From Kineosporia corallincola (GTDB lineage: Bacteria; Actinomycetota; Actinomycetes; Actinomycetales; Kineosporiaceae), in assembly GCF_018499875.1 (NCBI RefSeq), contig NZ_JAHBAY010000001.1:248001-312000 (forward strand): 64,000 nucleotides of DNA, in the 5' to 3' direction. The translations under genes and the position numbers were made by a program. Below, piece after piece: positions 1 through 64,000 of this stretch. A model generated the notes under the pieces. The model saw only the letters and a list, made by a program, of their open reading frames with translations. It searched no databases and had not been told where the DNA came from. How positions within the stretch are numbered: position 1 is the first letter of the stretch; each line of letters opens with the position of its first letter.

Positions 1-2460
1 GGCGTGGTGCCAGACCGACAGCGCGGCCTGCGGGTCGTTCTGCGCCAGCAGTCCGGCCAGGTCCGCCCCGGCCTGGGCGCGTTCGGCCGGGCGCACCCCC
101 TCCGGCAGCGTGGCCACGGCCTGGGTCAGCGTGCTCACCGCCGCAGCGTGCGGCTCGTCGCGGGCCCGCAGCCGCAGCATGCGGGTGAGCGCCCGCAGGT
201 GCCGGTGCTCCAGCCGTTCCGGCGGCACCGAGCGCAGCTGGGCCACCGCGGTCTCCAGCGGGTCGAAGTTCACCAGGTCGAGCGTCTGCGCCACCTCGCG
301 CACGTCTTCCGACGCCAGTCCCGCCCGCAGCTCGGCCAGCGGGTCGGGCCGGCGCCGGGACTGCCGCGGGTCGTCGTCGCCGTGCCACGGCCGGTGGCCG
401 GGCGACTCCTGCGGCGAGACCGGGATCGGGGTGGTGAGGAACGGGCCGATCAGTGATGTCGGCATCGCCACCGGGCCGAACGAGTCGCCGACCGACGGGT
501 CGTGGATCGGCTGGACCTCGTCCTCGTCCGGCTCGTCGCCGGTCTCGTCCTCGTCCGGTGCGTCGTCGACCACCAGGGGCTGGGTGGCCACCGGGATCAG
601 CGTGGTGGCCTCCTCCGGCAGCGCGCCCGGCACCGGCACCAGCTGGGAGATCTGGTCCGGCACGGGAACCCCTGCCGCGGCGGCGATCTCGCGGGCCAGA
701 ACCAGCCGCGACAGCGCCTCACCGAGGTCCGGGCCGGTGCCCAGGCCGGCCACCTCCGCGGCCAGCTCCTCGATCCGCTCCATCGCCGGCGCCGGCTGCA
801 TCAGGCGGCTCTGCGCCGCCGCGAGAACACAGGCCTGGTCGTGCAGCAGCGCCTCCAGGGGCAGGCCGGCCGCCCGCAGCCGCAGCGTGGCGGCCTGTGC
901 CGCCTCCATCAGGATCGGCGCCGCGGGCGAGGGCCCGTCCTCCGGATCGACCGGGTGCGTGGCGATCCCGTCGAGCGCCGACCAGCCGTCCAGCCGGGCC
1001 GCGGCGCGCTCGGCCTCCGGGTCGCCGGCGGTGTCGGCCAGGATGCGGGTGGCGCGCCAGCCCTCCAGCACGGCGCGCATGGCCGCGGCCGAGTCGGTGC
1101 GCAGGCCGTCTTCGAACTCCTTGGCCAGCACGGTGATGTCGGCGCTGTCGGGGGCCACCCCGTCGCCGCCGGCCCGTCGTCCCCGGCCGGTCGGCGCGGC
1201 CCACTCGCCCAGGCCCCGGCGCTCGAACGCCTCCAGCGGCATGTTCGGCAGCGACCCGGACCCGAGCGTCTCCCGCAGCCGCCCGCCGACCGTGGTGGTC
1301 TCGTTGCGCTGATCGAAAAGTTCTGCCAGGCGAGCGCTCTCGGCCAGTACCCGCTCACCGAGCAAGCCCACCGTGAGGTCTTCCGGACCGCCCAGCGCGG
1401 CCGGCAGCCGCTGCGCCCGGGTGGCGGGCAGCACCACCTCGCCGGAGTGCCCGGCCTCGGCCAGGCTCCAGGTCAGCCGGGCGATCGCCCCGGCCGACTC
1501 CAGCAGCTCCAGCGGTTCCGGGGCCCCGGCCAGCGCGGGCAGCCACTCCCGTAGCAGTCCCAGGCCGTGCCGGAGCCGTCCGGTGCGGGCGCAGGCCAGC
1601 AGTTGGTCGGCCGCCCCGGTGCCGCGCACCGCCTGCGCCGCCAGGGCGTCGCCGACGGCGGAGTCACCGGCGATGCCGGCGGCCGCGGCCGCCCCCGCCA
1701 GACGGGTGCGGATCAGCCGCACCGCGCGCACGTGCTCGGCCGCCGCGGCTCCCACCTCGCCGGTGCGCAGCAGCGCGGGCAGCACCGCCCCGATCATCCC
1801 GGCCGGCTGCGACTCGCACTCCGACCAGGCCGCCCGCAGCACCGGACCGGCGTGATCCACCGCCCGCTGGTAGGCGCCCAGCTCGACCAGGTGCCGCACC
1901 TGTTCCGCGCGCTCGCAGTCGGGGCACCCGGCCGGGTCCGGCCCGGCCTGCGCCGAGGCCTCGATCCAGGCGTCCAGCCCGGCGCCGGCGCTCTGTGCGC
2001 CGTGCACGTGCCGGGTGAACAGGAACCGGGCCCGCAGCACCGGCCCGGCCGGGTCGCCGGACCCGGCGTAGCGCTGCTCGGCGCCGGAGACGATGTGGTT
2101 GATCAGCGAGCGGGACACGTCCGGGTGGGGAATCAGCCCGGGCCCGGCCTCGGCCAGGTTGGCCAGCACCCGGTGGGCCAGCGGCTCGTCCAGCCAGCCG
2201 GGCGCCTCGTCGTAGCGGGCGGTCAGCCAGCCCAGCAGCTCGGGCACCCGGTCGTGCCGGCCGCCCGCGAGGCAGGCGGTCAGCAGGGCACTGCGGATCA
2301 GCGTGCCCAGCCTGCCGACCTCGGAGGCGCTGCCGGCCCGGGTCACCGAGGACAGCAACGTGTCGAGTTCGCCGATCCGCTCCGGGCCCACCGGTAGCGA
2401 CTCGGCGTCGGCCAGGGCCTCGCGGATCTCTTCGGACGCCGTGCTCACGCACCCGATCAT
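1..2460 (-). CDS. Large helical-repeat-like protein of unknown function (3' part cut by window edge)
   Basis: The minus-strand frame beginning at the ATG at 2460 stays open for 820 codons to the window edge, so the C-terminus is missing. A GGAAG motif lies about 6 bases upstream of the ATG. The product is Leu/Ala/Arg/Glu-rich with no signal peptide or obvious membrane segment. Around residues 165-200 it has a CPDCE motif followed by amphipathic helices resembling TPR-like repeats (LVELGAYQRAVDHAG). An acidic linker sits around residue 640 (DDAPDEDETGDEPDEDE). I do not recognise a family; a helical solenoid or scaffold role is only inferred. The long open frames on the plus strand here have Arg/Ser-rich shadow composition. 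Confidence 0.72.
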   Translation of the reverse strand, partial: MIGCVSTASEEIREALADAESLPVGPERIGELDTLLSSVTRAGSASEVGRLGTLIRSALLTACLAGGRHDRVPELLGWLTARYDEAPGWLDEPLAHRVLANLAEAGPGLIPHPDVSRSLINHIVSGAEQRYAGSGDPAGPVLRARFLFTRHVHGAQSAGAGLDAWIEASAQAGPDPAGCPDCERAEQVRHLVELGAYQRAVDHAGPVLRAAWSECESQPAGMIGAVLPALLRTGEVGAAAAEHVRAVRLIRTRLAGAAAAAGIAGDSAVGDALAAQAVRGTGAADQLLACARTGRLRHGLGLLREWLPALAGAPEPLELLESAGAIARLTWSLAEAGHSGEVVLPATRAQRLPAALGGPEDLTVGLLGERVLAESARLAELFDQRNETTTVGGRLRETLGSGSLPNMPLEAFERRGLGEWAAPTGRGRRAGGDGVAPDSADITVLAKEFEDGLRTDSAAAMRAVLEGWRATRILADTAGDPEAERAAARLDGWSALDGIATHPVDPEDGPSPAAPILMEAAQAATLRLRAAGLPLEALLHDQACVLAAAQSRLMQPAPAMERIEELAAEVAGLGTGPDLGEALSRLVLAREIAAAAGVPVPDQISQLVPVPGALPEEATTLIPVATQPLVVDDAPDEDETGDEPDEDEVQPIHDPSVGDSFGPVAMPTSLIGPFLTTPIPVSPQESPGHRPWHGDDDPRQSRRRPDPLAELRAGLASEDVREVAQTLDLVNFDPLETAVAQLRSVPPERLEHRHLRALTRMLRLRARDEPHAAAVSTLTQAVATLPEGVRPAERAQAGADLAGLLAQNDPQAALSVWHHA

Positions 2461-2870
2461 GCCGTCTTCCGGGGATTCGTGTCCCCCGGCCGGTGCAACG
2501 TCCGCATCACCGGTTCGCCGTGGGAGAAAACCCGTTGCCTGCCGGGGCCCGGCGTACGTACCGTCGTGGCACACGGGAAGGGAGGTGGTCCGAACAGTGA
2601 TTTCACATCGGACGCGTGAGGTGACGGCAGCCTAGCCGCCGTCGTTCCGGACGGACTGCTCTCGAAGCCCGAGAGTGATTCCTGGCCGACAGCGGCCGGC
2701 GAATACCAGGCAGTCACCGCAGCCCGCAGGGGTCCGTTTCGTCCAGCGGACACCGCCGGAGAATCCGGCGAGCCTGCGGGCTGTTGCCTGTCCGTACACA
2801 GCCCGTCATGACACACCGCTCAGGCCGGTGGTGGATGGTGTGCGGTCGCGCGAGGTTGGACAATGGGCAC
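2461..2870. other. Intergenic region upstream of ideR
   Basis: This 410-bp divergent spacer holds no convincing gene. It must carry the promoters of the leftward helical protein and of ideR. A GACGGC...GCCGTC inverted repeat lies near 2621-2642. A -10-like GACAAT at 2859-2864 sits only 7 bases before the ideR GTG codon, suggesting a leaderless ideR transcript. No 19-bp DtxR-type iron box was recognised by eye. Confidence 0.4.
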
Positions 2871-3605
2871 GTGAGCGACCTCATTGACACCACCGAGATG
2901 TATCTGAGAACGATCTTCGAGCTCGAGGAAGAGGGCGTCGTCCCGCTGCGGGCCCGGATCGCAGAACGTCTCGGTCACTCGGGGCCCACCGTCTCCCAGA
3001 CCGTCGCCCGGATGGAACGGGACGGGCTGCTGCACGTCTCGGGCGACCGGCATCTCGAGCTGACCGAGACCGGCCGCGCCAAGGCCACCCGGGTCATGCG
3101 CAAGCACCGGCTCGCCGAACGGCTGCTTCTCGACGTCATCGGCCTGGAGTGGGAGCTCGTCCACGACGAGGCCTGCCGCTGGGAACACGTGATGAGCGAC
3201 CACGTCGAGCAGAAGCTGCTGAAGATGCTGGCCGGGCCGATGGAGAGCCCGTACGGCAACCCGATCCCCGGGCTGGAGGAGCTGGGTGGCGCCGCCTCGG
3301 CCCCCGGGGCCTTCCGTCAGGGCGTACTCAGTCTTCCCGACGCCGTCGCCGCGGCCACCTCCGCGGCCGAGGGCAACGAGCTGATGATCCGCCGCCTCGG
3401 CGAGCGGCTCCAGATCGACACCGAGCTGATGAAGCAGCTCCAGGGCGCGGGCATGGTGCCCGGCTCCCGGGTGCAGGCCCAGCGCACGCCCACCGGATAC
3501 CTGATCAACGTGGTCAAGCTGCCGGAGATGCGATCGGCCGACTCCGACAGTGGCGTGGCACTGCTCGCCGACGTGGCGCGGCACGTCTTCGTCGAGACCG
3601 TCTGA
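2871..3605 (+). CDS. ideR: Iron-dependent transcriptional repressor, DtxR/IdeR family
   Basis: This 244-aa protein is close to the usual 230 aa of DtxR/IdeR. The GTG start at 2871 puts the family's metal ligands at their canonical numbers. Met10, Cys102, Glu105 and His106 form the primary site, and His79, Glu83 and His98 belong to the ancillary site. An N-terminal winged helix-turn-helix (about residues 5-65) is followed by the dimerisation domain and a C-terminal SH3-like domain. In actinobacteria IdeR with Fe(II) represses siderophore and iron-uptake genes and activates storage genes. The gene stands alone. The start lies 7 bases after a -10-like GACAAT without a good Shine-Dalgarno, so the mRNA may be leaderless. 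An upstream ATG at 2784 is in frame but would add a poorly conserved extension. Confidence 0.93.
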
Positions 3606-3667
3606 CCCGCCCGGGCCGCCGAACGGCCGGCAGCGCCGGGCCGGGCCAGCTCACATCGCACCGATGC

Positions 3668-3713
3668 ACCGGAACCCCGTCCCCTGCCCGGCAGGGGACG
3701 GGGTTCCGGTTTT
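3668..3713 (+). terminator. Rho-independent terminator after ideR
   Basis: A perfect 21-bp inverted repeat (left arm 3668-3688, right arm 3690-3710) with a tiny loop is followed by a short T run. It lies about 60 bp after the ideR stop. Confidence 0.9.
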
Positions 3714-4016
3714 GCCGACCGCACGCCCGGAATCTCCACTGAACCAACACTGCATCCGGCCTAGGCCGCGCCCGAGATGTGTGCAGCGCCCTATCGGCCA
3801 TGGATCGGCACTGTCAAATCAGCTGTGACGCGCCGGGCTCCGTGATGCACACGGTGCAGTTGAGCTGGCCTAATGCCAGGTTAAGAGCAGTTGGGCAGGT
3901 TCTGTGGGTCGGCCCAACAGTTGCTGTGAAGGCTTCATTCGGCGGCCTTTTCGTCACTCGAAAGCATGAACTGAATCACGCAACGTAAGAATTTACTCGG
4001 TCGCCGTGACCCAGAC

Positions 4017-4046
4017 GTGACATGGCTTCGGCTGTTCGGGTAGCTT
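4017..4046 (+). promoter_or_regulatory. Probable promoter of the c-di-AMP riboswitch transcript
   Basis: GTGACA at 4017-4022 and TAGCTT at 4041-4046 are separated by 18 bp. The predicted start near 4053 coincides with the 5' edge of the riboswitch. Confidence 0.5.
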
Positions 4047-4049
4047 CGC

Positions 4050-4245
4050 GTTCGCTTCTCTCCCTCCGAGAAGCCCCTGAGGCGGACGCCGAGCTCTGCC
4101 ACCGCCCCGGGGTCAGCGAACACCGCATGGCAGAGGCGGGGGACCCAATTCCGGGGTGTCCGAACCAGACGCTCCTTGGGGTGAAGCCGCGACAGCGGCC
4201 GGGTGACTTCTCCCACCCGAACCCGACAGCTGACCTCGTAGGCGT
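4050..4245 (+). ncRNA. ydaO/yuaA-type c-di-AMP riboswitch
   Basis: The 5' leader of the NlpC/P60 gene carries the hallmarks of the actinobacterial ydaO motif. CTCTGCC (about 4094-4100) pairs with GGCAGAG, which is followed by GCGGGGGACCCA near 4137-4148. Downstream are TTGGGGTGAAGCCGCGACAGC and a CCACCCGAACCCGACAGCT block near 4215-4233. In actinobacteria this element is classically placed before cell-wall hydrolases (NlpC/P60, Rpf) and turns expression off when c-di-AMP is high. A ribosome-binding site follows immediately at 4249-4255. Covariance-model confirmation was not possible here. Confidence 0.88.
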
Positions 4246-4261
4246 TCCGGAGAGGTAAACC

Positions 4262-5035
4262 GTGACTACTCGGGCCACGGCGCGCCATCGCGCGCCTGTA
4301 CGTCCTGCAACGCCGCTGTCTTCGTTAAGCAGCGCCGTGACCGGTCAGATGTCGATGATCGGGCGCGGTGGTGCCGTGATCGCGATGTCCGGGGGCCTGG
4401 TCGCCTCCATGGGCATGTCCTCGCAGGCAGCGACCAAGAGCGGGGCCGAGTCCGCGGCTCCCGCCACAGCCCCGATCGCCGTGGAGCCGGCCGTCGCCCT
4501 CAGCGGCGGCATGGTGACCTCGGTCGGCAGCACCCAGACTTCGGCGGCATCCCTCACAGCACCGGTCGCGGCCACGGTATCGTTCGAAAGCAGCGATTTC
4601 TCCGCTGTTCCGAAGAAGGTCGTTGTTTCCGCCGCGAGCGGGGACTCGTCGACGGGTTCGAGCGTGTCTAGTTCTTTCGGTAGTTCGCGGGGCACTTCGG
4701 TGCTGGCCGTGGCTGCCCGCTATCTGGGAGTGTCCTACCGGTACGGCGGCACGACGCCGCTGGCCTGGGACTGCTCCGGCGCCACGCAGTACATCTATGC
4801 CCAGGTCGGGATCGATCTGCCGCGCACGGCCAATCAGCAGATGCTGGCCAGCACGCAGATCTCCCGGTCCCAGGCGCAGCCCGGTGACCTGGTGTTCTTC
4901 ACCTCCGGCGGAAGCGCCTACCACGTGGGCATCTACGCCGGCGGCAACATGATGTACGACGCCGGGCGCACCGGCACGTCGTTCAGCAAGCGGGCGATCT
5001 GGACCAGCGCGGTGAGCTTCGGCCGGGTGGCCTGA
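4262..5035 (+). CDS. Secreted NlpC/P60 peptidoglycan hydrolase
   Basis: This 257-aa protein has an Ala/Ser-rich N-terminus with a hydrophobic stretch around residues 28-58, probably an export signal. A low-complexity linker and a C-terminal NlpC/P60 domain (about residues 145-255) follow. The catalytic Cys171 lies in WDCSG and His221 in the HVGIY motif. Such enzymes cut the D-Glu to diaminopimelate bond of peptide stems during cell separation or spore resuscitation. The GTG start is set by GGAGAGG at 4249-4255. Expression is expected to be controlled by the c-di-AMP riboswitch in its leader, linking wall remodelling to osmotic and turgor signalling. Confidence 0.93.
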   Translation: MTTRATARHRAPVRPATPLSSLSSAVTGQMSMIGRGGAVIAMSGGLVASMGMSSQAATKSGAESAAPATAPIAVEPAVALSGGMVTSVGSTQTSAASLTAPVAATVSFESSDFSAVPKKVVVSAASGDSSTGSSVSSSFGSSRGTSVLAVAARYLGVSYRYGGTTPLAWDCSGATQYIYAQVGIDLPRTANQQMLASTQISRSQAQPGDLVFFTSGGSAYHVGIYAGGNMMYDAGRTGTSFSKRAIWTSAVSFGRVA

Positions 5036-5064
5036 CCGGCTCCCGCCGACCCGTGCCCCACGCA

Positions 5065-5095
5065 CGACGGGCCCATCCTCCGGGTGGGCCCGTCG
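5065..5095 (+). terminator. Terminator after the NlpC/P60 gene
   Basis: CGACGGGCCCA and TGGGCCCGTCG form an 11-bp perfect stem, extendable inward, followed by CCGTTTG. It lies 30 bp past the stop codon. Confidence 0.8.
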
Positions 5096-5135
5096 CCGTT
5101 TGCCCGCGCGACCCCAGATGGTTACGTACGCGGCG

Positions 5136-5164
5136 CAGATCACTGGTGGAAAGGGAGTGATCTG
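5136..5164. repeat. 9-bp inverted repeat in the HNH upstream region
   Basis: CAGATCACT (5136-5144) and AGTGATCTG (5156-5164) form a perfect inverted repeat with an 11-nt gap. It could be an operator for the HNH transcription unit or a small hairpin. Confidence 0.5.
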
Positions 5165-5231
5165 GCACAGGGTTGCCGCTTACTCTGTCATCCAGGGTCC
5201 GGCAAGCTGGCATTCCGGTGAGGAGGTCGCG

Positions 5232-5423
5232 ATGGCTTTACGCATTCGCGGCGTCCTGGCTGCCAGGGCGCGGGCCCATACCGGCTTACCGGGCCAGCAC
5301 CGGCAAGCCGGCAGTACCAGCTCGTTCGAGATACCTGGCGGCTGCCCTGCCGCCGACTCCAAGGCGTCGTTCCTTACGGAACGGCGCCTTTTGCCGTTCC
5401 GGGACCCAGGAGGTGGCCGCTGA
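5232..5423 (+). CDS. Possible 63-aa leader peptide coupled to the HNH gene
   Basis: An ATG at 5232 sits 5 bases after a full AGGAGG (5221-5226). The frame runs to a TGA at 5421-5423 that overlaps the HNH start codon as TGATG. The arrangement suggests translational coupling. The peptide resembles no family I know. It contains two TTA leucine codons and an ATA, both very rare in this DNA. That argues either that it is not a normal protein or that it is a regulatory leader read slowly by rare tRNAs. Its 3' half contains the competing hairpins described separately. Confidence 0.35.
   Translation: MALRIRGVLAARARAHTGLPGQHRQAGSTSSFEIPGGCPAADSKASFLTERRLLPFRDPGGGR
5361..5401 (+). promoter_or_regulatory. 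Two mutually exclusive hairpins before the HNH gene
   Basis: Hairpin A pairs 5361-5373 with 5378-5390 (13 bp, one G-U, loop TTAC). Hairpin B pairs CGGAACGGC 5377-5385 with GCCGTTCCG 5393-5401 (9 bp, perfect). Both use the same GGAACGGC segment, so they cannot coexist. Hairpin B ends 6 nt before the AGGAGG at 5408-5413 that serves the HNH start. This is the geometry of an attenuator or translational switch, but the function is inferred. Confidence 0.45.
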
Positions 5424-5920
5424 TGCGCACCCTCGTTCTGAACGCCGGCTACGAGCCACTGGCCGTCGTCTCCTTCCGCCGGGCCATCGTGCTCGTCCTC
5501 GCGGGCAAAGCCGCGGTGGTCGAGAACGGGCCCCATCCCGTGGTCAGCGAAACCATGACCGTGCCCCGGCCTTCGGTGATCGTGCTGTCCCGTTACGTCA
5601 GAGTGCCGCACGGCCGGGCGGTTCCGGTCAGTCGGCGTGGTGTGCTGCGGCGTGACGAACACCGGTGCGCCTACTGCGACGCGCACGCCGCCACGATCGA
5701 CCACGTGCTGCCGCGCAGCCGGGGCGGTCAGGACACCTGGGAGAACCTGGTGGCCTGCTGCATGCGGTGCAACAACGTGAAAGGCAATCGCACACCGGAA
5801 GAAATGGGCTGGACGCTCTCGGTGCGGCCGCGGGCTCCGCGGGGTCCGGCCTGGGTGGTGCGGGGTGCCGACGTGCGGGAGCCCTCGTGGGAGGAGTACC
5901 TGGGGGCGGCAGCCGCCTGA
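5423..5920 (+). CDS. HNH endonuclease family protein
   Basis: This 165-aa protein has the compact actinobacterial HNH architecture. An N-terminal segment (MRTLVLNAGYEPLAVVSFRR) precedes the HNH fold. There, RDEHRCAYCDAHAATIDHVL supplies the first Cys pair and the His/Asp metal site. The motif continues with SRGGQDTWENLVACC and MRCNNVKGNRTPEE, which supply the Asn and the second zinc Cys pair. Small genomic HNH proteins of this type are widespread in actinomycetes, and their physiological substrate is unknown. The start has AGGAGG 9 bases upstream. The gene is unusual in its hairpin-rich leader and in three perfect hairpins after the stop. Confidence 0.85.
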   Translation: MRTLVLNAGYEPLAVVSFRRAIVLVLAGKAAVVENGPHPVVSETMTVPRPSVIVLSRYVRVPHGRAVPVSRRGVLRRDEHRCAYCDAHAATIDHVLPRSRGGQDTWENLVACCMRCNNVKGNRTPEEMGWTLSVRPRAPRGPAWVVRGADVREPSWEEYLGAAAA

Positions 5921-5933
5921 GGAGAGAAGACCA

Positions 5934-6084
5934 CGGTCTGAGCCAGCGAGTCCCTCCAACCGCTGGCTCAGACCGGGAGTTCGTGACCGCTGACCAGCAG
6001 CTGCCGAGACAGCATCGCCCGGGCCGGTGCACGACCCGGGCGATGCGAGAAAGTCTGGTGCACCGGCGCTCTCGGCGCCGGTGC
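5934..6084. repeat. Cluster of three perfect inverted repeats after the HNH gene
   Basis: Three consecutive perfect hairpins lie in 151 bp. The first pairs 5934-5948 with 5961-5975 (15 bp). The second pairs GCATCGCCCGGG at 6012-6023 with 6035-6046 (12 bp). The third pairs GCACCGGCGC at 6060-6069 with 6075-6084 (10 bp). None has a T run. The first may end HNH transcription; the set could also be a structured RNA. The following 6100-6206 is noticeably AT-richer and contains no gene. Confidence 0.6.
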
Positions 6085-6206
6085 GTTGGAGAGCCTGCCA
6101 CACCGATGCTGATTTAGCAAAGTGCTGTGACTGCACGTAATCGGTTCAACAATCTGACCAGGTCAAAGCCAAATGACCGACACGTATAGCAAGCTGATGT
6201 ATTCGA

Positions 6207-7013
6207 TCAGCGAATGCCCGCCTCGACCCGCACGGTGCCCGTCCAGGCAGATCCGGGTGCCAGCTCGACCGGCTCCAGCAGGGCCGGTTCGATGCAGACG
6301 AAGCCGCTCTCGCCCCCGGCCGGCACGTCGCCCAGCCCGTGACCGGGTCCCGGGTTCCACACCACCCGGTCGGGAAACCCGTTGGCCGTGACCGTCAATC
6401 GGCCCAGCTCCGGGTCGTCCAGGAGAACCGGGCCGGTGGCCCCCTCGACCGAGACGTCACGGGTGTCGAGAGCCCGCAGCACCTCGTCCAGCACCGTCGT
6501 GCGGCCGTCGGCGTTGTCCGACGCCGCCCGGCCGCCGAGCCCGGCGATGGTGGCTCCGGAGTCACCGACCGTGAAATAGCTGTGGAGTGCAGCGGTGAAA
6601 TCCCACGCTGAGTCGCCGGTGTTGCGGGCGGTCAGCTCCAGGTCGAGGGTCTGCCCGGCCGCGCGCGCCGTCAGGACGAGTTCGAAGGCGTGCGGCCAGA
6701 TGTCGCGGGTCTTTTCGTCGTCCTCAAGCCGGGCCGCCCAGTGACCGGGACCGGAGTCGACCACGGCCCAGGCCCGGTTGCGCGCCACCCCGTGCTTCGG
6801 CAGCGGTCCTCGGCCGGCGAACTGCGGGAAGATCACCGGGACCCCACCGCGGATCGCCAGCCCGGGCCCGCACTCCGCGGTCGGGCTGAGCCACAGCCGG
6901 CCGCGCCCGCCCGCCGGTGTCCAGCCGGTGACGTGGCCGCCGTGCGCGCACACGACGAGTTCGGCACCGTCGGGGCCGGTCAGGGTCTGCGAGGAACAGG
7001 GATCGATCGCCAT
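6207..7013 (-). CDS. D-hexose-6-phosphate mutarotase (aldose 1-epimerase family, YeaD-like)
   Basis: The 268-aa product matches the YeaD-like branch of the galactose-mutarotase superfamily. The early RGGVPVIFPQFAGRG segment and the PKHGVARNRAW motif carry the active-site His and Arg. Later motifs include ALHSYFTVGD, which holds a second His, and VVWNPGPG, followed by FVCIEPALLEPVEL, where the Glu is the likely catalytic base. The enzyme would interconvert alpha and beta anomers of glucose-6-phosphate or related hexose phosphates in the cytoplasm. It is transcribed divergently from serS, with 137 bp between them. Confidence 0.87.
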   Translation of the reverse strand: MAIDPCSSQTLTGPDGAELVVCAHGGHVTGWTPAGGRGRLWLSPTAECGPGLAIRGGVPVIFPQFAGRGPLPKHGVARNRAWAVVDSGPGHWAARLEDDEKTRDIWPHAFELVLTARAAGQTLDLELTARNTGDSAWDFTAALHSYFTVGDSGATIAGLGGRAASDNADGRTTVLDEVLRALDTRDVSVEGATGPVLLDDPELGRLTVTANGFPDRVVWNPGPGHGLGDVPAGGESGFVCIEPALLEPVELAPGSAWTGTVRVEAGIR

Positions 7014-7150
7014 GTCCGCATTCTGGCCCGCGCGTCGCGGATGCCGGGCGGTTGAACACGCGGATATTGAGAAGTACCCGCTCCGGCCACGCTGCTACCG
7101 TCGATCACGGCAAAAGCCCTACCTGGTCTACCTGGTGAAAGGTCCCTTCC

Positions 7151-8440
7151 ATGCACGACCCGCGTGTCCTGCTCGACCCGGGCACCGAGGCGGTTCGCCG
7201 GCTCGCCCGCCGTGGCTACACCCTTGATGTGTCGTCCCTGGAAGAGCTGCTGTCCAGCCGGAACGCCGGCATCAAGGCGGCCGACGACCTGCGGGCGGAG
7301 TCCAAGAAGGCCGCCGCCGAGGTGGGCCGGACGGCCAAGGCGGGTGGCGACGTCACCGAGCTGAAGGAACGCGCCCGCCGGCTGAAGGACCAGATCAAGG
7401 AGGCGGAGGAGAAGGCCGATCAGGCCGCCGCCGACCTGCGCGAGTGGATGCTCAGCATCCCGAACCTGCCGCTCGACCGGATTCCCGACGGGTTCAGCGA
7501 CGAGGACGCCACCGAGATCCGCCGCTGGGGCACCCCGCCGGAGTTCGGCTTCACCCCGCTCGACCACGTCGAGCTGGGCGAGCGCACCGGCATTCTCGAC
7601 TTCGGCCGGGCCACCAAGCTGTCCGGGCCGCGGTTCCGGGTGGCCCGGGGCGCGGGCGCGGCGCTGGAGCGCGGCCTGGTGTCGTTCTTCCTCGACCTGC
7701 ACACCCGCGAGCACGGGTACACCGAGTACGCCGTGCCGCACCTGGTCGCGCCGAGCGCCCTGGTCGGCACCGGTCAGCTGCCCAAGTTCGAGGAAGACCT
7801 GTTCCGCACCGCGGCCGGCAGCCGGGACCTGTACCTGATCCCGACCGCCGAGGTGCCGCTGACCAACCTGCACGCCGACGAGATCGTCGAGCCGGGGCAG
7901 CTTCCGCTGGCCTACACGGCGCGCACCACCTGCTTCCGCTCGGAGGCCGGGTCGTACGGCCGCGACACCCGTGGGCTGATCCGGCTGCACGAGTTCGAGA
8001 AGGTCGAGATGGTGCGCATCGTCGCCGCCGACCAGTCGCAGAACGAGCTGGAGAAACTGGTCGGCCACGCCGAATCGGTGCTCCAGAAGCTGGGTCTCGC
8101 GCACCGCACCATCCTGCTCGCGGCCGGTGACACCGGTTTCGGCAGCCAGAGCACCTACGACGTGGAGGTCTGGCTGCCCGGCCAGAACACCTACCGCGAG
8201 ATCTCGTCCTGCTCGGACTGCGGCCAGTTCCAGGCTCGGCGCGCGAACATCCGCACCCGAACCGAAGACGGCAAGCGTGAGCTGGTGGCCACGCTGAACG
8301 GCTCGGGGCTGCCGATCGGCCGCACCATGGCCGCCCTCCTGGAGAACGGCCAGCAGGCCGACGGCTCGGTCGTGCTGCCCGAGGCGCTGGCGAACTACAC
8401 CGGCTTCGGCACGATCCACGCCGACGGCAAGACCGACTAG
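7151..8440 (+). CDS. serS: Seryl-tRNA synthetase
   Basis: This 429-aa class II synthetase has an N-terminal antiparallel coiled-coil arm (about residues 30-105) that contacts the long variable arm of tRNA-Ser. The catalytic core follows. Motif 2 is FRSEAGSYGRDTRGLIRLHEF near residue 261. Motif 3 is NGSGLPIGRTMAALLENGQ near residue 382. TAEVPLTNLH marks the serine pocket. It charges tRNA-Ser and tRNA-Sec with serine. GAAAGG lies about 9 bases before the ATG. The length is typical for actinobacteria. Confidence 0.97.
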   Translation: MHDPRVLLDPGTEAVRRLARRGYTLDVSSLEELLSSRNAGIKAADDLRAESKKAAAEVGRTAKAGGDVTELKERARRLKDQIKEAEEKADQAAADLREWMLSIPNLPLDRIPDGFSDEDATEIRRWGTPPEFGFTPLDHVELGERTGILDFGRATKLSGPRFRVARGAGAALERGLVSFFLDLHTREHGYTEYAVPHLVAPSALVGTGQLPKFEEDLFRTAAGSRDLYLIPTAEVPLTNLHADEIVEPGQLPLAYTARTTCFRSEAGSYGRDTRGLIRLHEFEKVEMVRIVAADQSQNELEKLVGHAESVLQKLGLAHRTILLAAGDTGFGSQSTYDVEVWLPGQNTYREISSCSDCGQFQARRANIRTRTEDGKRELVATLNGSGLPIGRTMAALLENGQQADGSVVLPEALANYTGFGTIHADGKTD

Positions 8441-8445
8441 ATCGC

Positions 8446-8859
8446 CTAGCCCGAGACGCTGGGCCCGACCTCGGTGGGCGTGATCCGGATCAGGCAACGC
8501 CGGTCACGTTCCATCGCGGCCCGGTAGTCGTCCCAGTCCGGGTGCTCGCCGGAGATGCTCCGGTAGTAGTCCTCGAGCTGGGGCAGGGCGGCGGGCATGC
8601 CGATCACCTCGACCGGGCCGGCGATCTGTACCCACGGGCCGTAGAAGGCGTCCGGAAAAACGGCCAGCCAGGCCCGTGGGTCGCGGCGCAGGTGCTTCAC
8701 CTTGATCGCGGTCTCCCGGCTGGAGACCACCACCCCGGTGCCGTCGGTGGAGACGCCGACGGTCACCGGTGACATCTGCGGGCTGCCGTCCTGTTTCAGG
8801 GTGGTCAGCACGGCGTTGTGGTTCTCCCGGCAGTACGCGATCGCTTCGGGGATGTCCAT
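8446..8859 (-). CDS. PPOX-class flavin/F420-dependent enzyme
   Basis: This 137-aa split beta-barrel protein is of the pyridoxamine-phosphate-oxidase-like, Rv1155-type class. Visible family features are NAVLTTLKQDGSPQMSPVTV at the N-terminus, GVVVSSRETAIKVKHLRRDPRA in the middle and the C-terminal DDYRAAMERDRRCLIRITP. Relatives bind F420 or FMN and reduce small substrates; the physiological one is not evident. It lies 45 bp downstream of the desaturase on the same strand and may be cotranscribed. It converges with serS, with only 5 bp between stops. Confidence 0.86.
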   Translation of the reverse strand: MDIPEAIAYCRENHNAVLTTLKQDGSPQMSPVTVGVSTDGTGVVVSSRETAIKVKHLRRDPRAWLAVFPDAFYGPWVQIAGPVEVIGMPAALPQLEDYYRSISGEHPDWDDYRAAMERDRRCLIRITPTEVGPSVSG

Positions 8860-8904
8860 CCCGCCATCCTGAAGCAGAAAACGGTGGACGACGACCCGCC
8901 GCGC

Positions 8905-9876
8905 TCAGGCCGCGGCCTGCTCCACGCGTTTGGCCTCGATCCGGTTCTCCTTGGGCCACTTCACGTTCCACACCCACCCGGCCTTCTCGAACAGCCAGAT
9001 CAGCCGGGCCGAGATGTCGATCTGACCGGGGTCGACGCCGTGCCGGGCGCAGGTCGGGTCGGCGTGGTGCAGGTTGTGCCAGGACTCGCCGAAGCTCGGG
9101 ATCGCCAGCAGCCAGACGTTGCTCGCCCGGTCCTTCAGCGTGGTCCGGAACGGGCGCTCGCCCATCACGTGGCACACCGAGTTCACCGCCCAGGTGACGT
9201 GGTGGATCAGCGCGATCCGCACCAGCCCGGCCCAGAAGTACGCGGTGACGAACCCGTGCCAGGACTGGCTGACCAGACCGCCGACCACGGCCGGGCCGAA
9301 CAGGCTGAGCAGCAGGAACCAGACGAAGTTCTTCTGCACGAACCGGATGTCCTTGTCGGCTACCAGGTCGGGGGCGAACCGCCGGGAGTTCGAGTTCTCC
9401 CGGGTGAACAGCCAGCCCATGTGCGCCCAGACCATGCCCTTGGCCAGTGCGGGCACGGTCTCGCCGAAACGCCACGGCGAGTGCGGGTCGTTCTCCTCGT
9501 CGGAGAACTGGTGGTGGCGGCGGTGATCGGCGACCCAGCGGATCGGCGCGCCCTCGATCGCCATCGTGCCGGCCACGGTGAGCAGGATGCGCATCGGGCG
9601 CTTGGCCTTGAACGCGCCGTGGGTCAGGTAGCGGTGGAAGCCGACGGTCACGCCCAGGCCGGTGAACAGGTACATCACCACGAACAGCGCCACGTCGGTC
9701 CAGCCCAGCCAGCCGCCGATCCAGGCCACCGGCACGGCCGCCGCGACGGCCAGCAGCGGGGCGGTGACGAAGAACCAGAGGAAGGCGATCTCGACATTGC
9801 TCTTGCGGCCGTAGGTCAGGGGCAGTTGCCCCCGTCGCGGCTTGCTGCCGTCGGCAGCCCCGGTCGTTGCGGTCAT
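8905..9876 (-). CDS. Membrane acyl-CoA/fatty-acid delta-9-type desaturase
   Basis: This 323-aa integral membrane di-iron desaturase shows the three histidine boxes of the stearoyl-CoA desaturase family. HRYLTH is near residue 81, HRRHH near 115 and HNLHH near 265. Paired hydrophobic segments precede boxes 1 and 3. It would introduce a cis double bond into saturated acyl chains to adjust membrane fluidity. Its electron donor is not encoded nearby. The upstream region carries two adjacent CTACG/CGTAG palindromes, suggesting control by a TetR-type lipid regulator. The downstream PPOX gene may form an operon with it. Confidence 0.93.
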   Translation of the reverse strand: MTATTGAADGSKPRRGQLPLTYGRKSNVEIAFLWFFVTAPLLAVAAAVPVAWIGGWLGWTDVALFVVMYLFTGLGVTVGFHRYLTHGAFKAKRPMRILLTVAGTMAIEGAPIRWVADHRRHHQFSDEENDPHSPWRFGETVPALAKGMVWAHMGWLFTRENSNSRRFAPDLVADKDIRFVQKNFVWFLLLSLFGPAVVGGLVSQSWHGFVTAYFWAGLVRIALIHHVTWAVNSVCHVMGERPFRTTLKDRASNVWLLAIPSFGESWHNLHHADPTCARHGVDPGQIDISARLIWLFEKAGWVWNVKWPKENRIEAKRVEQAAA

Positions 9877-9932
9877 CCCTGAACCCCTGTCGCCACGTGC
9901 ATGAGACGGGACATCAGCCCCGGGACCTTTCG

Positions 9933-9968
9933 CCTACGCAACCGTAAGCTACGACCCCGTAGGTTGCG
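9933..9968 (-). promoter_or_regulatory. Tandem palindromic operator upstream of the desaturase
   Basis: CCTACGCAACCGTAAG (9933-9948) and CTACGACCCCGTAG (9949-9962) are adjacent pseudo-palindromes built on CTACG/CGTAG half sites. CGCAACC and GGTTGCG form a longer 7-bp inverted repeat across both (9937-9943 and 9962-9968). The site lies 57-92 bp upstream of the desaturase start. The style matches operators of TetR-family unsaturated-lipid regulators, but the cognate regulator is not identified. Confidence 0.6.
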
Positions 9969-10033
9969 CAAGGGGTGGCGGCTGCCAGAAGCCGGATTAG
10001 CACCTGGGCCCGCGGCCCGACAGAATCCTTTTC

Positions 10034-11371
10034 GTGCCGTCCCCGCGTCTGCTCGCCGTGACCGCCCTCGTCGCCCTCGGCGGCCTGGCGGGGCTGATCA
10101 GTGCCGGTGACGAGGGTCCCGAGCCGGTGACCGCTGCCTCCGACGTGCGGGGCGGCCTGGTCAGCGACTCTCCCTCGACCGGTGTCGTCGCCGCCGAGAG
10201 CCGGCAGACCGGCACCCGCGCCTGGAGATTCGCGGCGGCCCGCGGCGAGGCCCCGGGGCTGGCGGCGTACGCCGGCGCGGTCTCGGCGGCCCCCGGCGAC
10301 AAGGTGCCGCTCTACCTGCGCGGCAACGGTTCCGTCGACGTGCGGGCCTTCCGCCTGGGCTGGTACGGCGGCGCCGGCGCCCGGCAGGTGCAGCAGGCCT
10401 CCTACCTGGCCACGGCCCAGACCGGGGCGCCCGCCACCTGGCAGTCCACCGGGTCCCTCGACACCACCGGCTGGCCCGAGGGCGTCTACCTGATCCGGCT
10501 CGACCTGGGCCGGGCCAGCCGCTACCTCTCGCTGACCGTGACCGGCGCGAAGAGCACCGGCACCGAGGGCCGGGTGGTCGTGCTGACCTCACCGATGACC
10601 TGGGCGGCGGGCGAGTCCACGCAGAAGCACAAGGTCACGCTGAACCGGCCGCTGGCAACGGGTTACGGCTCGGGCGGGCTGCTCGCCGAGGCCGGGCTGC
10701 TCGCTCAGGTGGAGCGCACCGGTACCGAGGTGGTCTACCTGACCGACGCCGACCTGGCCGCCGATCCCGACCTGCTGACCGGGGCGACCGCGCTGCTGGT
10801 CGACGGTGACAGCCGGTTCTGGACGGCGAAGATGCGCACCTCGGTGCGCTCCGCCGTGGAGGCCGGCACGAATGTGGCCTATTTCGGCGCCGGTTCGGCC
10901 ACGGCGAACGTGGTGCCCGACGCCACCGACCCGCGCACCTTCACAGCCGGCGGTAAACCCGTCGCCCTCGCCGCCAGGCTCACCGGTTCCGTCGCCACCT
11001 GCGCGGCCCAGGGCCGTACCGGTCTCACCGTGTCCGATGCCTCCTGGTGGGGCTTCGAGGGCGCAGAGATCGAGGACGGCGAGGTGCTGAAGGGCCTGGT
11101 CTCCGGCGATCTCGACCGGGCCGCCGCCCCGGCCGACGTGCAGGTGGTCGGCTCCACAACCCTGGCCTGCGGTGACACCCAGGCCACCAGCTACCTCGAA
11201 CGCCCTTCCGGCGCCCGGGTGTTCACCGCCGGCACCCAGGCCTGGGCCTGCACGGTGACCGGCTCGTGCACCGACGCCCAGGGCAACGCGCTGAAGGTGG
11301 ACAAGCGCGCCCAGACGGTGGCCGCACTGGTCACCCGCAACGTGGTCGAGGCCTTCGCCACCCCGGCCTAG
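10034..11371 (+). CDS. Exported protein with N,N-dimethylformamidase large-subunit-like C-terminal domain
   Basis: This 445-aa protein starts at GTG 10034 with a signal peptide or anchor (LLAVTALVALGGLAGLISA). Around residues 85-130 it shows GDKVPLYLRGNGSVDVRAFR and LGWYGGAGARQVQ, the signature of the DMFase beta-subunit-like family. Later motifs such as GTEVVYLTDADLAA and ALLVDGDSRFWTAKMR fit the same glutaminase-like fold. Homologues are common in actinobacteria as secreted proteins without proven substrates. No DMF-degradation genes are nearby, so amidase activity should not be assumed. It is oriented away from the desaturase. Confidence 0.72.
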   Translation: MPSPRLLAVTALVALGGLAGLISAGDEGPEPVTAASDVRGGLVSDSPSTGVVAAESRQTGTRAWRFAAARGEAPGLAAYAGAVSAAPGDKVPLYLRGNGSVDVRAFRLGWYGGAGARQVQQASYLATAQTGAPATWQSTGSLDTTGWPEGVYLIRLDLGRASRYLSLTVTGAKSTGTEGRVVVLTSPMTWAAGESTQKHKVTLNRPLATGYGSGGLLAEAGLLAQVERTGTEVVYLTDADLAADPDLLTGATALLVDGDSRFWTAKMRTSVRSAVEAGTNVAYFGAGSATANVVPDATDPRTFTAGGKPVALAARLTGSVATCAAQGRTGLTVSDASWWGFEGAEIEDGEVLKGLVSGDLDRAAAPADVQVVGSTTLACGDTQATSYLERPSGARVFTAGTQAWACTVTGSCTDAQGNALKVDKRAQTVAALVTRNVVEAFATPA

Positions 11372-11646
11372 AGCTCCGCGTCGTGGGCCAGGATCGCGAT
11401 CTGCACCCGGTTGGTCAGGTCCAGCTTCGTCATCACTCGTGACACGTGCGCCTTCACGGTGGCCACGCTCATGAACAGCTCCTCGCCGATCTCCGCGTTC
11501 GACCGGCCGCGGGCCACGGCCACCGCCACCTCGCGCTCCCGCTCGCTCAGCACCTCCAGCCGGGTGCGGGCGGCGGCGCGACGCGTGCGCGCCGGCCGGT
11601 GCCCCGACGTGGTCGATCAGGCGGCGGGTGCGGTGCTCACGCCGCC
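11368..11646 (-). pseudogene. Remnant of a NarL/LuxR-type response regulator
   Basis: Only the C-terminal DNA-binding part survives. Residues read from about 11553 give LSEREREVAVAVARGRSNAE and GEELFMSVATVKAHVSRVMT, a complete LuxR-type helix-turn-helix. Upstream, the characteristic linker RTRRLIDHVG is recognisable in a different frame (about 11604-11646), so at least one frameshift separates the two. No receiver domain is found before the next gene. The remnant sits next to an ABC exporter pair, the usual genomic partner of such regulators, which suggests the sensor and regulator were lost. A short translated HTH protein from GTG 11553 cannot be excluded. Confidence 0.7.
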
Positions 11647-11803
11647 ACGGTAGGCAACCCGGACGGGCGGCCACCACGGCCGCCGGGCTACTCGGGTCCG
11701 GATCGGGTACCGACTTTCGTCTGACCGGACGAGCCGCAGGACGCGCGGATATCGGCCGCGAGACGGACGCGCGATGACGTGCCGGGACGGAAGGCTGTTC
11801 CCC

Positions 11804-12733
11804 GTGATCGAGATCGAGAACCTGACGAAGAGGTACGGCAGCCAGACGGCCGTCGCCGACGTCTCCTTCCGCTGCGAGACCGGCACGGTGACCGGCTTCC
11901 TCGGCCCGAACGGCGCCGGCAAGTCGACGACGATGCGGATCCTGTGCGGGCTGACCCCGGCCACCTCGGGCCGGGCCCTGATCGACGGCGTCCCCTACCG
12001 CAACCTGCCCAATCCCGGCCGTGCGGTGGGTGTTCTGCTGGACGCCTCCGCCCAGCACGCCGGCCGCACCGGTCGCGAGGTGCTCACCCTGGGCGCGCTG
12101 GTGCTCGGCCTGCCGACCGGGCGGGTCGGCCAGGTGCTGGACCTGGTCGGGCTGGACAAGAAGGCCGCCGACAAGCGGGTCGGCAACTACTCGCTGGGCA
12201 TGCGCCAGCGTCTGGGCCTGGCCCACGCGCTGCTCGGCAACCCGGCCACGCTGGTGCTGGACGAGCCGGCCAACGGCCTGGACCCCGAGGGCATCTTCTG
12301 GATGCGCGGCCTGCTGCGGGAGTTCGCCGACCGGGGCGGCACGGTGCTGCTGTCTTCGCACCTGCTGCACGAGGTCGAGGCGGTCGCCGACCACCTGGTG
12401 GTGATCGGCAACGGCAAGATCGCGGCCGACGGCAGCAAGCAGGAACTGCTGGCCGGTGCGGGCACGCTGGTGCGGGCCGTGGAGGCCGACGCCCTGGCCG
12501 CGACGCTGCGCGCCGGTGGCGCCACCGTCACCGCAACAGCGGACGGCGCCCTGCTCGTCGACGCCGAGCCGCTGGTCGTGGGGCGCGCCGCCGCCGCGTC
12601 CGGGGCCGTCCTGACCGAACTGCGCACCGCCGACGGTGCCGGCCTGGAGGCACTGTTCCTCCAGCTCACGGCCACCGCCACCGCCGCCGCCCCGGCCGGT
12701 GCGATCAACTCCCCGATGGAGGTGGCGCGATGA
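11804..12733 (+). CDS. ABC exporter ATP-binding protein
   Basis: This 309-aa ATPase of the DrrA/CcmA-like exporter class has Walker A GPNGAGKSTT near residue 40 and the signature YSLGMRQRLGLA. Walker B LVLDEPANGLDPEG and the switch histidine in LLSSHLLHEVE follow. A C-terminal extension of about 90 residues is typical of these exporters. The GTG at 11804 is preferred because GGAAGG lies 9 bases upstream and the protein then begins at the conserved IEIENLTKRYG; an in-frame ATG at 11774 would add 10 residues. The stop overlaps the permease start (ATGA), so the two are translationally coupled. Substrate unknown. Confidence 0.9.
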   Translation: MIEIENLTKRYGSQTAVADVSFRCETGTVTGFLGPNGAGKSTTMRILCGLTPATSGRALIDGVPYRNLPNPGRAVGVLLDASAQHAGRTGREVLTLGALVLGLPTGRVGQVLDLVGLDKKAADKRVGNYSLGMRQRLGLAHALLGNPATLVLDEPANGLDPEGIFWMRGLLREFADRGGTVLLSSHLLHEVEAVADHLVVIGNGKIAADGSKQELLAGAGTLVRAVEADALAATLRAGGATVTATADGALLVDAEPLVVGRAAAASGAVLTELRTADGAGLEALFLQLTATATAAAPAGAINSPMEVAR

Positions 12734-13524
12734 GCGCCCAGACCGCCCAGACCGCCCTGCCCGCCTGGGCCGCCCCCGGCGCCACCCAGGACACCAAGAT
12801 CGCCCGGCCCGGCATGCTGCTGCTGACCCGGATCGAGCTGCGCAAGATGGCCGACACCCGGGCCGGCCGCTGGCTGCTCATCATCACCGCCCTGGTGGCG
12901 GCGCTGATGATCGGCGCCATCGCGTTCTTCGGTGACGGTGACATCACCTGGCTGGACTACACGATGCTGGCCTTCCTGCCGATCGGCATCCTCGGGCCGG
13001 TGCTCGGGATCATGACGGTGACCAGCGAGTGGAGCCAGCGCACGGCACTGACCACGTTCACCCTGGTGCCTCAGCGCGGCAAGGTGATCGTCGCGAAGTT
13101 CCTGGCCGCGATGGTGCTGGCCACGCTGACCCTGGTGGTCATCCTGCCGGTCGGAGCCGTGGCCGCGGCGGTGGCCGGGTCGGCCGACCCGTGGAACGTG
13201 ACCGCCGGGCTGGCCGCCCAGATGTGGCTGTTCCTGCTGATCCAGTTCGCCATCGGTGTCGGGTTCGGCCTGCTGTTCGCCAATACCCCGGTGGCCATCG
13301 TCAGCTTCTTCGCGTTGCCGATCGTGTTCACGCTGGTGGCCCAGATCCCCGCGCTCCAGTCCACGGGGGACTGGCTGGACATGAACGCGACTCTCGGGGT
13401 GCTGGGCAGCGGCGACCCGATCAGCGGCGAGGACTGGGCCAAGATCCTCACCTCGTCGCTGCTGTGGCTGGTTCTCCCGATCACGGTGGGCACGATCCGG
13501 ACGCTGCGGCGCGAGGTGAAGTGA
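12730..13524 (+). CDS. ABC-2 type exporter permease
   Basis: This 264-aa membrane protein has about six predicted spans. Examples are WLLIITALVAALMIGAIAFF, MLAFLPIGILGPVLGIM, FLAAMVLATLTLVVILPVGA and LIQFAIGVGFGLLFA. Its soluble N-terminus is Ala/Gln-rich. TSEWSQRTALTTF is the conserved cytoplasmic loop of ABC-2 permeases. It pairs with the ATPase by a 4-bp overlap and is followed by a terminator, so the operon is just these two genes. The substrate could be a lipid, a drug or a peptide. Confidence 0.9.
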   Translation: MSAQTAQTALPAWAAPGATQDTKIARPGMLLLTRIELRKMADTRAGRWLLIITALVAALMIGAIAFFGDGDITWLDYTMLAFLPIGILGPVLGIMTVTSEWSQRTALTTFTLVPQRGKVIVAKFLAAMVLATLTLVVILPVGAVAAAVAGSADPWNVTAGLAAQMWLFLLIQFAIGVGFGLLFANTPVAIVSFFALPIVFTLVAQIPALQSTGDWLDMNATLGVLGSGDPISGEDWAKILTSSLLWLVLPITVGTIRTLRREVK

Positions 13525-13557
13525 TCCCTCTCCGGGCCGGTGACCGGAGGGGATCAC
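13521..13557 (+). terminator. Terminator of the ABC exporter operon
   Basis: GTGATCCC...CTCCGG (13521-13535) pairs with CCGGAGGGGATCAC (13544-13557) with one bulge. The stem includes the permease stop codon. Confidence 0.65.
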
Positions 13558-13657
13558 CGGCCCGGATCACAGAACCACAGTCCCCGAACGGCATCTCATA
13601 GCTGGTTCACAGCGCGGATGCGGCCTGTCCCCATCGGGACGCCGAACCCTGGACCGC

Positions 13658-14467
13658 ATGGCAGAAAACCAGGGGCAGACGATTGCGACGCCGGTGAACA
13701 ACAACCAGCCGGCCGCCTCCCAGAACGATGCGCAGCAGCAGAACGCCCCGATGTGGGCCTCGCCGCAGCCCAGCCAGACCGAGCACCCCCAGACGCACAC
13801 CCAGACGCAGGCTCAGCCGGTGGCTCCGGGGCAGTTCGACCAGACCGGCACCGCCCCCGCCGGGGCGTTCCAGCCGAACCCGGCCTTCGGCCAGCAGCCC
13901 GCCGGTCTGCCGGCCGGGTCCGGCGTCGTTCAGCAGCCCGTTCAGCCGCACGGCCAGCCGGGCCCCTACGCCACGAACCAGCCGCCGCTCACCTTCGAGG
14001 TGCCGCAGGAGCAGCTCGCCGGCGCTCCGGCGGCGCCCGCGGCCGGGGGCAACGCCTCGGGTGGCTTCGCCGAAAAACTGAAGACGCCGATGGCGGCCGC
14101 GATCATCGGGGGTGTGCTGCTGCTCGGCGTCGGCTTCGCCACCGGTTACGTGGTCGGCCACGACCAGGGCTCGTCGTCCACCTCCAGCAGCGACAGCCAG
14201 ACCGGTTTCGGCGGCGGCATGGGCGGTTTCCCGGGGGGCCAGGGCCAGGGCGGCACCGGCCAGGGCCAGGGCGGGACCGGCACGAACCCGTTCGGCCAGA
14301 GCCAGGGCGGCACCGGAACCGGCCAGGGCCAGAGCGGCACCGGCACCAACCCGTTCAGCCAGGGACAGGGCCAGAGCGGTACCGGCCAGAGCCAGGACGG
14401 CACCACCGGCCAGAGCCAGGGCGGCACCACCACCGAGGACGGCTCGGACCTGACGCAGACCCAGTGA
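13658..14467 (+). CDS. Gln/Gly/Thr-rich single-span membrane protein
   Basis: This 269-aa low-complexity protein has three zones. Residues 1-140 are a Gln/Pro/Ala-rich region (many QPQ and QTQ motifs). One transmembrane span follows around 150-168 (AAAIIGGVLLLGVGFATGYV). The C-terminal tail, about 95 residues, is made of GQGQGGTG-type imperfect repeats with two TGTNPF(G/S)Q units and an acidic end. Topology is probably N-terminus inside and tail outside. I recognise no family; an envelope or surface-associated structural role is only a guess. The ATG at 13658 lacks a strong Shine-Dalgarno but gives the natural start of the composition bias. Confidence 0.68.
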   Translation: MAENQGQTIATPVNNNQPAASQNDAQQQNAPMWASPQPSQTEHPQTHTQTQAQPVAPGQFDQTGTAPAGAFQPNPAFGQQPAGLPAGSGVVQQPVQPHGQPGPYATNQPPLTFEVPQEQLAGAPAAPAAGGNASGGFAEKLKTPMAAAIIGGVLLLGVGFATGYVVGHDQGSSSTSSSDSQTGFGGGMGGFPGGQGQGGTGQGQGGTGTNPFGQSQGGTGTGQGQSGTGTNPFSQGQGQSGTGQSQDGTTGQSQGGTTTEDGSDLTQTQ

Positions 14468-14497
14468 CCGCGCGCGGCGTGACGTGCTCACCCCCGG

Positions 14498-14568
14498 GCG
14501 AGTACACGGCCCGGTACCGGCGGGACATCCCCTCCGGTGGCCCGAGAGGCACCAGGCCGTGTACTCGC
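14498..14568. repeat. Long-spaced 14-bp inverted repeat
   Basis: CGAGTACACGGCC (14499-14511) and GGCCGTGTACTCG (14555-14567) are perfect complements, extended by one more G-C pair, with a 43-nt interval. The site lies just after the Gln/Gly-rich gene. It may be a terminator with a branched loop or a pair of regulator half sites. The remaining sequence to 14780 shows no gene. Confidence 0.55.
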
Positions 14569-14780
14569 TCGAAGGTTGTCGGCGCGCCGCTCACCACGTG
14601 CCGTCGAGACCACGGGTAGCTCACCGCACCGGCCGATCCTGCGGATCCGGACCGGCCGACGGACGAGGATCGTCCGCGCCGAAGGAGCATTCTGCCGCTC
14701 AGCCGCCCGTCCGGACAGGTGCACCCCCGCATACGGGGGCTTTCACCCGGCGCCCGGACCAAGCGCCTGAACAGGGCTTT

Positions 14781-15197
14781 TCAGTCGAGCAGCCGACGTG
14801 CCGCGGCCACGTCCAGCTCGCCCGTGGCCAGTGCCTGGAGCGTGGCCAGTCGCGCGCTCTCCTGTGCGTTCCCGGCCTTGTCCGCCTTCTCCGTCGGCGG
14901 TCCCTGTCGCAGGCCGAGCCTGCCCAGCAGATCGTCGAACCGGGCGCGCGCCGTGGGATAGCTCACCCCCAGATGCCGCTCCAGCTCCTTCATGTTGCCG
15001 CGCGAGGCCAGGAACACCCGCAGCACGTCCAGCTCGGACGGCTCCAGCGCGCAGAAGTCGCAGTGCTGGAAGTGCCCGCTGATGCCGGTGCCGCAGGCGT
15101 CGCAGCTCAGCTGGGTGACGTGCAGTTCCTCGGCGCAGACCGGGCACTGCTGGGGCGCCCGGTAGCCGTGGACAGAACCGGTGGGGCCGTGGCTCAC
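14781..15197 (-). CDS. DUF2089-family zinc-ribbon regulator-like protein
   Basis: This 138-aa protein has an N-terminal zinc ribbon: CPVCAEELHVTQLSCDAC gives two Cys pairs and a further CDFC follows. A helical DUF2089 domain comes next, with LRVFLASRGNMKELERHLGV and SYPTARARFDDLLGRLG. The latter is a helix-turn-helix-like motif. The GTG start overlaps the stop of the preceding YvlB-like gene (GTGA), so the two are translationally coupled. In Gram-positives DUF2089 proteins accompany YvlB/LiaX-type envelope-stress proteins and may act as their transcriptional partner. The role here is inferred from that pairing. Confidence 0.82.
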   Translation of the reverse strand: MSHGPTGSVHGYRAPQQCPVCAEELHVTQLSCDACGTGISGHFQHCDFCALEPSELDVLRVFLASRGNMKELERHLGVSYPTARARFDDLLGRLGLRQGPPTEKADKAGNAQESARLATLQALATGELDVAAARRLLD

Positions 15198-16090
15198 GCG
15201 GGAACCTCGTCCCACACCTGGGTGCCGACCGTCACCGAGCTCATGACCGCCTCGACCGTGAGCAGGTGCCGCCCCGCGCCGACCACGCTCTCGCTGGTCT
15301 GGCCGTCCAGCGGCAGGGTGCTCACCGGCTGGTCGGGCAGCTGGAGCCGGCCCATCCGGTTGCTGCCCTGGATGCGCACGTCGCTGCCCTCCAGCAGGGT
15401 GAGCCGCGCCGACGAGGACTCGGCGTAGAGCCGCGACCCGCTCAGCGGTACGGCGCTCAGCTTGACCGACGACGACATCGCCTCGACGTCGACCCGGCCG
15501 CGCAGCTTGTCGCCCTTCAGCGAGCTCGCCACCACCCGGGCCCTCACCCCGCCGGTCAGCCCGCTCAGCTTGACCTCGGCGCCGGTGGCCTCCAGCTCGA
15601 CCAGCAGATCCGGGTTCACCCGCACCACCAGCTGGTGGTCCTTCCAGGACCTGGCCCAGGTGAGGGTCTTGGGCAGGTCGCTGAAACTGAAGCTGCCGAA
15701 CAGGTTTCCGGGCCGGTTCTGCCGGTCGGCGGGTTCGTCGAGCGGCCCGGTGCCCGACACCACCAGCGTGGTGCCCTCCTGGTGAACCCGGTGCGGCCCG
15801 GTCACGTACAGCTGCGCCACCGCGGGGTCGGCCACCACCTGCACGGCCCGGTACGAGCCCAGCACCCGGACGGCGCCGATCGTGCCGGTGATCGGCGGGG
15901 TGCCGCCGGCCTGGGCGGTGCGGGTGGGCGAGCCGAACGCCGGGGGCTCCACCGGGGAGGCCGCGGGCGCGGGGGCGGCGGGCTCGCCGGCCTCCCGGGC
16001 CTTCTGCTCCTCCATGGCCTTCATGGCCGCCTCCGGGGTCATTTCCCCCGAGGCGACGCTCCTGAGAATCGCTTCCAGTTCGTCACTCAT
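15194..16090 (-). CDS. YvlB/LiaX-like protein with putative adhesin (DUF4097-type) domain
   Basis: This 298-aa protein begins with MSDELEAILRSVASGEMTPE, a short helical SHOCT/YvlB-like N-terminal domain. A Pro/Ala linker follows (residues 30-70). The rest is a beta-rich region in which short strands repeat (VKLSGLTGGVRARVVASSLK, GRVDVEAMSSSVKLSAVPLS). This is the pattern of the DUF4097 beta-solenoid. No signal peptide is seen, so it is probably cytoplasmic or membrane-peripheral. YvlB and LiaX relatives belong to cell-envelope stress responses. It is the first gene of a two-gene operon with the DUF2089 protein. Confidence 0.7.
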   Translation of the reverse strand: MSDELEAILRSVASGEMTPEAAMKAMEEQKAREAGEPAAPAPAASPVEPPAFGSPTRTAQAGGTPPITGTIGAVRVLGSYRAVQVVADPAVAQLYVTGPHRVHQEGTTLVVSGTGPLDEPADRQNRPGNLFGSFSFSDLPKTLTWARSWKDHQLVVRVNPDLLVELEATGAEVKLSGLTGGVRARVVASSLKGDKLRGRVDVEAMSSSVKLSAVPLSGSRLYAESSSARLTLLEGSDVRIQGSNRMGRLQLPDQPVSTLPLDGQTSESVVGAGRHLLTVEAVMSSVTVGTQVWDEVPA

Positions 16091-16260
16091 GCGAATAGTG
16101 AAACTCAGACTTCGACAAATGTGAACCCTGACTTTCCACTCTGGCGACCATCGGGGGGATCCCTGGGGATGCGGAATCCGGCAGAGCGGGAAGAGTGGTG
16201 GCCAACGGACGCCGCTCGCGGTGGTTCGTCATCGTTGTCGCCTACGTTGGGAGAGCTGCC

Positions 16261-16434
16261 ATGAGCGCCACCGACAAGATCAAGAACACCGGACAGAGCG
16301 TGGCCGGCAAGGTCAAGGAGGCCGTCGGCCACAGCAAGGGCGACGAGCGCCTGGAGAACGAGGGCCGCGCCGACCAGGCCTCTGCCGACGTGAAGCAGGC
16401 CGGCGAGAACGTGAAGGACGCCTTCAAGCGCTGA
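16261..16434 (+). CDS. CsbD-family stress protein
   Basis: This 57-aa highly charged protein carries the CsbD signature. DKIKNTGQSVAGKVKEAVGH is followed by GDERLENEGRADQASADVKQ and a C-terminal amphipathic helix. CsbD proteins are abundant, flexible and induced in general stress by SigB-type factors; their molecular role is unresolved. GGGAGAG lies about 7 bases before the ATG. A strong terminator follows within 40 bp, so the gene is monocistronic. Confidence 0.9.
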   Translation: MSATDKIKNTGQSVAGKVKEAVGHSKGDERLENEGRADQASADVKQAGENVKDAFKR

Positions 16435-16472
16435 TCGGCTCGTAGGCCGTTAGGGCACAGGGTGCCAAAATG

Positions 16473-16516
16473 GCTTGGCGTCCTGCCTCGGAGGGGGATC
16501 AGGCAGGACGCCAAGC
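16473..16516 (+). terminator. Terminator after csbD-like gene
   Basis: GCTTGGCGTCCTGCCT (16473-16488) and AGGCAGGACGCCAAGC (16501-16516) form a perfect 16-bp stem with a 12-nt loop, followed by GCTTTCTT. Confidence 0.9.
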
Positions 16517-16580
16517 GCTTTCTTGCGAGAACCGGTGCAGTCGCGGCGCGGCGTCTGGGGGGAGGACGCGATGCGCGCGT

Positions 16581-16632
16581 AGTCATTGCACCGGCAACAG
16601 CCATGGTGCCACCGAGTCATTGCGCCGTCAAC
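16581..16632 (+). promoter_or_regulatory. 18-bp direct repeats upstream of the marR gene
   Basis: AGTCATTGCACCGGCAAC (16581-16598) and AGTCATTGCGCCGTCAAC (16615-16632) match at 16 of 18 positions and are spaced 34 bp start to start. The second copy ends 22 bp before the start codon, so it overlaps the likely promoter. Autoregulation by the MarR protein or binding of another regulator is plausible. Confidence 0.5.
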
Positions 16633-16654
16633 TAATAACGGTAAGCTGGACCGG

Positions 16655-17110
16655 GTGCACGAAGACTGGCTGACCGACACCGAGCAGGCCGCCTGGCGCG
16701 CCTACCTGGACAGTACGCGGATGCTCTTCGCGGCCCTGGACCGGCAGCTCGCGGCCGACTCCGACCTCACCTTCACCGACTACGACATCCTGGTGCGGCT
16801 CTCCGAGTCGCCCGGCGGCCGGTTGCGCATGCGTGAACTGGCCGACGTCACGCTCTCCACCCGCAGCGGGGTGACCCGCGCGGTCACCCGGGCCGAACAG
16901 GCCGGCTGGGTGCGCCGGGTGGAGTGCGAGGAGGACCGGCGGGGCATGAACGCCGAGCTGACCGAGGCCGGCCGGGCCAAACTGGCGTCCAGCGCCCCGG
17001 GGCACGTGCGGGCCGTGCGGGAGATGCTCATCGAGCAGCTGACCCCGGAGCAGCTCGGGCAGCTCACCGAGATCGGCCGGCGGGTGCAGGAGAAGATTCA
17101 GGTCAGGTAG
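16655..17110 (+). CDS. MarR-family transcriptional regulator
   Basis: This 151-aa protein starts at GTG 16655. An alpha-helical dimerisation segment leads into a winged helix (about residues 40-105). The recognition region includes MRELADVTLSTRSGVTRAVT and the wing VRRVECEEDRRGMNAELTEA. The DxRG-like wing motif (EDRRG) is the family hallmark. It is likely to bind its own promoter, where a pair of 18-bp direct repeats lies. No obvious target operon adjoins it: the next gene downstream is a small unknown protein and the one beyond is on the other strand. The ligand is unknown. Confidence 0.9.
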   Translation: MHEDWLTDTEQAAWRAYLDSTRMLFAALDRQLAADSDLTFTDYDILVRLSESPGGRLRMRELADVTLSTRSGVTRAVTRAEQAGWVRRVECEEDRRGMNAELTEAGRAKLASSAPGHVRAVREMLIEQLTPEQLGQLTEIGRRVQEKIQVR

Positions 17111-17189
17111 GGAACGGGGGTTTTCGTCGTCCACAATTTGATCGCCGTGCCGGGTCAAGCGGGCTCACCCGTTCGCCGATGCCGAGGCC

Positions 17190-17417
17190 ATGAGTCCCTC
17201 CGCCGCTCTGCTCGAACGCCTCCTCGGGATCGCCGAGGGGGTCGCCGCTTTCGGTGATCAGCTGGACGGCCCGACCGGCCCCCGGCTGTCCGTGGCCGCG
17301 CGCGAGGTGGTGGACATGTACTGGGCGGAGATGCGCAACTACCCGGTGAACGCGCGCGACTGGCGGGACGAGATGTTCGTGCTGCTGCTGAACACCCGCC
17401 CCGCCGTGATCGGTTAG
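17190..17417 (+). CDS. Small conserved-looking hypothetical protein
   Basis: This 75-aa protein is predicted to be helical (LLERLLGIAEGVAAFGDQLD, VVDMYWAEMRNYP). It ends NTRPAVIG and overlaps the convergent oxygenase by 4 bp at the stops. Codon usage fits a real gene, with strong third-position GC, and GAGG lies about 7 bases before the ATG. No family was recognised. Confidence 0.6.
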   Translation: MSPSAALLERLLGIAEGVAAFGDQLDGPTGPRLSVAAREVVDMYWAEMRNYPVNARDWRDEMFVLLLNTRPAVIG

Positions 17418-18436
17418 GGGTTCACCCCGACCGGCGAACGGGACTCGGCCGGCCGCGCCGCGAGATGGTCTGCCACGGTGACGGATTCGTAGCGCACGGA
17501 CTCTTCCGCGTCGGCGCAGCCGGGCAGCACCGAGATCACCGCGTCGGCGTTGCCGTCGTGGAAGAACGCGGCCGAGCGGCGGCGCACCAGCCGGCCCTCA
17601 CCGTCGGTGGGCGGGAGCACGCGGTGCGGCGCGGAGATCCAGCGGTCGTTCGTCCAGCGGGCCAGCAGGTCGCCGAGATTGACCAGAAGCGCACCGGGTG
17701 AAGGGATCACGTCTTCCCAGACGCCCTCGCCGTGCAGCATCTGGAGACCCCGCACCTCCGGATCGGCCCACAGCACCGTGACGATGCCGCGGTCGGTGTG
17801 CGCACCCGCGCCCACCGGCCCCGAGGCCGGCGGGATCTCGGCCGTCGGGACGCGATAGTTGTTCAGGCGCAGCACTTCCAGGGAGTGGTCCTGGTAACCG
17901 GCGAAGAACTGCTGGTCCAGGCCGAGGGCCACGGCCATCACCGCGGTGATCTCGCGGCTCACCCGGGCGGCCTGCTCGAACCAGGCCGTCACGCCCGGTT
18001 CGAAGCTCTCCGGGCGCAGCGGCCACAGATTCGGCGCGTACTGGAGCTCGTCCAGACCGAGACCGGGGAAGTCCTCGGTGCTGCGGCCCACGTTGAACGC
18101 CTCGAACAGCTCGGTGGGAGAACCGGTGTCGGCACCCAGGCCGATCCGCTCGGCGAGGGGCGGCGTGTAGCCGCGGTTGAACTCCGGTGACGCCGGGCGC
18201 AGCGCCTTCTTCTGCCACATCGGCAGATTGAAGAACCCGTCCATGGCGGCGGTCAGCCCGGTCTGCACCTCGTCGGGGATGCCGTGCCCGGTCACCTGGA
18301 AGAAACCGGTGGTGGACGCCGCCCGGTCGAGATCCGCGGCCACCCGGGCGCGGTCGGCGGGTGAGCCCTCGCGGAACGCGGACAGGTCGATCGTCGGGAT
18401 GGCCGGCTGACCGTCACGCGTGTGGGCTGTGTTCAT
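17414..18436 (-). CDS. 2-oxoglutarate/Fe(II)-dependent oxygenase, isopenicillin-N-synthase-like
   Basis: This 340-aa enzyme has the N-terminal DIOX_N region (IPTIDLSAFREG; TGFFQVTGHGIPDE) and a C-terminal jelly roll. The iron ligands are visible as the HxD of GAHTDRGIVT and the distal His of SAPHRVL. The RxS motif for 2-oxoglutarate is RRRSAAFF. It would oxidise a small molecule with O2 and 2-oxoglutarate (or act like IPNS); the substrate is unknown. Relatives in actinobacteria are often catabolic oxygenases or biosynthetic tailoring enzymes. It stands alone on the minus strand. Confidence 0.88.
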   Translation of the reverse strand: MNTAHTRDGQPAIPTIDLSAFREGSPADRARVAADLDRAASTTGFFQVTGHGIPDEVQTGLTAAMDGFFNLPMWQKKALRPASPEFNRGYTPPLAERIGLGADTGSPTELFEAFNVGRSTEDFPGLGLDELQYAPNLWPLRPESFEPGVTAWFEQAARVSREITAVMAVALGLDQQFFAGYQDHSLEVLRLNNYRVPTAEIPPASGPVGAGAHTDRGIVTVLWADPEVRGLQMLHGEGVWEDVIPSPGALLVNLGDLLARWTNDRWISAPHRVLPPTDGEGRLVRRRSAAFFHDGNADAVISVLPGCADAEESVRYESVTVADHLAARPAESRSPVGVNP

Positions 18437-18600
18437 GCGGCTGATCTTCCCCTCCGTCTCGTCGGCGTGCTCGTCGAGCCTCTCGACGGTACGGGCAGGC
18501 GATGAACACGGCGTTACGGCGCGCCGTCCCGGATTTCACTCCCGTTGCCTGCTGTTCAGCCGGGTCGCGCGGGCCTGCCCGGATGTCCCGCCGTAACCGA

Positions 18601-19767
18601 TCAGATCGTGTAGCTCCAGGCTGCCGGGGCGGGACGGCGGGCGGTGCGCCACGCGTTCAGGGTGCCGGTGGCGGCGACCAGCCAGCCGGTGAGCAGCCCG
18701 GTGTAGAGCGCCACCGCCAGCCAGCCCAGGGCGTCCGCACCGGTGACCGCGCACAGGCCGGCCGCGCCGGTGGCGCAGGTGCCCACCGGAAAGGTGAAGG
18801 CCCACCAGGTCGGGGCGAACGGCAGGCCGGTGGCCGAGCGGGCGGTGTGCACGGTCAGGGCCAGCGCGAGCGCGCCCCACAGCAGGGCGAAACCCAGCAC
18901 GGGCAGGCCGTAGACGAGACCGAACGCGCGCAGGGCGGCGCCGTACGGCCCTTCGACGGTCGTGGCCTGCCGGCCGATCGCGTTCGCCGCGGTGACCGAC
19001 TGGCCGAGCGGGCCCAGAGCGATCCACAGGGTCGGCACCAGCCGGGCCGGGGGCAGGCCGTGCTGCGCCAGGCGGGTCCACAGCTGGGTGATCAGCACCA
19101 GCGAGCTGACCAGGCTGATGCCGAACATGCCGTACAGCGCCAGCAGCAGGGTGAGCCGGGGCTGGCCGGCCGGGGTGTGCGGGAGCAGGGCCGCGCCGGT
19201 GGTCGCGGAGACCATCGGCGCGACCAGCGGCATCAGCCAGCCGCCGAACGCCGCGTCCGGCTGCCGCGCGGCCTCGCCGAGGCCGCCGGTGAAGTGCCGA
19301 TAGGGGACGGCGAACGCGCTGACCAGGCCCATCGCGGTGCCGGTTCCCCAGAGTGTCCAGGCGATCGCCACGGCGGCGGTGCGGCCGATCAGGCCGTCGC
19401 CGACCAGCAGCGTGCCGGCACCGACGGTGAGCACGGCCATCGGCGGGGCACCGTAGAAGTGCACCATGACCGGGTGCTGGTGGTGCGACCGGGCCAGGGG
19501 GCGCAGCCGGATCCACTGGGCCGCGGTGGCGCCGCCGACGACCACCAGGAGCGCGGTGGCCAGCAGCCAGGCCGCGACGGCGAAGTCGTGCACACCCGCG
19601 CTGCCGGGCAGCCCGAACGGCAGGGCGGTGGCGGCCGTGGCGACGATGCCGGTGCCCATCACGGCGGCGAACCAGTTGGGCGCCACCGAGGCGACGAGGC
19701 CGGGCGGGACGGCCCGGGGACGCACGGGAACGGGGGTTACGACAGGTTCGGCATCGATCACGGTCAC
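18601..19767 (-). CDS. TDT-family (TehA/SLAC1-like) membrane transporter
   Basis: This 388-aa protein has about ten hydrophobic spans and belongs to the tellurite-resistance/dicarboxylate transporter fold. The first span contains the family motif NWFAAVMGTGIVATAA. Later conserved stretches include HFYGAPPMAVLTVGAGTLLV and the paired PTWWAFTFPVGTCATGA near the C-terminus. Members export sulfite, C4-dicarboxylates or malic acid, or act as anion channels; the substrate is not decidable here. The start is taken at GTG 19767; an ATG at 19827 in the same frame would add 20 basic residues. The gene is divergent from the MMPL operon. Confidence 0.88.
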   Translation of the reverse strand: MTVIDAEPVVTPVPVRPRAVPPGLVASVAPNWFAAVMGTGIVATAATALPFGLPGSAGVHDFAVAAWLLATALLVVVGGATAAQWIRLRPLARSHHQHPVMVHFYGAPPMAVLTVGAGTLLVGDGLIGRTAAVAIAWTLWGTGTAMGLVSAFAVPYRHFTGGLGEAARQPDAAFGGWLMPLVAPMVSATTGAALLPHTPAGQPRLTLLLALYGMFGISLVSSLVLITQLWTRLAQHGLPPARLVPTLWIALGPLGQSVTAANAIGRQATTVEGPYGAALRAFGLVYGLPVLGFALLWGALALALTVHTARSATGLPFAPTWWAFTFPVGTCATGAAGLCAVTGADALGWLAVALYTGLLTGWLVAATGTLNAWRTARRPAPAAWSYTI

Positions 19768-20012
19768 CTGGCCGAGTCTGCTCCGGTGCCGGGCCGGGTG
19801 GAACGCCTGTCGCCCCTGGCGGGTCACAAGGTCGAGTTGTGACCACCTACTGCCGGGCTCAGGGTCGTACCGCGCTCGTAGTAGCCCCAGGTGTCGATGT
19901 CTGGACGATGTGCCGGGGCGCCAAGATCACGATCCTTCTGGGAGAGCCGGACGTGCGCAGTGCCGCCGCGTCCACCGGCGTCCGTGATCCCGTCCGAGGG
20001 GGCAGATCTGCC

Positions 20013-22220
20013 ATGTCCGCACTAGCCCGATGGTGCTATCAGCACCGGTACGTCGTCTTCGCTTTCTGGGCGGCACTTCTCATTGCCCTAGGCGTCGCCA
20101 CGGCGGCGCGCGGCACCTCGTACTCGGACGAGTTCAGTCTGCCCGGCACCGAATCGTCCAAGGCCCTGGAGCTTCTCGAGCAGAGCAGCCCGGACCAGGC
20201 CGGTGACACCGCCCAGCTGGTGATCCACGCGGAGCGTGGAACGATCACCGATTCCGCTGTCCGGCAACGGGTCACGCCGATGCTCGCCGAGGTGGCCCAG
20301 CTGCCGCACGTGGCGTCGGTGACCAGCCCCTACGACGAGGCCGGGGCCACGCAGGTGAGCCAGGACGGCTCGATCGCGTTCGCCACCGTGCAGTTCGACG
20401 ACCTGGCCCAGAACATCGCGATCGAGGACGTCGAGAAGGTCGTCGACACCGCCCAGGAGGCGGACGGTTCCGGCGTGCAGATCGAGCTCGGTGGGCAGAT
20501 CATCACCAACGCCACCCAGGAACCGCCGGGCGGCAGTGAGGCCATCGGTGTGATCGCCGCCGCGATCATCCTTTTCATCGCCTTCGGCTCGCTGTTCGCC
20601 AGCCTGATGCCGATCATGGTGGCGCTGTTCGGCGTGGGCGTGGGCATCATGGCCATCGGCCAGCTCTCGTTCGCGATGTCGCTGTCGCAGATCGCCCCCA
20701 CGCTGGCCGCGCTGATCGGCCTCGGGGTCGGCATCGACTACGCGCTGTTCATCGTCACCCGTTACCGCAACAACCTGAAATCCGGTATCGCGCCGGAGGA
20801 ATCGGCGATCCGGGCGCTCAACACCTCGGGCCGCGCGGTGCTCTTCGCCGGTGGCACGGTGGTGATCGCCCTGCTCGGTCTGCTGGTGCTGAACGTGAGC
20901 TTCCTGGCCGGCATGGGGATCGGTGCCGCCATCACGGTGCTGGCCACCGTGGCCGCCGCGATCACCCTGCTGCCGGCCGCGCTCGGGGTGCTCGGCATCC
21001 GCCTGCTCAGCCGTCGCGAGCGCCGCAGGCTGCTGGAGGAGGGCCCTTCCACCAGCCACGCCCAGCAGGGTTTCTGGGGCCGCTGGGCCAACCGGATCGC
21101 CCGTCGCAAGGCGCTTTTCGGTCTGGTCGCGACCGCCCTGATCGTGGTGCTGTCGCTGCCCACCCTGTCGCTGCGGCTGGGCCTGTCCGACTCCGGCAAC
21201 GACCCGGAGGCCAGCACCACCCGGCAGGCCTACGACCTGCTGGCCGAGGGCTTCGGCCCGGGCTCGAACGGCCCGCTGCTGCTGGTGGCCGAGCTCGGCT
21301 CGGACTCCGACGCGCAGGCGCTGAACACCCTGGCCGGCACGCTCCAGAGCACCCCCGGCGTGGCCGCGGTGTCGGCCGCCCCGGTCCAGCCCGGTGCCAC
21401 GCTCGGCATCATCCAGGTGATCCCGACCAGCTCGCCGCAGGACGAGGACACCAGCGAGCTGATCAACCGGCTGCGGGACGACGTGATCCCGCCGGCCGAG
21501 AACGGCACCTCGATGCAGGTCTACGTGGGTGGCTCCACCGCCATCTTCGACGACTTCGCCGACGTCCTCACCAGCAAGCTGCCGCTGTTCATCGGGGTGA
21601 TCATCGGGCTCGGCTTCCTGCTGCTCCTGGTCGCCTTCCGCAGCGTGGTGGTGCCGCTGACGGCCGCGCTGATGAACCTGATCGCGGCCGCCGCCTCGTT
21701 CGGCGTGATCGTGGCGGTGTTCCAGTGGGGCTGGGGCTCGGAGGCGATCAACGCCGGGTCGGGCGGCCCGGTCGAGGCCTTCCTGCCGGTGATCATGCTG
21801 GCCATCCTGTTCGGTCTGTCGATGGACTACCAGGTGTTCCTGGTCAGCCGGATGCACGAGGAGTGGCACCACACCAGGGACAACGCCCGGGCGGTTACCG
21901 TGGGCCAGGCCGAGACCGGCCGGGTGATCACGGCGGCGGCGCTGATCATGATCTTCGTCTTCGCGGCCTTCATCCTGGAGGGCCAGCGGGTGATCGCGGA
22001 GTTCGGGGTCGGCCTGGCCGCGGCGGTGGCGATCGACGCCTTCATCATCCGCACGGTGCTGGTGCCGGCCGTGATGCACGGCCTCGGCAACGCCAACTGG
22101 TGGCTGCCGGGCTGGCTGGACCGGATCCTGCCGCACCTGTCGGTCGACCCGGCCGACGAGCCGCTGCCGGCGCCCGCGGGCGACGAGCCTCCGGCCGCCG
22201 AACTGGTGTCACAGCGATGA
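20013..22220 (+). CDS. MMPL/RND-family lipid or drug transporter
   Basis: This 735-aa protein has the duplicated RND layout. TM1 (YVVFAFWAALLIALGVATAA) is followed by a large extracytoplasmic loop (about residues 40-175) and TM2-6. Then come a cytoplasmic linker, TM7, a second loop and TM8-12. The family motif GVGIDYALFIVTRYR, with paired acidic residues, lies in TM4. Its counterpart GLSMDYQVFLVSRMHEEW is in TM10. Such proteins use the proton gradient to move lipids or hydrophobic compounds to the envelope. GAGGGGG precedes the ATG by 10 bases. A two-component system follows after 20 bp and probably controls this operon. Confidence 0.92.
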   Translation: MSALARWCYQHRYVVFAFWAALLIALGVATAARGTSYSDEFSLPGTESSKALELLEQSSPDQAGDTAQLVIHAERGTITDSAVRQRVTPMLAEVAQLPHVASVTSPYDEAGATQVSQDGSIAFATVQFDDLAQNIAIEDVEKVVDTAQEADGSGVQIELGGQIITNATQEPPGGSEAIGVIAAAIILFIAFGSLFASLMPIMVALFGVGVGIMAIGQLSFAMSLSQIAPTLAALIGLGVGIDYALFIVTRYRNNLKSGIAPEESAIRALNTSGRAVLFAGGTVVIALLGLLVLNVSFLAGMGIGAAITVLATVAAAITLLPAALGVLGIRLLSRRERRRLLEEGPSTSHAQQGFWGRWANRIARRKALFGLVATALIVVLSLPTLSLRLGLSDSGNDPEASTTRQAYDLLAEGFGPGSNGPLLLVAELGSDSDAQALNTLAGTLQSTPGVAAVSAAPVQPGATLGIIQVIPTSSPQDEDTSELINRLRDDVIPPAENGTSMQVYVGGSTAIFDDFADVLTSKLPLFIGVIIGLGFLLLLVAFRSVVVPLTAALMNLIAAAASFGVIVAVFQWGWGSEAINAGSGGPVEAFLPVIMLAILFGLSMDYQVFLVSRMHEEWHHTRDNARAVTVGQAETGRVITAAALIMIFVFAAFILEGQRVIAEFGVGLAAAVAIDAFIIRTVLVPAVMHGLGNANWWLPGWLDRILPHLSVDPADEPLPAPAGDEPPAAELVSQR

Positions 22221-22240
22221 ACCCCGCCTAGAGTGCTGTG

Positions 22241-23623
22241 ATGCGGATGTCCGAACGGACCCGGCCGAAGGCCGTCGGTCACCACCAGGTGAATCCCTGG
22301 GTGGCCGACGGCCTTCTGGCCCTGCTGCTCCTCGGCCTGGCCACGATGATCTGCCTGAAGATGGCCGACGAGGTGCCGGTCGCCGGCACCCCCGGCTTCC
22401 TGCTGGCGCAGGTGGGGATCTTCGTCGTCCTGATGTTCCGGTCGCACGCACCCTGCACCGTGCTCTGCCTGACCACCCTGGGCTGTGCCGGGCTGATGTG
22501 GCAGCTGGACGGCGTGGGCGGGCCGCTGATCATCGCCCCGGCGGCGGCGATCGTGGTGGTCGCCGCCCGGGGCGACCGGCGGGCCACGATCCTCTGGTGG
22601 GGTGTGGCCAGCGGGATCATCGTCGTCACCGAGTCACTGGTCACCAGCAGTGTTTTCCAGGCCAGTCAGATCGGGATCCTGGTCTGGCTCGGCTTCTTCG
22701 CGGCCGCCGGTGAGGCGGTGCAGAGCAAGAAGGCTTATGTGGCGGCGATCGAGGAGCGGGCCCACCGGGCCGAGCACACCCGTGAGGAGGAGGCACGCCG
22801 CCGGGTGGCCGAGGAGCGCCTGCGGATCGCCCAGGAGCTGCACGACGTGGTGGCCCACCACATCGCCGTCATCCACGTGCAGGCCCAGGTGGCCGAGCAC
22901 CTGGTCACCGAGAAACCGGCCGAGGCGGTCGAGGCGCTGAAGCACGTGCGGCGCTCCAGCCGCACCGTGCTGGACGAGCTGACCGGCCTGCTCAATGTGC
23001 TGCGTCAGCCGGGCGACACGAAGACCCCGATCGAGCCGGCTGCCGGCGTGGACGACCTGCCCGAGCTGATCCACTCGTTCGAGTCGTCCGGGCTGCGGGT
23101 GAGCTGGACCATCCGGGGCGAGCGCCGGCCGCTGCCCCCGGCCGTCGGGCTGGTCGCCTACCGGCTGGTGCAGGAGGGCCTGACCAACGCGCACAAGCAC
23201 GGCTCCGGCTCGGCCACCCTCGACGTCCGGTTCGTCGCCGAGGCGGTGCGGATCGACATCGGCAACGCCAACGGGGTGGTCGCCACGGCCGGTTCCGCAC
23301 CGGACGACGAGGAATCCCTGCTGGGTGGCTACGGGCTGATCGGCATGCGGGAGCGGGCCCTGGCGGTGGGCGGCAGCCTGCGCGCGGGCCCGGAGGCCGA
23401 CGGCACCTGGCGGGTGCGGGCCACACTGCCCGCCCGCGCCGAGCCGGTTCCCGCACCGGAGCCCGAGGTCGAGCCGGACGACGAGCCGGAGAAGGTCTCC
23501 GGTGCCACCGTGGCGGCCCTGGCCTGCGCCGTCGATCTGAAAGGGCTGCCCGCCCGTCTGGCCGGTGCCGCCGAGGCGCACAAACCGCAACCGAACCGGG
23601 GTATCGCCCGGGAAAGCGTGTGA
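22241..23623 (+). CDS. Sensor histidine kinase, NarL-type (HisKA_3)
   Basis: This protein of about 460 aa has an N-terminal membrane domain of four to five spans (residues 20-165). A short coiled coil follows, then the dimerisation/phosphoacceptor box ELHDVVAHHIAVIHVQAQV, with the phosphorylated His in LHDVVAHH. The C-terminal ATPase domain has AYRLVQEGLTNAHKHGSGSA and the G box GGYGLIGMRERALAVGG. A Pro/Glu-rich tail of about 60 residues trails the kinase domain. GTG 22238, ATG 22241 and ATG 22247 are alternative starts. It overlaps the regulator gene by one base and is probably cotranscribed with the MMPL transporter. Confidence 0.92.
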   Translation: MRMSERTRPKAVGHHQVNPWVADGLLALLLLGLATMICLKMADEVPVAGTPGFLLAQVGIFVVLMFRSHAPCTVLCLTTLGCAGLMWQLDGVGGPLIIAPAAAIVVVAARGDRRATILWWGVASGIIVVTESLVTSSVFQASQIGILVWLGFFAAAGEAVQSKKAYVAAIEERAHRAEHTREEEARRRVAEERLRIAQELHDVVAHHIAVIHVQAQVAEHLVTEKPAEAVEALKHVRRSSRTVLDELTGLLNVLRQPGDTKTPIEPAAGVDDLPELIHSFESSGLRVSWTIRGERRPLPPAVGLVAYRLVQEGLTNAHKHGSGSATLDVRFVAEAVRIDIGNANGVVATAGSAPDDEESLLGGYGLIGMRERALAVGGSLRAGPEADGTWRVRATLPARAEPVPAPEPEVEPDDEPEKVSGATVAALACAVDLKGLPARLAGAAEAHKPQPNRGIARESV

Positions 23624-24312
23624 TGACGAACCAGAAGACCCGTGTGCTGCTGGCCGACGACCAGGCCCTGATCCGGGCCGGGTTCCGGGTGCTGATCGAC
23701 TCCGCCTCCGACCTGGAGGTGGTGGGTGAGGCCGGCACCGGTCGGCAGGCGGTCGAGATGGTGCGCGCCACCCGCGCCGACGTGGTCGTGATGGACATCC
23801 GGATGCCCGATCTCGACGGTCTCGAGGCGACCCGGCTGATCTGCGCCGACGACGACCTCGCCGGGGTCAGGGTGCTGGTGGTGACCACCTTCGAGATCGA
23901 CGAGTACGTGCTGGCCGCGCTGCGGGCCGGGGCCAGCGGGTTCGTCGGCAAGGGTGTGGAGGCGGACGAGTTGCTCACCGCCATCCGCACCGTGGCCACC
24001 GGTGACGCGCTGCTGTCGCCCCGGGCCACGCGCGGCCTGATCACCGAGTTCCTGGCTCAGCCGAGCAGTGTGAACCCGCCCACGCCGGAACAGTTCTCGG
24101 CCCTGACCGAGCGTGAGCGCGAGGTGGCCACGCTGGTCGCGCTCGGGCTGTCGAACGACGAGATCGCCGAGCGGCTCTTCGTCAGCCCGCTCACCGCGAA
24201 GACCCACGTGAACCGGGCGATGACCAAGGTCGGTGCCCGGGACCGGGCGCAGCTGGTGGTGGCGGCCTACCAGAGCGGGCTGGTCAGCCCGGCTCCGGAG
24301 GCGCGGCCCTGA
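23623..24312 (+). CDS. NarL/FixJ-family response regulator
   Basis: This 229-aa protein has a receiver domain (residues 5-120). Its phospho-acceptor Asp lies in VVVMDIRMPDLDG, with the switch Thr in VTTFE and the Lys in VGKGV. A C-terminal LuxR-type helix-turn-helix follows (LTEREREVATLVALGLSNDE, LTAKTHVNRAMTKVG). The start overlaps the kinase stop (TGATG), so production of the pair is coupled. It most likely regulates the MMPL operon in response to an envelope signal. Convergent with DUF427, with 7 bp between. Confidence 0.94.
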   Translation: MTNQKTRVLLADDQALIRAGFRVLIDSASDLEVVGEAGTGRQAVEMVRATRADVVVMDIRMPDLDGLEATRLICADDDLAGVRVLVVTTFEIDEYVLAALRAGASGFVGKGVEADELLTAIRTVATGDALLSPRATRGLITEFLAQPSSVNPPTPEQFSALTEREREVATLVALGLSNDEIAERLFVSPLTAKTHVNRAMTKVGARDRAQLVVAAYQSGLVSPAPEARP

Positions 24313-24319
24313 GCACCGG

Positions 24320-24601
24320 TCACGGGGTGACGGTGACACCCTTCCAGAACGCCACGCGGTCTTTGATCTGCGCCGCGGCCTGCTTCGGCTCGGGGTAATA
24401 CCAGACGGCGTCGGTGTTCTCGGTGCCGTCGACCGTGACCGAGTAGTACGACGCGGTGCCCTTCCACGGGCAGACGGTGTGCGTGTCGCTGGCGCCGATC
24501 AGGTCCTGGCGCAGTGACGAGGCCGGGAAGTAGGCGTTGCCCTCGACCTCGACGATGTCGTCGGACTCCGCGATCACGGTGCCGTTCCAGATGGCGCGCA
24601 T
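24320..24601 (-). CDS. DUF427-domain protein
   Basis: This 93-aa protein matches the DUF427 family throughout. The start is MRAIWNGTVIAESDDIVEVE; the conserved CPWKGTASYYSVTVDG core and the end YYPEPKQAAAQIKDRVAFWK follow. It is a small single-domain protein of unknown function, widespread in actinobacteria. It is divergent from the lytic transglycosylase gene. Confidence 0.9.
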   Translation of the reverse strand: MRAIWNGTVIAESDDIVEVEGNAYFPASSLRQDLIGASDTHTVCPWKGTASYYSVTVDGTENTDAVWYYPEPKQAAAQIKDRVAFWKGVTVTP

Positions 24602-24690
24602 TCGGTGATTCCTCTCCGGCTGATGCGTGAAATCAGATCCCCTTCGAGAACAGGGCTGCCAAGCGAGCTATTTCTGCTTAAGGTTCTGGG

Positions 24691-26079
24691 GTGCGATGGA
24701 CCGGTTCGGCCCGTTTGATCCGGATCAGTGCTGCGGCGCTGCGCCGGGGGGCAGCTGTGTCTGCCTTCCTGCTCGGCGTCACGGTCGTCTTCATGATGTC
24801 CGGGTCCACCGCGGCGCAGCCCAGAACTCTGGCCGACAGCACCGGGCCCACGCCGTCCACCAGCACCGATGCCGACGCGTACCCCACCGGCAGCATGTCG
24901 CCCTGGCCGTTCGCGGGCACCCCCACAGCGAGCGGCACACCGGTCCTGCCCCTGCCGAGCGGCTCGTCGAGCCCGTCGTCGGGGGCCTACGGCATCTCCG
25001 GCACCAACCAGCTCACCTCGTCGGGCATCCCGCAGCGCGCCTACCAGGCCTACCAGTCGGCGGCCGGGCAACTGGCCGGCACCGACCCGACATGCCGGAT
25101 CCACTGGTCGCTGATCGCCGGGATCGGCCGGGTGGAGAGCAATCACGGCCGCTACGGCGGTTCCACCGTGTCGGCGAGCGGCGTGGTCACCCCGTCGATC
25201 CTCGGGGTGCGGCTGGACGGCTCCACTCCCGGCACCGCCCGGATCAGCGACTCCGACAACGGGGTGTACGACGGCGACACGGTCACCGACCGCGCCGTCG
25301 GCCCGATGCAGTTCCTGCCCGGCACCTGGAAGGCCTACGGCGAGGGCAACCCGCAGAACATCGACAACGCCGCCTTGGCCGCCGGCCGCTACCTCTGCGC
25401 CGGTGACGCCGACCTGAGCACGCGCTCCGGCCAGGAGCGGGCCGTCTACCGCTACAACCACAGCAACAGCTACGTGAGCCTGGTGCTGTCGCTCGCCACC
25501 GCCTACGCCACCGGTCAGCCACAGCAGGTGCCCGCTCCCGACCCGGAGCCCAACCCGTCGCCCACCGACACCGAGCCGCCCGGCACCGCCCCTGGCCCGC
25601 CGCCGGCGCTGCCCGACCCGCCGAAGGCCGCTCCGACGTCCGACCCGACGAAGTCGTCCACGCCGACCAAGACGTCGAAGCCCACCAAGACGTCCACACC
25701 GGCCAGGACGCCCACGCCGACCAGGCCCTCGAAGCCGACCAAGAGCCCCAGCCCCGCCCCGACCAAGACCACGAGCCCGACCCCGACGAAGAGCCCCACC
25801 CCGACGAAGAGCCCCGCCCCGACCAAGAGCCCGACGCCGACGAAGAGCCCGACACCCACGGACGACGGAACACCCACCCCGACGCCCACCGACTCCTGCC
25901 CCACCGTGACGCCCACACCCACGGCGACCCCGACCAGCACGCCCAAGCCCACCCCCACCACGACGCCCACCCCCACGCCCACCGGCACGCCGTGCGGGGC
26001 GGAGGAGACGGTGACGCAGGCGCCGACCGACGGTGCGAGCCCGACGGGCACCCCCACCGCGACGAAGGACACGCCCTAG
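24691..26079 (+). CDS. Exported lytic transglycosylase (SLT_2-like) with Pro/Thr-rich tail
   Basis: This 462-aa protein has an N-terminal signal anchor (VSAFLLGVTVVFMMSGS) and a linker rich in Ser, Pro and Thr. The catalytic domain is at about residues 105-270. Its probable catalytic Glu lies in IGRVESNHGRYGG, and other family motifs are VGPMQFLPGTWKAYG and YRYNHSNSYVSLVLSLATAY. The last 180 residues are Thr/Pro/Lys repeats (TPTKSPTPTKSP-like units), probably a wall-spanning tether. It would cleave glycan strands to 1,6-anhydro-muropeptides. Cys in the tail (PTDSCPTV and GTPCGAEE) may form a disulfide. Start GTG 24691. Confidence 0.88.
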   Translation: MRWTGSARLIRISAAALRRGAAVSAFLLGVTVVFMMSGSTAAQPRTLADSTGPTPSTSTDADAYPTGSMSPWPFAGTPTASGTPVLPLPSGSSSPSSGAYGISGTNQLTSSGIPQRAYQAYQSAAGQLAGTDPTCRIHWSLIAGIGRVESNHGRYGGSTVSASGVVTPSILGVRLDGSTPGTARISDSDNGVYDGDTVTDRAVGPMQFLPGTWKAYGEGNPQNIDNAALAAGRYLCAGDADLSTRSGQERAVYRYNHSNSYVSLVLSLATAYATGQPQQVPAPDPEPNPSPTDTEPPGTAPGPPPALPDPPKAAPTSDPTKSSTPTKTSKPTKTSTPARTPTPTRPSKPTKSPSPAPTKTTSPTPTKSPTPTKSPAPTKSPTPTKSPTPTDDGTPTPTPTDSCPTVTPTPTATPTSTPKPTPTTTPTPTPTGTPCGAEETVTQAPTDGASPTGTPTATKDTP

Positions 26080-26099
26080 GCGTCTCCCGTTCGCCGGGC

Positions 26100-27572
26100 T
26101 CAGGACCCGGCCGGGGACGGGTTCTCCGCTCCGGCCGCGGGTGGCTGGCTGACCGGGCAGTGGTAGCCCGCGGGCGGTGCCGCCGGGGCGTCGTCCCGGA
26201 TGCCGCGCCAGGCGATCAGGGCGCTCAGCGTGACCAGCCCGGCGCAGCACAGCATCGCCGCGCGGAAGCCGCCGGCCAGGGCCTGCGGATCGCTGAAATC
26301 GTCACCGGACAGGCCCATCACGAGCGGTAGCACGGCCACCGAGAGCAGGCCGGCGGTGCGGGCGACGGCGTTGTTCACACCCGAGGCCACCCCGGCGTGC
26401 CGGTCGTCGGCCGCGGCCAGCACGGTGGCGGTGAGCGGGGCCACGGTCAGGGTCAGCCCCAGGCCGAACACCAGCACGGCTGGCAGTACGTGGGTGAAAT
26501 AGCCTGCCGCGGAATTGATCCGGAGCATCAGCAGGAGCCCGGCGGCCATCGTCAGCGGCCCCAGCGTCATCGGCCGCCGGGGCCCGATCCGGGCGGCCAG
26601 GGCTCCGGCGCGCGCCGAGAACGTGAGCATCAGCACGGTCAGCGGCAGGGTGGCGGCGCCGGCCGCCAGCGGGCTCAGTCCCATCACCACCTGGAGCACG
26701 ATCGCGAGCAGGAAGAACACCCCGGAGATCGCGGCGTAGAGCGCCAGCGTGACCAGGTTCGTGGCGGTGAACCGGGCCGAGGCGAAGAGGTCGAGCGGCA
26801 CCAGCGGGTGGTCGCTGCGGCGCTCGGTCACGACGAAGAGCAGCAACCCGAGGACGCCGACGATCGCCGCCACCGCGACCTCCGGCCCCGGATCGCCCGC
26901 CGCCGCGATCAGCGCGTAGGTCACCCCGCCCAGACCGACGGCACCGGTGAGGGCGCCGGTCAGGTCGAGCTGCCGGGGGGCCGTCACGTCGAGCGATTCC
27001 GGCACGTGACGCAGGGCCAGCAGAACCACGAAAACCGTGAGTGGCAGGTTGATCAGGAACGCCCAGCGCCAGGACTGCTCGAGCAGGGCCCCACCCAGCA
27101 GTGGCCCGGCGGCGGACGCCACGCCGCCCAGGCCGGACCAGGCGCCGATCGCCCGGGAGCGGTCGTCCGGGTGGAACGACGCCGAGATCATCGCCAGGCT
27201 GCCCGGTGTCAGCAGGGCCCCGCCGACCCCCTGGAGTGCCCGGGCCAGCACCAGGGTCTCGAGGTTCGGGGCCAGACCGCACAGCAGCGAGGCGACCCCG
27301 AACCAGGTCACCCCGAGCACGAAGACCCGCCGCCGGCCGAACCGGTCGCCGAGTGATCCGCCGAGCAGGATCAGCGCGGCCAGGGTCAGCGCGTAGCCGT
27401 TCACCGTCCACTGGAGGCCGGACACCCCGGCGTCCAGGTCGCGGCCGATCGTGGGCAGCGCCACGTTGACCACCGTGGCGTCGAGGCTCACCACAGCACT
27501 TCCCAGGACGGCGGCGGTCAGGACCCATCGGCCGGGGGCCGAGGAGAGCCGGAGCCGTGCGTCGTCCCCCAT
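26100..27572 (-). CDS. MFS multidrug exporter, DHA2 (EmrB/QacA) type
   Basis: This 490-aa protein has about 14 predicted spans. Family motifs are VVSLDATVVNVALPTIGRDL in TM1, the motif A loop GSLGDRFGRRRVFV and the antiporter motif C region GLGGVASAAGPLLGGALLE. It would export toxic compounds by proton antiport. The C-terminus carries a cytoplasmic tail with one Cys. The ATG at 27572 places TM1 about 17 residues from the start as usual; in-frame ATGs at 27602 and 27656 exist but lie in promoter-like DNA. Convergent with the transglycosylase, divergent from the ABC importer operon. Confidence 0.9.
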   Translation of the reverse strand: MGDDARLRLSSAPGRWVLTAAVLGSAVVSLDATVVNVALPTIGRDLDAGVSGLQWTVNGYALTLAALILLGGSLGDRFGRRRVFVLGVTWFGVASLLCGLAPNLETLVLARALQGVGGALLTPGSLAMISASFHPDDRSRAIGAWSGLGGVASAAGPLLGGALLEQSWRWAFLINLPLTVFVVLLALRHVPESLDVTAPRQLDLTGALTGAVGLGGVTYALIAAAGDPGPEVAVAAIVGVLGLLLFVVTERRSDHPLVPLDLFASARFTATNLVTLALYAAISGVFFLLAIVLQVVMGLSPLAAGAATLPLTVLMLTFSARAGALAARIGPRRPMTLGPLTMAAGLLLMLRINSAAGYFTHVLPAVLVFGLGLTLTVAPLTATVLAAADDRHAGVASGVNNAVARTAGLLSVAVLPLVMGLSGDDFSDPQALAGGFRAAMLCCAGLVTLSALIAWRGIRDDAPAAPPAGYHCPVSQPPAAGAENPSPAGS

Positions 27573-27656
27573 AGGTGCACTTGGTTCACCGAGACCGAAC
27601 ATGTCACCGAGACTGCCCGAACCGTAACGCGCCGTCGAGCCTAGAGTGCTGATCAT

Positions 27657-27931
27657 GGGAAGGCGGCATCGAACGGAAACCTGCGAAACCCTTGCGCCGT
27701 CTACCGTGAGTGATGAATGAATAGCCTGATAGCTGTGACGTCGCTGTTAGTAACGAATTGATCTCGACGTGTTGCCCTGGTTGTCCGGGTCATGACGGCG
27801 GATTCCGCCGCCGTTCATCTTCCGGTCAGCCTGTCGCCGTCCTGATCACCCGGTGCAGCGAACCTGCTGCGTGTCACCGTGTGTTCCGTTGAACCACACG
27901 GGGATACATGTGCCTGAGGAGGCAGAAACAC
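27657..27931. promoter_or_regulatory. Regulatory spacer between the MFS gene and the ABC importer
   Basis: This 275-bp divergent spacer is AT-richer than its surroundings around 27710-27770 and contains a GTTAGTAAC near-palindrome at about 27749. A CGGCGG-ATT-CCGCCG hairpin lies near 27796-27810. No DtxR-type iron box was recognised. The ribosome-binding site GAGGAGG at about 27916-27922 serves the lipoprotein gene. Confidence 0.4.
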
Positions 27932-29059
27932 GTGAAGAAGGTCATGCGCGGTGTGGGTGCGAGTGTGGCGGTGGGCGCGATCGTGGCCCTGGCTGCCTGT
28001 GCGCCGCCGAGTGACGACGACAGCGCGGTCGGCGAGGGTGGCGTCTCCGCCTCCTCCGCCACGTCGGCCGAGGAGTTCGGCGGCATGGACGCCCTGATCG
28101 CCGCGGCCAAGGAGGAGGGCGAGCTGAACGTCATCGCCCTGCCCGACAACTGGGCGAACTACGGCGAGATCAAGGCCGCCTTCACCGAGAAGTACGGCAT
28201 CAAGATCACGACCGACCAGCCGGACGGCGCCAGCCAGGACGAGATCAACTCGGTGAAGACCGAGAAGGGCCGCAGCACCGCGCCCGACGTGCTCGACATG
28301 GGCTCGGCCGTCACCCTGGCCAACACCGACCTGTACGCCGCCTACAAGGTGGCCACCTGGGACGACATCCCGGACGCCCAGAAGGAGTCGACCGGCCTGT
28401 GGGTCAACGACTACGGCGGCTACATGTCGATCGGTTACGACTCCAGCAAGTTCAACTCGGTCACCGCGCTGAAAGACCTGCTGGGCTCGGACTTCAAGAA
28501 CTCGGTGGCGCTGAACGGCGACCCGACGCAGGCCGGCGCCGCGTTCTCCGGCGTGGTCGCGGCCTCGCTGGGCAACGGTGGCTCCGCCGACGACATCAGC
28601 AAGGGCGTCGACTTCTTCAAGGAGCTGAAGGACTCCGGCAACTTCGTGCCGGTGCAGTCCTCCCCGGCCACCATCAAGAGCGGTGAGACCCCGGTCGCCC
28701 TCGACTGGGACTACAACAACGCCGCCGCGGTGAGCGAGAACAAGAACTGGAAGACCGTGGTGCCCGAGGGCGCCGTGGTCGGCAGCTACTACAACCAGGC
28801 CATCAACGCCGACGCCCCGCACCCGGCCGCCGCGCGGCTGTGGCAGGAGTTCCTGTTCTCCGACGAGGGGCAGAACCTGTTCCTCGGCGGTGGCGCCCGC
28901 CCGGTGCGCATGGACGCGATGACCGACGCCGGCACCATCGACGCGGACCTCGCCGCCAAGCTTCCCGAGGTGCCGGGCGAGCCGGTGTTCCTGACCACGG
29001 AGCAGACCGAGGCCGCCACGAAGTACCTCACCGAGAACTGGGCCAAGGCGATCGGCTGA
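27932..29059 (+). CDS. ABC importer substrate-binding lipoprotein (family 1, FbpA/PotD-like)
   Basis: This 375-aa lipoprotein starts at GTG 27932 with GAGGAGG about 9 bases upstream. The signal peptide ends in the lipobox LAAC. The mature protein is a periplasmic-binding fold starting with MDALIAAAKEEGELNVIALP and containing DVLDMGSAVTLANTDLYAAY and the hinge TPVALDWDYNNAA. This class binds ferric iron, 2-aminoethylphosphonate, putrescine or similar cations; the sequence alone does not decide. It is the first gene of a four-gene importer operon. ideR is elsewhere and no iron box is visible, so iron specificity is only one option. Confidence 0.86.
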   Translation: MKKVMRGVGASVAVGAIVALAACAPPSDDDSAVGEGGVSASSATSAEEFGGMDALIAAAKEEGELNVIALPDNWANYGEIKAAFTEKYGIKITTDQPDGASQDEINSVKTEKGRSTAPDVLDMGSAVTLANTDLYAAYKVATWDDIPDAQKESTGLWVNDYGGYMSIGYDSSKFNSVTALKDLLGSDFKNSVALNGDPTQAGAAFSGVVAASLGNGGSADDISKGVDFFKELKDSGNFVPVQSSPATIKSGETPVALDWDYNNAAAVSENKNWKTVVPEGAVVGSYYNQAINADAPHPAAARLWQEFLFSDEGQNLFLGGGARPVRMDAMTDAGTIDADLAAKLPEVPGEPVFLTTEQTEAATKYLTENWAKAIG

Positions 29060-29063
29060 CCTT

Positions 29064-29966
29064 GTGACATCCGTTCCCGTCACACCTGAGGCGGGCGAAA
29101 CCGCCGCCCGGTCCACCCGGACCGGGCGGCGGGTCCCGCTCAGCTGGCTCGGCGTGGTGCCCTTCCTGGCCTACGTCGGGCTCTTCCTGATCCTGCCCAC
29201 CGTGCTCGTGGTGGTGCAGGCGTTCGGCACCCCCGAGGGGCAGCCCACCCTGGCCAACGTCAAGGCACTCGGCGAGAGCTACGTGCTGGAGGCGTTCTGG
29301 CGCAGCATCCTGCTCTCGCTCAGCACCGCCGCGATCGGCGCCGTGTTCGGCGCGGTCCTGGCGTACCTCGTGGTGAGCGGCCCGGCCGACGGCATCGTCC
29401 GCCGCACGGTCACCGCGGCCGCCGGTGTGCTGGCCCAGTTCGGCGGCGTCACCCTGGCTTTCGCGTTCATGGTGAGTGTGGGCAACCAGGGCCTGATCAC
29501 CCTGATGCTCCAGGGCACCGGCCTGGACGTGAGCGGCGGCTGGCTGTACCGGCTGTCCGGCCTGATCGTGGTGTACCTGTACTTCCAGATCCCGCTGATG
29601 GTGCTGGTCTTCCTGCCCGCCCTGGACGGCGTCAAGCCGCAGTGGCGGGAGGCCACCGAGAGCCTCGGCGGTGGCACCTGGGCCTACTGGCGCCACGTCG
29701 GTGTGCCGCTGCTGACACCGCCCTTCCTCGGGGCGTTCCTGCTGCTGTTCGCCAACGCGTTCGCCGCCTACGCCACCGCCGCGGCCCTGATCGGCCAGGG
29801 CGGCATCATCATCCCGCTCCAGATCCGCACCGCCATGACCAGTGAGACCGTGCTCGGCCAGGAGAACGTGGCCAAGGCCCTGGCGCTGGGCATGGTGGTC
29901 GTGGTGGGCGTGGCGATGGCGCTCTACTCCTGGATGCAGCGGAGGTCCGCGCGATGGCTGCGGTGA
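29064..29966 (+). CDS. ABC importer permease 1 (PotB/FbpB-like)
   Basis: This 300-aa permease has six hydrophobic spans. Examples are VPFLAYVGLFLILPTVLVVV, ILLSLSTAAIGAVFGAVLAY and FLGAFLLLFANAFAAYATAA. The EAA-type loop reads EATESLGGGTWAYWRHVGVP and contacts the ATPase. It starts at GTG 29064, 4 bp after the lipoprotein stop, and overlaps the next permease by 13 bp. Confidence 0.9.
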   Translation: MTSVPVTPEAGETAARSTRTGRRVPLSWLGVVPFLAYVGLFLILPTVLVVVQAFGTPEGQPTLANVKALGESYVLEAFWRSILLSLSTAAIGAVFGAVLAYLVVSGPADGIVRRTVTAAAGVLAQFGGVTLAFAFMVSVGNQGLITLMLQGTGLDVSGGWLYRLSGLIVVYLYFQIPLMVLVFLPALDGVKPQWREATESLGGGTWAYWRHVGVPLLTPPFLGAFLLLFANAFAAYATAAALIGQGGIIIPLQIRTAMTSETVLGQENVAKALALGMVVVVGVAMALYSWMQRRSARWLR

Positions 29967-30826
29967 CGACGGAACTCACCGGGCAGGCCCCGGCGGCCCG
30001 GCCCGAACGCGGTCGGCACGCCCGCACCGCCCGCCGGGCCCGGGTGCTCAGAGGTCTGCTGCTGGTGCCCTTCGCGGCGTTCTTCGCCGTGCCGCTGCTG
30101 GCCCTGCTGGAGTTCAGCACCCGGTCCACCGACCTGTCCGGCCCGCGCACGCTGGACTACTGGCGGGCGATCGGCGACAACCCGGATCTGCTCACCGCAC
30201 TGCGGGACTCGCTGCTGCTGGCACTGGTCACCTCGGTGCTGGCACTGGCGCTGCTGGTGCCGACCATGGTCTGGGTGCGGCTGCGGCTGCCGAAGATGCA
30301 CCGCGTGGTGGAGTTCCTCTGCCTGCTGCCGCTGACCATCCCGGCGCTGGTGCTGGTGGTCGGTCTGGGCCCGATCTACCTGTGGATCGCCTACTTCACC
30401 CCGGAGGCGTACGACTCCTCGCCGCTGGTGCTGGTTTTCGCCTACGTCGTGCTGGTGATGCCGTACATGTACCGGGCGCTGGACGCCGGTCTGAGCGCGA
30501 TCGACGTGCGCACCCTGAGCGAGGCCGCCCGCAGTCTGGGGGCCGGCTGGTTCACCGTGATGGTGCGGGTGATCCTGCCCAACACGCTCTCCGCCGTGCT
30601 GAACGCGTCGCTGTTGTCGGTGGCCCTGGTGCTCGGTGAGTTCACCGTGGCCTCGCTGCTCAACTACGACAACCTCCAGGTGGCGATCAACCTTCAGGCC
30701 CAGGCCAGCGTCGGGGTGTCGGTCGCGCTGGCCGCCGCCTCGCTGATGTTCGTGTTCGTGCTGCTGTTCGCGCTGTCGTTCGTCGGCCGCCGCCGGCCGG
30801 CCCGCGTGACCGCTGAGGAGAAGTGA
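29954..30826 (+). CDS. ABC importer permease 2 (PotC/FbpB-like)
   Basis: This 290-aa permease has six spans after an Arg-rich cytoplasmic N-terminus. Its EAA loop is SEAARSLGAGWFTVMVRVIL. Hydrophobic segments include LLLVPFAAFFAVPLLALLEF and SVALAAASLMFVFVLLFALS. The start overlaps permease 1 by 13 bp, indicating tight coupling, and the ATPase gene begins 1 bp after its stop. Together the two permeases form the translocation pore. Confidence 0.9.
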   Translation: MAAVTTELTGQAPAARPERGRHARTARRARVLRGLLLVPFAAFFAVPLLALLEFSTRSTDLSGPRTLDYWRAIGDNPDLLTALRDSLLLALVTSVLALALLVPTMVWVRLRLPKMHRVVEFLCLLPLTIPALVLVVGLGPIYLWIAYFTPEAYDSSPLVLVFAYVVLVMPYMYRALDAGLSAIDVRTLSEAARSLGAGWFTVMVRVILPNTLSAVLNASLLSVALVLGEFTVASLLNYDNLQVAINLQAQASVGVSVALAAASLMFVFVLLFALSFVGRRRPARVTAEEK

Positions 30827-30827
30827 C

Positions 30828-31922
30828 GTGACGGAAACTGTTGCCCCGACCGAGATCCCGGGCGGTTCCCGGGCCGGGGTCGAAGTCCGGCTGGAGGGTC
30901 TGCGCCGTAGCTACGGCGCGGTGACCGCCCTGGACGGCCTCGACCTCACCATCGAGCCGGGTGAGTTCGTCGCCCTGCTCGGCCCCTCCGGCTGCGGAAA
31001 GACCACCGCCCTGCGGCTTCTCGCCGGTCTGGAAGACGCGGACGGCGGACGGGTGGTGGTCGGTGGCCGCGACGTCACCGGGCTGCCCACCAACAAGCGC
31101 GACATGGGCATGGTGTTCCAGGCCTACTCGCTGTTCCCGCACATGACGGCCCGGCAGAACGTGGCCTTCGGGCTGCGGCTGCGCAAGGTCGGCGAGGCCG
31201 AGCGCAACCGGCGGGCCGGCGAGATGCTGGAGCTGGTCGGGCTTTCGGCGCAGGCCGACCGCTACGCCCACCAGATGTCCGGCGGTCAGCAGCAGCGGGT
31301 GGCCCTGGCCCGGGCCCTGGCGATCCGCCCCACCGTGCTGCTGCTCGACGAGCCGCTCTCCGCCCTGGACGCCAAGGTGCGCGCCAGCCTGCGCGACGAG
31401 ATCCGGCGCGTGCAGCTGGAGGTCGGCATCACCACCCTCTTCGTCACCCACGACCAGGAGGAGGCGCTCGCCGTCGCCGACCGGGTCGGGGTGATGAACG
31501 CCGGCCGGCTGGAGCAGCTCGGTGCGCCCACCGAGGTGTACAGCCGCCCCGCCACCCCGTTCGTGGCCGAGTTCGTCGGGCTCTCGAACCGGCTCCCGGC
31601 CACCGTGAAGGGTTCGGCGGCGGACGTTCTCGGCATCTCGCTGCCGACGGTCGCCTCGTCGGTGCCGGACGGCGCGGGGTTCGCCCTGGTGCGCCCGGAG
31701 GCCGTCGACCTGGTCCCGGCCCCGAGCGCCGACGGGGATCCGCTGGTCGGGCAGGTGATCGCGGTGTCGTTCCTCGGCGCGGTCAGCCGGATCACCGTGG
31801 ATCTGGGGCAGCACGGCAAGGTGCTCGCCCAGATGCCGACCTCGCAGGCCGGCGGGTTCGGTGCGGGCAGCCTGGCCCGGGTGACCTTCCGGCCCGACCC
31901 GGTGCTGGTGGTGGCCGGGTAG
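30828..31922 (+). CDS. ABC importer ATP-binding protein with TOBE domain
   Basis: This 364-aa ATPase has Walker A GPSGCGKTTALR and the Q loop VFQAYSLFPHMTARQNVAFG. The signature MSGGQQQRVALARALA, Walker B LLLDEPLSALDAKVR and the switch His VTHDQEEAL follow. The C-terminal 120 residues form a TOBE-type regulatory domain, as in PotA, FbpC and PhnT. The start is GTG 30828. Two permeases, one lipoprotein and this dimeric ATPase make a complete importer. No terminator was recognised in the 42 bp before the convergent TauE gene. Confidence 0.93.
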   Translation: MTETVAPTEIPGGSRAGVEVRLEGLRRSYGAVTALDGLDLTIEPGEFVALLGPSGCGKTTALRLLAGLEDADGGRVVVGGRDVTGLPTNKRDMGMVFQAYSLFPHMTARQNVAFGLRLRKVGEAERNRRAGEMLELVGLSAQADRYAHQMSGGQQQRVALARALAIRPTVLLLDEPLSALDAKVRASLRDEIRRVQLEVGITTLFVTHDQEEALAVADRVGVMNAGRLEQLGAPTEVYSRPATPFVAEFVGLSNRLPATVKGSAADVLGISLPTVASSVPDGAGFALVRPEAVDLVPAPSADGDPLVGQVIAVSFLGAVSRITVDLGQHGKVLAQMPTSQAGGFGAGSLARVTFRPDPVLVVAG

Positions 31923-31964
31923 GACCCGGCCTGGTACGGATCGGCCCCGCAGGCCGGCCGGCGT

Positions 31965-32837
31965 CTAGAAGAAGGCCTGTACGGCCAGCTGCACGGCGAG
32001 TCCCAGCCCGGCCAGGGCGATCAGCACGCGCAGGGGCCCGGCCGGGGCGTGGCGCAGCACCAGCGGGCCGATCCGGCCGCCGATCAGGAAACCCACGGCG
32101 AGCGGCACGCAGTGCAGCCAGTCCACCGGGCCGAAGAGGGTGAACCAGACCGCCGCGACCAGGTTCGCGGCGGTCAGCACCGTGGTGCGCACGGCACTGG
32201 CCCGGGCCAGGCCGAGCGGGGTCAGGGCGAGCAGGAGGGCCACCAGCATCACGCCCGCGGCGGCGCCGAAGTAGCCGCTGTAGATGCCGACGAAAAACGT
32301 GCTGACCAGCAGCACCCGAGACGGCGTGATCAGCGGTGGGTGCGGGTCGAGATCGGCTGCGGTGTGCGGGATCCGGCCGGCCGGGAGGTCGGCCAACGCC
32401 TCGGCCTCGGCCTCGCTCCCGGCCACGCCCTCGCTGTCGGGCCCGGCCTCACCCTCGGCTGAGACGGCGGCGCTCGGCCCGGTGCGCACCAGCACCGCCA
32501 GGGCGGCGCCGCCGATCAGGAACGGCACCAGCCGCTCCAGCACCTCCGACGGCGTGATCAGTAGCAGCACGCCGCCGGCGATCCCGCCGGGAACGGCCCA
32601 GCACAGCAGTTTTCGCACCAGGGCGCCCTGCCCACGCAGCTCCGGCCGGGAGCCGAGCAGAGTGCCCAGGCCGGAGAACACCAGGGCGATCGTGTTGGTC
32701 ACGTTGGCGCTGGTCGGCGGCAGGCCGACAGCCAGCAGAGCGGGGTAACTGACCAGTGAGGCCAGCCCGGCGATGCTGCCGGACAGCCCGCCGCCGATCC
32801 CGGCCAGCACCAGCAGTGCCGCTGTTTCCACGTTCAT
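31965..32837 (-). CDS. TauE/SafE-family sulfite/organosulfur anion exporter
   Basis: This 290-aa protein has about eight spans in two similar halves. The first half begins MNVETAALLVLAGIGGGLSG and carries GLPPTSANVTNTIALVFSGL. The second half carries STFFVGIYSGYFGAAAGVML. An acidic linker (AEGEAGPDSEGVAGSEAEAE) separates them. TauE/SafE members export sulfite, sulfoacetate or other anions. It is the last gene of a leftward operon: it starts 7 bp after the SUFU-domain gene, itself 15 bp after a QueE-like gene. That context is unusual for this transporter family. Confidence 0.88.
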   Translation of the reverse strand: MNVETAALLVLAGIGGGLSGSIAGLASLVSYPALLAVGLPPTSANVTNTIALVFSGLGTLLGSRPELRGQGALVRKLLCWAVPGGIAGGVLLLITPSEVLERLVPFLIGGAALAVLVRTGPSAAVSAEGEAGPDSEGVAGSEAEAEALADLPAGRIPHTAADLDPHPPLITPSRVLLVSTFFVGIYSGYFGAAAGVMLVALLLALTPLGLARASAVRTTVLTAANLVAAVWFTLFGPVDWLHCVPLAVGFLIGGRIGPLVLRHAPAGPLRVLIALAGLGLAVQLAVQAFF

Positions 32838-32844
32838 CGGCGGG

Positions 32845-33447
32845 TCATCGGGTCAGCGCCGAAACCCGTTGCGGGTCCAGCAGATCGGTGTCCGCGTCCC
32901 GCCACAGCTGCCGCAGGTGACCGGCGCCCCGGGCCCGGGCCAGCGCGGCCTCGTCGTTCGTCATCGGCAGCACCGGGTAGAACCGGACCGGCTCCACGCC
33001 GTCCCGGTCCGGCACGGCTCCGGCCGCCACCAGGTCGAGGGGCGGAACCAGTTCGTCGTCCCCCAGCAGCACCGCGCTGACCCGCGCACCGGGCCACAAC
33101 GGCTGCCGCAGGTCGATCGTGGCACCGGCTCCCAGCACCAGGCCCTCGACCTGCGGGGTGGCGGCGAGCACGGCCAGGGTGCGCAGCACCTCGTCGCGCC
33201 CGGGCCGCAGGCTCAGCACGAGCTCCGCGCGCGGGCCGCGCAGCGGGTCGGCGACGGTGGCCGTGGCCGGGTGCATCGGTTCCTGACTGACGCCGGCGGT
33301 GGCGTAACGCACCACACCGGTGCGGTCCGGCCCGAACCGGTCGACGTTCAGCGGGCGAGTGCCGAGGAAGGTGACGGACGCACCGGCCACCGGCCCGGGG
33401 TAGGCCGCCGCGAGGTGCGAGCGGACGAGATCAGGGACGGCGGGCAC
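32845..33447 (-). CDS. Suppressor-of-fused (SUFU) domain protein
   Basis: This 200-aa protein is recognised as the bacterial SUFU-like family. An N-terminal helix is followed by FLGTRPLNVDRFGPDRTGVV and RYATAGVSQEPM, then ELVLSLRPGRDEVLRTLAVL and the C-terminal VEPVRFYPVLPMTNDEAALA. Bacterial SUFU proteins occur as immunity-like or accessory proteins; the biochemical role is unknown. The start is GTG 33447. It lies between QueE-like and TauE/SafE genes with gaps of 15 and 7 bp, so cotranscription is likely. Confidence 0.72.
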   Translation of the reverse strand: MPAVPDLVRSHLAAAYPGPVAGASVTFLGTRPLNVDRFGPDRTGVVRYATAGVSQEPMHPATATVADPLRGPRAELVLSLRPGRDEVLRTLAVLAATPQVEGLVLGAGATIDLRQPLWPGARVSAVLLGDDELVPPLDLVAAGAVPDRDGVEPVRFYPVLPMTNDEAALARARGAGHLRQLWRDADTDLLDPQRVSALTR

Positions 33448-33462
33448 CCCCGTATTCCATCA

Positions 33463-34158
33463 TCAGGCGACGAGGGCGTTGAGCCGGGGCGACAGATTGA
33501 ACCCGGCTGCCAGCGTGCTGCCCGCGATCTCCCGCAGCCGGGGCAGCACCACGGCGGCGTGTGTGCCCTCCGGGCTGATCCAGATCCGCTCGGTGGGTAG
33601 TTCGTGGATCGTGACCAGGGTGGTCACGGTGGCGATGTCCGCGGTGTCGCGCACCACGAAGCTGAAGTCGATGTCGAGCTGCCGGGCCAGGCGGCCCCAG
33701 CGCACCAGCACCTCGCCGTTGATGCGGGCCCAGGCCGGATCGCCGGCGTGCGCCAGCTTGGGCGACACGGTGATCCAGCTGACCCCGTGCAGAGTCTCGT
33801 TGCTGGGGGCGACGGTGCCGTTGGTCTCCAGGCCGATCTCGTAGGCCGCCAGCCCGGCCAGCAGGTCGGGCCAGGCCGGGGCGCCCTGCTGGAGCAGCGG
33901 CTCGCCGCCGGAGACGATGACGGCGGCCGGGGCGCAGGCCACGGCCTGCTCGATGATCTGCGGCACCGACCAGACGGCCAGTTCGCGGCTCAGGTCGAAA
34001 CGGGTACTGTCCCAGGTGAAGGCGGAGTCGCACCAGGTGCAGGACAGGTTGCAGCCGCCGAGCTGGACGACCGAGCAGCGGCGGCCGGTGGATGCGGCCT
34101 GGCCGTGGATGACCGGGCCCACCACGCCGGCGACCGAGAGACCCGCGCCCTGCGTCAT
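33463..34158 (-). CDS. QueE-like radical SAM enzyme (7-carboxy-7-deazaguanine synthase family)
   Basis: This 231-aa protein shows the radical SAM cluster motif with Cys36, Cys40 and Cys43 (GCNLSCTWCDSAFTWD). Other QueE features are an N-terminal GPVIHGQAASTGRRCSVVQL, the SAM-binding VIVSGGEPLLQ and LETNGT, and VSPKLAHAGDPAW. QueE makes CDG from 6-carboxytetrahydropterin in queuosine and deazapurine synthesis. No QueC, QueD, FolE or Tgt lies in this window, so the pathway must be elsewhere or the substrate differs. The ATG at 34158 follows GGAGGGAG by 9 bases. It heads the operon with the SUFU and TauE genes. Confidence 0.83.
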   Translation of the reverse strand: MTQGAGLSVAGVVGPVIHGQAASTGRRCSVVQLGGCNLSCTWCDSAFTWDSTRFDLSRELAVWSVPQIIEQAVACAPAAVIVSGGEPLLQQGAPAWPDLLAGLAAYEIGLETNGTVAPSNETLHGVSWITVSPKLAHAGDPAWARINGEVLVRWGRLARQLDIDFSFVVRDTADIATVTTLVTIHELPTERIWISPEGTHAAVVLPRLREIAGSTLAAGFNLSPRLNALVA

Positions 34159-34237
34159 CGGGCCGGACTCCCTCCTGCGTGACCAAACCGGGTGAACCCC
34201 GCGTATCGGACCCGACACATCATGCCACCATGGGTCG

Positions 34238-34996
34238 GTGGGTGCCGATGACGAGCTGATGCACCGGGCCGGGCTGCTGCGGGCCGGTGAGCTGACGCCC
34301 GCCCCGCCCCGCCCGGCCGCGACCGTCGCCCTGCTGCGTGACTCGCCCGCCGGCCCGGAGGTCTACCTGCTGCGCCGGGTGCCGAAGATGGCCTTCGCCC
34401 CGGGGATGTACGTGTTCCCGGGCGGGTCGGTGGATCCGGCCGACGCGGACGGGACGCATGCCTGGGCCGGGCAGTGGGCGGGGCTGCTGGGCACGGACGA
34501 GGTGTCCGCCGTCGCCCTGGTGCGGGCGGCGGTGCGGGAGACGTTCGAGGAGGCGGGGGTCCTGCTGGCGTCGTCCACCGGTTCGATCGTGGTGCCCGAG
34601 ATCGAGCGTGCCGACCTGGAGGCCCGCCGGATCACCCTCACCACCCTGCTCGACCGGCACGGCCTGGTGCTGCGGCCCGGGCTGCTGGCGCCGCTCCAGC
34701 ACTGGATCACCCCGGAGCTGGAGCCGCGCCGCTACGACACCTGGTTCTTCGCGGCCGCCCTGCCTCCGGGTCAGGAGGCGCGCGAGGCCGGGAGCGAGGC
34801 GGACGACCGGGTCTGGGCCACCCCGGCCGCTGCGCTGGGGTCAGGGATGCGGCTGATGCCGCCGACCCGGGCCGCCCTGACCGAGCTCGCCCGCTACGCC
34901 ACGGTGGCCGAGGTGCTCGCCGCCGAACGTGAGATTGCCACCGTGCTGCCCCGTTTCGAGGTGATCGGGGAGAGGCTGGTGCGGATCGACCACTGA
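34238..34996 (+). CDS. NUDIX hydrolase
   Basis: This 252-aa protein starts at GTG 34238. The fold is marked by VYLLRRVPKMAFAPGMYVFP and GGSVDPADAD, then an insertion of about 35 residues before the helix RAAVRETFEEAGVLLA. That helix supplies the REUXEEXGU part of the Nudix box. The long insertion and the C-terminal helical part resemble the NUDT19/RppH-distant acyl-CoA or nucleotide diphosphatase subgroup. Substrate not assigned. The last 156 bp overlap, on the opposite strand, the 3' end of a membrane protein gene, so the two transcripts are antisense to each other. Confidence 0.85.
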   Translation: MGADDELMHRAGLLRAGELTPAPPRPAATVALLRDSPAGPEVYLLRRVPKMAFAPGMYVFPGGSVDPADADGTHAWAGQWAGLLGTDEVSAVALVRAAVRETFEEAGVLLASSTGSIVVPEIERADLEARRITLTTLLDRHGLVLRPGLLAPLQHWITPELEPRRYDTWFFAAALPPGQEAREAGSEADDRVWATPAAALGSGMRLMPPTRAALTELARYATVAEVLAAEREIATVLPRFEVIGERLVRIDH

Positions 34997-36148
34997 CTCC
35001 TCCCGGCGCACCCGACGGACCGTCAGGGCGGTCAGCGCCAGTGAGACCACCAGCAGGTAGCCGGTGTTCGGCCAGGGATACTCCCGGTGCAGCTGGGTGA
35101 CGGCCGCCCCGGCCAGCCCGAGCAGGAGCGCGAGCCGCTGGGCCGAGCATCTTTCGTGCAGCAGACCGATGCCGACGGTGACCAGCACCAGTACGGGCTG
35201 CCAGTAGTACTCCATGTTCAGCGGGTCGAGCAGCAGACGCACCACGACCACGGTGAGCGGCCCCAGCCAGATCAGGTCGCGACGGCGCCCCAGCAGGAGC
35301 GCCGCGGCGCACCCGGCCAGCCCGGTGGCCAGACCCTGGGCCAGGCGAGGGGCCCAGCCGACCTGGGCCGAACCGGGAAAAGCCATCCCGTAGAACGTGT
35401 CCCGCACCACCGGCCAGTGCAGCTCGAACATCGCGAACCGCCCGGTGACGACGAAGGGCAGGTAGGGGCCCACGGCCGCGACGGCGAAGACCAGGCAGGC
35501 GGGCGCCAGGCGGCGGGGGTTGCGCTCGACCAGCAGCAGCCCGGCCGCGAGCAGCCCCCAGGTCTCCCAGGCGGCCGAGAGGCCCAGCAGTACGGCGGCC
35601 CGGCCGGTGTGCCCGCGAACGGCCAGGCCGGTGGCCAGGATCCAGAACAGCGGCACGCCGAACTCGGCCAGGTGCCCGCCGCTCCAGAACCGGTGGGGCA
35701 GGGCCAGTACCAGCAGGGCGACGCCGGCCGCGAGTTCCGCGCCCGGGGCATGGTTCAGGCGGTTGACTCGCCGTAAGTGCCTGACCAGCAGCATCATTCC
35801 GGCGGTGAGCAGGGCCCCGCCGAGGGCGCGCAGGGCGATCCAGTCGCCCGTGGCGGAGGCCTGGTAGGCCGCCTCGTGCTGATGCGGGAACGGGAAAAGG
35901 GCCCAGCTGGCGAGTAGTTCGAGCGGTCCGCCCTGCATGAACGAGGTGGCGTAGACCGCACCGGGGCGGCCGCCGACGATCTGGCCCCCGGCCGCCGCGA
36001 AGGCCGCCATGTCATAGGTCTGCGGGGCGGTCATCAGGGCCGCCTCCACGGCCCCGGCCAGGCAGAGCCACCACCGCCACCGCACCGCCCGGCGCACGAT
36101 CGGGGCGAAACCGGGCAGCCGGGAGGCCATCACGCTCAGGTCAGGCAT
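34841..36148 (-). CDS. Multi-spanning membrane protein, probable GT-C glycosyltransferase (tandem paralogue 1)
   Basis: This 435-aa protein has roughly eleven hydrophobic segments. It shares long blocks with the two genes upstream of it. The shared early loop is TYDMAAFAAAGGQIVGGRPG followed by VYATSFMQGGPLELLASWAL. A conserved Asp in that loop is the position of the catalytic base in GT-C enzymes. Further shared motifs are YLPFVVTGRFAMFELHWPV and LLGRRRDLIWLGPLTVV. GT87/PMT-like polyprenyl-sugar transfer is inferred, not proven. The final 50 residues, after RRVRREESV, are absent from the paralogues and come from reading antisense through the NUDIX gene, suggesting loss of the original stop. 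Confidence 0.78.
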   Translation of the reverse strand: MPDLSVMASRLPGFAPIVRRAVRWRWWLCLAGAVEAALMTAPQTYDMAAFAAAGGQIVGGRPGAVYATSFMQGGPLELLASWALFPFPHQHEAAYQASATGDWIALRALGGALLTAGMMLLVRHLRRVNRLNHAPGAELAAGVALLVLALPHRFWSGGHLAEFGVPLFWILATGLAVRGHTGRAAVLLGLSAAWETWGLLAAGLLLVERNPRRLAPACLVFAVAAVGPYLPFVVTGRFAMFELHWPVVRDTFYGMAFPGSAQVGWAPRLAQGLATGLAGCAAALLLGRRRDLIWLGPLTVVVVRLLLDPLNMEYYWQPVLVLVTVGIGLLHERCSAQRLALLLGLAGAAVTQLHREYPWPNTGYLLVVSLALTALTVRRVRREESVVDPHQPLPDHLETGQHGGNLTFGGEHLGHRGVAGELGQGGPGRRHQPHP

Positions 36149-37346
36149 CGGCGGGTTCCTCCCGGCGGAGCACCACCAGCAGCGCGGTGATCAGGGCCGA
36201 GGTGACGCCGATCGTCGTCACCCCGAGGTCTTGCACGTAGCGGTTCTGGACGTGGGGCACACAGCAGAGCAGGGCCACCAGCCCGAGCCGCCACGGTGAG
36301 CAGCCCGGATGCAGGAGGGACACCCCGGCCACGGCCAGAACCAGGAGTGGGTACCAGTAGTTGGGCAGCAGAACCGGGTCGAGCAACAGCCGGGCCGTCA
36401 CCACCGCGAGCGGCCCGAGCCAGACCAGGTCACGCCGCCGGCCCAGCACCAGGGCCACGGCGACCCCGGCCAGCCCGGCCACCAGGCCCTGGAGAAACCG
36501 GTACGGCCAGCCGAATTCGGTGAGCTGGGGCAGGAGCGTGTGCACCAGGGTGAGCTGACGTACCGGCCAGGCCAGGGCGAACATCTCGAACCGGCCGGTG
36601 ACGACGAAGGGCAGGTAGCAGGACAGCGCCCCGACGACGAAGGCGGCCACGGCCCGCAGCAGCGGTCCCGGGCGGCGGTCGACCAGCAGCAGGCCCGCCG
36701 CCAGCACACCCCACGACTGCCAGCCCGCCGACAACCCGATGACCAGGCCCGCGGCCGTGGTGCGGCCCCGCACCGCGAGCGAGGCCCCGGCCACCCACAT
36801 CACCGGCACCGCGAACTGGGACAGGTGCCCCTCCGCCCAGAAGTAGTAGGGGACGGCGAGGAGCACGGCCGTCAGCCCCGCCAGCAGCTCCAGCGGCTGC
36901 GAGCGGGGCAGCCGGTGCAGGGTGCGCAGCCGCCGGGCACCGAGCATGCACACGGCCACCAGCGCGGCCCCGGTGACCAGGCGCAACCAGATCTGGCCCT
37001 GCTGGCCGACCGCGGCGTAGCCCGCCTCGTGCTGGTGCGGGAACGGGAAAAGGGCCCAGCTGGCGAGCAGTTCGAGCGGTCCGCCCTGCATGAACGAGGT
37101 GGCGTAGACGTCGCCGAGCCGGCCGGTGACGATCCAGCCGCCGGCCTCGGAGAAGCGGATCAGGTCGTACGGCTGGCCGGTGCCGGGCCGGATCTGCGCG
37201 TACGCCTCGACCGCGCCGACCGGGCAGAGCAGCCAGCGCAGGCGGGCGAGCCGGTGCAGCAGCGGGATCAGCCCGCTCAGCGGGTGCACCGCCGCCGATG
37301 TCTCAGACAAGACGGGCCGCCGGCTGCGTGATCCCCTGCGGGGCAA
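36141..37346 (-). CDS. Multi-spanning membrane protein, probable GT-C glycosyltransferase (tandem paralogue 2)
   Basis: This paralogue of up to 401 aa (ATG 37346) overlaps the preceding gene by 44 bp. A TTG at 37310 would give a shorter product beginning at SETSAAVHPL and is a reasonable alternative. It has the shared loop QPYDLIRFSEAGGWIVTGRL and the VYATSFMQGGPLELLASWAL block, identical to paralogue 1. PYYFWAEGHLSQFAVPVMWV and CYLPFVVTGRFEMFALAWPV are also conserved. It ends cleanly at VVLRREEPADA, 8 bp past the start of paralogue 1 (coupled overlap). The function is inferred as membrane glycosyltransfer. Confidence 0.8.
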   Translation of the reverse strand: MPRRGSRSRRPVLSETSAAVHPLSGLIPLLHRLARLRWLLCPVGAVEAYAQIRPGTGQPYDLIRFSEAGGWIVTGRLGDVYATSFMQGGPLELLASWALFPFPHQHEAGYAAVGQQGQIWLRLVTGAALVAVCMLGARRLRTLHRLPRSQPLELLAGLTAVLLAVPYYFWAEGHLSQFAVPVMWVAGASLAVRGRTTAAGLVIGLSAGWQSWGVLAAGLLLVDRRPGPLLRAVAAFVVGALSCYLPFVVTGRFEMFALAWPVRQLTLVHTLLPQLTEFGWPYRFLQGLVAGLAGVAVALVLGRRRDLVWLGPLAVVTARLLLDPVLLPNYWYPLLVLAVAGVSLLHPGCSPWRLGLVALLCCVPHVQNRYVQDLGVTTIGVTSALITALLVVLRREEPADA

Positions 37347-38535
37347 CGGTTTCCTCCCGGCGCAGCCGCAGGGTCAGCGCGGCGAGCAGCACCAGGGCGG
37401 CCAGGAGCAGCGGCACCTCCAGCCCAGGGGCGTAGCGGAACCGGATCAGGGGCACCGCGGCGAGCGAGATCGTCAGGGCCACGCGCACCGGTGAGCAGTG
37501 CGGATGCAGCAGTCCCAGCCCGGCCACGACGGCGATCAGGAACGGGCCCCAGTAGTAGCTGAGGATCAGCGGGTCGAGCAGCAGCCGCACCACCAGCACG
37601 GCCAGCGGCGCCGCCCAGACCAGGTCGCGGCGGCGGCCCAGCAGCAGCGCCGTCGCGGCCCCCGCCGCCCCGGCCGCCGCGCCTTGCAGAAGCCGCAGCG
37701 GCCAGCCGAATCCGGTCAGGCCGGGGAACAGCGCGTGCACCGGCGTCCCGGGCCGGATCTGCCAGTCCAGGCCGAACATCGCGAACTGGCCGGTGACGAC
37801 GAAGGGCAGGTAGCAGGCCAGCGCGCCGACGGTGAGGGCGGCGCAGCCGGCGAGGAGACGGGCGGGTGCGCGCTCGGCCAGCAGGATGCCGCCGGCCAGA
37901 AGCCCCCAGGGTTCCCAGCCCGTGGCCAGACCGAGCACCAGACCGGCGGACGTGGTGCGGCCCCGCACGACCAGGCAGGCTCCGGCGACCCACATCACCG
38001 GCGCCCCGGTCTGGGCCAGGTGCCCACCCATCCAGAACTGATAGGGGACGGCGAGGAGCACGGCCGTGAGTCCCGCCAGCAGTTCCGCCGGTGCCGAGCG
38101 GGGAAGGTCGAGGGTGGAGCGCAGACACCGCACGGCGAGCAGCACCGCCGCCACGATCGCGGCACCGGTGAGCAGCCGGAGCCAGATCTGGCCGTCCGGG
38201 CCGGTCACCACGTAGCGCCGCACGTGCTGGTGGTCGAAGGGGAAGAAGGCCCAGCTGGCGAGCAGTTCCAGGGGGCCCGCCTGCATCCACGGATCGGCGT
38301 AGACCCGGTCGAGGCGGCCGTGCACGATCAGGTCGCCGGCGGCGGCGAAGCGCACCAGGTCGGCCGGCTGGATCGCCCCGTTCATCACGGTGGCGGCGGA
38401 CTGGGCCGCCCCGACCAGGCAGAGCAGCCAGCGCAGCCGGGCCACCCGGTGCAGGGCCGGGGCCAGGCCGGCCAGGGGGTGTCCGGCCGGTTTCTGCCCG
38501 GCGAGGGCCGGAGGTTCAGGAGTGCCGGTCGCCAC
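37303..38535 (-). CDS. Multi-spanning membrane protein, probable GT-C glycosyltransferase (tandem paralogue 3)
   Basis: This 410-aa protein is first in the leftward three-gene operon. It has the conserved loop IQPADLVRFAAAGDLIVHGR followed by VYADPWMQAGPLELLASWAF, slightly diverged from the other two. PYQFWMGGHLAQTGAPVMWV and CYLPFVVTGQFAMFGLDW match the shared core. About eleven spans are predicted. It lies only 32 bp from the helicase stop on the same strand, so read-through from the helicase is possible. The three copies have the same order of motifs throughout, indicating tandem duplication. Confidence 0.8.
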   Translation of the reverse strand: MATGTPEPPALAGQKPAGHPLAGLAPALHRVARLRWLLCLVGAAQSAATVMNGAIQPADLVRFAAAGDLIVHGRLDRVYADPWMQAGPLELLASWAFFPFDHQHVRRYVVTGPDGQIWLRLLTGAAIVAAVLLAVRCLRSTLDLPRSAPAELLAGLTAVLLAVPYQFWMGGHLAQTGAPVMWVAGACLVVRGRTTSAGLVLGLATGWEPWGLLAGGILLAERAPARLLAGCAALTVGALACYLPFVVTGQFAMFGLDWQIRPGTPVHALFPGLTGFGWPLRLLQGAAAGAAGAATALLLGRRRDLVWAAPLAVLVVRLLLDPLILSYYWGPFLIAVVAGLGLLHPHCSPVRVALTISLAAVPLIRFRYAPGLEVPLLLAALVLLAALTLRLRREETVAPQGITQPAARLV

Positions 38536-38567
38536 CCGGGGTGGATCGGCGACCGGCTCCTGCGGCT

Positions 38568-40394
38568 TTACTTACCGGGGTACGACTTCCGGAACTGCTT
38601 GCGGCCCTCGAAGTTGCTGCGGGCGCGCTGCGGCGGCGGGCCGTCGGTCTTGGTCAGCTGGATCAGCTTGCCCGAGATCCGGGTCTGGGTGAGTGCCTCC
38701 ACGGTCTCGCGGGAGAGCGTGGCGGGCAGCTCGACCAGGGTGTGGTCGGCCTGGATGTCGATGTGCCCGAAGTCGGAACGGCCGAGGCCGCCCTCGTTCG
38801 CGATCGCCCCGACGATGGCACCGGGCTGCACCCGGTGCCGGCGCCCGACGGCGATCCGGTACGTGGCCAGGGGCACGTCACCGCGGGGACGGCGGGGTCC
38901 GGCCACCCGCGGCGCGGGCCGGCCGTTCCGGTCGCCCCGGTCGCGGAGCGGCTCACGGGCCGGGCGGCGGGCCGACGGCGGCGGGTCGGGCGGCAGCAGG
39001 AAGGCCTTGCCGGCCTGGGCCATCACGGCCAGCGCGGCGGCCACCTCGGCGGCGGGCACGTCGTGCTCGGCGATGTACTCCTCGATCAGGCCGCGGAACA
39101 CCGCCACCTCGGGGTTGTCGAGGTTGGCCTTGATCGAGTCGGTGAACTTGGCCACGCGGGTCGAGTTCACGTCGTCGGCCGTCGGCAGCGGCATCTCCTC
39201 GATCGTCGAGCGGGTGGCCCGCTCGATCGACCCGAGGAGCCGCTTCTCGCGCGGGGTGACGAACAGCAGCGCCTCGCCCGAGCGCCCGGCCCGGCCGGTG
39301 CGGCCGATCCGGTGCACGTACGACTCGCTGTCGTGCGGGATGTCGAAGTTGACGACGTGGGTGATGCGCTCGACGTCGAGACCGCGGGCGGCGACGTCGG
39401 TGGCCACCAGGATGTCGAGCTGGCCGGACTTGAGCTGGCCGATCGTGCGCTCACGCTGCTGCTGGGCCAGGTCGCCGTTGATGGCGGCGGCGGAGAACCC
39501 GCGCGAGCGCAGGCGCTCGGCCAGTTCCTCGGTGGCCTGCTTCGTGCGCACGAAGATGATCATGGCCTCGAAGTCCTCGACCTCGAGCACCCGGGTGAGG
39601 GCGTCCACCTTCTGCTGGTGACCCACGAAGATGTAGCGCTGCCGGGTGTTGGTCGACGTCACCGTGCGGTTGGCCACAGTGATCTCGGCCGCGTCGGTGA
39701 GGTACTTCTTCGAGATGCGCCGGATCTGCGGGGGCATGGTGGCGGAGAACAGGGCGACCTGCTTCTCCTCCGGCGTGGTGGCCAGGATGGTCTCCACGTC
39801 TTCCTGGAAACCCATCTGGAGCATCTCGTCGGCCTCGTCCAGCACCAGGTACTTCAGCTGGGACAGGTCGAGGGTGCGCTTCTCCAGGTGATCGATCACC
39901 CGTCCGGGCGTACCGACCACGATGTGCGCGCCGCGCTTGAGGCCGGCCAGCTGCACCCCGTAGCTCTGGCCGCCGTAGATCGGCAGCACGTGCAGACCGG
40001 GGATGTGGTGCGAGTAGCGGCCGAAGGCCTCGGCCACCTGGAGCGCGAGCTCGCGGGTCGGGGCCAGCACCAGGGCCTGGGGGGAGCGCTGGGTCAGGTC
40101 GATGCGGCTCAGCACGGGCAGGGCGAACGCGGCGGTCTTGCCGGTACCGGTCTGGGCCAGGCCGACCAGGTGGCGGCCTTCCATCAGCGGCGGGATGGCC
40201 GCGGCCTGGATCGGTGAGGGCATTTCGTAGCCGACGTCGCTGAGGGCACGCAGCACCCGCTCGTCGATCCCCAGATCGGCGAAGGTGGGCTGGGCCTCGA
40301 CGTCCGGGGCCTCGTCGGGAAGCGGCCCGGCGGAAGTTTCGGGGGAGTCCGCGGGGTCTTCCGGGGCGTCGCGGACGGCGGGATCGGTGTTCAT
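38568..40394 (-). CDS. DEAD-box RNA helicase with DbpA-type RNA-binding domain
   Basis: This 608-aa helicase has an acidic N-terminus and a Q motif (FADLGIDERVLRAL, then PSPIQ). Motif I is AQTGTGKT near residue 80. PTRELALQ, TPGR, the DEAD box near residue 183, SAT near 215, IIFVRT, ATDVAARGLD and HRIGRTGR near 360 follow in order. The C-terminus has a helical dimerisation-like region, an Arg/Pro-rich linker and a DbpA-like RNA-binding domain (YRIAVGRRHRVQPGAIVGAI). The layout is that of CsdA/DeaD helicases acting in ribosome assembly, mRNA decay and cold response. The ATG at 40394 follows a GGTGGG motif; an earlier ATG at 40433 is less likely. Confidence 0.94.
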   Translation of the reverse strand: MNTDPAVRDAPEDPADSPETSAGPLPDEAPDVEAQPTFADLGIDERVLRALSDVGYEMPSPIQAAAIPPLMEGRHLVGLAQTGTGKTAAFALPVLSRIDLTQRSPQALVLAPTRELALQVAEAFGRYSHHIPGLHVLPIYGGQSYGVQLAGLKRGAHIVVGTPGRVIDHLEKRTLDLSQLKYLVLDEADEMLQMGFQEDVETILATTPEEKQVALFSATMPPQIRRISKKYLTDAAEITVANRTVTSTNTRQRYIFVGHQQKVDALTRVLEVEDFEAMIIFVRTKQATEELAERLRSRGFSAAAINGDLAQQQRERTIGQLKSGQLDILVATDVAARGLDVERITHVVNFDIPHDSESYVHRIGRTGRAGRSGEALLFVTPREKRLLGSIERATRSTIEEMPLPTADDVNSTRVAKFTDSIKANLDNPEVAVFRGLIEEYIAEHDVPAAEVAAALAVMAQAGKAFLLPPDPPPSARRPAREPLRDRGDRNGRPAPRVAGPRRPRGDVPLATYRIAVGRRHRVQPGAIVGAIANEGGLGRSDFGHIDIQADHTLVELPATLSRETVEALTQTRISGKLIQLTKTDGPPPQRARSNFEGRKQFRKSYPGK

Positions 40395-40434
40395 CGCCCA
40401 CCAATCTACGGAGCCGGGCCAGTTCCTGCACAAC

Positions 40435-40470
40435 GCGGGCCCCGGGGAAACGATTTGTCCCGGGGCCCGC
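40435..40470 (-). terminator. Hairpin after symporter cassette copy 1
   Basis: GCGGGCCCCGGG (40435-40446) and CCCGGGGCCCGC (40459-40470) form a perfect 12-bp stem with a 12-nt loop. It lies about 50 bp past the leftward symporter stop and upstream of the helicase, so it probably ends the symporter transcript. Confidence 0.75.
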
Positions 40471-40518
40471 TGGTGTGCTGCGGCTTTGCCTGGTCACCCA
40501 GCGGTCACCCAGCGCTAG

Positions 40519-42177
40519 CTAATCCCCGGTGGCCACGGCGGCCTCCCCGGAGGCGGCCGGCGGGGCCGAGTCGGGGGCCCGGTCGACCGTGTAATCGGCC
40601 TCCTGGGTGGCATCGGGCAGCTCCGGGGCACCCGCTCGGCGCAGTACCAGGGTGAGCAGGACGGTGACGGCCAGGTTGGCCAGCACGGCGACGAAGCCGA
40701 CGTAGATCTGCTTGTCGCTGTCGAGCCCGGCCAGTGACAGCCGGTAGGCCGAGCCGCCGAAGTGCTCCTTGCCGGTGGCCGCGTTCGGGATCTGGTAGAG
40801 CATCCCGATCCCGACGGCGAGCCCGGCGACCAGACCGGAGGTGAGCGCCCAGGGGTGCAGCCAGCGGGTGTACACCCCGATCGCGACCGAGGGCAGGGTC
40901 TGGAGGATCAGCACGCCGCCGATGAGTTGCAGGTCGATGGCGAACTGCGGGTCGAGGAAGACGATGGCCGCGACCGCGCCGAGCTTGACCACCAGCGAGG
41001 CCAGCTTGCTGACCTTGGCCTCCTGCGCCGGGGTGGCGTCCTTGCGCAGGTACTCCTTGTAGACGTTGCGGGTGAACAGGTTCGCCGCGGCGATCGACAT
41101 GATCGCGGCGGGCACCAGCGCCCCGATGCCGATGGTCGCGTAGGCGACACCGGCGAACCAGTCCGGGAACATCTTGTCGAACAGCACCGGCACGATCGTG
41201 TTGGTGTCGACCGAGCCGTCCGCGTCGACCAGCGGGCCCACGCCGAAGTCCTGGGTGGCGGCCAGCGCCATGTAGCCCAGCAGCGCGATCAGCCCGAGCA
41301 GGAAGCTGTAGGCCGGCAGCGCGGACATGTTCCGCTTGATCGCGTTACGGTCCTTGGCGGCCAGCACGCTGGTCAGCGAGTGCGGGTAGAGGAACACGGC
41401 GAGCCCGGAACCGAGCGCCAGGGTGATGTATTGCAGCTGGTTGTTCGCGGTCAGCAGCAGGCTGCCCTTGGGCTGCCCGGTGGCCGGGCTGGTCTGGGAC
41501 AGCGCCTCCTCGGCCCGGCCGAAGATCACGTCCCAGCCGCCGAGCTTGTACGGGATCACGATCACCGCGACGATGATGACCAGGTAGATCAGCCCGTCCT
41601 TGACGAACGCGATCAGCGCCGGTGCCCGCAGCCCGGAGCTGTACGTGTACAGGGCGAGGATCAGGAACGCGATGACGATCGGCAGGTGGCCGGTCACGCC
41701 CATCACCTTCAGCACCGCCTCGATGCCGACCAGCTGCAACGCGATGTACGGCATGGTGGCGACGATCCCGGTGAGCGCCACCAGCAGGGCCAGGGTGGGG
41801 GAACCGAAGCGGCCCCGGACGAAGTCGGCCGGGGTGACGTAGCCGTTCCGGTAGCTCACCGACCACAGCCGGGTGACCACCAGGAACGCCAGCGGGTAGA
41901 TGACGATGGAGTACGGGATGGCGTAGAAGCCGATCGCGCCCGCCGAGAACACCAGCGCCGGGACGGCGACGAAGGTGTAGGCGGTGTAGAGGTCACCGCC
42001 GAGCAGGAACCAGGTCACCCAGGTGCCGAAATTCCTTCCACCCAGACCCCATTCGTTCAGGTGGTCGAGCGATTCGGCGCGCCGCCAGCGGGCGGCCGCG
42101 AAGCCCATGATCGAGACCAGGGCGAAAAGTGCGGTGAATACCACGAGTTCGGTGATGTGGTCGGAGGCGTGCGGCAT
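40519..42177 (-). CDS. Sodium:solute symporter (SSS family, MctC-like), cassette copy 1
   Basis: This 552-aa protein has about 13 spans with the SSS core: GLGGRNFGTWVTWFLLGGDL at the first helices, TALLVALTGIVATMPYIALQ-like helices and SSGLRAPALIAFVKDG. The C-terminal tail is Ala/Asp-rich. The nearest family is actinobacterial monocarboxylate (acetate, propionate, pyruvate) uptake. It is coupled to a DUF3311 protein 3 bp upstream, its usual small partner subunit. Compared with copy 2 it has a short insertion (GPLVDADGSV) before DTNTIVPVLFDKMF; otherwise the two are almost co-linear and largely identical. Confidence 0.9.
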   Translation of the reverse strand: MPHASDHITELVVFTALFALVSIMGFAAARWRRAESLDHLNEWGLGGRNFGTWVTWFLLGGDLYTAYTFVAVPALVFSAGAIGFYAIPYSIVIYPLAFLVVTRLWSVSYRNGYVTPADFVRGRFGSPTLALLVALTGIVATMPYIALQLVGIEAVLKVMGVTGHLPIVIAFLILALYTYSSGLRAPALIAFVKDGLIYLVIIVAVIVIPYKLGGWDVIFGRAEEALSQTSPATGQPKGSLLLTANNQLQYITLALGSGLAVFLYPHSLTSVLAAKDRNAIKRNMSALPAYSFLLGLIALLGYMALAATQDFGVGPLVDADGSVDTNTIVPVLFDKMFPDWFAGVAYATIGIGALVPAAIMSIAAANLFTRNVYKEYLRKDATPAQEAKVSKLASLVVKLGAVAAIVFLDPQFAIDLQLIGGVLILQTLPSVAIGVYTRWLHPWALTSGLVAGLAVGIGMLYQIPNAATGKEHFGGSAYRLSLAGLDSDKQIYVGFVAVLANLAVTVLLTLVLRRAGAPELPDATQEADYTVDRAPDSAPPAASGEAAVATGD

Positions 42178-42180
42178 CGC

Positions 42181-42423
42181 TCAGTCCCTCCGCTTCGTGC
42201 GGTTGTAGACGAGGGCGGTGCAGCCGACGCCGAGCAGCACGAAAGCCAGCTGCAACCAGTAGAACAGCGGGAATCCCAGCAGTTCCGGCGTCAGGTGGTT
42301 GAACAGCGGGGTGCTCAGCGGGACGGCGATCGGGACCAGCAGGACCCAGTTCCACGGACTGCGGTCCGAGGCCCGGGGGGCTTCGCCGGTGGGGCGCTCC
42401 TCCGGAGGGTGCGGGGAGGACAT
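42181..42423 (-). CDS. DUF3311 small membrane protein, cassette copy 1
   Basis: This 80-aa protein has two hydrophobic spans (WVLLVPIAVPLSTPLFN and FPLFYWLQLAFVLLGVGCTA) and ends VYNRTKRRD. DUF3311 proteins are encoded directly before SSS symporters and are presumed to be their partner subunits. The start is taken at ATG 42423, with GAGGAA about 10 bases upstream; an in-frame upstream start at 42459 is possible. The last 30 residues are identical to copy 2. Confidence 0.87.
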   Translation of the reverse strand: MSSPHPPEERPTGEAPRASDRSPWNWVLLVPIAVPLSTPLFNHLTPELLGFPLFYWLQLAFVLLGVGCTALVYNRTKRRD

Positions 42424-42471
42424 CGTTCTCGGTTCCTCTTCGGTTGTGACGACGGGCATACCGGTGGTGGG

Positions 42472-42496
42472 TCTACCAGCTCACGGTTTGCCGGCC
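42472..42496 (-). promoter_or_regulatory. Duplicated upstream element of cassette copy 1
   Basis: This 25-bp stretch matches 44489-44513, upstream of copy 2, at 21 of 25 positions. It lies about 50-70 bp before each DUF3311 start and probably marks the shared promoter or operator carried along by the duplication. Confidence 0.5.
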
Positions 42497-42544
42497 AAGG
42501 GCGTCTCAAAACGGCGGGGGCGAATGGGGGCGAGACGCCACGAA

Positions 42545-42580
42545 CCGCCGTGATCACGGGTTCCCCCGTGATCACGGCGG
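42545..42580 (-). terminator. Terminator after symporter cassette copy 2
   Basis: CCGCCGTGATCACGGG (42545-42560) and CCCGTGATCACGGCGG (42565-42580) are a perfect 16-bp inverted repeat with a 4-nt loop. It begins 8 bp past the stop of the second symporter in the direction of transcription. Confidence 0.85.
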
Positions 42581-42587
42581 TGTCACC

Positions 42588-44219
42588 TCAGTCCCCGGCG
42601 ACCGCGGCCGGCTCGCCCGAGGCGGCCGGCGGCGGTGCGTCGGGCGACCGGTCGACCGTGTAGTCGCCCGGCCGGGTGGCGTCCGGGGTGTCCGGGGCGC
42701 CGGCCCGGCGCAGCACCAGGGTGAGCAGGACCGCGACGATCAGGTTGGCGAGCACGGCGACGAAGCCGACGTAGATCTGCTTGTCGGTGTCGAACCCGGC
42801 CAGCGACAGCCGGTAGGCGGAGCCGCCGAAGTGCTCCTTGCCGTTGTTCGGGTTGGGGATCTGGTAGAGCATCCCGATCCCCACCGCCAGCCCGGCGATC
42901 AGGCCGGTGCTGAGCGCCCACGGGTGCAGCCAGCGGGTGTACACGCCGAGGGCCACGGACGGCAGGGTCTGGAGGATCAGCACCCCACCGATCAGTTGCA
43001 GGTCGATCGCGAACTGCGGGTCGAGGAACAGGATCACCAGCACGGCACCGACTTTCACCACCAGCGAGGTGATCTTGCTGGTGGCCGCCTCCTGGGCCGG
43101 GGTGGCATCCTTCTTCAGGTACTCCTTGTACACGTTGCGGGTGAACAGGTTCGCCGCCGCGATCGACATGATCGAGGCCGGCACCAGCGCCCCGATGCCG
43201 ATCGCCGCGTAACAGACCCCGGCGAACCAGTCCGGGAACATCTGGTCGAACAGCGAGGGCACGATCGTGTTGGTGTCCTTGCCGATCGGCTTGATCCCGG
43301 CGGCGATCGCCATGTATCCGAGCAGTGCGATCAGCCCGAGCAGGAAGCTGTAGGCCGGCAGCGCGGACATGTTCTTCTTGATCGTGTCGCGGTTCTTCGC
43401 CGCCAGCACGCTGGTCAGCGAGTGCGGGTAGAGGAACAGCGCCAGGGCCGAGCCGAGGGCCAGGGTGATGTATTGCAGCTGGTTGTTCGCGTTCAGCAGG
43501 ATGCTGCCCTTGGGCGCCCCGGTGTTCGGATTGGTCTGCCCCAGAGCCGTTTCCGCGCTGCCGAAGATGACGTCCCAGCCGCCGAGCTTGTACGGGATCA
43601 CGATCACGGCCACGATGATGACCAGGTAGATCAGCGTGTCCTTGACGAACGCGATGAGTGCCGGGGCGCGCAGGCCCGAGCTGTAGGTGTACACCGCCAG
43701 AATCAGGAACGCGATGACGATCGGCAGATGCCCGGTCACGCCCATCACCTTCAGCACCGCCTCGATGCCGATCAGCTGCAACGCGATGTAGGGCATGGTG
43801 GCGACGATCCCGGTGATCGCGACCAGCAGGGCCAGGGTGGGGGAGCCGAAGCGTCCGCGCACGAAGTCGGCCGGGGTGACGTAGCCGTGCCGGTAACTGA
43901 CCGACCACAGCCGCGTCATCACCAGGAACGCCATCGGGTAGATCAGGATCGTGTAGGGGACGGCGTAGAAACCGATCGCCCCGGAGGCGAACACCAGGGC
44001 GGGCACCGCCACGAAGGTGTAGGCCGTGTAAAGGTCGCCACCGAGCAGGAACCAGGTGATCCAGGTGCCGAAATTCCTTCCGCCCAGACCCCATTCGTCC
44101 AGATGGTCGAGCGACTCGGCGCGCCGCCAGCGGGCGGCCGCGAAGCCCATCCCGGAGACCAGCAGGAACAGCAGCGTGAAGACCACGAGTTCGGTGACGT
44201 GGTCGGAGGCCGACGGCAT
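42588..44219 (-). CDS. Sodium:solute symporter (SSS family, MctC-like), cassette copy 2
   Basis: This 543-aa protein is a close paralogue of copy 1 along the whole length. Both begin with GWGLGGRNFGTW-type sequence and end with a TVDR-containing Ala/Pro-rich tail. Conserved core blocks such as AAANLFTRNVYKEYL and GGVLILQTLPSVA are the same in both. The main difference is a shorter loop (AAGIKPIGKDTNTIVPSLFD). It is 3 bp downstream of its own DUF3311 gene. The second copy may have changed substrate range or regulation; the sequence does not say. Confidence 0.9.
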   Translation of the reverse strand: MPSASDHVTELVVFTLLFLLVSGMGFAAARWRRAESLDHLDEWGLGGRNFGTWITWFLLGGDLYTAYTFVAVPALVFASGAIGFYAVPYTILIYPMAFLVMTRLWSVSYRHGYVTPADFVRGRFGSPTLALLVAITGIVATMPYIALQLIGIEAVLKVMGVTGHLPIVIAFLILAVYTYSSGLRAPALIAFVKDTLIYLVIIVAVIVIPYKLGGWDVIFGSAETALGQTNPNTGAPKGSILLNANNQLQYITLALGSALALFLYPHSLTSVLAAKNRDTIKKNMSALPAYSFLLGLIALLGYMAIAAGIKPIGKDTNTIVPSLFDQMFPDWFAGVCYAAIGIGALVPASIMSIAAANLFTRNVYKEYLKKDATPAQEAATSKITSLVVKVGAVLVILFLDPQFAIDLQLIGGVLILQTLPSVALGVYTRWLHPWALSTGLIAGLAVGIGMLYQIPNPNNGKEHFGGSAYRLSLAGFDTDKQIYVGFVAVLANLIVAVLLTLVLRRAGAPDTPDATRPGDYTVDRSPDAPPPAASGEPAAVAGD

Positions 44220-44222
44220 GGC

Positions 44223-44447
44223 TCAGTCCCTCCGCTTCGTCCGGTTGTAGACGAGGGCGGTGCAGCCGACGCCGAGCAGCACGAAGGCCAGCTGCAACCA
44301 GTAGAAGAGCGGGAACCCGGCCAGCCGGGGCGTCTCGTGGTTGAACAGCGGTGTGCTGAGCGGGATCACGATCGGGACGAGCAGGAGCCAGTTCCAGGCG
44401 CTGCTGTCCGGGGATCGCTGGTCTTCCGGAGGTTCCGTGGACGACAT
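44223..44447 (-). CDS. DUF3311 small membrane protein, cassette copy 2
   Basis: This 74-aa protein has two spans (WNWLLLVPIVIPLSTPLFN and the FPLFYWLQLAFVLLGVGCTA block). The C-terminal 30 residues are identical to copy 1 while the N-terminal 25 differ and are shorter. It precedes its symporter by 3 bp. A 25-bp upstream element (44489-44513) is shared with copy 1. Confidence 0.88.
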   Translation of the reverse strand: MSSTEPPEDQRSPDSSAWNWLLLVPIVIPLSTPLFNHETPRLAGFPLFYWLQLAFVLLGVGCTALVYNRTKRRD

Positions 44448-44531
44448 CGTCCGTTCCCCCTCACTGGTGGCGGTCAGGGCGACAACTGTCTATCAGCTCA
44501 CAGTTTGTCCGCCACGCTATGTGAGGAGTTG

Positions 44532-45164
44532 TCAGACCGTGGGTTCCGAGACCGCCTTGATCACCAGGCTCAGGGTGCGCCGGCAGGTCTCCAGGTTCTC
44601 GGCCTCGTCGTGCGCCGCGGTGGACCAGGTCGACCCGGCCTCGTAGGCCGCGAAGATGGCGTTCACGGCGTCGTCCAGATCGACCACCAGGCGCCGGCCG
44701 GCCCGTTCCAGGCCCTCGACCAGCAGCCGGGCGAGGCCTTCCCGGAACGGCGCCATGGCCCGCATGAGCGGCGGGGCCAGCTCCGGGTTCCGCACGATGA
44801 ACAGCCCGATCTCGGCGTCCACCAGCCGGGACTGCCGGTCGACCGGGTTCGCGGCGAGCACCTTCTCCACGACGTCCTCGATCAGTTCCACGCCGTTAGT
44901 GGGTGCCGCCTGGTCGGTCTCGTCGAGGATCCTGCGGATGCCGTCGAGCAGGCCCGCGTGCTTGGCCACCATCAGGTCGTGGAGCAGGTCTTCCTTGGTG
45001 GCGAAGTTGGAGTAGAAGGCGCCCCGGGTGAAGCCGGCCTCCTCACAGATGGCCTCCACGCTGGCGCCGTTCACACCGCGCTCGGCGATCACCGTGGTGG
45101 CTGCGGTCAGCAGGCGCTGCCGGGTGGCGGCCCGTCGCGGGCTGATCGTCTGCTGCTGACTCAC
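44532..45164 (-). CDS. TetR/AcrR-family repressor
   Basis: This 210-aa regulator starts at GTG 45164 with GAGGAA upstream. The helix-turn-helix is RLLTAATTVIAERGVNGASV followed by EAICEEAGFTRGAFYSNFAT and KEDLL. The rest is an all-helical ligand-binding domain. It is divergent from the MMPL transporter gene at 45382. The 22-bp palindrome at 45299-45320 plus an adjacent half-overlapping site is the likely operator, so it probably represses the transporter and itself. Confidence 0.93.
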   Translation of the reverse strand: MSQQQTISPRRAATRQRLLTAATTVIAERGVNGASVEAICEEAGFTRGAFYSNFATKEDLLHDLMVAKHAGLLDGIRRILDETDQAAPTNGVELIEDVVEKVLAANPVDRQSRLVDAEIGLFIVRNPELAPPLMRAMAPFREGLARLLVEGLERAGRRLVVDLDDAVNAIFAAYEAGSTWSTAAHDEAENLETCRRTLSLVIKAVSEPTV

Positions 45165-45298
45165 GTCGTTCCTCGGGGTCGGGTCAAAAGGGTAGAGGCC
45201 AGTGTTCCTCAGGCCGGGGCCGCGGGGAGTGGGCCGAAGGGGCGCACGGTACGGACCTCGGACTCTCCGGTCATGGCATCCCGGGTGTCCCTCTTGCT

Positions 45299-45337
45299 TT
45301 CGATACATTACTGTATCGAATACAGACCTGTATCGAA
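45299..45337. promoter_or_regulatory. TetR operator between the TetR and MMPL genes
   Basis: TTCGATACA (45299-45307) and TGTATCGAA (45312-45320) form a perfect 22-bp palindrome with a TTAC centre. A second site, ATACAG-AC-CTGTAT at 45320-45333, shares the same half-site and is followed by CGAA. The stretch is AT-rich in an otherwise GC-rich region, as promoter DNA would be. Confidence 0.82.
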
Positions 45338-45381
45338 CCTGTTCAGCTGCCCTCTGCCCGGGGCGGCGATCGGAGAAACCC

Positions 45382-47553
45382 ATGTCCACGTTGCTGTACG
45401 CGCTGGGTCGGCGCGCCTATCGGGGCCGGCGCTGGGTCGCCGCCCTCTGGGTGCTGATCCTGGTCGCACTCGCCGTCGGGGCGACGACGCTCGGCACCGG
45501 CACCACCAATGTCTTCCGGATTCCCGGTACCGCGTCGCAGGACGCCCTCGACCAGCTCGGCGACCGCTTCCCCGAGCTGAGCGGCGGTCAGGCGCAGGTG
45601 GTCGTGGTCGCCCCCGAGGGCACCGCGATCACCAGCACCGAGATGAAGACGGCCGTGCAGACCTCGCTGGCCGCGATCGCGAAGGTGGACGGCGTCACCG
45701 CGGTCGTCGACCCGTACAACGAGCAGGTACAGGGGGCGCTGTCGCAGGACGGTCAGGTCGCGCTCGGCACCGTGCAGGTGGAGAGCGACTGGCGCGACCA
45801 CGAGGACGCCATCCGCGACGGCATCGAGGCCGCCGCCCAGCCGATCGAGGACGCCGGTGCCACCGTCGAGTTCGGTGGCGAGGTGTTCCAGGTGTCGCTG
45901 CCCTCGGTGAGCCCGACCGAGGGGATCGGGGTGGTCATCGCCCTGGTCATCCTGATCATCACGTTCGGCTCGTTCCTCGCCGCCGGGCTGCCCCTGCTCA
46001 CCGCGCTGCTCGGCGTCGGTGTCGCGATGGCCGCGATCTTCACCGTCACCCCGCTGGTCGACGTGTCCAGCACGGTGCCACTGCTGGCGCTGATGATCGG
46101 CCTGGCCGTCGGCATCGACTACGCCCTGCTGATCGTGTCGCGCCACCGCGACCAACTGCGTGACGGCCTCGACCCGGAGGAGTCGGCGGCCCGCGCCGTG
46201 GCCAAGGCCGGCTCGGCCGTGGTGTTCGCCGGCCTGACCGTGATGATCGCCCTGATCGGCCTGGCCGTGGCCCGCATTCCGTTCCTCACCGTGATGGGGG
46301 TGGCCGCGGCCGGGGCCGTGCTGGTCGCCGTGCTGGTCGCGCTCACTCTGCTGCCCGCCCTGCTCGGGTTCCTCGGCGCCCGGCTGACGCCGAAGAGCAC
46401 CGGTGACACCGAACGTCACCGCTTCGCCAACGGCTGGCTGCGCGCCGTGGTGCGCTGGCCGGTGGTGACCGTCCTGATCGTCGTGGTCGGCGTCGGCGCC
46501 CTGGCGATCCCGGCCAAGGACTTGCGGCTGGCCCTGACCGACAACGGCACCGCCGCCTCGGACACCACCCAGCGCAAGGCCTTCGACCTGGTGGCCGACC
46601 ACTTCGGCCCGGGTGCCAACGCCCCGCTGCTGGTCACCGCGGAACTACCGGCCGGCACCGACCCGCAGACCCTGCTCGGGCAGCTGGCCACCGAGCTCGG
46701 CGGCCTGGACCACGTGGCCGGGGTCAGCTCCGCGGCCGTCAACTCCGACGGTGACATGGCCGTGGTCGCGCTGATCCCGACCGGCAGCGCCTCCTCCGAG
46801 GCCACCGCCGACCTGGTCAACGAGATCCGGGACAGTGCACCGGCCCTGGAGAAGAAGTACGGCGTGCAGGTCGGGGTCACCGGCCAGACCGCGCTGGCCA
46901 TCGACATCTCCGACCGGCTGTCCGGCGCCCTGCTGCCCTTCGGCGTCCTCGTGGTCGGGCTCTCGCTGATCCTGCTCGGCGCCGTGTTCCGGTCGGTCGC
47001 CGTGCCGGTCAAGGCGGCCCTGGGCTACCTGCTCTCGGTCGGCGCCTCGTTCGGGGCCGTCACCGCCGTGTTCGAGTGGGGCTGGCTGTCCGACCTGCTC
47101 GGTGTGCAGCGGGTCGGCCCGGTGATCAGCTTCATGCCGATCATCCTGATGGGCGTGCTGTTCGGCCTGGCGATGGACTACGAGGTGTTCCTGGTGGCCC
47201 GGATCCGCGAGGAGTTCGTGCACAACGGCGGTGACGCCCGCAAGGCCCTGCACACCGGCTACGCCAGTGGCTCCCGGGTGGTCACGGCCGCCGCGCTGAT
47301 CATGGTCTCGGTGTTCGCCTCGTTCGTGCCGGAGGGCGACGCCAACATCAAGCCGATCGCCCTGGCCCTGACCGTCGGGGTGTTCGTCGACGCCTTCGTG
47401 GTGCGAATGATCTTCGTGCCGGCGGTCCTGGCCCTGCTCGGCCGCTCGGCCTGGTGGATCCCGCGCTGGCTGGACCGGGTGCTCCCGCGCCTGGACGTGG
47501 AGGGTGAGGGCCTGGAGAAGAAACTCCAGGAGCGGCAGCCCAGCACGGTCTGA
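45382..47553 (+). CDS. MMPL/RND-family transporter under TetR control
   Basis: This 723-aa protein starts at ATG 45382 after a GGAG at 45372. TM1 is WVAALWVLILVALAVGATTL and the first extracytoplasmic loop is at about 40-190. TM4 carries GLAVGIDYALLIVSRHRDQL. A second half with TM10 GLAMDYEVFLVARIREEFVH follows. Both halves keep the RND Asp/Tyr motif used for proton coupling. It is a different subfamily member from the one at 20013. A TetR repressor gene is divergent and the operator sits between them, so substrate-induced efflux is a reasonable reading. A terminator follows within 25 bp. Confidence 0.93.
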   Translation: MSTLLYALGRRAYRGRRWVAALWVLILVALAVGATTLGTGTTNVFRIPGTASQDALDQLGDRFPELSGGQAQVVVVAPEGTAITSTEMKTAVQTSLAAIAKVDGVTAVVDPYNEQVQGALSQDGQVALGTVQVESDWRDHEDAIRDGIEAAAQPIEDAGATVEFGGEVFQVSLPSVSPTEGIGVVIALVILIITFGSFLAAGLPLLTALLGVGVAMAAIFTVTPLVDVSSTVPLLALMIGLAVGIDYALLIVSRHRDQLRDGLDPEESAARAVAKAGSAVVFAGLTVMIALIGLAVARIPFLTVMGVAAAGAVLVAVLVALTLLPALLGFLGARLTPKSTGDTERHRFANGWLRAVVRWPVVTVLIVVVGVGALAIPAKDLRLALTDNGTAASDTTQRKAFDLVADHFGPGANAPLLVTAELPAGTDPQTLLGQLATELGGLDHVAGVSSAAVNSDGDMAVVALIPTGSASSEATADLVNEIRDSAPALEKKYGVQVGVTGQTALAIDISDRLSGALLPFGVLVVGLSLILLGAVFRSVAVPVKAALGYLLSVGASFGAVTAVFEWGWLSDLLGVQRVGPVISFMPIILMGVLFGLAMDYEVFLVARIREEFVHNGGDARKALHTGYASGSRVVTAAALIMVSVFASFVPEGDANIKPIALALTVGVFVDAFVVRMIFVPAVLALLGRSAWWIPRWLDRVLPRLDVEGEGLEKKLQERQPSTV

Positions 47554-47576
47554 CCACCCGAACGGCCCGATCCCGC

Positions 47577-47609
47577 AGGCCCCCGGACGCGCTCGGTGTC
47601 CGGGGGCCT
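47577..47609 (+). terminator. Terminator after the TetR-regulated MMPL gene
   Basis: AGGCCCCCGGAC (47577-47588) pairs perfectly with GTCCGGGGGCCT (47598-47609). Confidence 0.85.
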
Positions 47610-47676
47610 CGTGCGTGGGCCGGTCCGGGCGGGTGAGCCGGTGACGGATCCGTTACCGATGGACACGGTGAGTGTT

Positions 47677-47703
47677 TCAGGATTCCGGCTGCGCTGCCGA
47701 TGG
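47677..47703 (+). promoter_or_regulatory. Sigma-28 (FliA/WhiG)-like promoter of the chemotaxis operon
   Basis: TCAG (47677-47680), 15 bp, then GCCGATGG (47696-47703) resembles TAAA-N15-GCCGATAA, the consensus of flagellar/sporulation sigma factors of the FliA/WhiG type. It lies 83 bp before the MCP start. Flagellar-type control would fit the gene content; two mismatches in each element leave room for doubt. Confidence 0.55.
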
Positions 47704-47785
47704 GGACGAGACGATCCGTTGGGCCGCAGGGCGCGACGGGTGGGATCCCGCCAGTGCCCGAACCGGAAGGCCTCAGGACCGCTCC

Positions 47786-49444
47786 ATGACTGCCGCCAGC
47801 GACACGATGTCGACGAGCACCGGCCGCTTCTCTCCCGTCCGGTTCCTCACCGATCTGCGGATCGGTGTCAAGATCTTGACCCTCGCGGGCCTGGCGGTGG
47901 TGCTGACCGCCCTGGTCGGCATCACCGGGCAGCTGGCCGTGAACAACGTGCAGAGCACCAGTGAGAAGATCGCCAACGTCACCGCCGAGGAGAGCCAGTC
48001 GATCCTCAAGGCCCGGGCCAACTACAGCGGGTTCCGGCGGTACATCTACACCGTCGCGCTGGCCCAGGACGCGGACAGCCGGGACTCCGGCATCGCCAGC
48101 GCCAAGGAGAACTACGACGATGCGCTGAACACGATGAAAGAGCTCCAGCAGATGGAGCTCCCGGCCGCGGTGCAGACCACGCTGGCCGACAAGCTGATCC
48201 CGGCCACCGAGCAGTCCTGGCAGATCTGGCAGGACGACCTGCTGCCGACCGCCTCGAAGCTCGACCTGACCGCCACCCAGCTGGCGGCCTACATGGCTCA
48301 GGTGACCGCTGACTTCGACCCGGTGGCGAACAGTGTGCGGGACGAGATCGCGACGGTCACCGACGCCCTGGACGCGGCAATGGCCGCGCAGGTCAAGCAG
48401 GCCGCCTCGGACGCGAAGAGCGCCTCGATCCGGATCTGGCTGTTCACCCTGGTCGGCGCGGTGCTGCTGGTCGGCGGCGGGCTGGGCATCTCCCGGCTGG
48501 TCTCCGGCCCGGTCCGGCGCCTCCAGGAGTCGCTGCACGCGCTGGCCGAGGGCGACCTGACCCGCAGCACCGACGTGCACAGCCGCGACGAGATCGGTGA
48601 CATGGCAAGCGCGCTGAACGACGCCACCGTCTCGCTGCGCCAGGCCATGGTCCAGATCAGCGGCACCTCCGGCACGCTGTCCGACTCGGCCCGCAACCTC
48701 AGCTCGATCTCCGCCCAGATCTCCTCCAGCGCCGACGCCACCTCCAACCAGGCCAACAACCTGGCCGGCACCGCCACCGAGGTGTCGGGCAACGTGCAGA
48801 CCGTCGCGGCCGGCACCGAGGAGATGTCGGCCAGCATCCGGGAGATCGCCAACTCCTCGTCCGAGGCGGTCCGGGTGGCCTCCAGCGCCGTGAACGAGGC
48901 GGTCACCGCCCGCGCCACGGTGGCCAAGCTGGGCGACTCCAGCATCGAGATCGGCAACGTGGTCAAGGCGATCACCTCGATCGCCGAGCAGACCAACCTG
49001 CTGGCCCTGAACGCGACCATCGAGGCGGCCCGGGCCGGTGAGGCCGGCAAGGGCTTCGCGGTGGTCGCCGAGGAGGTCAAGCAACTCGCCCAGGAGACCG
49101 CCCGTGCCACCGAGGACATCTCGAAGCGGGTGGAGGCCATCCAGGCGGACACCCAGGAGGCCGTCGACGCGATCGCCCGCATCTCGCAGACGATCGAGGA
49201 CGTCAACTCCTACCAGACCACGATCGCCTCGGCGGTCGAGGAACAGACCGCCACCACCTCGGAGATCTCCCGCAGCATCGCCGAGGCGGCGGGAGGCTCG
49301 GCCAGCATCGCCTCCAGCGTGGATTCGGTGGCGAACGCGGCCCAGGCGTCCAGCGACAGCATCTCCCAGGCCGAGCAGGCTGCCGGGGAACTGTCCGGGC
49401 TCTCTGCCGAGCTACGTCAGCTGGTGTCCCGTTTCCGGCTGTAA
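47786..49444 (+). CDS. Methyl-accepting chemotaxis protein
   Basis: This 552-aa receptor has TM1 at about residues 25-50 ([20 protein letters not shown]), an extracytoplasmic helical sensor domain (55-205) and TM2 ([20 protein letters not shown]). HAMP ([20 protein letters not shown]) and the coiled-coil signalling domain follow. The hairpin tip is [20 protein letters not shown] followed by [20 protein letters not shown]. It lacks a C-terminal CheR-docking pentapeptide, so methylation would rely on another receptor or a tetherless CheR. The start ATG 47786 follows AGGA. First gene of the MCP-CheY-CheR-CheX cluster. Confidence 0.95.
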
Positions 49445-49507
49445 ATCCCTGCAACACACCGAAAAACGACCAGCTGACAACCGACCAGCACAAGAGATAG
49501 GCGGATC

Positions 49508-49879
49508 ATGCAGGCACTAGTCGTCGACGACTCGCGGGTGATGCGCACCATCCTGACAAAGCTCCTCACCAGTCTGAACTTCGATGTGGTTCAGGCCGGC
49601 GACGGAGCCGAGGCGCTCGCGGCCCTGGATGCCGGAGCCCGTCCGGAGGTCGCCCTGGTGGACTGGAACATGCCGGTCATGGACGGTCTGACCTTCATCA
49701 AGAAGTGCCGGCAGAACCCGGAGTACCGGGACGTCGTCCTGATGATGGTCACCACCGAGAGCGAGCAGGCGAACATCGTCCGCGCGCTCGCCGCCGGTGC
49801 CCACGAGTACGTGATCAAGCCGTTCACCGACGAGGTCATCGCCGAGAAGCTGGAGATGCTGGGGCTGATCGAGCGGTGA
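49508..49879 (+). CDS. cheY: CheY-like chemotaxis response regulator
   Basis: This 123-aa single receiver domain shows all the family residues. They are the acidic pair in LVVDDSRVMR, the phospho-Asp in LVDWNMPVMDG, the switch Thr in MMVTTESEQ and the Lys in YVIKPFTDE. No output domain is present, as in CheY proteins that bind the flagellar switch. It lies 64 bp after the MCP gene and 55 bp before cheR, all in one direction. The kinase CheA is not encoded in this window. Confidence 0.94.
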   Translation: MQALVVDDSRVMRTILTKLLTSLNFDVVQAGDGAEALAALDAGARPEVALVDWNMPVMDGLTFIKKCRQNPEYRDVVLMMVTTESEQANIVRALAAGAHEYVIKPFTDEVIAEKLEMLGLIER

Positions 49880-49934
49880 CTGTCGAATCAAGGCCCGTTC
49901 CGGGCCGAGCAGTGGGTGAAGGGAGATCCCCCCG

Positions 49935-50759
49935 ATGAGTATCGCGACCACGGACTTTTCCTTCGTGGCCGACCTGGTACGCCAGCGCAGCTCGATCGAT
50001 CTGCAACCTGGCAAGGAGTACCTGGTGGAGTCCCGTCTGGTGCCGCTCATGCGGACCAGCGGGGAGAGTGACCTCAGCGCGTTCGTCGGTCGGCTGCGTC
50101 GGGGGGACCAGAAGCTGATCGACTCGGTCATCGACGCACTGACCACGAACGAGACGCTGTGGTTCCGTGACACGGTCCCGTTCGACGTGTTCTCGAAGCA
50201 GCTGCTCCCCGACGTGGCGAAGTCCTCGGTGACGAAGAAGATCACGGTCTGGTCGGCCGCCTGCTCGTCCGGGCAGGAAGGCTACTCGCTGGCCATGCTG
50301 CTGCTCGACTGGCTGCCCAGGAACCCGGGTTTCACCGCCCAGGTGGTCGGCACCGACATCTCGCACAAGATGGTCGACCGGGCGAACGCGGGCAAGTACT
50401 CCCAGCTGGAGATCAACCGCGGGCTGCGGGTTCCCTATCTGGTCAAGTACTTCGACCAGGTCGGCCGGGACTGGGTGCTGAAGAAGGAGGTCCGCGACCT
50501 GGCGAAGTTCAAGTGGGGCAACCTGGCCCAGCCCGCGGTCGGTCACCCGCAGTGCGACATCGTGTTCCTGCGCAACGTGCTGATCTACTTCGACCCGCCG
50601 ACCAAGAAGAAGGTCATCGAGAACTGCCGGACGCATCTGCGGCCGGGCGGTTACCTGGTGCTCGGCGGCGCCGAGACGGCACCGTCGCTGGGGCCGAACT
50701 GGAAGCGTCTGGACATCGATCGCGCGACCGTGTTCCAGCACCTGGGAGGTGGCGCATGA
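49935..50759 (+). CDS. cheR: CheR-type chemotaxis protein methyltransferase
   Basis: This 274-aa protein has the N-terminal all-helical CheR_N domain (about 1-80) and a Rossmann-like SAM-binding domain. Typical motifs are VWSAACSSGQEGYSLAMLLL, VVGTDISHKMVDRANAGKYS, CDIVFLRNVLIYFDPPTK and LRPGGYLVLGGAET. It methylates glutamates on the receptor's signalling domain using SAM. Its stop overlaps the CheX start (ATGA), indicating coupled translation. No cheB lies in this window. Confidence 0.94.
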   Translation: MSIATTDFSFVADLVRQRSSIDLQPGKEYLVESRLVPLMRTSGESDLSAFVGRLRRGDQKLIDSVIDALTTNETLWFRDTVPFDVFSKQLLPDVAKSSVTKKITVWSAACSSGQEGYSLAMLLLDWLPRNPGFTAQVVGTDISHKMVDRANAGKYSQLEINRGLRVPYLVKYFDQVGRDWVLKKEVRDLAKFKWGNLAQPAVGHPQCDIVFLRNVLIYFDPPTKKKVIENCRTHLRPGGYLVLGGAETAPSLGPNWKRLDIDRATVFQHLGGGA

Positions 50760-51274
50760 TCGATACCGAGGAACTCGCGGCGGCCCAGCCCGATCTGGAG
50801 GTGCTGCTCGTCGAGATGATCGCCTCGGTGCTGGGCGAGCAGGCCGAGCCGACCGGCGAGCCGCTGCCCGCGGCCGCCGGGCTGGCGGTGTCCCGGCTGG
50901 TGATCCAGGACCCGACCGACGGCAGCTTCCTGGGTGTCGACGTGCGGGCCGAGGGCAACCTGATCACCACGCTGGCGGCGACCCTGCTCGGTGTGGCCGA
51001 GCCGGCGCCGGACGACATGCTCGACGTGATCGCCGAACTCGGCAACATCGCGGCGGGCAACGTGAAATCGCTGCTGTGCCACAACGGTCAGCTCTCGCTG
51101 CCCGCCCCGCAGCTGGCGTTCGAGCACGAGGGCGACCCGCCGGACGCGATCCGGGCCGGGGCGAGCCTGCTCGGCAACGTGGTGGAACTCGTGGTGATGC
51201 CGCTGCACTCGGCCGATCCGCAGACCCGCTGGCCGCACGGTTCGGCCCAGCACGAGGCCCAGATGCAGGCCTGA
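50756..51274 (+). CDS. CheX/CheC-like CheY-phosphate phosphatase
   Basis: This 172-aa protein carries the CheC/CheX/FliY-family core ELGNIAAGNVKSLL with the ExxN phosphatase signature. The layout is the single-motif CheX kind: helix-strand N-terminal half, the ExxN helix and a C-terminal VVELVVMPL strand. CheX dephosphorylates CheY-P to reset the signal. Its start overlaps the cheR stop. The role as phosphatase is inferred from the motif and the context. A terminator hairpin follows right after the stop. Confidence 0.85.
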   Translation: MIDTEELAAAQPDLEVLLVEMIASVLGEQAEPTGEPLPAAAGLAVSRLVIQDPTDGSFLGVDVRAEGNLITTLAATLLGVAEPAPDDMLDVIAELGNIAAGNVKSLLCHNGQLSLPAPQLAFEHEGDPPDAIRAGASLLGNVVELVVMPLHSADPQTRWPHGSAQHEAQMQA

Positions 51275-51280
51275 GAAGTT

Positions 51281-51312
51281 CGGCCGGTCACCCGGATTCG
51301 GGGGACCGGCCG
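51281..51312 (+). terminator. Terminator of the chemotaxis cluster
   Basis: CGGCCGGTC (51281-51289) and GACCGGCCG (51304-51312) form a perfect stem with an inner CCC/GGG pairing. It may serve both converging transcripts. Confidence 0.75.
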
Positions 51313-51316
51313 TTCG

Positions 51317-51988
51317 TCATCGGGGCGGGCGCCGGTCGCGTTGCGCGGCGGCGATGCGCAGCAGCTGGTCGTCGCTGACCGCCGGGCGGCTGCTCGGCAG
51401 CGGGTCGGCGCGCAGGGCGGCCAGGTGCAGGTCGAGGTGCCGCTGCCAGGCGTCGGGGGCGTTGCGCCCGGTCACCGCGACGATGCCGCGCAGCGCCCAC
51501 ATCAGCGCCCGCACGTCGCCCAGCGCGACCCCGGGCGAGATCCGCCCGTGCTGGCCGGCCTGCGAATGCAGTTGCCCGATCAGCGCGTTCAGCTGTTGCT
51601 GGTGCTCCTCGTTGCCCGGGCTGAACAGCTGGGCCGAGTAGCCGTGGTGCCGGGCCAGCGACCGGCCGAACGCCCGCAGGAACGTCTCCAGCCCGTGGCC
51701 GAGCTCGTCTTCCAGCCCGGCCCGGGCGGTGCTGATCAGCTCGTCCAGGATGATCCGGACCAGCTCGTCGACCAGGGCCTGTTTGTTCGGGTAGTGCCGG
51801 TAGAGGGTGCCGACGCCGACCCCGGCCCGAGTGGCGATCTGCTCCATGCTGGCCTCGACGCCGGACTCGGAGATCACCTCACGGGCCGCGGTGAGCACGG
51901 CCTCCTGGTTGCGCAACGCGTCTTTACGCATCGGACGCGCGATGGTTCCCACGGCGCTCACCTCGGCCGGGCCGTCAATCCCGTTCAT
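51317..51988 (-). CDS. TetR-family regulator coupled to the MFS gene
   Basis: This 223-aa regulator has a helix-turn-helix: LTAAREVISESGVEASMEQI followed by ATRAGVGVGTLYRHYPNKQA. An all-helical ligand-binding domain comes next (residues 75-200). The start ATG lies inside the 3' end of the upstream MFS gene (14-bp overlap), so the two are translated from one mRNA. It is likely to bind the MFS promoter, where a 22-bp near-palindrome is present at 53549-53570. The ligand would be a compound exported by the MFS protein. Confidence 0.92.
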   Translation of the reverse strand: MNGIDGPAEVSAVGTIARPMRKDALRNQEAVLTAAREVISESGVEASMEQIATRAGVGVGTLYRHYPNKQALVDELVRIILDELISTARAGLEDELGHGLETFLRAFGRSLARHHGYSAQLFSPGNEEHQQQLNALIGQLHSQAGQHGRISPGVALGDVRALMWALRGIVAVTGRNAPDAWQRHLDLHLAALRADPLPSSRPAVSDDQLLRIAAAQRDRRPPR

Positions 51989-53501
51989 CACCCACGAGCG
52001 TACCGCCCGGCACCAGGGCGAGTTCCGGGGTCGCCACCGGTTTCCCGGTGTCCACGGGCCCGATGGTGGACGTGGTGCGCACGGTGGTCACGGACCGCAC
52101 CCCGGGTTTCAGGTCGGGGATCAGCAGGCCGGCCAGCGTGGCCAGCACCAGGGCGCCGGTGAGCATCGCGAAACCGACCGTGTAGCCCGACTCCTCGGGG
52201 AATCCGGTGGGCCCGGCGTGGGCGGTGACCACGCTCGCCATCACGGCCGAGCCGATCGCCCCGCCGATGGTGCGGATGTTGGCGTTCATGCCGCTGGCCA
52301 CGCCGGTCTGCTCCTGTGGCACGCCCTGCACGATCAGCCCGGACATCGCCGAGAACACCCAGCCCATGCCGAAACCGAAGAGCGCGCAACCGATCAGGAT
52401 CTGCCAGGTGGTGTCGTGTGCGAAGGCGAACATCAGCATCGACAGCATGGTGACGGCGCAGCCGGCCACGGTGAACCACTTGCCGCCGTAGCGCGCCGAC
52501 AGGTTGCCCGACAGGATGCCGGTGGGCAGCTGCACGATGCACTGCGGGGCCATCATCAGCCCGGAGACGGTGATCCCGGCGCCGAACCCGTACCCCGCCT
52601 CGACCGGCGTCTGGAGCAGCTGGGGCAGGAAGCCGAACACCGCGTACATGGCCACGCCGAGCAGCAGGGCCACCAGGTTCGCGGTCCAGACCGGGCGCCG
52701 TCGCATCATCCGCATGTCGATCAGCGGTGTGGCGGCGCGAGTTTCGGCCAGTATCCAGAGCCCGGCCAGCACCAGGGCGGCGACGATCAGGCCGATCACC
52801 GGTACCGATCCCCAGCCCCACGACGAGGCCTGGCTGAGGGCGAGCAGCAGGCAGACCAGCCAGGCCGACAGCAGCAGGGCCGGCGGCCAGGAGATCTTGC
52901 CGGGGGAACGGACCGGTGAGGCGGGCACCAGCAGGTGGGCGGCCACCGCGGCGCCCGCGGTCATGACCATCGGGATCCAGAACAGCCAGCGGTACGAGAG
53001 CACGTCGACGATCGGGCCGGCCAGCACCAGTCCCAGGCCGCCACCGACCGCGCTGAGCGAGGCCAGGCTGCCGACGGCGCCGGTGACCCGGTGCGCCGGG
53101 TACTCGTCGCGGATGATGCCGAAGGCCAGCGGCAGTACGCCGCCGCCGAGGCCCTGGATCACCCGGGCGACGATCATCACGGCCAGGTTCGGGGCCAGGG
53201 CGGAGAGCAGGGAGCCGACCGCCAGGGCGATCAGCGTGGCGACGAAAACCCTTTCCTTGCCGGCCAGGTCGCCGAGCCGGCCGAGGATCGGGGTGGCCAC
53301 CGAGGCGGACAGCAGATAGGCGGTCAGCACCCAGGTGACGCCGCTCTGGCTGGTGCCCAGGTCGTGCTGGATGGTCGTCATCACCGGGATGACGAGCGAC
53401 TGGAGGAGGGTGAAGGCCGCGACGCCCAGCGTGAGGACGGCGAAGGTGACCGAGGGGGAGGTGCGGCGGACGGGGGACGGTGGTGCAGCGGCGGACCGCA
53501 T
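51975..53501 (-). CDS. MFS multidrug exporter, DHA2 (EmrB) type
   Basis: This 508-aa protein starts at ATG 53501 with AAGGAG close upstream. About 14 spans are predicted; motif A reads ILGRLGDLAGKERVFVATLI and motif C VGGGLGLVLAGPIVDVL. The C-terminus is a cytoplasmic tail of about 50 residues. It should act as a proton-driven exporter of drugs or metabolites. It is the first gene of a two-gene operon with a TetR regulator, a standard substrate-induced resistance module. It faces the TAP-like peptidase divergently across a 147-bp spacer. Confidence 0.92.
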   Translation of the reverse strand: MRSAAAPPSPVRRTSPSVTFAVLTLGVAAFTLLQSLVIPVMTTIQHDLGTSQSGVTWVLTAYLLSASVATPILGRLGDLAGKERVFVATLIALAVGSLLSALAPNLAVMIVARVIQGLGGGVLPLAFGIIRDEYPAHRVTGAVGSLASLSAVGGGLGLVLAGPIVDVLSYRWLFWIPMVMTAGAAVAAHLLVPASPVRSPGKISWPPALLLSAWLVCLLLALSQASSWGWGSVPVIGLIVAALVLAGLWILAETRAATPLIDMRMMRRRPVWTANLVALLLGVAMYAVFGFLPQLLQTPVEAGYGFGAGITVSGLMMAPQCIVQLPTGILSGNLSARYGGKWFTVAGCAVTMLSMLMFAFAHDTTWQILIGCALFGFGMGWVFSAMSGLIVQGVPQEQTGVASGMNANIRTIGGAIGSAVMASVVTAHAGPTGFPEESGYTVGFAMLTGALVLATLAGLLIPDLKPGVRSVTTVRTTSTIGPVDTGKPVATPELALVPGGTLVGDERD

Positions 53502-53548
53502 GGGGCTCCTTGTCTGTGCGAAACGGAACTGTGATTCCGCTCCGCCCA

Positions 53549-53570
53549 GGCTATAGCACCTTCTATTGCC
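53549..53570 (-). promoter_or_regulatory. Likely TetR operator upstream of the MFS exporter
   Basis: GGCTATAG-CACCTT-CTATTGCC is a 22-bp inverted repeat with 7 of 8 arm bases matching. It lies 48-69 bp upstream of the MFS start and is distinctly AT-rich for this DNA. Confidence 0.72.
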
Positions 53571-53648
53571 AATCGGACATGACGACGGAACACTCGGGCG
53601 GGTTACCAAAGTGTTCATAGGCGGTCCATAGGGTGATCAAGAGGGCGA

Positions 53649-55262
53649 ATGGTGAAGAAGAAGTACATGGTGGCGGCGGTTTCCGCCGCCCTGGTGGCCA
53701 CCACCGCGGTCTCCGGCTCGGTGGCCCGGGCCATCGGTTCCGGCGACCAGGCGAACCAGGCGAACCGGGCCACGGTGGTGACCACCGCGGCGTCCACCGC
53801 CCAGGTCTCCTACACGCCCACGGCGATCAAGTGGGGCAAGTGTGATGACGCCGGCCTGAAGTCGCTGGGGGCCCAGTGCGGCTTCCTGACCGTGCCCCTC
53901 GACTACGACAAGCCCCAGGGCAAGACGATCAAGCTCGCCGTCTCGCGGGTCAAGCACACCGTGAAGAAGGCGAAGTACCAGGGCGTCATGCTGGTGAACC
54001 CGGGCGGCCCGGGCGGTTCCGGCCTGAGTCTGTCGTCGCTCGGCCAGTACGTGCCGGACGGCGCCGGGGACGCCTACGACTGGATCGGTTTCGACCCGCG
54101 CGGCGTGGGCTCCAGCAAGCCCTCCCTCACCTGCGACGGCTCGTACTTCTCCTACGACCGGCCGAAGTACGTGCCGGGCACCGCCAAGGACGAGAAGACC
54201 TGGCTGAAGCGGGCCAAGACCTACGCGGCCAAGTGCGAGAAGGCCGGCGGCGCGCTGCTCGACAACGTGAAGACCACCGACACCGTCAAGGACATGGACG
54301 TCCTGCGGAAGGCGCTGGGCAAGAAGAAGATCAACTTCTACGGCTTCTCGTACGGCACCTACCTGGGCCAGGTCTACAGCACGATGTACCCGGGCCGGGT
54401 GCGCCGCATGGTGCTCGACGGCGTCGTCGACCCGCGTGACGTCTGGTACGACGCGAACCTGAACCAGGACGTCGCGTTCGACAAGAACATGGACACGTTC
54501 TTCGCCTGGGTGGCCAAGTACAACTCGGTCTACCGGCTCGGCAAGACCGAGGCCGCGGTGGAGAAGGAGTACTACAAGCAGCTGAAGGCCCTCGACAAGA
54601 AGGCCGCCGGGGGCAAGATCGGCGGCGACGAGTGGACCGACATCTTCCTGTCCGCCGGGTACTACGTGTTCGGCTGGGAGGACGTCGCCGACGCCTTCGC
54701 CGGCTGGGTGCACGACGGCGACTGGAAGACGCTGAAGGCGATGTACGACGACTCGCAGCCGCAGGGCCCGGGCGAGGACAACGGCTACGCGATGTACCTG
54801 GCCACCCAGTGCACCGACGTGCAGTGGCCGACGAGCTGGGCGAAGTGGAAGAAGGACAACGCCGCCGTGCACCAGAAGGCGCCGTTCGAGACCTGGGCCA
54901 ACGCCTGGTTCAACGCGCCGTGCCTGTACTGGGACGGTGAGGTGGGCAAGCCGGTGAAGGTGGACGGCTCGAAGGCGCCGGCGATCCTGCTGATCGCCGA
55001 GACCCACGACGCGGCCACCCCCTACGCGGGGGCGCTCGAGGTGCGCAAGCGCTTCCCGAAGTCGGTGCTGATCGAGGGCGTCGGGGGCACCACCCACTCC
55101 GGCTCGCTGAACGGCGTCAGCTGCACCGACGACGCCATCGCCGACTACCTCACCGACGGCACACTGCCGAGCCGGGCGAAGGGCAACGCGTCGGACAAGA
55201 AGTGCGACCCGGTGCCCCAGCCGGTTCCGGCCGGGGCGTCGAGCTCCGGAAAATCGGCCTGA
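53649..55262 (+). CDS. Secreted alpha/beta hydrolase, tripeptidyl-aminopeptidase (TAP-like) family
   Basis: This 537-aa exported protein has an N-terminal signal peptide (MVAAVSAALVATTAVSGSVA). The hydrolase fold begins with WGKCDDAGLKSLGAQCGFLT and VPLDYDKPQGKTIKLAVSRV. The oxyanion loop is VNPGGPGGSG and the nucleophile Ser234 lies in GFSYGTYLG. The catalytic Asp is likely in ETHDAATP and the His in GGTTHSG, within the C-terminal TAP-like domain. Conserved Cys pairs point to disulfides outside the cell. It would release short peptides from N-termini. Lys-rich composition in the first half is unusual beside its neighbours. Confidence 0.92.
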   Translation: MVKKKYMVAAVSAALVATTAVSGSVARAIGSGDQANQANRATVVTTAASTAQVSYTPTAIKWGKCDDAGLKSLGAQCGFLTVPLDYDKPQGKTIKLAVSRVKHTVKKAKYQGVMLVNPGGPGGSGLSLSSLGQYVPDGAGDAYDWIGFDPRGVGSSKPSLTCDGSYFSYDRPKYVPGTAKDEKTWLKRAKTYAAKCEKAGGALLDNVKTTDTVKDMDVLRKALGKKKINFYGFSYGTYLGQVYSTMYPGRVRRMVLDGVVDPRDVWYDANLNQDVAFDKNMDTFFAWVAKYNSVYRLGKTEAAVEKEYYKQLKALDKKAAGGKIGGDEWTDIFLSAGYYVFGWEDVADAFAGWVHDGDWKTLKAMYDDSQPQGPGEDNGYAMYLATQCTDVQWPTSWAKWKKDNAAVHQKAPFETWANAWFNAPCLYWDGEVGKPVKVDGSKAPAILLIAETHDAATPYAGALEVRKRFPKSVLIEGVGGTTHSGSLNGVSCTDDAIADYLTDGTLPSRAKGNASDKKCDPVPQPVPAGASSSGKSA

Positions 55263-55283
55263 GCAACGGCATTCAGCAACGAG

Positions 55284-55313
55284 GCGGCCCGGTCCCCGAG
55301 GGGACCGGGCCGC
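55284..55313 (+). terminator. Terminator after the TAP-like hydrolase
   Basis: GCGGCCCGGTCCCC (55284-55297) pairs with GGGGACCGGGCCGC (55300-55313), followed by TTCG. Confidence 0.85.
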
Positions 55314-55334
55314 TTCGCGTAGTGGTGCGCCGGC

Positions 55335-56588
55335 TCAGTGCTGCTGGTGCTCCTGGCGGCCCTCGACGTCTTCGTCGTCCCCGTCGTCCTCGGGTTCCTC
55401 GTCGTCCAGGTCCTCGTCGTCGTCCAGCACGTCTTCGGTCTGCACCAGGTAGGGCGGCAGGTGCCGGTCGGCGTTGAACGGGGTGAACCAGTAGTCGAAG
55501 CCCATCGGTGCGGAGTCCGGGCCGACCCGCAGTTCCTCGTCGTCCGCGTCGTCCGGGGTCTGCGGGTCGAACAGGATCTCGTGATCGGGGTCTTCGAACA
55601 GGTGCTCCTCGACCGCCTCCCGCCAGCCCGGCTCCAGCCCGACGTCGGCCAGGTCGAGCTGCACCTCGGCGGTGTCGAGGATCAGCCGCAGGGCCAGCTC
55701 CTGGGCCACGCAGGCCAGCGGCTCCCAGCCGGCCGTGAGCCGGCGGGTGACGTCGGCCATGGCGATGATCAGCCGCTGGGCGAACAGTGCGTCGTAGCGG
55801 TCGGCGTAACGCACCGGCAGGCCGCCGAGCACGAAGAACACGTCGTCCGGGGCGTCGGCCACGGTCTCGGTGGTGCCGTCGCGGGTCAGCGTGTCCAGAT
55901 CGATGAACAGCTGGTCGACCGCCGCCACCGAGGCCTGGAACAGCGCCCCGGCCAGGAACCGGGCCTGGGCCAGCGCCTCCTCCCGCTCCTCCTCGTCGTC
56001 GGCGTGCACGTCGAGCGCGGTCAGCAGCGCCGGGTCGACACCGGTGAGCAGCTCCGCGCTGTGCAGCAGCTGCGCGCGGGTCGCCTCGGTGTTGCGGCTG
56101 GTGGCGATGCCGGTGAGGACCAGGCCGTCGGCCTCGGTGACGATGACGACCGAGCCCTCCTCGCCGAACTCGTCCTCGTCGGTGTCGTCGTCGGTGTCGT
56201 CGCCGTCCAGGGTCAGGCCGTCGAAGTCGTCCAGCACCTGGAGGTCGGGGCCGAAGTCGTCGAGCCCGTCGATCTCGTCTGCCGACTCACCGGTGACGCT
56301 CACCGAGAACGGTCCCCAGCCCGGGTTGGCGGGGTCGTTGACCAGCGCCGCGACGCTGTCTCCCACCAGGCTGAGCACCTCGGGGGAAGCCAGGCCCGGC
56401 GCCGCGACGGTCAGGCTGATGTCGACGTCGCCGGTGCTGCCGTTGGTCAGGTAGCCCTCGTTGGTGCACTCGGCGATGGCCAGCGTGACCGCTTCTTCGA
56501 GCCGGCGGAGCATGCCGTCGCGCTCCAGCGCGGACGAACCGTCCGCGGCGCCCACCAGGATGGTCAGCTCGTCGTCGTCCTCTTCCAT
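55335..56588 (-). CDS. Acidic hypothetical protein
   Basis: This 417-aa protein starts at ATG 56588 (MEEDDDELTILVGAADGSSA). It is strongly acidic, with runs of Asp and Glu in the middle (about residues 140-165) and at the C-terminus. No membrane segment or signal peptide is seen. The regions around residues 220-300 are helical (QARFLAGALFQASVAAVDQL; ALFAQRLIIAMADVTRRLTA). No family was recognised. The acidic tail ends in GRQEHQQH. A role in binding basic partners is conceivable but unsupported. Codon usage is typical. Confidence 0.7.
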   Translation of the reverse strand: MEEDDDELTILVGAADGSSALERDGMLRRLEEAVTLAIAECTNEGYLTNGSTGDVDISLTVAAPGLASPEVLSLVGDSVAALVNDPANPGWGPFSVSVTGESADEIDGLDDFGPDLQVLDDFDGLTLDGDDTDDDTDEDEFGEEGSVVIVTEADGLVLTGIATSRNTEATRAQLLHSAELLTGVDPALLTALDVHADDEEEREEALAQARFLAGALFQASVAAVDQLFIDLDTLTRDGTTETVADAPDDVFFVLGGLPVRYADRYDALFAQRLIIAMADVTRRLTAGWEPLACVAQELALRLILDTAEVQLDLADVGLEPGWREAVEEHLFEDPDHEILFDPQTPDDADDEELRVGPDSAPMGFDYWFTPFNADRHLPPYLVQTEDVLDDDEDLDDEEPEDDGDDEDVEGRQEHQQH

Positions 56589-56661
56589 GCAGGCAGTCTG
56601 CCTGACCGGGGCACCTTCCGTCAGTGGGGACGCGATCCGGGCGGGGCCGGAACGGGGCGAA

Positions 56662-57180
56662 CTACGCGCTACGGGCCTGCTGGGCCTGATGCGGGTGCAG
56701 ATGCCGGTAGGTTCCGTTGAAGTAGAGCAGGGGGTGCAGACCCGGCGTGGCGTGCAGCGACCGCACCCGGCCGACGGTGAGGTAATGGTCACCGGTCACG
56801 AATTCGTTCTCAAGTTCGCAGTCGATGGTGGCCAGCACCCCCTCCAGGCGCGGGGCACCGGTCGTGCCGGTCTCCCAGCGCACCCCACGCCACTTGTCCG
56901 AGCCGCTGCGGGCGAACTGGTTGCACAGGTCCTGCTGGCCGGCTTCGAGGATGTTCACGGTGAACGCCCGGGCCCGGCGGATACGCGGGTAGGTGGTGGA
57001 GGTCAGCGACGGTGAGAAGGCGATCAGCGGCGGGTCGAGGGAGAGGCTGAAGAACGACTGGCAGGTCATGCCGACCGGCTCATCGTCGTCGAGGGCCGTG
57101 ACCACGGTGATGCCGGAGGCGAAGCCGCCGATCACCTTGCGGAAACGGGCGGCGTCGATGCTGTCGAACTCGTCAGTCAC
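56662..57180 (-). CDS. Flavin reductase-like domain protein
   Basis: This 172-aa protein matches the split-barrel flavin reductase family. It contains FRKVIGGFASGITVVTALDD, GMTCQSFFSLSLDPPLIAFS, the TVNILEAGQQDLCNQFA block and the end DHYLTVGRVRSLHATPGLHP. Such proteins supply reduced FMN to two-component monooxygenases. It overlaps the upstream NADPH:FMN reductase gene by 8 bp, so they are cotranscribed. No monooxygenase oxygenase component lies in the window. Confidence 0.9.
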   Translation of the reverse strand: MTDEFDSIDAARFRKVIGGFASGITVVTALDDDEPVGMTCQSFFSLSLDPPLIAFSPSLTSTTYPRIRRARAFTVNILEAGQQDLCNQFARSGSDKWRGVRWETGTTGAPRLEGVLATIDCELENEFVTGDHYLTVGRVRSLHATPGLHPLLYFNGTYRHLHPHQAQQARSA

Positions 57181-57703
57181 GGGGGGCCTCCAGCCGGCCG
57201 GTGATCGCGGGCACCAGGGTGGCGGCGTTCGCCTGGCCCCAGTCGGCGGTGATCTGGTCCAGCTCGGCGATCCGGTTCATCACCAGGTAGAGCCCCCGGC
57301 TCGGCACCGTGGCGCCCAGCTCGACCAGCAGGGGACGCAGGTTGACCTCGGTGGCCATGGCGTGGTCGGCGGCCGCGCCGGTCATCACCGGCACCGCCAC
57401 CACGCCGGCCAGGCCGTTGCTGGGGTAGCGGTCGAGGAACGCCTTGAGCAGGCCGGTGTAGGTGGCCTTGTAGGTGGGCGAGGCCACCACCAGGACGTCG
57501 CTGGCCGCCACCGCGTCGTTCAGGGCGGCCAGGGTCGGCTCGGGCCACTCGAACAGCCGGGAGGAGTGCTCGGCCAGGTCGATCACCTGGTACTCGGTCT
57601 GCTCACCGGGCACCAGCTTCTCGATCACGCCGGCGAGGGACTCCGCCACACGCAGGGTTCGGGAGGCGGGCTTGGGGTTGCCCACGACCACGGCGATCTT
57701 CAC
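57173..57703 (-). CDS. NADPH-dependent FMN reductase (SsuE/MsuE-like)
   Basis: This 176-aa flavodoxin-fold protein starts MKIAVVVGNPKPASRTLRVA. It carries VLVVASPTYKATYTGLLKAF and LDRYPSNGLAGVVAVPVMTG, the SsuE signature blocks. It would reduce FMN with NADPH. SsuE pairs with sulfonate monooxygenases in sulfur starvation, but no sulfonate gene is nearby. It is the first gene of a two-gene operon with a flavin reductase-like protein. Its promoter region carries a consensus TTGACA box and palindromes. Confidence 0.9.
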   Translation of the reverse strand: MKIAVVVGNPKPASRTLRVAESLAGVIEKLVPGEQTEYQVIDLAEHSSRLFEWPEPTLAALNDAVAASDVLVVASPTYKATYTGLLKAFLDRYPSNGLAGVVAVPVMTGAAADHAMATEVNLRPLLVELGATVPSRGLYLVMNRIAELDQITADWGQANAATLVPAITGRLEAPRD

Positions 57704-57978
57704 CGCTTCACATCCTTCAGCAGCCGGGCGCCGCGCCCGGTGAGGGGCGCAACGCTGACGAGATGGTCAGCTCCTGCGGCACGGGGATGCCCGACGGCGT
57801 TGTACGGGCAGCCAGAAGTGCCTGCAATGCAGGAACATTCACCTGACGCCTTTTTGTGGGGCGCCGGCGGCTGCAACGTCTTACGCTGCTTCAATCGATA
57901 TTAAGGTCACCCTTCGTCATGTCAAGATTCTTGACCGGAACAGTGAGGTAGGCCTCGCCCCCTCCGGGCCGGGCCGGG
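57704..57978 (-). promoter_or_regulatory. Promoter and palindromes upstream of the FMN reductase operon
   Basis: Reading leftward, TTGACA (57925-57920) and AATATC (57902-57897) are 17 bp apart, a good sigma-70-type promoter. GTCAAG-ATT-CTTGAC (57921-57935) overlaps the -35 box, and CCTGCAATGCAGG (57821-57833) lies in the leader; both are perfect palindromes and possible operators. The region is AT-rich. Expression is probably conditional, for example on sulfur or redox state, but this is inferred. No gene was found in this stretch. Confidence 0.62.
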
Positions 57979-58809
57979 CTACTTGACCGATCCCGCCGTC
58001 AGACCGCCCACCAGGTGCTTCTCGATCAGGGCGAAGAGCACGACGACCGGTACGACGGCGATCAGCGATGCGGCGAAAAGCTCGTCCCAGTGCTGCTGGT
58101 AGCCCGTGACGTAGGAGTTGATGCCGACGGTCAGCGGTTTCTTGTCGTCGTCCTGCATCAGGGTCAGCGCCACCACGTACTCGTTCCAGGCCGCGATGAA
58201 GGTGAAGATCACCGTGGTCACCAGGCCGGGCAGGGTGAGGGGCAGCATCACGTGCCAGAGGGTGCGCACCCGGCCGCAGCCGTCGAGGTGCGCGGCCTCC
58301 TCGACGTCCCTGGGGATCGACGAGAAGAAGCCCTGGAGGATCCAGATCGCGAAGGCCAGGTTGAAGGCGGCGTTCGTGATGATGATCGACAGGTAGGTGT
58401 TGACCAGCGTGAGGTCGAAGAACTCCCGGTACAGCCCGACCACCAGCGAGGTCGGCGAGAACATCTGGGTGACCAGCACGACGAGCAGGAACGCGGTGCG
58501 CCCGGGAAACCTGAACCGGGCCGTGAAGTAGGCCGCCGGAACCGCCGCCACCAGCACGATCGCGGTCGAGCTGACCGCCACGACCAGCGAGGTGCGCAGC
58601 CAGTTCAGGAAGCGGGCGTCGCTCAGCACGGTGCCGAAGGTGTTCCACTGCCACTCGCGCGGGAGGAACGTGGGCGGTGAGGCCAGCACATCACCGCTGG
58701 GCCGCAGCGCGTCGAGCAGCATCACCGCGTAGGGCGAAACGAACACCAGCGTGATCGCCAGGCCGATCAGCGAAAGGTAGTACGGCCGGAGTCTTCTGGT
58801 CAGGGTCAT
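57979..58809 (-). CDS. Sugar ABC importer permease (MalG-like)
   Basis: This 276-aa permease has six spans. The EAA loop reads EEAAHLDGCGRVRTLWHVML. N-terminal spans include LSLIGLAITLVFVSPYAVML and C-terminal ones FAASLIAVVPVVVLFALIEK. It starts at ATG 58809, overlapping the MalF-like gene stop (ATGA). It is the last gene of the operon; no ATPase gene follows, so a shared ATPase such as MsiK would energise the importer. Confidence 0.93.
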   Translation of the reverse strand: MTLTRRLRPYYLSLIGLAITLVFVSPYAVMLLDALRPSGDVLASPPTFLPREWQWNTFGTVLSDARFLNWLRTSLVVAVSSTAIVLVAAVPAAYFTARFRFPGRTAFLLVVLVTQMFSPTSLVVGLYREFFDLTLVNTYLSIIITNAAFNLAFAIWILQGFFSSIPRDVEEAAHLDGCGRVRTLWHVMLPLTLPGLVTTVIFTFIAAWNEYVVALTLMQDDDKKPLTVGINSYVTGYQQHWDELFAASLIAVVPVVVLFALIEKHLVGGLTAGSVK

Positions 58810-59780
58810 GCCTGCGTCACCTCCCTCCAGCGGATGATCCGCAGGTAGATCAGCACCACCACGAGGATCAGCAGCACGTTGACCACACCCATCGCGGCGG
58901 ACATTCCGACGCTGCGCTCGGCCGCCTTGAAGGCCAGCTTGTAGGAGTAGGTGATCGAGGTGTCGTGGCTGAAGCCCGGATTGCGGTCGTTCAGGGTGTA
59001 GATCACCGGGAACGAGTTGAACACGTAGATCAGGTTCAGCACGCTGGCCACCAGCAGGGCCGGACGCAGCAGCGGAAGAGTGATGTGCCGGTAGATCTTC
59101 CACGGCGAGGCGCCGTCCACCCGGGCCGCCTCGACGATGTCGCCGGGGATCGCGTTCAGCCCGGCGAGCAGCACGTACGCGGTGAACGGCAGCGAGACGA
59201 ACACCCCGACGCCGATCATCGAGGGCATCACCCAGGAGTCGTCGCCGAGGAAGTCGATCGGCTCGCCGAGCAGGTGCAGGTTCACCAGCAGGCGGTTCAG
59301 GATGCCGTGCTCGTAGTCGAGGATCAGGGTGAACAGCCGCGAGGTGATCACCAGCGAGGCGGCCCAGGGGATGATGATCGCCCAGCGCATCAGGGTGCGG
59401 CCGCGGAAGTCCTTGGCCATGAACTGGGCCAGGGCCAGGCCGATCAGGATGGTCAGCGCCACCACCACGACCACCCAGACCGCGGTGTTCGCCAGCACGG
59501 TCCACAGGTCGTCGTGCTGAAAGATGCTGGTGTAGTTGTCGAATCCGGCCGAGCCCTTGCGCAGCCCGGTGATCGAGTAGTCCGACAGCGAGGCCTGCAC
59601 CAGGGCGATCGCCGGGTACACCACCACACCGGCGATCAGGAGCAGCGGCACGATCAGCCAGGGGACGGCGGAAAGTGCGCTGGCGTGTCCGGTTTCGCGA
59701 CGGCGACGGCGGCGGGCCGGCGCCGTGGGCGCGGCCGGGGTGCCGGCCGCGCCCACGGGGGTGTCGAGCTGGTCGGTCAA
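58806..59780 (-). CDS. Sugar ABC importer permease (MalF-like)
   Basis: This protein of about 324 aa begins at TTG 59780, where GGGAG stands 5 bases upstream; an in-frame ATG at 59837 would overlap the lipoprotein gene by 56 bp. It has a Pro/Ala/Arg cytoplasmic N-terminus and six spans (ALSAVPWLIVPLLLIAGVVV, NTAVWVVVVVALTILIGLAL). The EAA loop is VEAARVDGASPWKIYRHITL. It pairs with the MalG-like permease with a 4-bp overlap. Confidence 0.9.
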   Translation of the reverse strand: MTDQLDTPVGAAGTPAAPTAPARRRRRRETGHASALSAVPWLIVPLLLIAGVVVYPAIALVQASLSDYSITGLRKGSAGFDNYTSIFQHDDLWTVLANTAVWVVVVVALTILIGLALAQFMAKDFRGRTLMRWAIIIPWAASLVITSRLFTLILDYEHGILNRLLVNLHLLGEPIDFLGDDSWVMPSMIGVGVFVSLPFTAYVLLAGLNAIPGDIVEAARVDGASPWKIYRHITLPLLRPALLVASVLNLIYVFNSFPVIYTLNDRNPGFSHDTSITYSYKLAFKAAERSVGMSAAMGVVNVLLILVVVLIYLRIIRWREVTQA

Positions 59781-59781
59781 C

Positions 59782-61035
59782 TCAGCTCCCGGACTCCGCC
59801 TGCTCCTGGAGGTCGTCCAGGACCGCCTTCGGGTCACCGTCCGGGCCCACCGCGGCGCCGATCTCCTGCTGCACGGCCAGTTTGACGGTGTCCCACTTCG
59901 GGTCGTCGGTCGGCGTCAGCTGCACGCCGGTCAGGGTGTCGAGGTAGACCTTCAGGTCCTCGTTCGAGCTGAACTTCTCCACGCCGGAGGTGGTGACGGG
60001 CAGGAAGCCCTCGTTCTCGATGAACGTGTTCACCTGGTCGGGCTGGTAGTACAGGTCGTAGAAGGCCTTGATCGCGTCGGCGTTGCCGTCTTTCTTGAAC
60101 GCCATCAGGTAGTCGGTGACGCCGTACGACTTGGGCTCGTCGCCGTTGTTGGTCGGCATCGGGGCCACGCCGTAGTCGACCTTGCCGGCTTCGTCGAGAG
60201 TGGCCGCCAGCGGCGAGAAGCCCACGACCATACCGGCTTTTCCGGCCGCGAAGTCGGCGAAGGCGCCGTCGGTGCGGTTGGTCTTGCCCGGGTTGTTCTG
60301 GGTCAGGCCGTCATCGGCGAGCTTCTTCAGGAACGACAGGGTCTCGACGTTCTCGGCCGAGTTGATCGTCCATCGGCCGTCGGTCTTCCAGTTGCCGCCG
60401 TTGTTGAACATCCAGATCGAGAACTCGGCCTGGGCCTCCTCCGGGCCGAGCGGCTCGGCGTAACCGGCTGTGCCGTCGCCCAGATCGGCGATCTTCTTGG
60501 CGTCGGCGGCGAACTCGTCCCAGGTGGTCGGCGCGGCGTCGATCCCGGCGTCCTCGAACAGCTTCTTGTTGTAGAACAGGGCGCGGGCCGAGGACAGGTC
60601 GGGCATGCCGTAGAGCTTGCCCTCGTAGGTGCCACTGGTGACGAAGTTCGGCAGCAGGTCGGACTTCACGCTGTCGGACAGCACGTCGTCGGCGCTGTAC
60701 AGCAGGTCGTCCTGCGCGTAACTGGCGTAGGCGTTGAGGTTCAGGATGTCCGGCGGGTTGCCGTTCTGGATCATCGTGCTGCTCTGCTGGTCGATGTCGT
60801 CCCAGCTGACCACCTGGACCTCGAGCTTGATCCCGGTCTTCTCCTCGTAGGTCTTGGCGAAACTCTGCCAGAAACCGGCTGTCTCGTCCGAGTACTCGGC
60901 GGCGACCAGCTTGATCGAGTCGACCTTGCCGCTGTCACCCTCCGCGTCGCCGCCTCCGGTGCCGCCGCCGCAGGCGGCGAGCGTGAGCGCCAGGCCGGTG
61001 AGTCCGACCGTGAGGGCCTGGGTTCGTCTGTTCAT
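59782..61035 (-). CDS. Sugar ABC importer substrate-binding lipoprotein
   Basis: This 417-aa lipoprotein has the signal MNRRTQALTVGLTGLALTLA and lipobox LAACGGG. The mature part is a family-1 sugar-binding protein: KLVAAEYSDETAGFWQSFAK at the start, WDDIDQQSSTMIQNGNPPDI in the first domain, PTTWDEFAADAKKIAD and GFLPVTTSGVEKF. It captures a sugar or oligosaccharide at the membrane and hands it to the permeases. It is the first gene of a three-gene operon. An 8-bp inverted repeat upstream, GCCTTACG...CGTAAGGC, is the likely operator. Confidence 0.92.
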   Translation of the reverse strand: MNRRTQALTVGLTGLALTLAACGGGTGGGDAEGDSGKVDSIKLVAAEYSDETAGFWQSFAKTYEEKTGIKLEVQVVSWDDIDQQSSTMIQNGNPPDILNLNAYASYAQDDLLYSADDVLSDSVKSDLLPNFVTSGTYEGKLYGMPDLSSARALFYNKKLFEDAGIDAAPTTWDEFAADAKKIADLGDGTAGYAEPLGPEEAQAEFSIWMFNNGGNWKTDGRWTINSAENVETLSFLKKLADDGLTQNNPGKTNRTDGAFADFAAGKAGMVVGFSPLAATLDEAGKVDYGVAPMPTNNGDEPKSYGVTDYLMAFKKDGNADAIKAFYDLYYQPDQVNTFIENEGFLPVTTSGVEKFSSNEDLKVYLDTLTGVQLTPTDDPKWDTVKLAVQQEIGAAVGPDGDPKAVLDDLQEQAESGS

Positions 61036-61075
61036 CGCAGAAACTCCTGATGCCGGGTGGGGAGTTTGTAAAGAC

Positions 61076-61098
61076 GCCTTACGATTCGGCCGTAAGGC
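61076..61098 (-). promoter_or_regulatory. Operator-like palindrome before the sugar ABC operon
   Basis: GCCTTACG (61076-61083) and CGTAAGGC (61091-61098) are a perfect inverted repeat, 41-63 bp upstream of the lipoprotein start. A LacI- or GntR-type carbohydrate regulator would fit. The rest of 61036-61246 shows no gene. Confidence 0.62.
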
Positions 61099-61246
61099 TT
61101 GCGCAGGATTCCGGCGGCGTCAAGAGGTGCATGGGGGGATCTGCCCGGTTACGGGACGGTCCCTACTGCGGGCAACAGCGGGCAAACCGGGCGGTAATCC
61201 GGTGGAAATCTGAGCAGTTGCCCCAAGGGCTGTCGTGGTCAGGCAA

Positions 61247-61295
61247 AACAACAGTGGACGACGAGGAGCACTGCTCCTCGTCGTCCACTGTTGTT
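61247..61295 (-). terminator. 49-bp palindromic terminator after zwf
   Basis: The 24-bp arms 61247-61270 and 61272-61295 are perfectly complementary around a single central base. In the leftward direction the stem is followed by a TTTT run (61248-61245 side), so it acts as a rho-independent terminator for zwf, located 41 bp past its stop. The arms are AACAACAGTGG... in sequence. Confidence 0.9.
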
Positions 61296-61335
61296 GCTCG
61301 CCGGGCTGTCGCCTAACGGTTTGCGAACGGGTTTG

Positions 61336-62832
61336 TTACCGGTGCTCGCGCCAGGCCCGCTCGAACGGCAGACGCCAGGCGTGCGGGGCGATGAGCTGGT
61401 GGATCGCGTTCGGGCCCCAGGTGCCGGCCGGGTACGGCTTGACCGGCGGCGGGTCTTCGAGCAGCGGGATGGACCGCTCCCAGAGACTCTCGATGCCCTC
61501 GGCGGTGGTGAACAGCGTGTGGTCGCCGCGCATCGCGTCGAGGATCAGCCGCTCGTAGGCCTCCAGCACGTCACCGGCCCGCTCGGTCTCCTGGGTGGAG
61601 AACTGCATGGACAGCTTGTCGAGCTTCATGCCCGGGCCGGGCCGCTTGCCGTAGAACGACAGCGACACCTTGGAGGCGTCGGCCAGGTCGAAGGTGAGGT
61701 GGTCCGGACCGGCCGCGCCGACCCCGGAACCCTGCGGGAACATCGACTTCGGCGCCTCCTTGAAGGCGATCGAGATGATCCGCGCGCCCTCGGCCAGCCG
61801 CTTGCCGGTGCGCAGGTAGAAGGGCACGCCGGCCCAGCGCCAGTTGTCGATGCCGGCCCGCAGCGCGATGAACGTCTCGGTGTCGGAGTCGCGGGCCACG
61901 CCCTCCTCACCGCGGTAGCCGCTGTACTGACCACGCACCACGTCGCGCGGGTCGATCGGCAGCATCGAGCGGAAGACCTTGTTCTTCTCCTCGCTGATGG
62001 CCCGCGGCTCCAGCGCCGTGGGGGGCTCCATCGCGACGAACGCCATCACCTGGAACAGGTGGGTGACCACCATGTCCTTGTAGGCGCCGGTGCTCTCGTA
62101 GAAGTTGGCGCGGCCGCCCAGGCCGAGCGTCTCCGGGATGTCGATCTGGACGTGATCGATGAAGTTGCGGTTCCAGATCGGCTCGAACAGGCCGTTGGCG
62201 AAACGGAACGCCAGGATGTTCTGCGCCGCCTCCTTGCCCAGGAAGTGGTCGATCCGGAAGATCTGGCTCTCCCGGAACGTCTCGTGCACCTGGTCGTTGA
62301 GGATGATGGCCGACGTCAGGTCGGTGCCGAACGGCTTCTCCATCACCACCCGGGACTTCTCCACCAGCTTCGCGTCGCGCAGCATGGTGATGACGGCCAG
62401 GGCGGCCTTGGGCGGCACGCTCAGGTAGTGCAGGCGGCGCGCGTCCGGGCCGAGCTTGGACTCGGCCTCGGCCACCGCGGCGGCGAGCGCCTCGGGACCG
62501 GCGGACTGCGGCACGTAGCAGAGGTTCTTCGCGAAGGTGTCCCACTGCTCGGGCGTGAGCTTGTGGGAACCGAACTCTTCGGTGGCGGCCTGGGCGAAGG
62601 CGCGGAAGGCGTCGTCGCTCATGTCCTCGAGCGAGGTGCCGACCACGTGGATGTCCGGAGCCAGGGCGGAGGCGGCAAGGTGTGCCATGCCGGGCAGCAG
62701 CTTGCGGCGGGCGAGGTCGCCGGTCGCCCCGAACAGCACGATCACGTGTGGGGCGAGAGTCTCCTCACCCTTCCGCGACGGCCGTGACCCGGGGGCCGGG
62801 TAGGAAATCGTCTGGGGTGCTAGATCGGACAC
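61336..62832 (-). CDS. zwf: Glucose-6-phosphate 1-dehydrogenase
   Basis: This 498-aa enzyme has the N-terminal NADP-binding GATGDLARRKLLPG near residue 35. The active-site RIDHFLGKEAAQNILAFRFA near residue 190 contains the catalytic His. C-terminal motifs such as GVPFYLRTGKRLAEG and HLTFDLADASKVSLSFYGKR also fit. It converts glucose-6-phosphate to 6-phosphogluconolactone, opening the oxidative pentose phosphate pathway and making NADPH. The start is GTG 62832; there is no strong Shine-Dalgarno, so the exact N-terminus is uncertain. It is alone here, without opcA, tal or tkt. Confidence 0.95.
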   Translation of the reverse strand: MSDLAPQTISYPAPGSRPSRKGEETLAPHVIVLFGATGDLARRKLLPGMAHLAASALAPDIHVVGTSLEDMSDDAFRAFAQAATEEFGSHKLTPEQWDTFAKNLCYVPQSAGPEALAAAVAEAESKLGPDARRLHYLSVPPKAALAVITMLRDAKLVEKSRVVMEKPFGTDLTSAIILNDQVHETFRESQIFRIDHFLGKEAAQNILAFRFANGLFEPIWNRNFIDHVQIDIPETLGLGGRANFYESTGAYKDMVVTHLFQVMAFVAMEPPTALEPRAISEEKNKVFRSMLPIDPRDVVRGQYSGYRGEEGVARDSDTETFIALRAGIDNWRWAGVPFYLRTGKRLAEGARIISIAFKEAPKSMFPQGSGVGAAGPDHLTFDLADASKVSLSFYGKRPGPGMKLDKLSMQFSTQETERAGDVLEAYERLILDAMRGDHTLFTTAEGIESLWERSIPLLEDPPPVKPYPAGTWGPNAIHQLIAPHAWRLPFERAWREHR

Positions 62833-62983
62833 AGCTTCGATGATGGCATCACTGACCGCCGGGCGCGAAGGAGCCCGGGCGGACTTGCCAGGGGCGTCTG
62901 CCCTGGTGTTCACCGGTCGGTAGTCACCGGTCGGCCGACGGGTGCTCAGCCCGGTGGCAGAACGTGCCGATACCCAGGGCGAG
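62833..62983. other. Divergent spacer between zwf and the GAF/PAS gene
   Basis: This 151-bp spacer must hold promoters for both genes. I see no clear palindrome or promoter. In-frame GTG codons at 62942 and 62954 are alternative starts for the rightward gene. Confidence 0.3.
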
Positions 62984-64000
62984 ATGACGATCGGTGATGC
63001 CAACGCCATGCGGACGTCCCGGGGCACCCCGGCGTCGCCCGATGCCGCGCGCCCGGCCGCCGACGGCCACGGCGCGGCCGCGGTGCCCGGCCAGTTCACC
63101 CCTCCGGACGCCCCGGCCCGGCTCTGGACGCCGGAGCAGGCCGAGCACGACCGGCTCGCCGACCTGCACGCCCTGAACCTGCTCGACACTGCTCCCGAGC
63201 AGGGCTTCGACGACCTGGTGCTGCTGGCGTCGAGGCTCACCGGCTGCCCGATCGCCCTCGTCACCCTGGTGGACGCACAGCGGCAGTGGTTCAAGGCGAA
63301 GGTCGGCACCGACCTGTGCTCGACCGACCGCGACATCGCCTTCTGCGAGCACGTGGTGCGGGGCCGGGCCGAGCTGGAGGTGCGCGACCTCCGGCTCGAC
63401 CCGCGTTTCGCCAACAACCCGTTCGTCACCGGCCCGCCCTTCGCGGTGTTCTACGCCGGCTACCCGATCACCACCGCCACCGGCTCGATCCTCGGCACGA
63501 TCTGCGTGATCGACACCACCGAGCGCTCGCTCGGCCTGGAGCAGCGCGAGCAGATGCGCGCCCTGGCCCGGCAGGTGTCCACCCAGCTGGAGCTGCGCCG
63601 GGTCACCATCGACCAGGCCCGCGAGATCGAGATGCGCACGGTGGCGCAGCGGCAGCTGGCCCGCTCCCGCAGCGAGTACCGGCTGCTGGCCGAGACCTCG
63701 GGCGACGTGATCGCCCGGTGCGGGCTGGACGGCCGGATCACCTACATCAGCCCTTCGGTGAGTTCCGTGCTGGGCGTGCTGGTCGACCTGGAGATCGGTG
63801 CCAACCTGCTGGCGCGGGTGCATCCGGACGACCGGCCACAGATGCAGGACGCGATCGAGAGCGTGCGGCTCGGCGACCTCCAGTCGGTCACCGTGCGGGT
63901 GCTCGCCGCGGACGGGCGCTGGCACTGGCTGGAGTGCACGCTGGCCCCGCTGTACGACCCGGAGAAGGGCGAGCTGGAGATCCACTGCTCGGCCCGGGAG
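62984..64000 (+). CDS. GAF/PAS-domain signalling protein (5' part, cut by window edge)
   Basis: The frame from ATG 62984 is open to the window edge (339 codons), so the C-terminal output domain is missing. After a Pro/Ala-rich start comes a GAF domain (about residues 60-205): LLDTAPEQGFDDLVLLASRL, VDAQRQWFKAKVGTD, DIAFCEHVVRG and YAGYPITTATGSILGTICVI. A short coiled coil (SRSEYRLLAE) leads to a PAS domain (GLDGRITYISPSVSSVLG) with a PAC-like end (GRWHWLECTLAPLYDP). Such proteins commonly end in a GGDEF/EAL or histidine-kinase module, which cannot be seen here. Alternative GTG starts exist upstream. Confidence 0.88.
   Translation, partial: MTIGDANAMRTSRGTPASPDAARPAADGHGAAAVPGQFTPPDAPARLWTPEQAEHDRLADLHALNLLDTAPEQGFDDLVLLASRLTGCPIALVTLVDAQRQWFKAKVGTDLCSTDRDIAFCEHVVRGRAELEVRDLRLDPRFANNPFVTGPPFAVFYAGYPITTATGSILGTICVIDTTERSLGLEQREQMRALARQVSTQLELRRVTIDQAREIEMRTVAQRQLARSRSEYRLLAETSGDVIARCGLDGRITYISPSVSSVLGVLVDLEIGANLLARVHPDDRPQMQDAIESVRLGDLQSVTVRVLAADGRWHWLECTLAPLYDPEKGELEIHCSARE

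Follow-up and report, generated by a model that had tools for sequence, protein, structure and literature searches.

Tandem paralogues with a predicted GT-C fold in Kineosporia corallincola and gene conversion between two of them

The eukaryotic dolichol-phosphate enzymes GPI-MT-I (PIG-M), ALG3 and ALG6 have a GT-C fold, and PIG-U, which works in a large complex, is a GT-C-like subunit of the GPI transamidase. A bacterial counterpart is PimE, the mycobacterial polyprenyl-phosphate-mannose transferase of family GT87 (entry 9dm5, 383 residues). According to the PimE paper (PMC12041525), D58 is the catalytic base (D58A/N are inactive), K195 binds the donor phosphate (K195A is inactive), and the acceptor sits among PL1, JM1 and JM4. 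Bacterial tandem arrays shaped by conversion are characterized by variable copy number and short tracts shared between neighbours. The locus described here has both features; its tandem copies and gene conversion are real but follow an ordinary, familiar evolutionary pattern. It differs from such arrays in that the tract covers a putative active-site loop in what is predicted to be a membrane glycosyltransferase, and in that we see a single event and no switching system.

Layout of the array and its distribution in Kineosporia

The window, a 64,000-nucleotide stretch of the K. corallincola genome, contains three adjacent genes on the minus strand at the positions given in the earlier note: gene 1 (37303..38535; 410 aa, GTG start) and gene 2 (36141..37346; 401 aa, TTG start), both A-type, and gene 3 (34841..36148; 435 aa, ATG start), which is B-type. 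All three reading frames are open and full length. All-against-all comparison of the proteins gave ungapped identities of 232/399, 195/383 and 189/383 (49-58%), and each contains the Asp (D59 of gene 1) followed by the block VYxxxxMQxGPLELLASWxxFPF; the genes are tandem paralogues. The motif order is the same in all of them, as had been noted before, whereas the equal length also claimed holds only loosely, with the tail of gene 3 running antisense to a NUDIX-domain gene. This convergent downstream neighbour (34238..34996, plus strand) overlaps gene 3 by 156 nt (34841..34996, both strands), and its 3' end is read antisense by the C-terminal ~50 residues of gene 3, of which residues 389-435 are unstructured in the model and have low confidence. 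The corresponding overlap in K. mesophila is likewise 156 nt. Upstream lies a DEAD-box RNA helicase gene (38568..40433, minus strand) with DEAD, Helicase_C, DeaD_dimer and DbpA domains, its stop separated from the GTG of gene 1 by 32 nt.

Gene 2 starts within gene 1, overlapping its end by 44 nt, and gene 3 overlaps gene 2 by 8 nt. The Shine-Dalgarno-like sequence GGGAGGAA occurs on the minus strand in the last codons of gene 1 (37351..37358), upstream of the TTG of gene 2 (37346), and again in the last codons of gene 2 (36156..36163), upstream of the ATG of gene 3 (36148); in both places it encodes part of Arg-Arg-Glu-Glu, and its role in initiation is putative. Because of these overlaps and signals, the three genes are probably translated together. 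A scan of 34000-40600 for sigma-70-type promoters and intrinsic terminators yielded none (0.1 and 1.1 expected), a result that is uninformative at such a G+C content.

Mapping the neighbours of the homologues in Kineosporia showed that in five of six genomes the genes stand between the conserved helicase and NUDIX flanks, in copy numbers of 3, 2, 1, 1 and 1. The sixth genome has nothing at this site, and its one copy lies in the aroB-aroQ locus; a link to the shikimate pathway was rejected, as it rests on this location and has no functional argument. These counts omit one weak Kineosporia match (G005:C67, E 4e-4) that was absent from the profile search results. With 2, 1, 1 and 1 copies at the orthologous site in four further Kineosporia genomes, the triplication amounts to an amplification specific to this lineage. 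This variation speaks against a fixed three-gene or three-subunit system, so that of the two roles proposed in the earlier note, a subunit set finds no support and substrate diversification would fit the data. The homologues do not always occur as unlinked single copies: a genome from another family of the order (G134) has a tandem pair of independent origin, in which stop and start overlap as ATGA. As K. mesophila and the genome G009 also have a B-type copy, this type is old. None of the array neighbours names a glycan pathway, and no conserved partner gene was seen beside the relatives.

Gene conversion from gene 2 to gene 3

The donor tract in gene 2 lies at 37022..37109 (minus strand, residues 80-108) and the recipient tract in gene 3 at 35869..35956 (minus strand, residues 65-93; VYATSFMQGGPLELLASWALFPFPHQHEA). 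The two differ by 2 mismatches in 88 nt and are bounded by mismatches at 35868 and 35957, whereas elsewhere genes 2 and 3 have 59% nucleotide identity. The 86-nt pair 35871-35956 and 37024-37109 reported earlier does contain exactly two differing positions, but it had been ascribed to copies 1 and 2. In transcription order the sharing pair is genes 2 and 3; 20 of these 86 positions distinguish gene 1 from gene 2.

The identity had been attributed to either gene conversion or strong constraint. The block is indeed among the best conserved parts, and the best segment of the K. mesophila pair falls there as well (columns 84-96, 10/2000 permutations). For genes 2 and 3, the best segment scored 32.9, which was reached in 0 of 10,000 codon permutations (permuted maximum 17.4) and made their tract the one clear outlier among 36 pairs from nine genus members (next score 14.2). 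Against constraint, synonymous codons agree too: at identical residues, the codon is the same in 27/29 cases inside the tract and in 99/166 outside it (Fisher p 0.0003). The tract of gene 3 is 98% identical to gene 2, compared with 61% and 57% to its own B-type orthologues. Trees built inside the tract group genes 2 and 3 (98% bootstrap), whereas outside it gene 3 joins the B-type genes mesoB and G009B (100% bootstrap); the conflict is supported by AU p values of 0.0009 for the tract and 2.5e-10 for the rest. Constraint on a conserved motif alone is accordingly a very improbable explanation. The pair has a bounded tract of high identity that includes synonymous sites and conflicts with its flanks in the tree, and it is a product of gene conversion. 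Where gene 3 resembles the six A-type genes in having PF.xQH, the sequence of the remaining two B-type genes is NPSAGGxMRC, indicating that the conversion went from gene 2 to gene 3.

Two further candidates were rejected. A second tract near YLPFVVTG (genes 1-3, 18/2000 permutations; genes 2 and 3 outside the tract, 8/2000) is too weak to claim and is shared to a degree by the three copies and their relatives. In the G134 pair, the best segment, LDPxRLTYY (28/2000 permutations), likely reflects constraint.

Predicted fold and relation to GT87

Searches with the three proteins found no Pfam or NCBIfam family at E<=1, and no PDB sequence matched at E<=10 with either a 3-row or a 19-row profile. 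The 19 aligned relatives gave one chance-level NCBIfam match and one weak match to a PIG-M profile (a single relative, E 0.041), whereas GT87 (PF09594) was matched by five of them at E<=1, one of these above the curated cut-off. Among ten relatives scanned against GT87, one scored 26.5 and another 24.8 bits, the cut-off being 25 bits. Genes 1-3 do not reach it and are therefore not members of GT87 as Pfam defines it. The 19-row alignment excludes L031 (present in a 13-row alignment), L079-L086 and second copies, and relatives from G347, G377, G402, G409, G507, G742, G792, G827 and G896 were not extracted. Profile-profile comparison (hhalign) against GT87 proteins from the same bacterial family gave full-length matches (408 and 405 columns) at probabilities of 97.5 and 98.4, values that hydrophobic composition may inflate and that had no unrelated membrane family as control. 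In these alignments Asp59 is paired with the GT87 Asp, and remote homology to GT87 is thus visible at the profile-profile level. A limited search of openly licensed literature found no description of this subfamily.

The structure model of gene 1 has a pTM of 0.78; it and the gene 3 model were each built on 6-row alignments. The gene 1 model matched GPI-MT-I (VIA Z 17.8, rmsd 4.9, 331 aligned), ALG3 (Z 17.1, rmsd 4.7, 339 aligned), PIG-U (Z 16.0, rmsd 5.3, 331 aligned), ALG6 (Z 15.8, rmsd 4.5, 348 aligned) and PimE (Z 15.7, rmsd 4.7, 324 aligned). The predicted fold is thus shared with the eukaryotic enzymes at Z 15.8-17.8, although the structural alignments have 8-12% identity to gene 1. For gene 3 the values were 17.3 (GPI-MT-I), 14.5 (ALG3), 15.8 (PIG-U, 7w72), 16.7 (ALG6) and 14.0 (PimE). 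Among the best 50 rows for gene 1, entries that we take to be GT-C proteins occupy rows 1-31 (Z 17.8-7.4; first unrelated row 7.4); for gene 3 they fill rows 1-9, with Z from 17.3 to 12.6, ahead of the first unrelated entry at 10.3. Foldseek alone gave a probability of 1.00 for ALG3 and PimE, but with E values of 0.006 and 0.045, and no match at E<=0.001. Matching GT-C enzymes of known structure along most of their length, the models support a GT-C fold, and the earlier guess of this fold is backed by them and by the GT87 profile comparison.

Thirteen columns are invariant in all 19 rows, the most divergent of which is 25% identical to gene 1: D59, F63, Q85, G87, P88, W210, P244, W258, R281, Q284, R317, D321 and Y328. 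D59 stands at the start of the predicted helix 58-71, the first juxtamembrane helix, as does the catalytic-type Asp of PimE, with which the array proteins also share a similar length, the fold over ~320 residues and the full-length profile match. Several distant relatives outside the 19-row alignment have no Asp there by eye (SWHF/SWHY). The donor-phosphate Lys of GT87, conserved in 28/32 GT87 rows, is replaced by Glu, Gln and Glu in genes 1-3 and by Glu, Asp or Gln in 15/19 rows of the subfamily (Lys in 4); its equivalence to PimE K195 was set by motifs given in the PimE paper, PimE itself being outside the alignment. In addition, the Tyr that follows the catalytic Asp and partners it is Phe, the G-Q motif has His for Gln (18/19), and the W-x-H-H region corresponds, in an uncertain register, to S-Y-Y-W. 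No link of the array to PIM genes was seen. Because of the changes in the Lys, the partner Tyr and W-x-H-H, the donor or the activity may differ from that of GT87.

Candidate function and its alternatives

The array proteins most likely form a divergent, unnamed GT87-like subfamily of GT-C proteins, undetected by Pfam and NCBIfam here, with a conserved Asp and an altered donor-site charge, and are predicted to be polyprenyl-phosphate-sugar-dependent glycosyltransferases. We favour, with a probability of about 0.6, a GT87-like transferase locally amplified to three isoforms, one of them patched on the acceptor side. The paralogy, copy-number variation, conversion and its direction were established by computation; the fold is supported by prediction, and catalysis, co-translation and an acceptor role of the tract are inferred. 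Tandem duplication behind the helicase gene produced three paralogues, which would act on the outer membrane face, with Asp59, located where the first juxtamembrane helix has its tip, as the presumed base activating the acceptor hydroxyl. After duplication, gene 2 overwrote 88 nt of gene 3, so that the loop from the first juxtamembrane helix to the membrane helices that follow is now of the A-type. If PimE is a guide, this loop would face the acceptor within the cavity, and the conversion would have passed acceptor-side residues from one isoform to another. Gene 3 may thus be a natural experiment in which a putative active-site loop was received from a neighbouring copy, and its comparison with the unconverted K. 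mesophila orthologue offers a direct handle on the loop as a candidate determinant of acceptor specificity.

It is rather unlikely that the fold is kept without sugar transfer, in a scaffold, lipid-binding or sensing role resembling that of PIG-U, with the copies differing in their partners. PIG-U is among the top structural matches of genes 1 and 3 (Z 16.0 and 15.8), as high as PimE, the donor Lys is lost in 15/19 rows, and genes 2 and 3 depart further (Gln208 and Asn327 in gene 2, Glu175 in gene 3). The invariant columns, including Asp59, Gln85, Arg281, Gln284, Arg317, Asp321 and Tyr328, nevertheless look like a maintained active site, and candidate partners such as PIG-U has are seen neither in the array nor in the neighbourhoods of relatives. 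Nor do we expect genes 2 and 3 to be recent, redundant duplicates of a functional gene 1 that drift under relaxed selection, with conversion of no consequence. The unstable copy number and the differences at otherwise conserved positions would agree with drift, as would a dN/dS of 0.74-0.79 among the window paralogues against 0.42-0.56 in most comparisons of gene 1 or single copies among the A-type orthologues (uncorrected NG86 at 72-74% G+C, rough either way). However, these ratios are still below 1, the three frames are intact, and the B-type copy is old.

We regard as quite doubtful a variant of the glycosyltransferase reading in which the donor site of this GT-C group is charge-swapped. 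The enzymes could then do without the Lys by using the invariant Arg317, a bound metal or a different donor leaving group, and the array would be diversifying by copying acceptor-side cassettes between neighbouring active copies; if true, bacteria would have in this a way to new glycosyltransferase specificities. At the donor-site position, gene 2 has Gln in place of Glu208 of gene 1, and it also has Asn in place of Tyr327. The four Lys-type rows combine Lys at 208 with Glu at 175, whereas the acid-type clade has Glu, Asp or Gln at 208 and, in 14/15 rows, no acid at 175, the exception being gene 3 with its Glu.

The array and its chromosomal setting

The array arose by tandem amplification, within one lineage, of a gene for a divergent GT87-like protein. 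Its three genes lie on the minus strand (gene 1, 38535-37303; gene 2, 37346-36141; gene 3, 36148-34841), and their products align end to end with 49-58% identity. The genes overlap, gene 1 with gene 2 over 44 nt and gene 2 with gene 3 over 8 nt; GGGAGGAA precedes the starts of genes 2 and 3, within the Arg-Arg-Glu-Glu codons that close the preceding gene. We infer from this sequence layout that the three genes would be translationally coupled. The distance from the helicase stop to the gene 1 start is 32 nt, and in four other loci it is 32, 32, 32 and 39 nt, taking longest-ORF starts. At the other end, gene 3 overlaps a convergent NUDIX gene by 156 nt (34841-34996), and the B-type gene (defined below) of Kineosporia mesophila overlaps its NUDIX gene by an identical 156 nt; in the three remaining loci there is an 11-nt overlap (two loci) or a 123-nt gap (one).

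The host genome measures 8.2 Mb, and its congeners include K. mesophila and K. babensis. Among 13 searched genomes of the bacterial family, six, all Kineosporia, contained matches, and none was found in the seven genomes of five other genera. In five of the six, a DEAD-box helicase gene and the NUDIX gene flank the family genes, with three copies in the window, two in K. mesophila and one in each of three further genomes. In the Kineosporia genome G009 the helicase gene directly adjoins the NUDIX gene with no family member between, and the sole copy has aroB and a gene with a Uma2 domain next to it; aroQ, efp and nusB follow farther out.

The order beyond the NUDIX gene in the five genomes is a SUFU-domain gene, a TauE-type permease and an ABC ATPase. 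The SUFU-domain gene (32845-33447, minus strand; PF05076, E 2.3e-23) is retained in this flank in G009 as well as at the five loci. A radical-SAM QueE-like gene lies between the SUFU-domain and NUDIX genes in the window and in the relative loci L025 and L027; L024, L026 and L140 gave no match to it. A second tandem duplication near the array comprises two sodium:solute symporter genes (40519-42177 and 42588-44219, minus strand; proteins 84.6% identical), and at the G009 locus and the helicase-NUDIX site of the four other Kineosporia genomes the symporter occupies one place each.

Paralogue types and gene conversion

In trees built without the conversion tract described below, gene 3 formed a B-type group with the G009 gene and the second of the two K. 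mesophila genes (support 100% in 9-row trees, 94/92 in the 19-row tree). Genes 1 and 2 belonged to an A-type group (branch 87/90) that also took in the first K. mesophila gene and the single copies. Both types are old. The 9-row trees left undecided whether genes 1 and 2 are a sister pair; their synonymous difference of 0.34 is the lowest among the eight comparisons of gene 1, the rest being 0.41-0.50.

The earlier note had reported an 86-nt pair with 2 differences, which proved exact, and had suggested gene conversion or strong constraint. The near-identical tract extends over 88 nt (35869-35956 in gene 3, 37022-37109 in gene 2), and its 29 encoded residues are identical between the two genes. 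Identity between genes 2 and 3 is 97.7% within the tract and 59.1% outside, with dN and dS of 0 and 0.11 inside and 0.54 and 0.72 outside. The best-segment score of this pair was reached in 0 of 10,000 codon permutations and stands alone among 36 pairs, none of the others coming close. In AU tests the two partitions disagreed: the topology of the remaining sequence was rejected by the tract (p 0.0009), and the tract topology by the remaining sequence (p 2.5e-10). Gene conversion is thus strengthened by permutations, outlier status and tree conflict, and a direction, from gene 2 to gene 3, can be added: both B-type orthologues carry NPSAGGxMRC where the A-type genes and gene 3 have PF.xQH, and therefore A-type sequence entered gene 3, whose tract codons are only 61% and 57% identical to those of the two orthologues. 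The K. mesophila pair gave a weaker signal at the same place (10 of 2000 permutations), which may reflect constraint.

Predicted fold and presumed active site

No Pfam or NCBIfam family matched the three proteins at E<=1, and PDB sequences gave no match to the family profiles. AlphaFold2 models built from a 6-row alignment (gene 1, pLDDT 74.2, pTM 0.78; gene 3, pLDDT 66.9, pTM 0.68) both had GPI-MT-I, ALG3, PIG-U, ALG6 and PimE as top matches in structural comparison; Foldseek alone gave ALG3 and PimE a probability of 1.00, yet no E-value below 0.001. Profile-profile comparison by hhalign reached probabilities of 97.5 against 16 PimE-like rows and 98.4 against 32 GT87 rows, both sets drawn from the same bacterial family. 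GT87 matched 5 of 19 relatives at E<=1, one of them exceeding its cut-off. We conclude from models and profiles that the proteins are predicted to have a GT-C fold, as distant kin of GT87 outside GT87 as Pfam defines it; the GT-C guess made earlier is supported at the fold level.

In the hhalign alignment Asp59 (gene 1 numbering) pairs with the GT87 Asp, His172 with the Gln of the GT87 G-Q motif and Glu208 with the GT87 Lys. A PimE study (PMC12041525) describes D58 as the catalytic base and K195 as holding the donor phosphate, and reports that mutation of D58, Q163 or K195 to Ala abolishes activity; we matched our three residues to these, respectively, via the motifs of that source. D59 is kept in 19/19 rows of the family alignment; several more distant relatives, judged by eye, do not have the Asp (SWHF/SWHY). 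Position 208 is Glu in 11 rows, Asp in three, Gln in one (gene 2) and Lys in four, and Lys is also found there in eight more distant relatives beyond the alignment and in 28 of 32 GT87 rows. All four Lys rows carry Glu at 175, a position without an acid in 14 of the 15 non-Lys rows, gene 3 being the exception. The Lys rows split from the others in the tree with moderate support (87/85).

The tract corresponds to gene 1 residues 78-106, starting just past a predicted helix (58-71) and spanning helices 88-97 and 101-104. Since in PimE the equivalent segment (PL1, together with JM1 and JM2) lies next to the acceptor (PMC12041525), the conversion, going by the predicted fold, probably swapped acceptor-side residues of gene 3 for those of gene 2.

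Wider distribution and the aro locus

At E<=0.001, and with the own genome counted, matches occurred in 9/297 genomes of an order sample, 19/394 of a class sample and 6/396 of a phylum sample, the samples overlapping and being searched with different profiles. Besides the five helicase-NUDIX genomes, 27 had a family member. Neighbourhoods were examined in 22 of these, and in seven (G009, G134, G297, G627, G454, G742 and G792) the gene lies amid aroC, aroB, aroQ, efp and nusB, not all five markers being detected in each. These loci (L028, L029, L075, L078, L079, L142 and L144) range up to phylum distance. Because Lys-type and acid-type members both occur there, the aro locus suggests itself as an old location of the family, although no functional rationale for it is evident. 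In another genome, G896 (L141), a family member lies about 4 kb from aroC.

Linked tandem copies were found in three genomes (the window, K. mesophila and G134); G322, G330, G347 and G367 have two copies each, on different contigs. Three Kineosporia genomes have no family member between aroB and aroQ but two tandem Uma2-like genes there (L067, 6126-7355; L068, 8102-9252; L069, 8168-9462), the Uma2 domain being detected in the G009 homologue.
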